A stretch of 5,704 nucleotides of DNA, taken from the NCBI GenBank assembly GCA_009782405.1, contig WRJC01000095.1, forward strand, positions 1 to 5,704, given 5' to 3'. Shown piece after piece: positions 1 to 5,704 of the stretch (position 1 is the stretch's first letter; every line of letters begins with the position of its first letter). The notes below the pieces were generated by a model. The model did not search any database. It worked only from the letters and a program-made list of their open reading frames with translations, and was not told the DNA's origin. This DNA comes from Oscillospiraceae bacterium (GTDB lineage Bacteria > Bacillota_A > Clostridia > Oscillospirales > WRJC01). A program made the position numbers and the translations under genes.

Positions 1-1
1 A

Positions 2-229
2 ATGCAAATCATCCAAGCTAAGCCCTTGCAAAATACAATAAACCCAGTATCGCAAAAAGGAAAAATGGATTTTTTTGGCGTAAAAATAGGAATTCATGTA
101 AGACATAAAACCTTTGGTGACGGAGTTATACGAAAATTTGATAACAGTTCAATTGTCGTATCTTTTGGTTCGGCTGAAAAAAAATTTCCGTTTCCGCAAG
201 CATTTGAAGATGGTTTTTTGATCCAATGA
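2..229 (+). CDS. Small Tudor/SH3-like beta-barrel protein, function unknown (start uncertain, may extend left of window)
   Basis: The frame is open from the left window edge to a TGA at 227-229. The recognisable part begins near residue 25 of the 75-codon reading: G30-x2-V33-x-H35-x2-F38-G39-x-G41, then a short beta-strand pattern (I51 to F55), then K61-F62-P63-F64-P65-x-A67-F68 and a final G71-F72-L73. I know this H-x2-FG-x-G plus F-P-x-AF pattern from short Tudor/SH3-like domains found in clostridial proteins, either alone or at the end of larger ones; its role is not established. Two starts are possible: ATG at 2, or ATG at 65, which gives 54 residues and has AAAAAGG (54-60) four bases upstream. 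The second would encode almost exactly the domain. The frame is also open at the edge, so this could be the C-terminus of a longer protein. Codons are AT-rich, unlike the downstream CODH genes. No terminator is visible after it. Confidence 0.55.
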   Translation: MQIIQAKPLQNTINPVSQKGKMDFFGVKIGIHVRHKTFGDGVIRKFDNSSIVVSFGSAEKKFPFPQAFEDGFLIQ

Positions 230-305
230 AGTACAACGTCGTGAATTTAAAAATTTGCTGCTGTATGCAAAATGAAATTATTTTACCCCGTAACCGCAAA
301 GAGGG

Positions 306-335
306 TTGAAAAGTAGTTGCGTTCTGTGATATAAT
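306..335 (+). promoter_or_regulatory. Strong sigma-A (sigma-70) type promoter
   Basis: The -35 box TTGAAA (306-311) and a perfect -10 box TATAAT (330-335) are separated by 18 bases. An extended -10 TG lies at 327-328, one base before the -10. Transcription would start near 342 and read rightward into the 57-codon gene and then cooS, with no terminator-like structure between them. The initial transcribed region before the first gene would be about 100 nt. The match is by eye only; a strong match can occur by chance in AT-rich DNA, but box quality and placement in an intergenic gap support it. Confidence 0.6.
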
Positions 336-348
336 GGAAAAAGCCAAA

Positions 349-388
349 ATTTGAATAAAAAAACTTTTGTTTGATTTTTAATTCAAAT
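349..388. repeat. AT-rich inverted repeat in the leader between promoter and the first downstream gene
   Basis: ATTTGAAT (349-356) is exactly complementary to ATTCAAAT (381-388). Inside it, A357-A361 can pair with T375-T379, leaving A380 as a bulge and a loop of 13 bases (362-374). In RNA this gives about 13 pairs, nearly all A-U, so it would be weak. It is not followed by a T-run, so it is not an intrinsic terminator on the plus strand. As DNA it could be an operator for a dimeric regulator just downstream of the promoter start site. Both readings are inference. Confidence 0.35.
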
Positions 389-444
389 CTCTGAAAACGG
401 ATTGCGAAATATCGAGCTGTGTAATGGATTTTGAGTGAATAAAG

Positions 445-618
445 ATGTATGAAGAAAAAAGTTATTTTTGCCCGATGGAAGAAAGAGAAATGTGGGATGC
501 TGAATGTTATGACGTTCAAATGGTTTATTGTGAATTTATGGACGGAAAAATATTGGATTTTGTCTTGGATAAAAAAAAGCGGAAAGTTTCTGCGCCGCCT
601 GTCCGTTTAATCAATTGA
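445..618 (+). CDS. 57-residue cysteine-containing small protein, function unknown
   Basis: ATG at 445 is the first start after an in-frame TGA at 436-438, and the frame ends with TGA at 616-618. A weak Shine-Dalgarno-like GAGTGA (433-438) sits six bases upstream. The protein has Cys9-Pro10-Met11, then Cys21-Tyr-Asp-Val-Gln-Met, Cys29, and a basic stretch KKKRK (43-47). The CP(M/x)...C(Y/F)D-x-(Q/S)M arrangement resembles, from memory, a family of short uncharacterised clostridial proteins with paired cysteines. The C-terminal Cys-x2-Cys pair I expect in that family is absent here. No signal peptide or membrane segment is seen. It lies downstream of the 306-335 promoter and 63 bases before cooS, so it is probably co-transcribed with the CODH/ACS genes. 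A metal-binding or accessory role is possible but unproven. Confidence 0.5.
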   Translation: MYEEKSYFCPMEEREMWDAECYDVQMVYCEFMDGKILDFVLDKKKRKVSAPPVRLIN

Positions 619-665
619 ACCGATCGGCAAAAATGTCAATCAAAAATAAAAAAATATATAGACGC

Positions 666-670
666 GAGGT
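666..670 (+). promoter_or_regulatory. Ribosome binding site of cooS
   Basis: GAGGT at 666-670 precedes the cooS ATG at 682 by 11 bases, a rather long gap. A competing ATG at 674 sits only three bases after it and opens a 9-codon frame (MKIWILISH) that ends at 703 inside cooS, so start selection here is not entirely clean. The in-frame TAA at 670-672 rules out a longer CooS. The choice of 682 rests on this stop and on the conserved N-terminal length. Confidence 0.5.
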
Positions 671-681
671 AAAATGAAAAT

Positions 682-2613
682 ATGGATTTTGATATCGCAC
701 TAAACAAAGTCAGCGACAATGCATCGGCGAAAATGCTCGTCAAGGCCGGCCAGGACTGCGTGGAGACCTGCTTTGACCGGTATGAGACCCAAAAGACGCA
801 ATGCGGGTTCGGCAAAAGCGGCGTATGCTGCAAAATCTGCCATATGGGCCCGTGCCGCATCACCCCGAAATCCCCGAGGGGCATATGCGGCGCCACAGCA
901 GACACGATAGCCGCCCGCAACTTTTTGAGGGAGGTGGCCGGGGGCACCTCCGCGCATTCGGACCACGGGAGGCATCTCGTGCTGAAGCTAAAAGCGGTCG
1001 CCAAGGGCGAAGCGCCGGGATATGACATCAAAGACGAAAAGGCGCTCCGGTATGCGGCGAAATTATACGGGGTGGAGCACGAGGAGAGGGACAAATACGC
1101 CGTGGCTCTGGATTTGGCCGATCTGTTCCTAAACGAGTTTTCGGAGCAGGAGGGATTTTTAAAGACGCTTTCACTCGCTCCGCAAAAACGCCAGGGCGTA
1201 TGGAACGCAAGAGGCGTGAACCCCAACGGCATCGACAGGACGGTGGTCGAGGCGATGCACAGGACCACCATGGGGGTGGACCACGACTATAGAAACATAT
1301 TAAAACACGCCGTCAGAACCGCGCTCGCCGACGGCTGGGGCGGGGCGAGAGTGGCCTCGATCGTCTCGGACATACTGTTCGGCTCGCCAAAGCCCGTAAA
1401 AAGCTCGGCGAACCTCGGCGTGCTCAAAAAAGAGACGGTGAACATAATAATCCACGGCCATGAACCCGCGCTGTCCGAAATATTGAACGTGGCGGTGGGC
1501 GACCCCGAAATCAAAGAATACGCGAAGTCAGCGGGGGCCGAGGGGATAACGCTTGCGGGGCTTTGCTGCACCGCAAACGAAATATTGATGCGCCACGGGG
1601 TTCCGGTGGCGGGCAATTTTTTGCAACAGGAGCTCGCGATCGTGACCGGGGCGGTGGAGATGATGGTGATCGACGTGCAGTGCTGCATGCCGGGGCTGCC
1701 CGACGTGGCGAAAAATTACCACACCGAAATAATATCGACTGCCGACATAGCCAAGACAATAGGTGCCGACCATTTCAAGATAAACGGAAACGACCCGCTG
1801 AAATCCGCGAAAGATCTCGCAAAACGCGCGATCGACAACTTCAAGAACAGGCAAGAGGAAAAAATCAATATCCCGTCGGACAAAGAGCCGCTGGTCGCGG
1901 GATTCAGCGTCATGGCGATCAAGCATATGCTCGGCGGCAAATACAGGGCCTCGTTTAGGCCGTTAAACGACGCTATCATCCAAAACAGGATATTGGGCGT
2001 GGTCGGTATCGTGGGCTGCAACAACACGAAATACAAAACCGACGGCTATACCAACATATTGGCCGCGGAGCTGATCAAGCGCAATGTGCTGCTGTTGGAG
2101 ACTGGCTGCTCGGCGATAGGCTCGGCCAAAGCCGGCATGCTGAAACCCGAAACCGCGCTCGAGATCGCGGGCGAGGGGCTAAAAGAAGTGTGCGAGGCGG
2201 TGGGCATACCGCCGATACTGCATCTCGGCAGCTGCGTGGACAACAGCAGGATTTTGGAAGCTGCCACGGAGGTCGTGCTCGAAGGGGGGCTCGGCGACGA
2301 TCTGTCCATGCTCCCGGCGGTCGGCGTGGCCCCCGAATGGATGAGCGAAAAGGCGATTGCAATCGGGAGCTATTTCATCGCCTCGGGGATAAACGTGGTG
2401 CTCGGCAACCCGCTTTATGTGTCCGGGAAGGTGCACGAATACCTGCATGAGGGCGCCAGGGAGGATTTCGGCGCGTGTTTCCATCTGATCGAAGACCCGA
2501 TGCAGGCGGCTGACGCGATATGCGAAATGCTGATGCAAAAAAGGGAAGCCCTCGGCATAAACAAAAAAGCGGAGCGCAAACTCATGGACATGAAAGACAG
2601 GAGGGAGCTGTAA
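682..2613 (+). CDS. cooS: Anaerobic Ni-Fe carbon monoxide dehydrogenase, catalytic subunit
   Basis: This enzyme interconverts CO and CO2 with two electrons at a Ni-Fe-S C-cluster. As the ACS-associated form (AcsA) it supplies CO to acetyl-CoA synthase in the cytoplasm. The 643 residues match the usual length of about 630-640. All cluster ligands expected from the Carboxydothermus CODH-II structure are visible. D-cluster cysteines are 41 and 49. B-cluster cysteines are 50, 53, 58 and 69 (CCKIC...GPC...GICG). C-cluster ligands are His260 (HGH), Cys295 or Cys296 (GLCC), Cys334 (or Cys335, VQCC), Cys446 (GCNN), Cys476 (TGC) and Cys518 (GSCVDNSR). The histidine channel H92-x2-H95-x2-H98 and the catalytic-type lysine K557 (EKAIAIG) are also present, so it should be active. 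Extra cysteines 26 and 30 precede the D-cluster. It is followed one base later by acsB, an operon arrangement typical of CODH/ACS. Isoleucine codons are split between ATA and ATC, with ATT nearly absent. Confidence 0.97.
   Translation: MDFDIALNKVSDNASAKMLVKAGQDCVETCFDRYETQKTQCGFGKSGVCCKICHMGPCRITPKSPRGICGATADTIAARNFLREVAGGTSAHSDHGRHLVLKLKAVAKGEAPGYDIKDEKALRYAAKLYGVEHEERDKYAVALDLADLFLNEFSEQEGFLKTLSLAPQKRQGVWNARGVNPNGIDRTVVEAMHRTTMGVDHDYRNILKHAVRTALADGWGGARVASIVSDILFGSPKPVKSSANLGVLKKETVNIIIHGHEPALSEILNVAVGDPEIKEYAKSAGAEGITLAGLCCTANEILMRHGVPVAGNFLQQELAIVTGAVEMMVIDVQCCMPGLPDVAKNYHTEIISTADIAKTIGADHFKINGNDPLKSAKDLAKRAIDNFKNRQEEKINIPSDKEPLVAGFSVMAIKHMLGGKYRASFRPLNDAIIQNRILGVVGIVGCNNTKYKTDGYTNILAAELIKRNVLLLETGCSAIGSAKAGMLKPETALEIAGEGLKEVCEAVGIPPILHLGSCVDNSRILEAATEVVLEGGLGDDLSMLPAVGVAPEWMSEKAIAIGSYFIASGINVVLGNPLYVSGKVHEYLHEGAREDFGACFHLIEDPMQAADAICEMLMQKREALGINKKAERKLMDMKDRREL
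2599..2605 (+). promoter_or_regulatory. Strong Shine-Dalgarno of the acsB fusion gene
   Basis: AGGAGGG (2599-2605) lies inside the last codons of cooS, nine bases before ATG 2615. The cooS stop (2611-2613) and the next start are separated by a single base, so the two genes are probably translationally coupled and made in a balanced ratio, as expected for partners of one complex. Confidence 0.85.
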
Positions 2614-2614
2614 T

Positions 2615-5600
2615 ATGTCAAAATTAATTTGCTCGAGCGCGATCGACGGCGCGATCGAATGGGTCCTCAAAGCCGAAAAAATGCTCGGGGAGGCGACCGG
2701 GCAAAAAGGCCCGGATTTCCCCGTCGCCTTTCCCGACACCAACTACTATCTGCCGGTCATATACAGTTTCACAGGCAAAAAAATGCAGACTTTGGCGGAT
2801 CTGAAAGATATTTTAAACGAGGCGAAGGAGCTGTTGCCATCGCGCCCGGCAAAAGAGGTTTGGCTGCCGTATCTCGGCGACACATTGGATGCGGGGATTG
2901 CGGCGCTGTTTGCCTGCGAGGTGATCGAGGCCTGCAAATATATAATCGGGCCAAATCCGGTGGATGGCATTTGGCTCGGAGCGGCAAACGACGTGATCAT
3001 GCGCGAACGGGGCATCGAATTCGTCGACGGGACGGCGCCCGGCTTCGCCGCGATCACCGGGGCGGCGCCCGACAACCAGACAGCGGTGAAAATCGCAAAG
3101 GAGCTGCAGCAAAAGAACCTGTATGTGTTCATGGGCGGCTCGACCGGCGGCAAGCAGTTCGCCGAACAGCTGGCCGAAGAGGGGATCCAGCTCGGCTGGG
3201 AGACAAGGCTTGTGCCGTTCGGCTCGGATGTCTCGGCTTTGATTTATGCGCTCGGGTTCGCGAACCGGGCGGCGCTGTCGTTTGGCGGGGTCAAGCCCGG
3301 AGATTTCGAGGCGAACTTGAAATACAACAAAAACAGAATATTCGCGTTCGTGATCGCTTTGGGCGAGGTCACCCCGGACAAATACGCGGCGGCGGCGGGC
3401 GCGATAAACTACGGTTTCCCGGTCATCGCCGACACCGACATACCGCAGATACTGCCCACCGGGGTCTGCACATATGAGCACGTGGTCTCAAATGTGCCAT
3501 ATGATTCCATAGTGGAAAAAGCGCTCGAAGTCAGGGGCTGCAAGATAAAAGTGGTGGACGTGCCGATCCCCACCGCATACGGGCCCGCCTTCGAGGGCGA
3601 GCGCATCAGAAAAGAGGACACGCACGTCGAATTCGGCGGAAACAAGACTTTGGCCTTTGAATTTGTCACAAGCGTCGATGTCGATGCGATCAACGACGGC
3701 GAAATCGAAATAATCGGGCCGGACATAGACGAGGTCGAGCCGGGCGGAAAACTGCCGCTGGGCATATGGGTCGAAGTCGCGGGGCGCAAGATGCAGCCGG
3801 ATTTCGAGCCGATACTCGAGCGCCAGGTGCACCATTTGGTCAACGGCGGCGAGGGCATATGGCATATGGGCCAGCGCGACATAGTCTGGACGAGGGTGTC
3901 GAAAGCGGGCTTTGCAAAAGGGCTCAGGCTTTCGCATTACGGCGAGATCCTGCACGCCAAATTTTTGGCCGACTACCCGGCCATCGTGGACAAGGTGAAA
4001 GTCACGCTTGTCACCGACGAAAAAGAAGTGGAAAAACGGCTTGCGGTGGCCAGAAAGGTTTATGACGAGAGAAACCGCAGGCTTGAAGCCATGACCGACG
4101 AATCGGTGGACACCTTCTATTCGTGCCTGCTCTGCCAGTCGTTCGCCCCAAACCACGTTTGCGTGATCACCCCCGAACGGCTCGGGCTGTGCGGCGCGTA
4201 CAACTGGCTCGACGGCAAAGCTGCCTATGAAATCGACGAAACCGGCGCCAACCAGCCCTTAAAAAAAGGCGAATGCCTCGATCCGGTCAAGGGCATATGG
4301 CAGGGCGTGAACGAATATGTGTACGCAAACAGCCACAAAAACATAGAGAGCTTCACGGCGTATTCGATCATGGACCGCCCGATGACGAGCTGCGGCTGCT
4401 TTGAAGTGATATGCGCCTATCTGCCCGAGTGCAACGGGATCATGGCGGTCAACCGCGAATACCTCGGCGAAACCCCGATAGGCATGAGTTTTTCGACTTT
4501 GGCAGGAAGCGTGGGCGGAGGAAACCAGACCCCGGGCTTCATCGGCTGCGGAAAGGTGTTCTTGACCTCGCGCAAGTTTTTGTCGGCTGAGGGCGGATAC
4601 GGAAGAATTGTCTGGATGCCCAAGGAACTCAAGGATCTGCTAAAGCCCGACATGGAAAAACGCTTCGCAGAGCAGGGGCTTGAAGGCTTCTTCGACAAGA
4701 TCGCCGATGAGACAATCGCGAAAACGGCCGAGGAAGTAAAGGCATACATGGAAAAGACCGCGCACCCGGCGCTGAAAATGAAAGACATGGCCGAATATGC
4801 GCAGGGCGAAGAAACAGCTGCCGCCGCCGCAACCCCCGCCGCTGAGGCGGCACCCCCTTCGTCAACGAAGGGGGCTGAGCAAACCCCCGTCAGCGACGCT
4901 GTCGCTGCCACCCCCTTTCAAAAGGGGGCTGACGAAAGCGCTGTCGATGTCGTGGCCCTGACCGAAAAAATCACCGCCGAAGTCAAGGCGAACATGACAA
5001 GGGAAGTTGTCATGGATATAATCAAGGCGCTCGGCGAAAAATTTTTGGCGAAAAGCGATGTGGAATTTTATCAGGAAATAACAGCGGCAAAACCGGAAGA
5101 ATCCGAAAAAGCCGCCAAAGCTCCCACAATCACGGCGGCAGAGCGGATATCGGAGATAAAATCGTTTAAGCTGCCGGTTGAAACATCCGAGAACTCGGTT
5201 TTGAGCGTGAAACTCGGAAGCAATCTGACCGTCGGCGGGGCGGACTGCATGCCGTTCCATTTGTGGGAGGGCACGATGCCCAACCGACCGGTGGTCGCGA
5301 TGGAAGTTTTCGATACAGTCAGCGAAAAATTACCGCCGTCGCTGCGCGAGGTCTACGGCGATGCCTTAAACGATCCCGCGAAGATGGCCAAGCTGTGCGT
5401 CGGTCAATACGGGGCGGACGCCATAAGCGTCAGGCTGGAGGGCACGCACCCCGAAAAGGGCAACAAATCGGCAAAAGAAGCGGTTGAGCTCGTGGGATCC
5501 GTGTTAAAAGCGGTCGATGTGCCGGTTATTGTCACGGGGCACAGCAACTATGAAAAAAACAACGAAGTGATGAAAGCGGTCGCGCAGGAATATGAGGGCA

Positions 5601-5704
5601 AAAACCTGCTGTTCAACTGGGTGGAGCAGGACAACTACAAGACGATCGCGGGCGCTGCGATGGCATACGGCCACACGTTGGTGGCCCAGGCGCCAATCGA
5701 CGTG
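2615..5704 (+). CDS. acsB-cdhD: Acetyl-CoA synthase (AcsB) fused to corrinoid iron-sulfur protein small subunit (CdhD/AcsD), 3' end outside window
   Basis: One uninterrupted frame of 1030 codons runs to the window edge. Residues 1-725 align end to end, from memory, with Moorella AcsB (729 residues): an N-terminal CODH-contacting region (VAFPDTNYYLPVI), a middle domain (GPAFEGERIRK, GRKMQPDFEPILERQ), and the A-cluster domain ending in HPALKM (717-722). The A-cluster cubane cysteines are C504, C507, C516 and C526 (CLLC...HVC...GLC). The distal Ni site is C593-G-C595, and F510 matches the conserved Phe near the active site. It makes acetyl-CoA from CO, a methyl group and CoA. Residues 726-779 are an Ala/Pro-rich linker and 780-826 look helical. 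After a second short linker, residues from about 843 match CdhD/AcsD: VGGADCMPFHLWEG, MPNRPVVAMEVFD, LNDPAKMAKLC, QYGAD, DNYKTI, AMAYGH. This is about 188 residues of a family of roughly 300. No stop or strong ribosome site separates the parts, so a true fusion is the best reading. The AcsB call is near certain, the CdhD call strong. Confidence 0.93.
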   Translation, partial: MSKLICSSAIDGAIEWVLKAEKMLGEATGQKGPDFPVAFPDTNYYLPVIYSFTGKKMQTLADLKDILNEAKELLPSRPAKEVWLPYLGDTLDAGIAALFACEVIEACKYIIGPNPVDGIWLGAANDVIMRERGIEFVDGTAPGFAAITGAAPDNQTAVKIAKELQQKNLYVFMGGSTGGKQFAEQLAEEGIQLGWETRLVPFGSDVSALIYALGFANRAALSFGGVKPGDFEANLKYNKNRIFAFVIALGEVTPDKYAAAAGAINYGFPVIADTDIPQILPTGVCTYEHVVSNVPYDSIVEKALEVRGCKIKVVDVPIPTAYGPAFEGERIRKEDTHVEFGGNKTLAFEFVTSVDVDAINDGEIEIIGPDIDEVEPGGKLPLGIWVEVAGRKMQPDFEPILERQVHHLVNGGEGIWHMGQRDIVWTRVSKAGFAKGLRLSHYGEILHAKFLADYPAIVDKVKVTLVTDEKEVEKRLAVARKVYDERNRRLEAMTDESVDTFYSCLLCQSFAPNHVCVITPERLGLCGAYNWLDGKAAYEIDETGANQPLKKGECLDPVKGIWQGVNEYVYANSHKNIESFTAYSIMDRPMTSCGCFEVICAYLPECNGIMAVNREYLGETPIGMSFSTLAGSVGGGNQTPGFIGCGKVFLTSRKFLSAEGGYGRIVWMPKELKDLLKPDMEKRFAEQGLEGFFDKIADETIAKTAEEVKAYMEKTAHPALKMKDMAEYAQGEETAAAAATPAAEAAPPSSTKGAEQTPVSDAVAATPFQKGADESAVDVVALTEKITAEVKANMTREVVMDIIKALGEKFLAKSDVEFYQEITAAKPEESEKAAKAPTITAAERISEIKSFKLPVETSENSVLSVKLGSNLTVGGADCMPFHLWEGTMPNRPVVAMEVFDTVSEKLPPSLREVYGDALNDPAKMAKLCVGQYGADAISVRLEGTHPEKGNKSAKEAVELVGSVLKAVDVPVIVTGHSNYEKNNEVMKAVAQEYEGKNLLFNWVEQDNYKTIAGAAMAYGHTLVAQAPIDV
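4838..4946. repeat. GC-rich palindromic repeat element (hairpin array) inside the coding linker
   Basis: Four perfect hairpins lie nearly end to end. A small one has GCCGC (4838-4842) pairing with GCGGC (4847-4851). Hairpin A has CCCCCTTCG (4853-4861) pairing with CGAAGGGGG (4866-4874), loop TCAA. Hairpin B has CAGCGAC (4891-4897) pairing with GTCGCTG (4901-4907), loop GCT. Hairpin C has CCCCCTT (4911-4917) pairing with AAGGGGG (4922-4928), loop again TCAA. Stems A and C are each followed by GCTGA. CGCTGTCG occurs twice (4897-4904 and 4939-4946), and an extra CCCCC at 4884-4888 offers alternative pairing. The pattern resembles dispersed palindromic elements I have seen between genes in Clostridia (C5 and G5 arms with a GTCAG-type core), though I cannot check for other copies. 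It is read in frame as a Pro/Ala/Ser/Thr-rich peptide (residues about 742-777) with the repeated word KGA(E/D), and contains no stop in this frame. Confidence 0.75.
4999..5014 (+). promoter_or_regulatory. Possible internal ribosome binding site and start for a separate CdhD-type product
   Basis: AAGGGA (4999-5004) precedes the in-frame ATG at 5012 by seven bases, just downstream of the hairpin array and upstream of the CdhD barrel. Initiation here would yield a free protein starting MDIIKALGEK and carrying the whole CdhD domain. It may be a relic of the start of a once separate gene, or a working second start. The match is modest, and purine-rich sextets are common in this gene, so this is tentative. 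Confidence 0.2.

Follow-up and report, generated by a model that had tools for sequence, protein, structure and literature searches.

The window (the whole stretch of DNA analyzed, 5,704 nucleotides) carries, after a Ni-CO dehydrogenase gene, a stop-free forward-strand frame that runs to the contig end. This frame is a genuine AcsB-AcsD fusion, as had first been noticed from the sequence, and the features of the locus are as follows.

682..2613, forward strand: cooS/acsA, encoding the 643-aa catalytic subunit of Ni-CO dehydrogenase (TIGR01702, 628 bits, cut-off 478; Prismane domain PF03063)
2599..2604, forward strand: Shine-Dalgarno-like AGGAGG of the fusion gene, a 6-base match upstream of the start at 2615
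2615..5704, forward strand: fusion gene joining acsB and acsD, open for 1030 codons and truncated where the contig stops (open reading frame, Pfam, NCBIfam, relatives)
2615..4792, forward strand: region encoding AcsB (residues 1-726), which includes cysteines 504, 507, 516, 526, 593, and 595 (Pfam, NCBIfam, alignment)
4793..5173, forward strand: 127-aa linker (residues 727-853), with low-complexity sequence flanking a single helix (alignment to the relative P0003)
4850..4936, forward strand: palindromic repeat of a dispersed kind, here translated as part of the linker (similar places and pattern search)
4943..5047, forward strand: conserved linker segment (residues 777-811) that forms a helix, probably an amphipathic one (motif in 59/75 linkers)
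5174..5704, forward strand: beginning of the AcsD/CdhD domain, the small subunit of the corrinoid protein (PF03599, 80.8 bits)

The window contained no RNA families at the gathering threshold, and a promoter and terminator scan of positions 1-900 gave no excess over shuffled sequences.

Four Pfam domains of the fusion scored above their curated cut-offs, namely, CODH_A_N (residues 21-110), CdhC (318-472), ACS_CODH_B_C (483-725), and CdhD (870-1029); the AcsB N-terminal domain (PF18537) is thus present. The AcsB part matched the full-length family models NF040764 (1055.1 bits, cut-off 800) and NF007078 (1043 bits, cut-off 809). Its six cysteines, which we take to be the A-cluster ligands by reference to the Moorella enzyme, did not vary across 74 aligned rows from relatives. 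The AcsB part is complete, as originally noticed. The PF03599 score, set against a cut-off of 24.8, places the second part in the small subunit family of the corrinoid protein (CFeSP). No NCBIfam AcsD model reached its cut-off in the window (NF003376, 178 versus 280), because the domain is truncated; full-length relatives have about 1,150 residues, from which we estimate that the contig end removes about 115-125 residues. NF003376 was exceeded by the full relatives P0003 (368.3 bits) and P0105 (374.8 bits), neither of which reached the remaining AcsD models, including NF040759 (cut-off 430). In the AF2 model of P0003, the AcsB part matches solved ACS chains, and the full AcsD domain is a complete barrel with a TM score of 0.92 to 4djd_D by target length.

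The ends of the linker are approximate because they were set by alignment to P0003. The fusion frame has no stops between 4793 and 5173, compared with 5 and 4 in the other two forward frames, and the best internal in-frame start has an SD-like match of 4 bases only, in line with the original observation that neither a stop nor a strong ribosome site separates the two parts. At the acsBD start itself, an SD-like match of at least 4 bases was found in 65/65 genes with a complete start. Across 74 fused loci and the window, linker length ranged from about 71 to 258 aa (median, 125), with zero stops in 75/75. The repeat within the window's linker has similar places elsewhere, four in G001 and two in G1003, where one of the two falls in the linker of the same gene; the repeat's pattern occurred nine times in G001 and three times in G1003, versus none in either with the reversed pattern as a control. 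The helix motif is a regular expression composed after the linkers had been inspected, and the helix is absent from the linkers of L041 and L072. The P0003 model places low-confidence linker helices at residues 773-779 and 785-799, with both ends of the protein folded and most of residues 732-817 under a pLDDT of 50. A new finding here is that the linker is predicted to be a long disordered tether, which in most cases carries a single short helix.

The joined frame recurred in 74 of the 80 best related loci, among them L063, which breaks inside AcsD, and the fusion is for that reason not a chance event. The titles of the records holding these loci span 16 NCBI phyla as well as KSB1, Aminicenantes, and SAR324. 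A database search for the same architecture, with a query region that spanned the AcsB-AcsD junction and so favors fused matches, found all four Pfam domains in 109/120 proteins among the matches listed, the window's own protein included. Where named, these proteins mostly carry the name of the AcsB part; both parts are named for P0024, P0106, and P0119. Each part of the fused loci formed one clade with SH-aLRT support of 100 (AcsB, 83/126 rows; AcsD, 82/100 rows), and the unfused rows within the fused clade could be traced to a contig end, an N-run, or a single change of frame. The joined form thus appears, from these trees, to be a single lineage found in many unrelated anaerobic bacteria. 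A search for a separate acsD, carried out in relatives, found no second full-length AcsD in 15/15 fused genomes. Database AcsD entries on long contigs that have the look of separate proteins (P0173, P0179, P0181, P0184, and P0232) weigh against the reading of AcsBD as a tethered pair. The original interpretation held in part: the fusion, the lack of a second full-length AcsD in the relatives' genomes, and a linker predicted to be disordered (as modeled in P0003) were supported, but the fusion is not peculiar to one organism.

Several candidate variations on this architecture were rejected. An apparent three-part AcsB-AcsD-AcsC fusion, an open frame of ~1,600 aa in G002, G003, G007, and G008, is divided by a stop between acsBD and acsC in the DNA of 4/4 loci. 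Candidate reversals to separate genes proved to be N-runs (L076, in the linker region, and L146 from G911), or changes of frame, in the linker (L079) or inside AcsD (L063), and no clean fission was seen among the rows examined. Origin by simple stop loss between neighbors was likewise set aside; acsC, not acsD, was the next recognized gene after acsB in 9/9 of the unfused loci fetched, and therefore acsD probably moved before or during fusion.

In the relatives, AcsC is encoded by its own gene, next after acsBD: an open reading frame of >380 aa lay closely downstream in 40 fused loci and was AcsC where tested. The relatives' operons also hold CooS, AcsV, and CooC-like genes, and a MesB-like gene was present in 52/54 fused loci. 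The methyltransferase gene acsE was found in 0/80 fused loci and in 7/9 of the unfused loci fetched. At the genome level, with a threshold (125 bits, open frame <350 aa) chosen after the list had been seen, no match exceeded 125 bits in 27 fused genomes, the single lower-scoring one being in G012 (111.8 bits), and acsE was present in 14/19 unfused genomes, which were hand-picked from match lists and included G812, the source of the AcsE query. Fisher tests gave 5e-8 at 125 bits and 6e-7 at 100 bits, where G012 becomes the single positive fused genome, for rows that are related by descent and of unstated completeness. The absence of acsE from the fused loci and, the weaker G012 match aside, from the fused genomes is new here, and it follows that more than docking has been altered.

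In acetogenic CODH/ACS (1oao, 1ru3, 6ytt, 9fzy, and 4djd, the CFeSP with methyltransferase), AcsB, AcsC, AcsD, and AcsE are separate chains. The fused system resembles it in having an AcsB with all Pfam domains and cysteines, the AcsD fold, and CooS, AcsC, AcsV, and CooC-like genes in relatives, and differs from it in joining AcsB and AcsD in one chain, as well as in lacking acsE. In archaeal ACDS (CdhABCDE), the covered parts of PMC11474084 describe a CFeSP that stays with ACS in a stable complex, an ACS without the N-terminal domain, and an ACS C-terminal extension of about 75 residues that is likely flexible and of unknown function; acsE is described as unique to bacteria in the part of PMC7325909 covered. 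Archaea thus share with the fused loci the absence of acsE and a CFeSP kept with ACS, and the C-terminal extension is a possible parallel to the AcsBD tether. However, the archaeal subunits are separate chains, whereas the link here is covalent and AcsB keeps its N-terminal domain. We found no description of an AcsB-AcsD fusion in the portions of the open-access literature covered, including parts of PMC3082573, PMC10213532, PMC5736913, PMC6895022, PMC7857596, PMC7325909, PMC13067680, PMC6344411, PMC11338639, PMC12827605, PMC12449052, PMC11474084, and PMC4500148, as the original interpretation supposed.

Taken together, these observations suggest that AcsBD is probably a bifunctional polypeptide, combining acetyl-CoA synthase and the CFeSP small subunit on a long flexible tether. 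AcsC most likely docks on the tethered AcsD, so that the methyl carrier, as a captive CFeSP, would stay beside the A-cluster. The linker could let the corrinoid swing between the A-cluster, its methyl donor, and AcsV, the reactivase; the effective concentration would be roughly millimolar (0.5-3 mM by a generic polymer estimate). The linker helix may provide a secondary contact but would not be essential, because L041 and L072 lack it. By inference, as originally proposed, the fusion would also fix AcsB:AcsD at 1:1 and anchor AcsC. The "swinging module" of the original proposal is too strong a statement, because the AF2 model of P0003 (pTM, 0.54) leaves the mutual placement of the two halves undefined. 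In swinging-arm multienzymes such as lipoyl-bearing E2 chains, a folded unit is followed by a flexible linker, a short helical element, a second flexible linker, and a carrier-binding unit. AcsBD shares this layout without homology, but the carrier cofactor of CFeSP resides in a separate protein, AcsC, unlike that of E2 chains. Tethering may be irrelevant if free partners are abundant.

Alternatively, the fusion might only fix expression and 1:1 stoichiometry, with CFeSP docking ordinarily and the linker serving as a neutral connector. The wide variation in linker sequence and length, the uptake of a repeat element by the window's copy, and the missing helices fit this account, but the fused state is retained throughout one clade, with no clean reversal among the rows examined, and AcsC remained separate although the same ratio would presumably be required of it. 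These points speak against the account, and we regard it as unlikely. It is more improbable still that AcsB and AcsD arise in cells as two proteins, through internal initiation or linker proteolysis. The predicted disorder would suit such cleavage, and in-frame ATG, GTG, or TTG codons with an SD-like match of at least 4 occurred in 50/75 linkers by a loose criterion without a chance control; however, 30/75 linkers had no in-frame ATG, and an ATG with a match of at least 5 occurred in only 8/75, at varying positions. That an assembly chimera or frameshift artefact joined two genes, as the interruption of AcsD by the contig end might suggest, has a negligible chance of being correct: the recurrence of the junction in many assemblies and among the database proteins already refutes it for the architecture.

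The way in which the methyl group passes between CFeSP and the buried A-cluster is central to understanding the Wood-Ljungdahl pathway. By holding the carrier subunit beside the A-cluster, a naturally occurring fusion would offer a construct for structures of the methyl-transfer state, and its linker would offer a tunable tether for kinetics. Pathway calls that require an acsE or a separate acsD may overlook these bacteria; the criteria of two studies, in the parts covered, include acsE or all five subunits.

Archaeal corrinoid subunits take methyl from their own pterin. It is conceivable, though doubtful, that AcsBD marks a bacterial CODH/ACS working without AcsE, the dissociable methyltransferase: methyl-tetrahydrofolate would give its methyl group directly to the tethered AcsD barrel, acting with AcsC, for delivery to the A-cluster of the same chain, while the MesB-like enzyme draws methionine from the captive carrier. 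In that enzyme (the operon gene U354), no Pfam match below 0.001 was found in the copies scanned, and matches to PRK00957 were weak (29.6 and 39.8 bits, cut-off 258). Its H228, C230, D249, and C324 are invariant, with a D in place of the E of MetE, and its fold is like those of MetE and UROD (TM, about 0.5-0.6). The zinc positions of the MesB core methionine synthase are 214, 216, 235, and 311 in the covered part of Price et al. (2021, PMC7857596); in a comparison by spacing and fold, the residue spacing of U354 is close, with a one-residue difference at the final position. U354 has putative zinc residues in near-MesB spacing together with a MetE-like fold.

The original prediction that AcsB and AcsD are encoded in a single frame was borne out in the window. 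An open frame of 1030 codons begins 1 base past the cooS stop codon and reaches the contig end. By Pfam and NCBIfam models its product, AcsBD, holds a complete AcsB (residues 1-725) followed by the first part of AcsD, which begins near residue 850-870.

682-2613: cooS
2615-5704, forward strand: acsB-acsD fusion gene
4793-5173: linker, residues about 727-853 of the product

All statements wider than the window are drawn from relatives. The nearest are Oscillospiraceae MAGs, whose isolate codes we take to denote termite guts; locus L066 matches at 92% over residues 1-658 and L001 at 79%. L066 ends at a contig end, and an ORF of L168, on another contig of the same genome, matches residues 658-1143 of P0003 (a full-length fused relative) at 74%, the pattern expected if assembly had cut one gene in two. 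GC content is about 33% upstream of cooS (window 1-660) versus 53-61% in windows inside the operon; this low-GC stretch is possibly an import border, or possibly ordinary intergenic DNA carrying small ORFs.

The same two-domain architecture is present in databases. Querying protein databases with the region around the junction, and scoring the top 7994 candidates, gave 1522 proteins; among the 120 listed, the window's own included, AcsB C-terminal and CdhD domains were both found in all 120, with a query that favors such proteins, and all four domains (CODH_A_N, CdhC, ACS_CODH_B_C, and CdhD) in 109. At the DNA level, AcsB and AcsD matches lay within one ORF in 74 of 80 loci (the best 80 of at least 594 matching stretches from named genomes), with AcsD cut by the contig end in several of the 74 and the frame broken inside AcsD in one (L063). 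Of the six others, four (L066, L070, L073, and L080) run into a contig end, the linker region of L076 contains a run of Ns, and the frame shifts within the linker of L079. Record titles of the 74 fused loci name 16 NCBI phyla, counted from MAG titles that may carry binning errors; 11 loci, KSB1, Aminicenantes, and SAR324 among them, had no phylum in the title table.

Phyla of the fused loci, with number of loci
Spirochaetota 12, Lentisphaerota 11, Bacillota 8, Synergistota 5
Planctomycetota, Verrucomicrobiota, Thermodesulfobacteriota 4 each; Fibrobacterota, Myxococcota 3 each
Actinomycetota, Acidobacteriota 2 each
Bdellovibrionota, Latescibacterota, Pseudomonadota, Ignavibacteriota, Hydrogenedentota 1 each

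We also sampled 994 genomes in five groups around fused members, partly overlapping those of the 80-locus search. At least 20 of them carried AcsB and AcsD in one frame (1/291, at least 1/148, 11/247, 6/240, and 1/68 by group, each including the group's center), and in three further clade members (G911, G991, and G016) the frame was interrupted by N-runs or by a frame change. Unfused AcsB, full or partial, occurred in 14, 15, 5, and 3 genomes of groups one, three, four, and five, and in many genomes of group two.

In quick, midpoint-rooted trees that included a few long rows, fused sequences formed one clade with SH-aLRT 100 for both AcsB (all 77 fused-labelled rows plus the six exceptions noted above) and AcsD (78 fused rows plus the split-labelled L063, L076, L079, and L146). 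Identity to P0003 was 67-92% for fused AcsB rows and reached 60% at most for unfused rows outside the clade. Because hosts are scattered inside the fused clade, lateral transfer is suggested. In all nine unfused loci fetched, the next recognized gene after acsB was acsC; acsD preceded cooS in five of them, immediately preceded acsB in one, and lay past acsV and cooC in three.

Linkers from the 74 fused loci and the window, 75 in total, span about 71-258 residues (median, 125), with approximate ends that in some cases include a bit of AcsD, and are rich in Ala, Glu, Pro, Ser, and Val. A helix motif is present in 59; many of the other 16 show a variant by eye (e.g., L004, L021, L067, and L075), and L041 and L072 show none. 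A disordered linker between folded ends is predicted: in an AF2 model of P0003 (74-row alignment; pTM 0.54) both ends fold and most of residues 732-817 have pLDDT below 50. Foldseek matched the first part of the model to ACS chains and the second to 4djd_D (TM 0.92), 2h9a_B, and 9fzy_E. In the window (4850-4936), the linker contains a dispersed palindromic repeat translated in frame. Similar sequence occurs at L168-L173, four places in genome G001 and two in G1003, one of the latter two being the linker of the same gene; the repeat's pattern matched 9 times in G001 and 3 times in G1003, two related genomes, against 0 and 0 for a reversed-pattern control. Other repeat-like stretches were seen by eye in linkers of some close relatives.

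The fused copy is the sole full-length AcsD found in the genomes of 15 fused relatives, where a PF03599 search gave AcsC and fused AcsD with few extra matches: a weak one in a 1164-aa, MetH-sized frame (G010) and pieces of AcsC at contig ends (G012). A 94-position CdhD match (47.5 bits) also lies in a 469-aa frame outside the operon (G011:C14:251603-251878).

AcsC would bind the tethered AcsD, the methyl carrier would remain at the A-cluster, at an effective concentration of 0.5-3 mM by a generic chain estimate, and AcsV may reactivate the tethered carrier. Archaeal corrinoid subunits exchange methyl groups with their pterin. Grahame 1991, listed among the references of PMC4500148, supports this exchange by its title.

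Fused loci commonly have the order Smt, U354, CooC, CooC, CooS, AcsBD, AcsC, AcsV, with names assigned by BLAST to previously typed genes.

L004:156-1040, L014:1732-2625, L026:2282-3175: Smt (PF02574; homocysteine S-methyltransferase-like), adjoining U354
L004:1070-2131, L026:3232-4296 (examples): U354 (MesB-like), conserved in fused loci, without a Pfam match

Among the 54 fused loci that extend 6.5 kb or more upstream of acsB, U354 was found in 52, Smt in 29, and acsE in none; acsE was likewise found in 0 of all 80 loci, many with shorter flanks. In nine unfused loci (8.7-20 kb), acsE was present in seven, and Smt and U354 were not found. Genome-wide, with an AcsE protein as query, 14 of 19 unfused genomes but 0 of 27 fused ones had a standalone match above 125 bits. 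Fused genomes gave a 273-aa match at 111.8 bits (G012), a 433-aa frame at 85 bits (G013), and otherwise frames of at least 499 aa, MetH-like by size; five of the 27 had zero matches. Searching for PF00809 in 12 genomes of each kind, fused and unfused, showed the same trend. In four unfused genomes (G495, G555, G565, and G592) all matches lay in MetH-sized frames, and unfused G366 had a fragment; absence of acsE is therefore not exclusive to the fused clade. In a human-gut genome survey (PMC11338639), 78% of the Oscillospirales genomes that have putative CODH/ACS are reported to lack a detected acsE; the parts of that survey drawn on here do not mention the fusion. Formate-THF ligase was found in 18/27 fused and 18/19 unfused genomes, and two thirds of fused genomes thus possess this folate-branch gene.

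The AF2 model of U354 (50 rows; pLDDT 95) is a barrel with structural matches to MetE, UROD, and a methyltransferase of Methanosarcina mazei (TM 0.5-0.6), and its invariant residues H228, C230, D249, and C324 come near the MesB zinc spacing. Most MesB proteins are predicted, in the portion of Price et al. used here, to draw methyl groups from CFeSP. Because of this MetE-like barrel, the MesB-like zinc spacing, and that predicted use of CFeSP methyl, U354 is better read as a putative methionine-making branch, with replacement of AcsE as a less likely role. In the closest long relative, a PF00724 flavin oxidoreductase gene lies between U354 and cooC (L001:1499-2815), and two DUF3786 genes lie downstream of AcsV in L026 (15308-16689).
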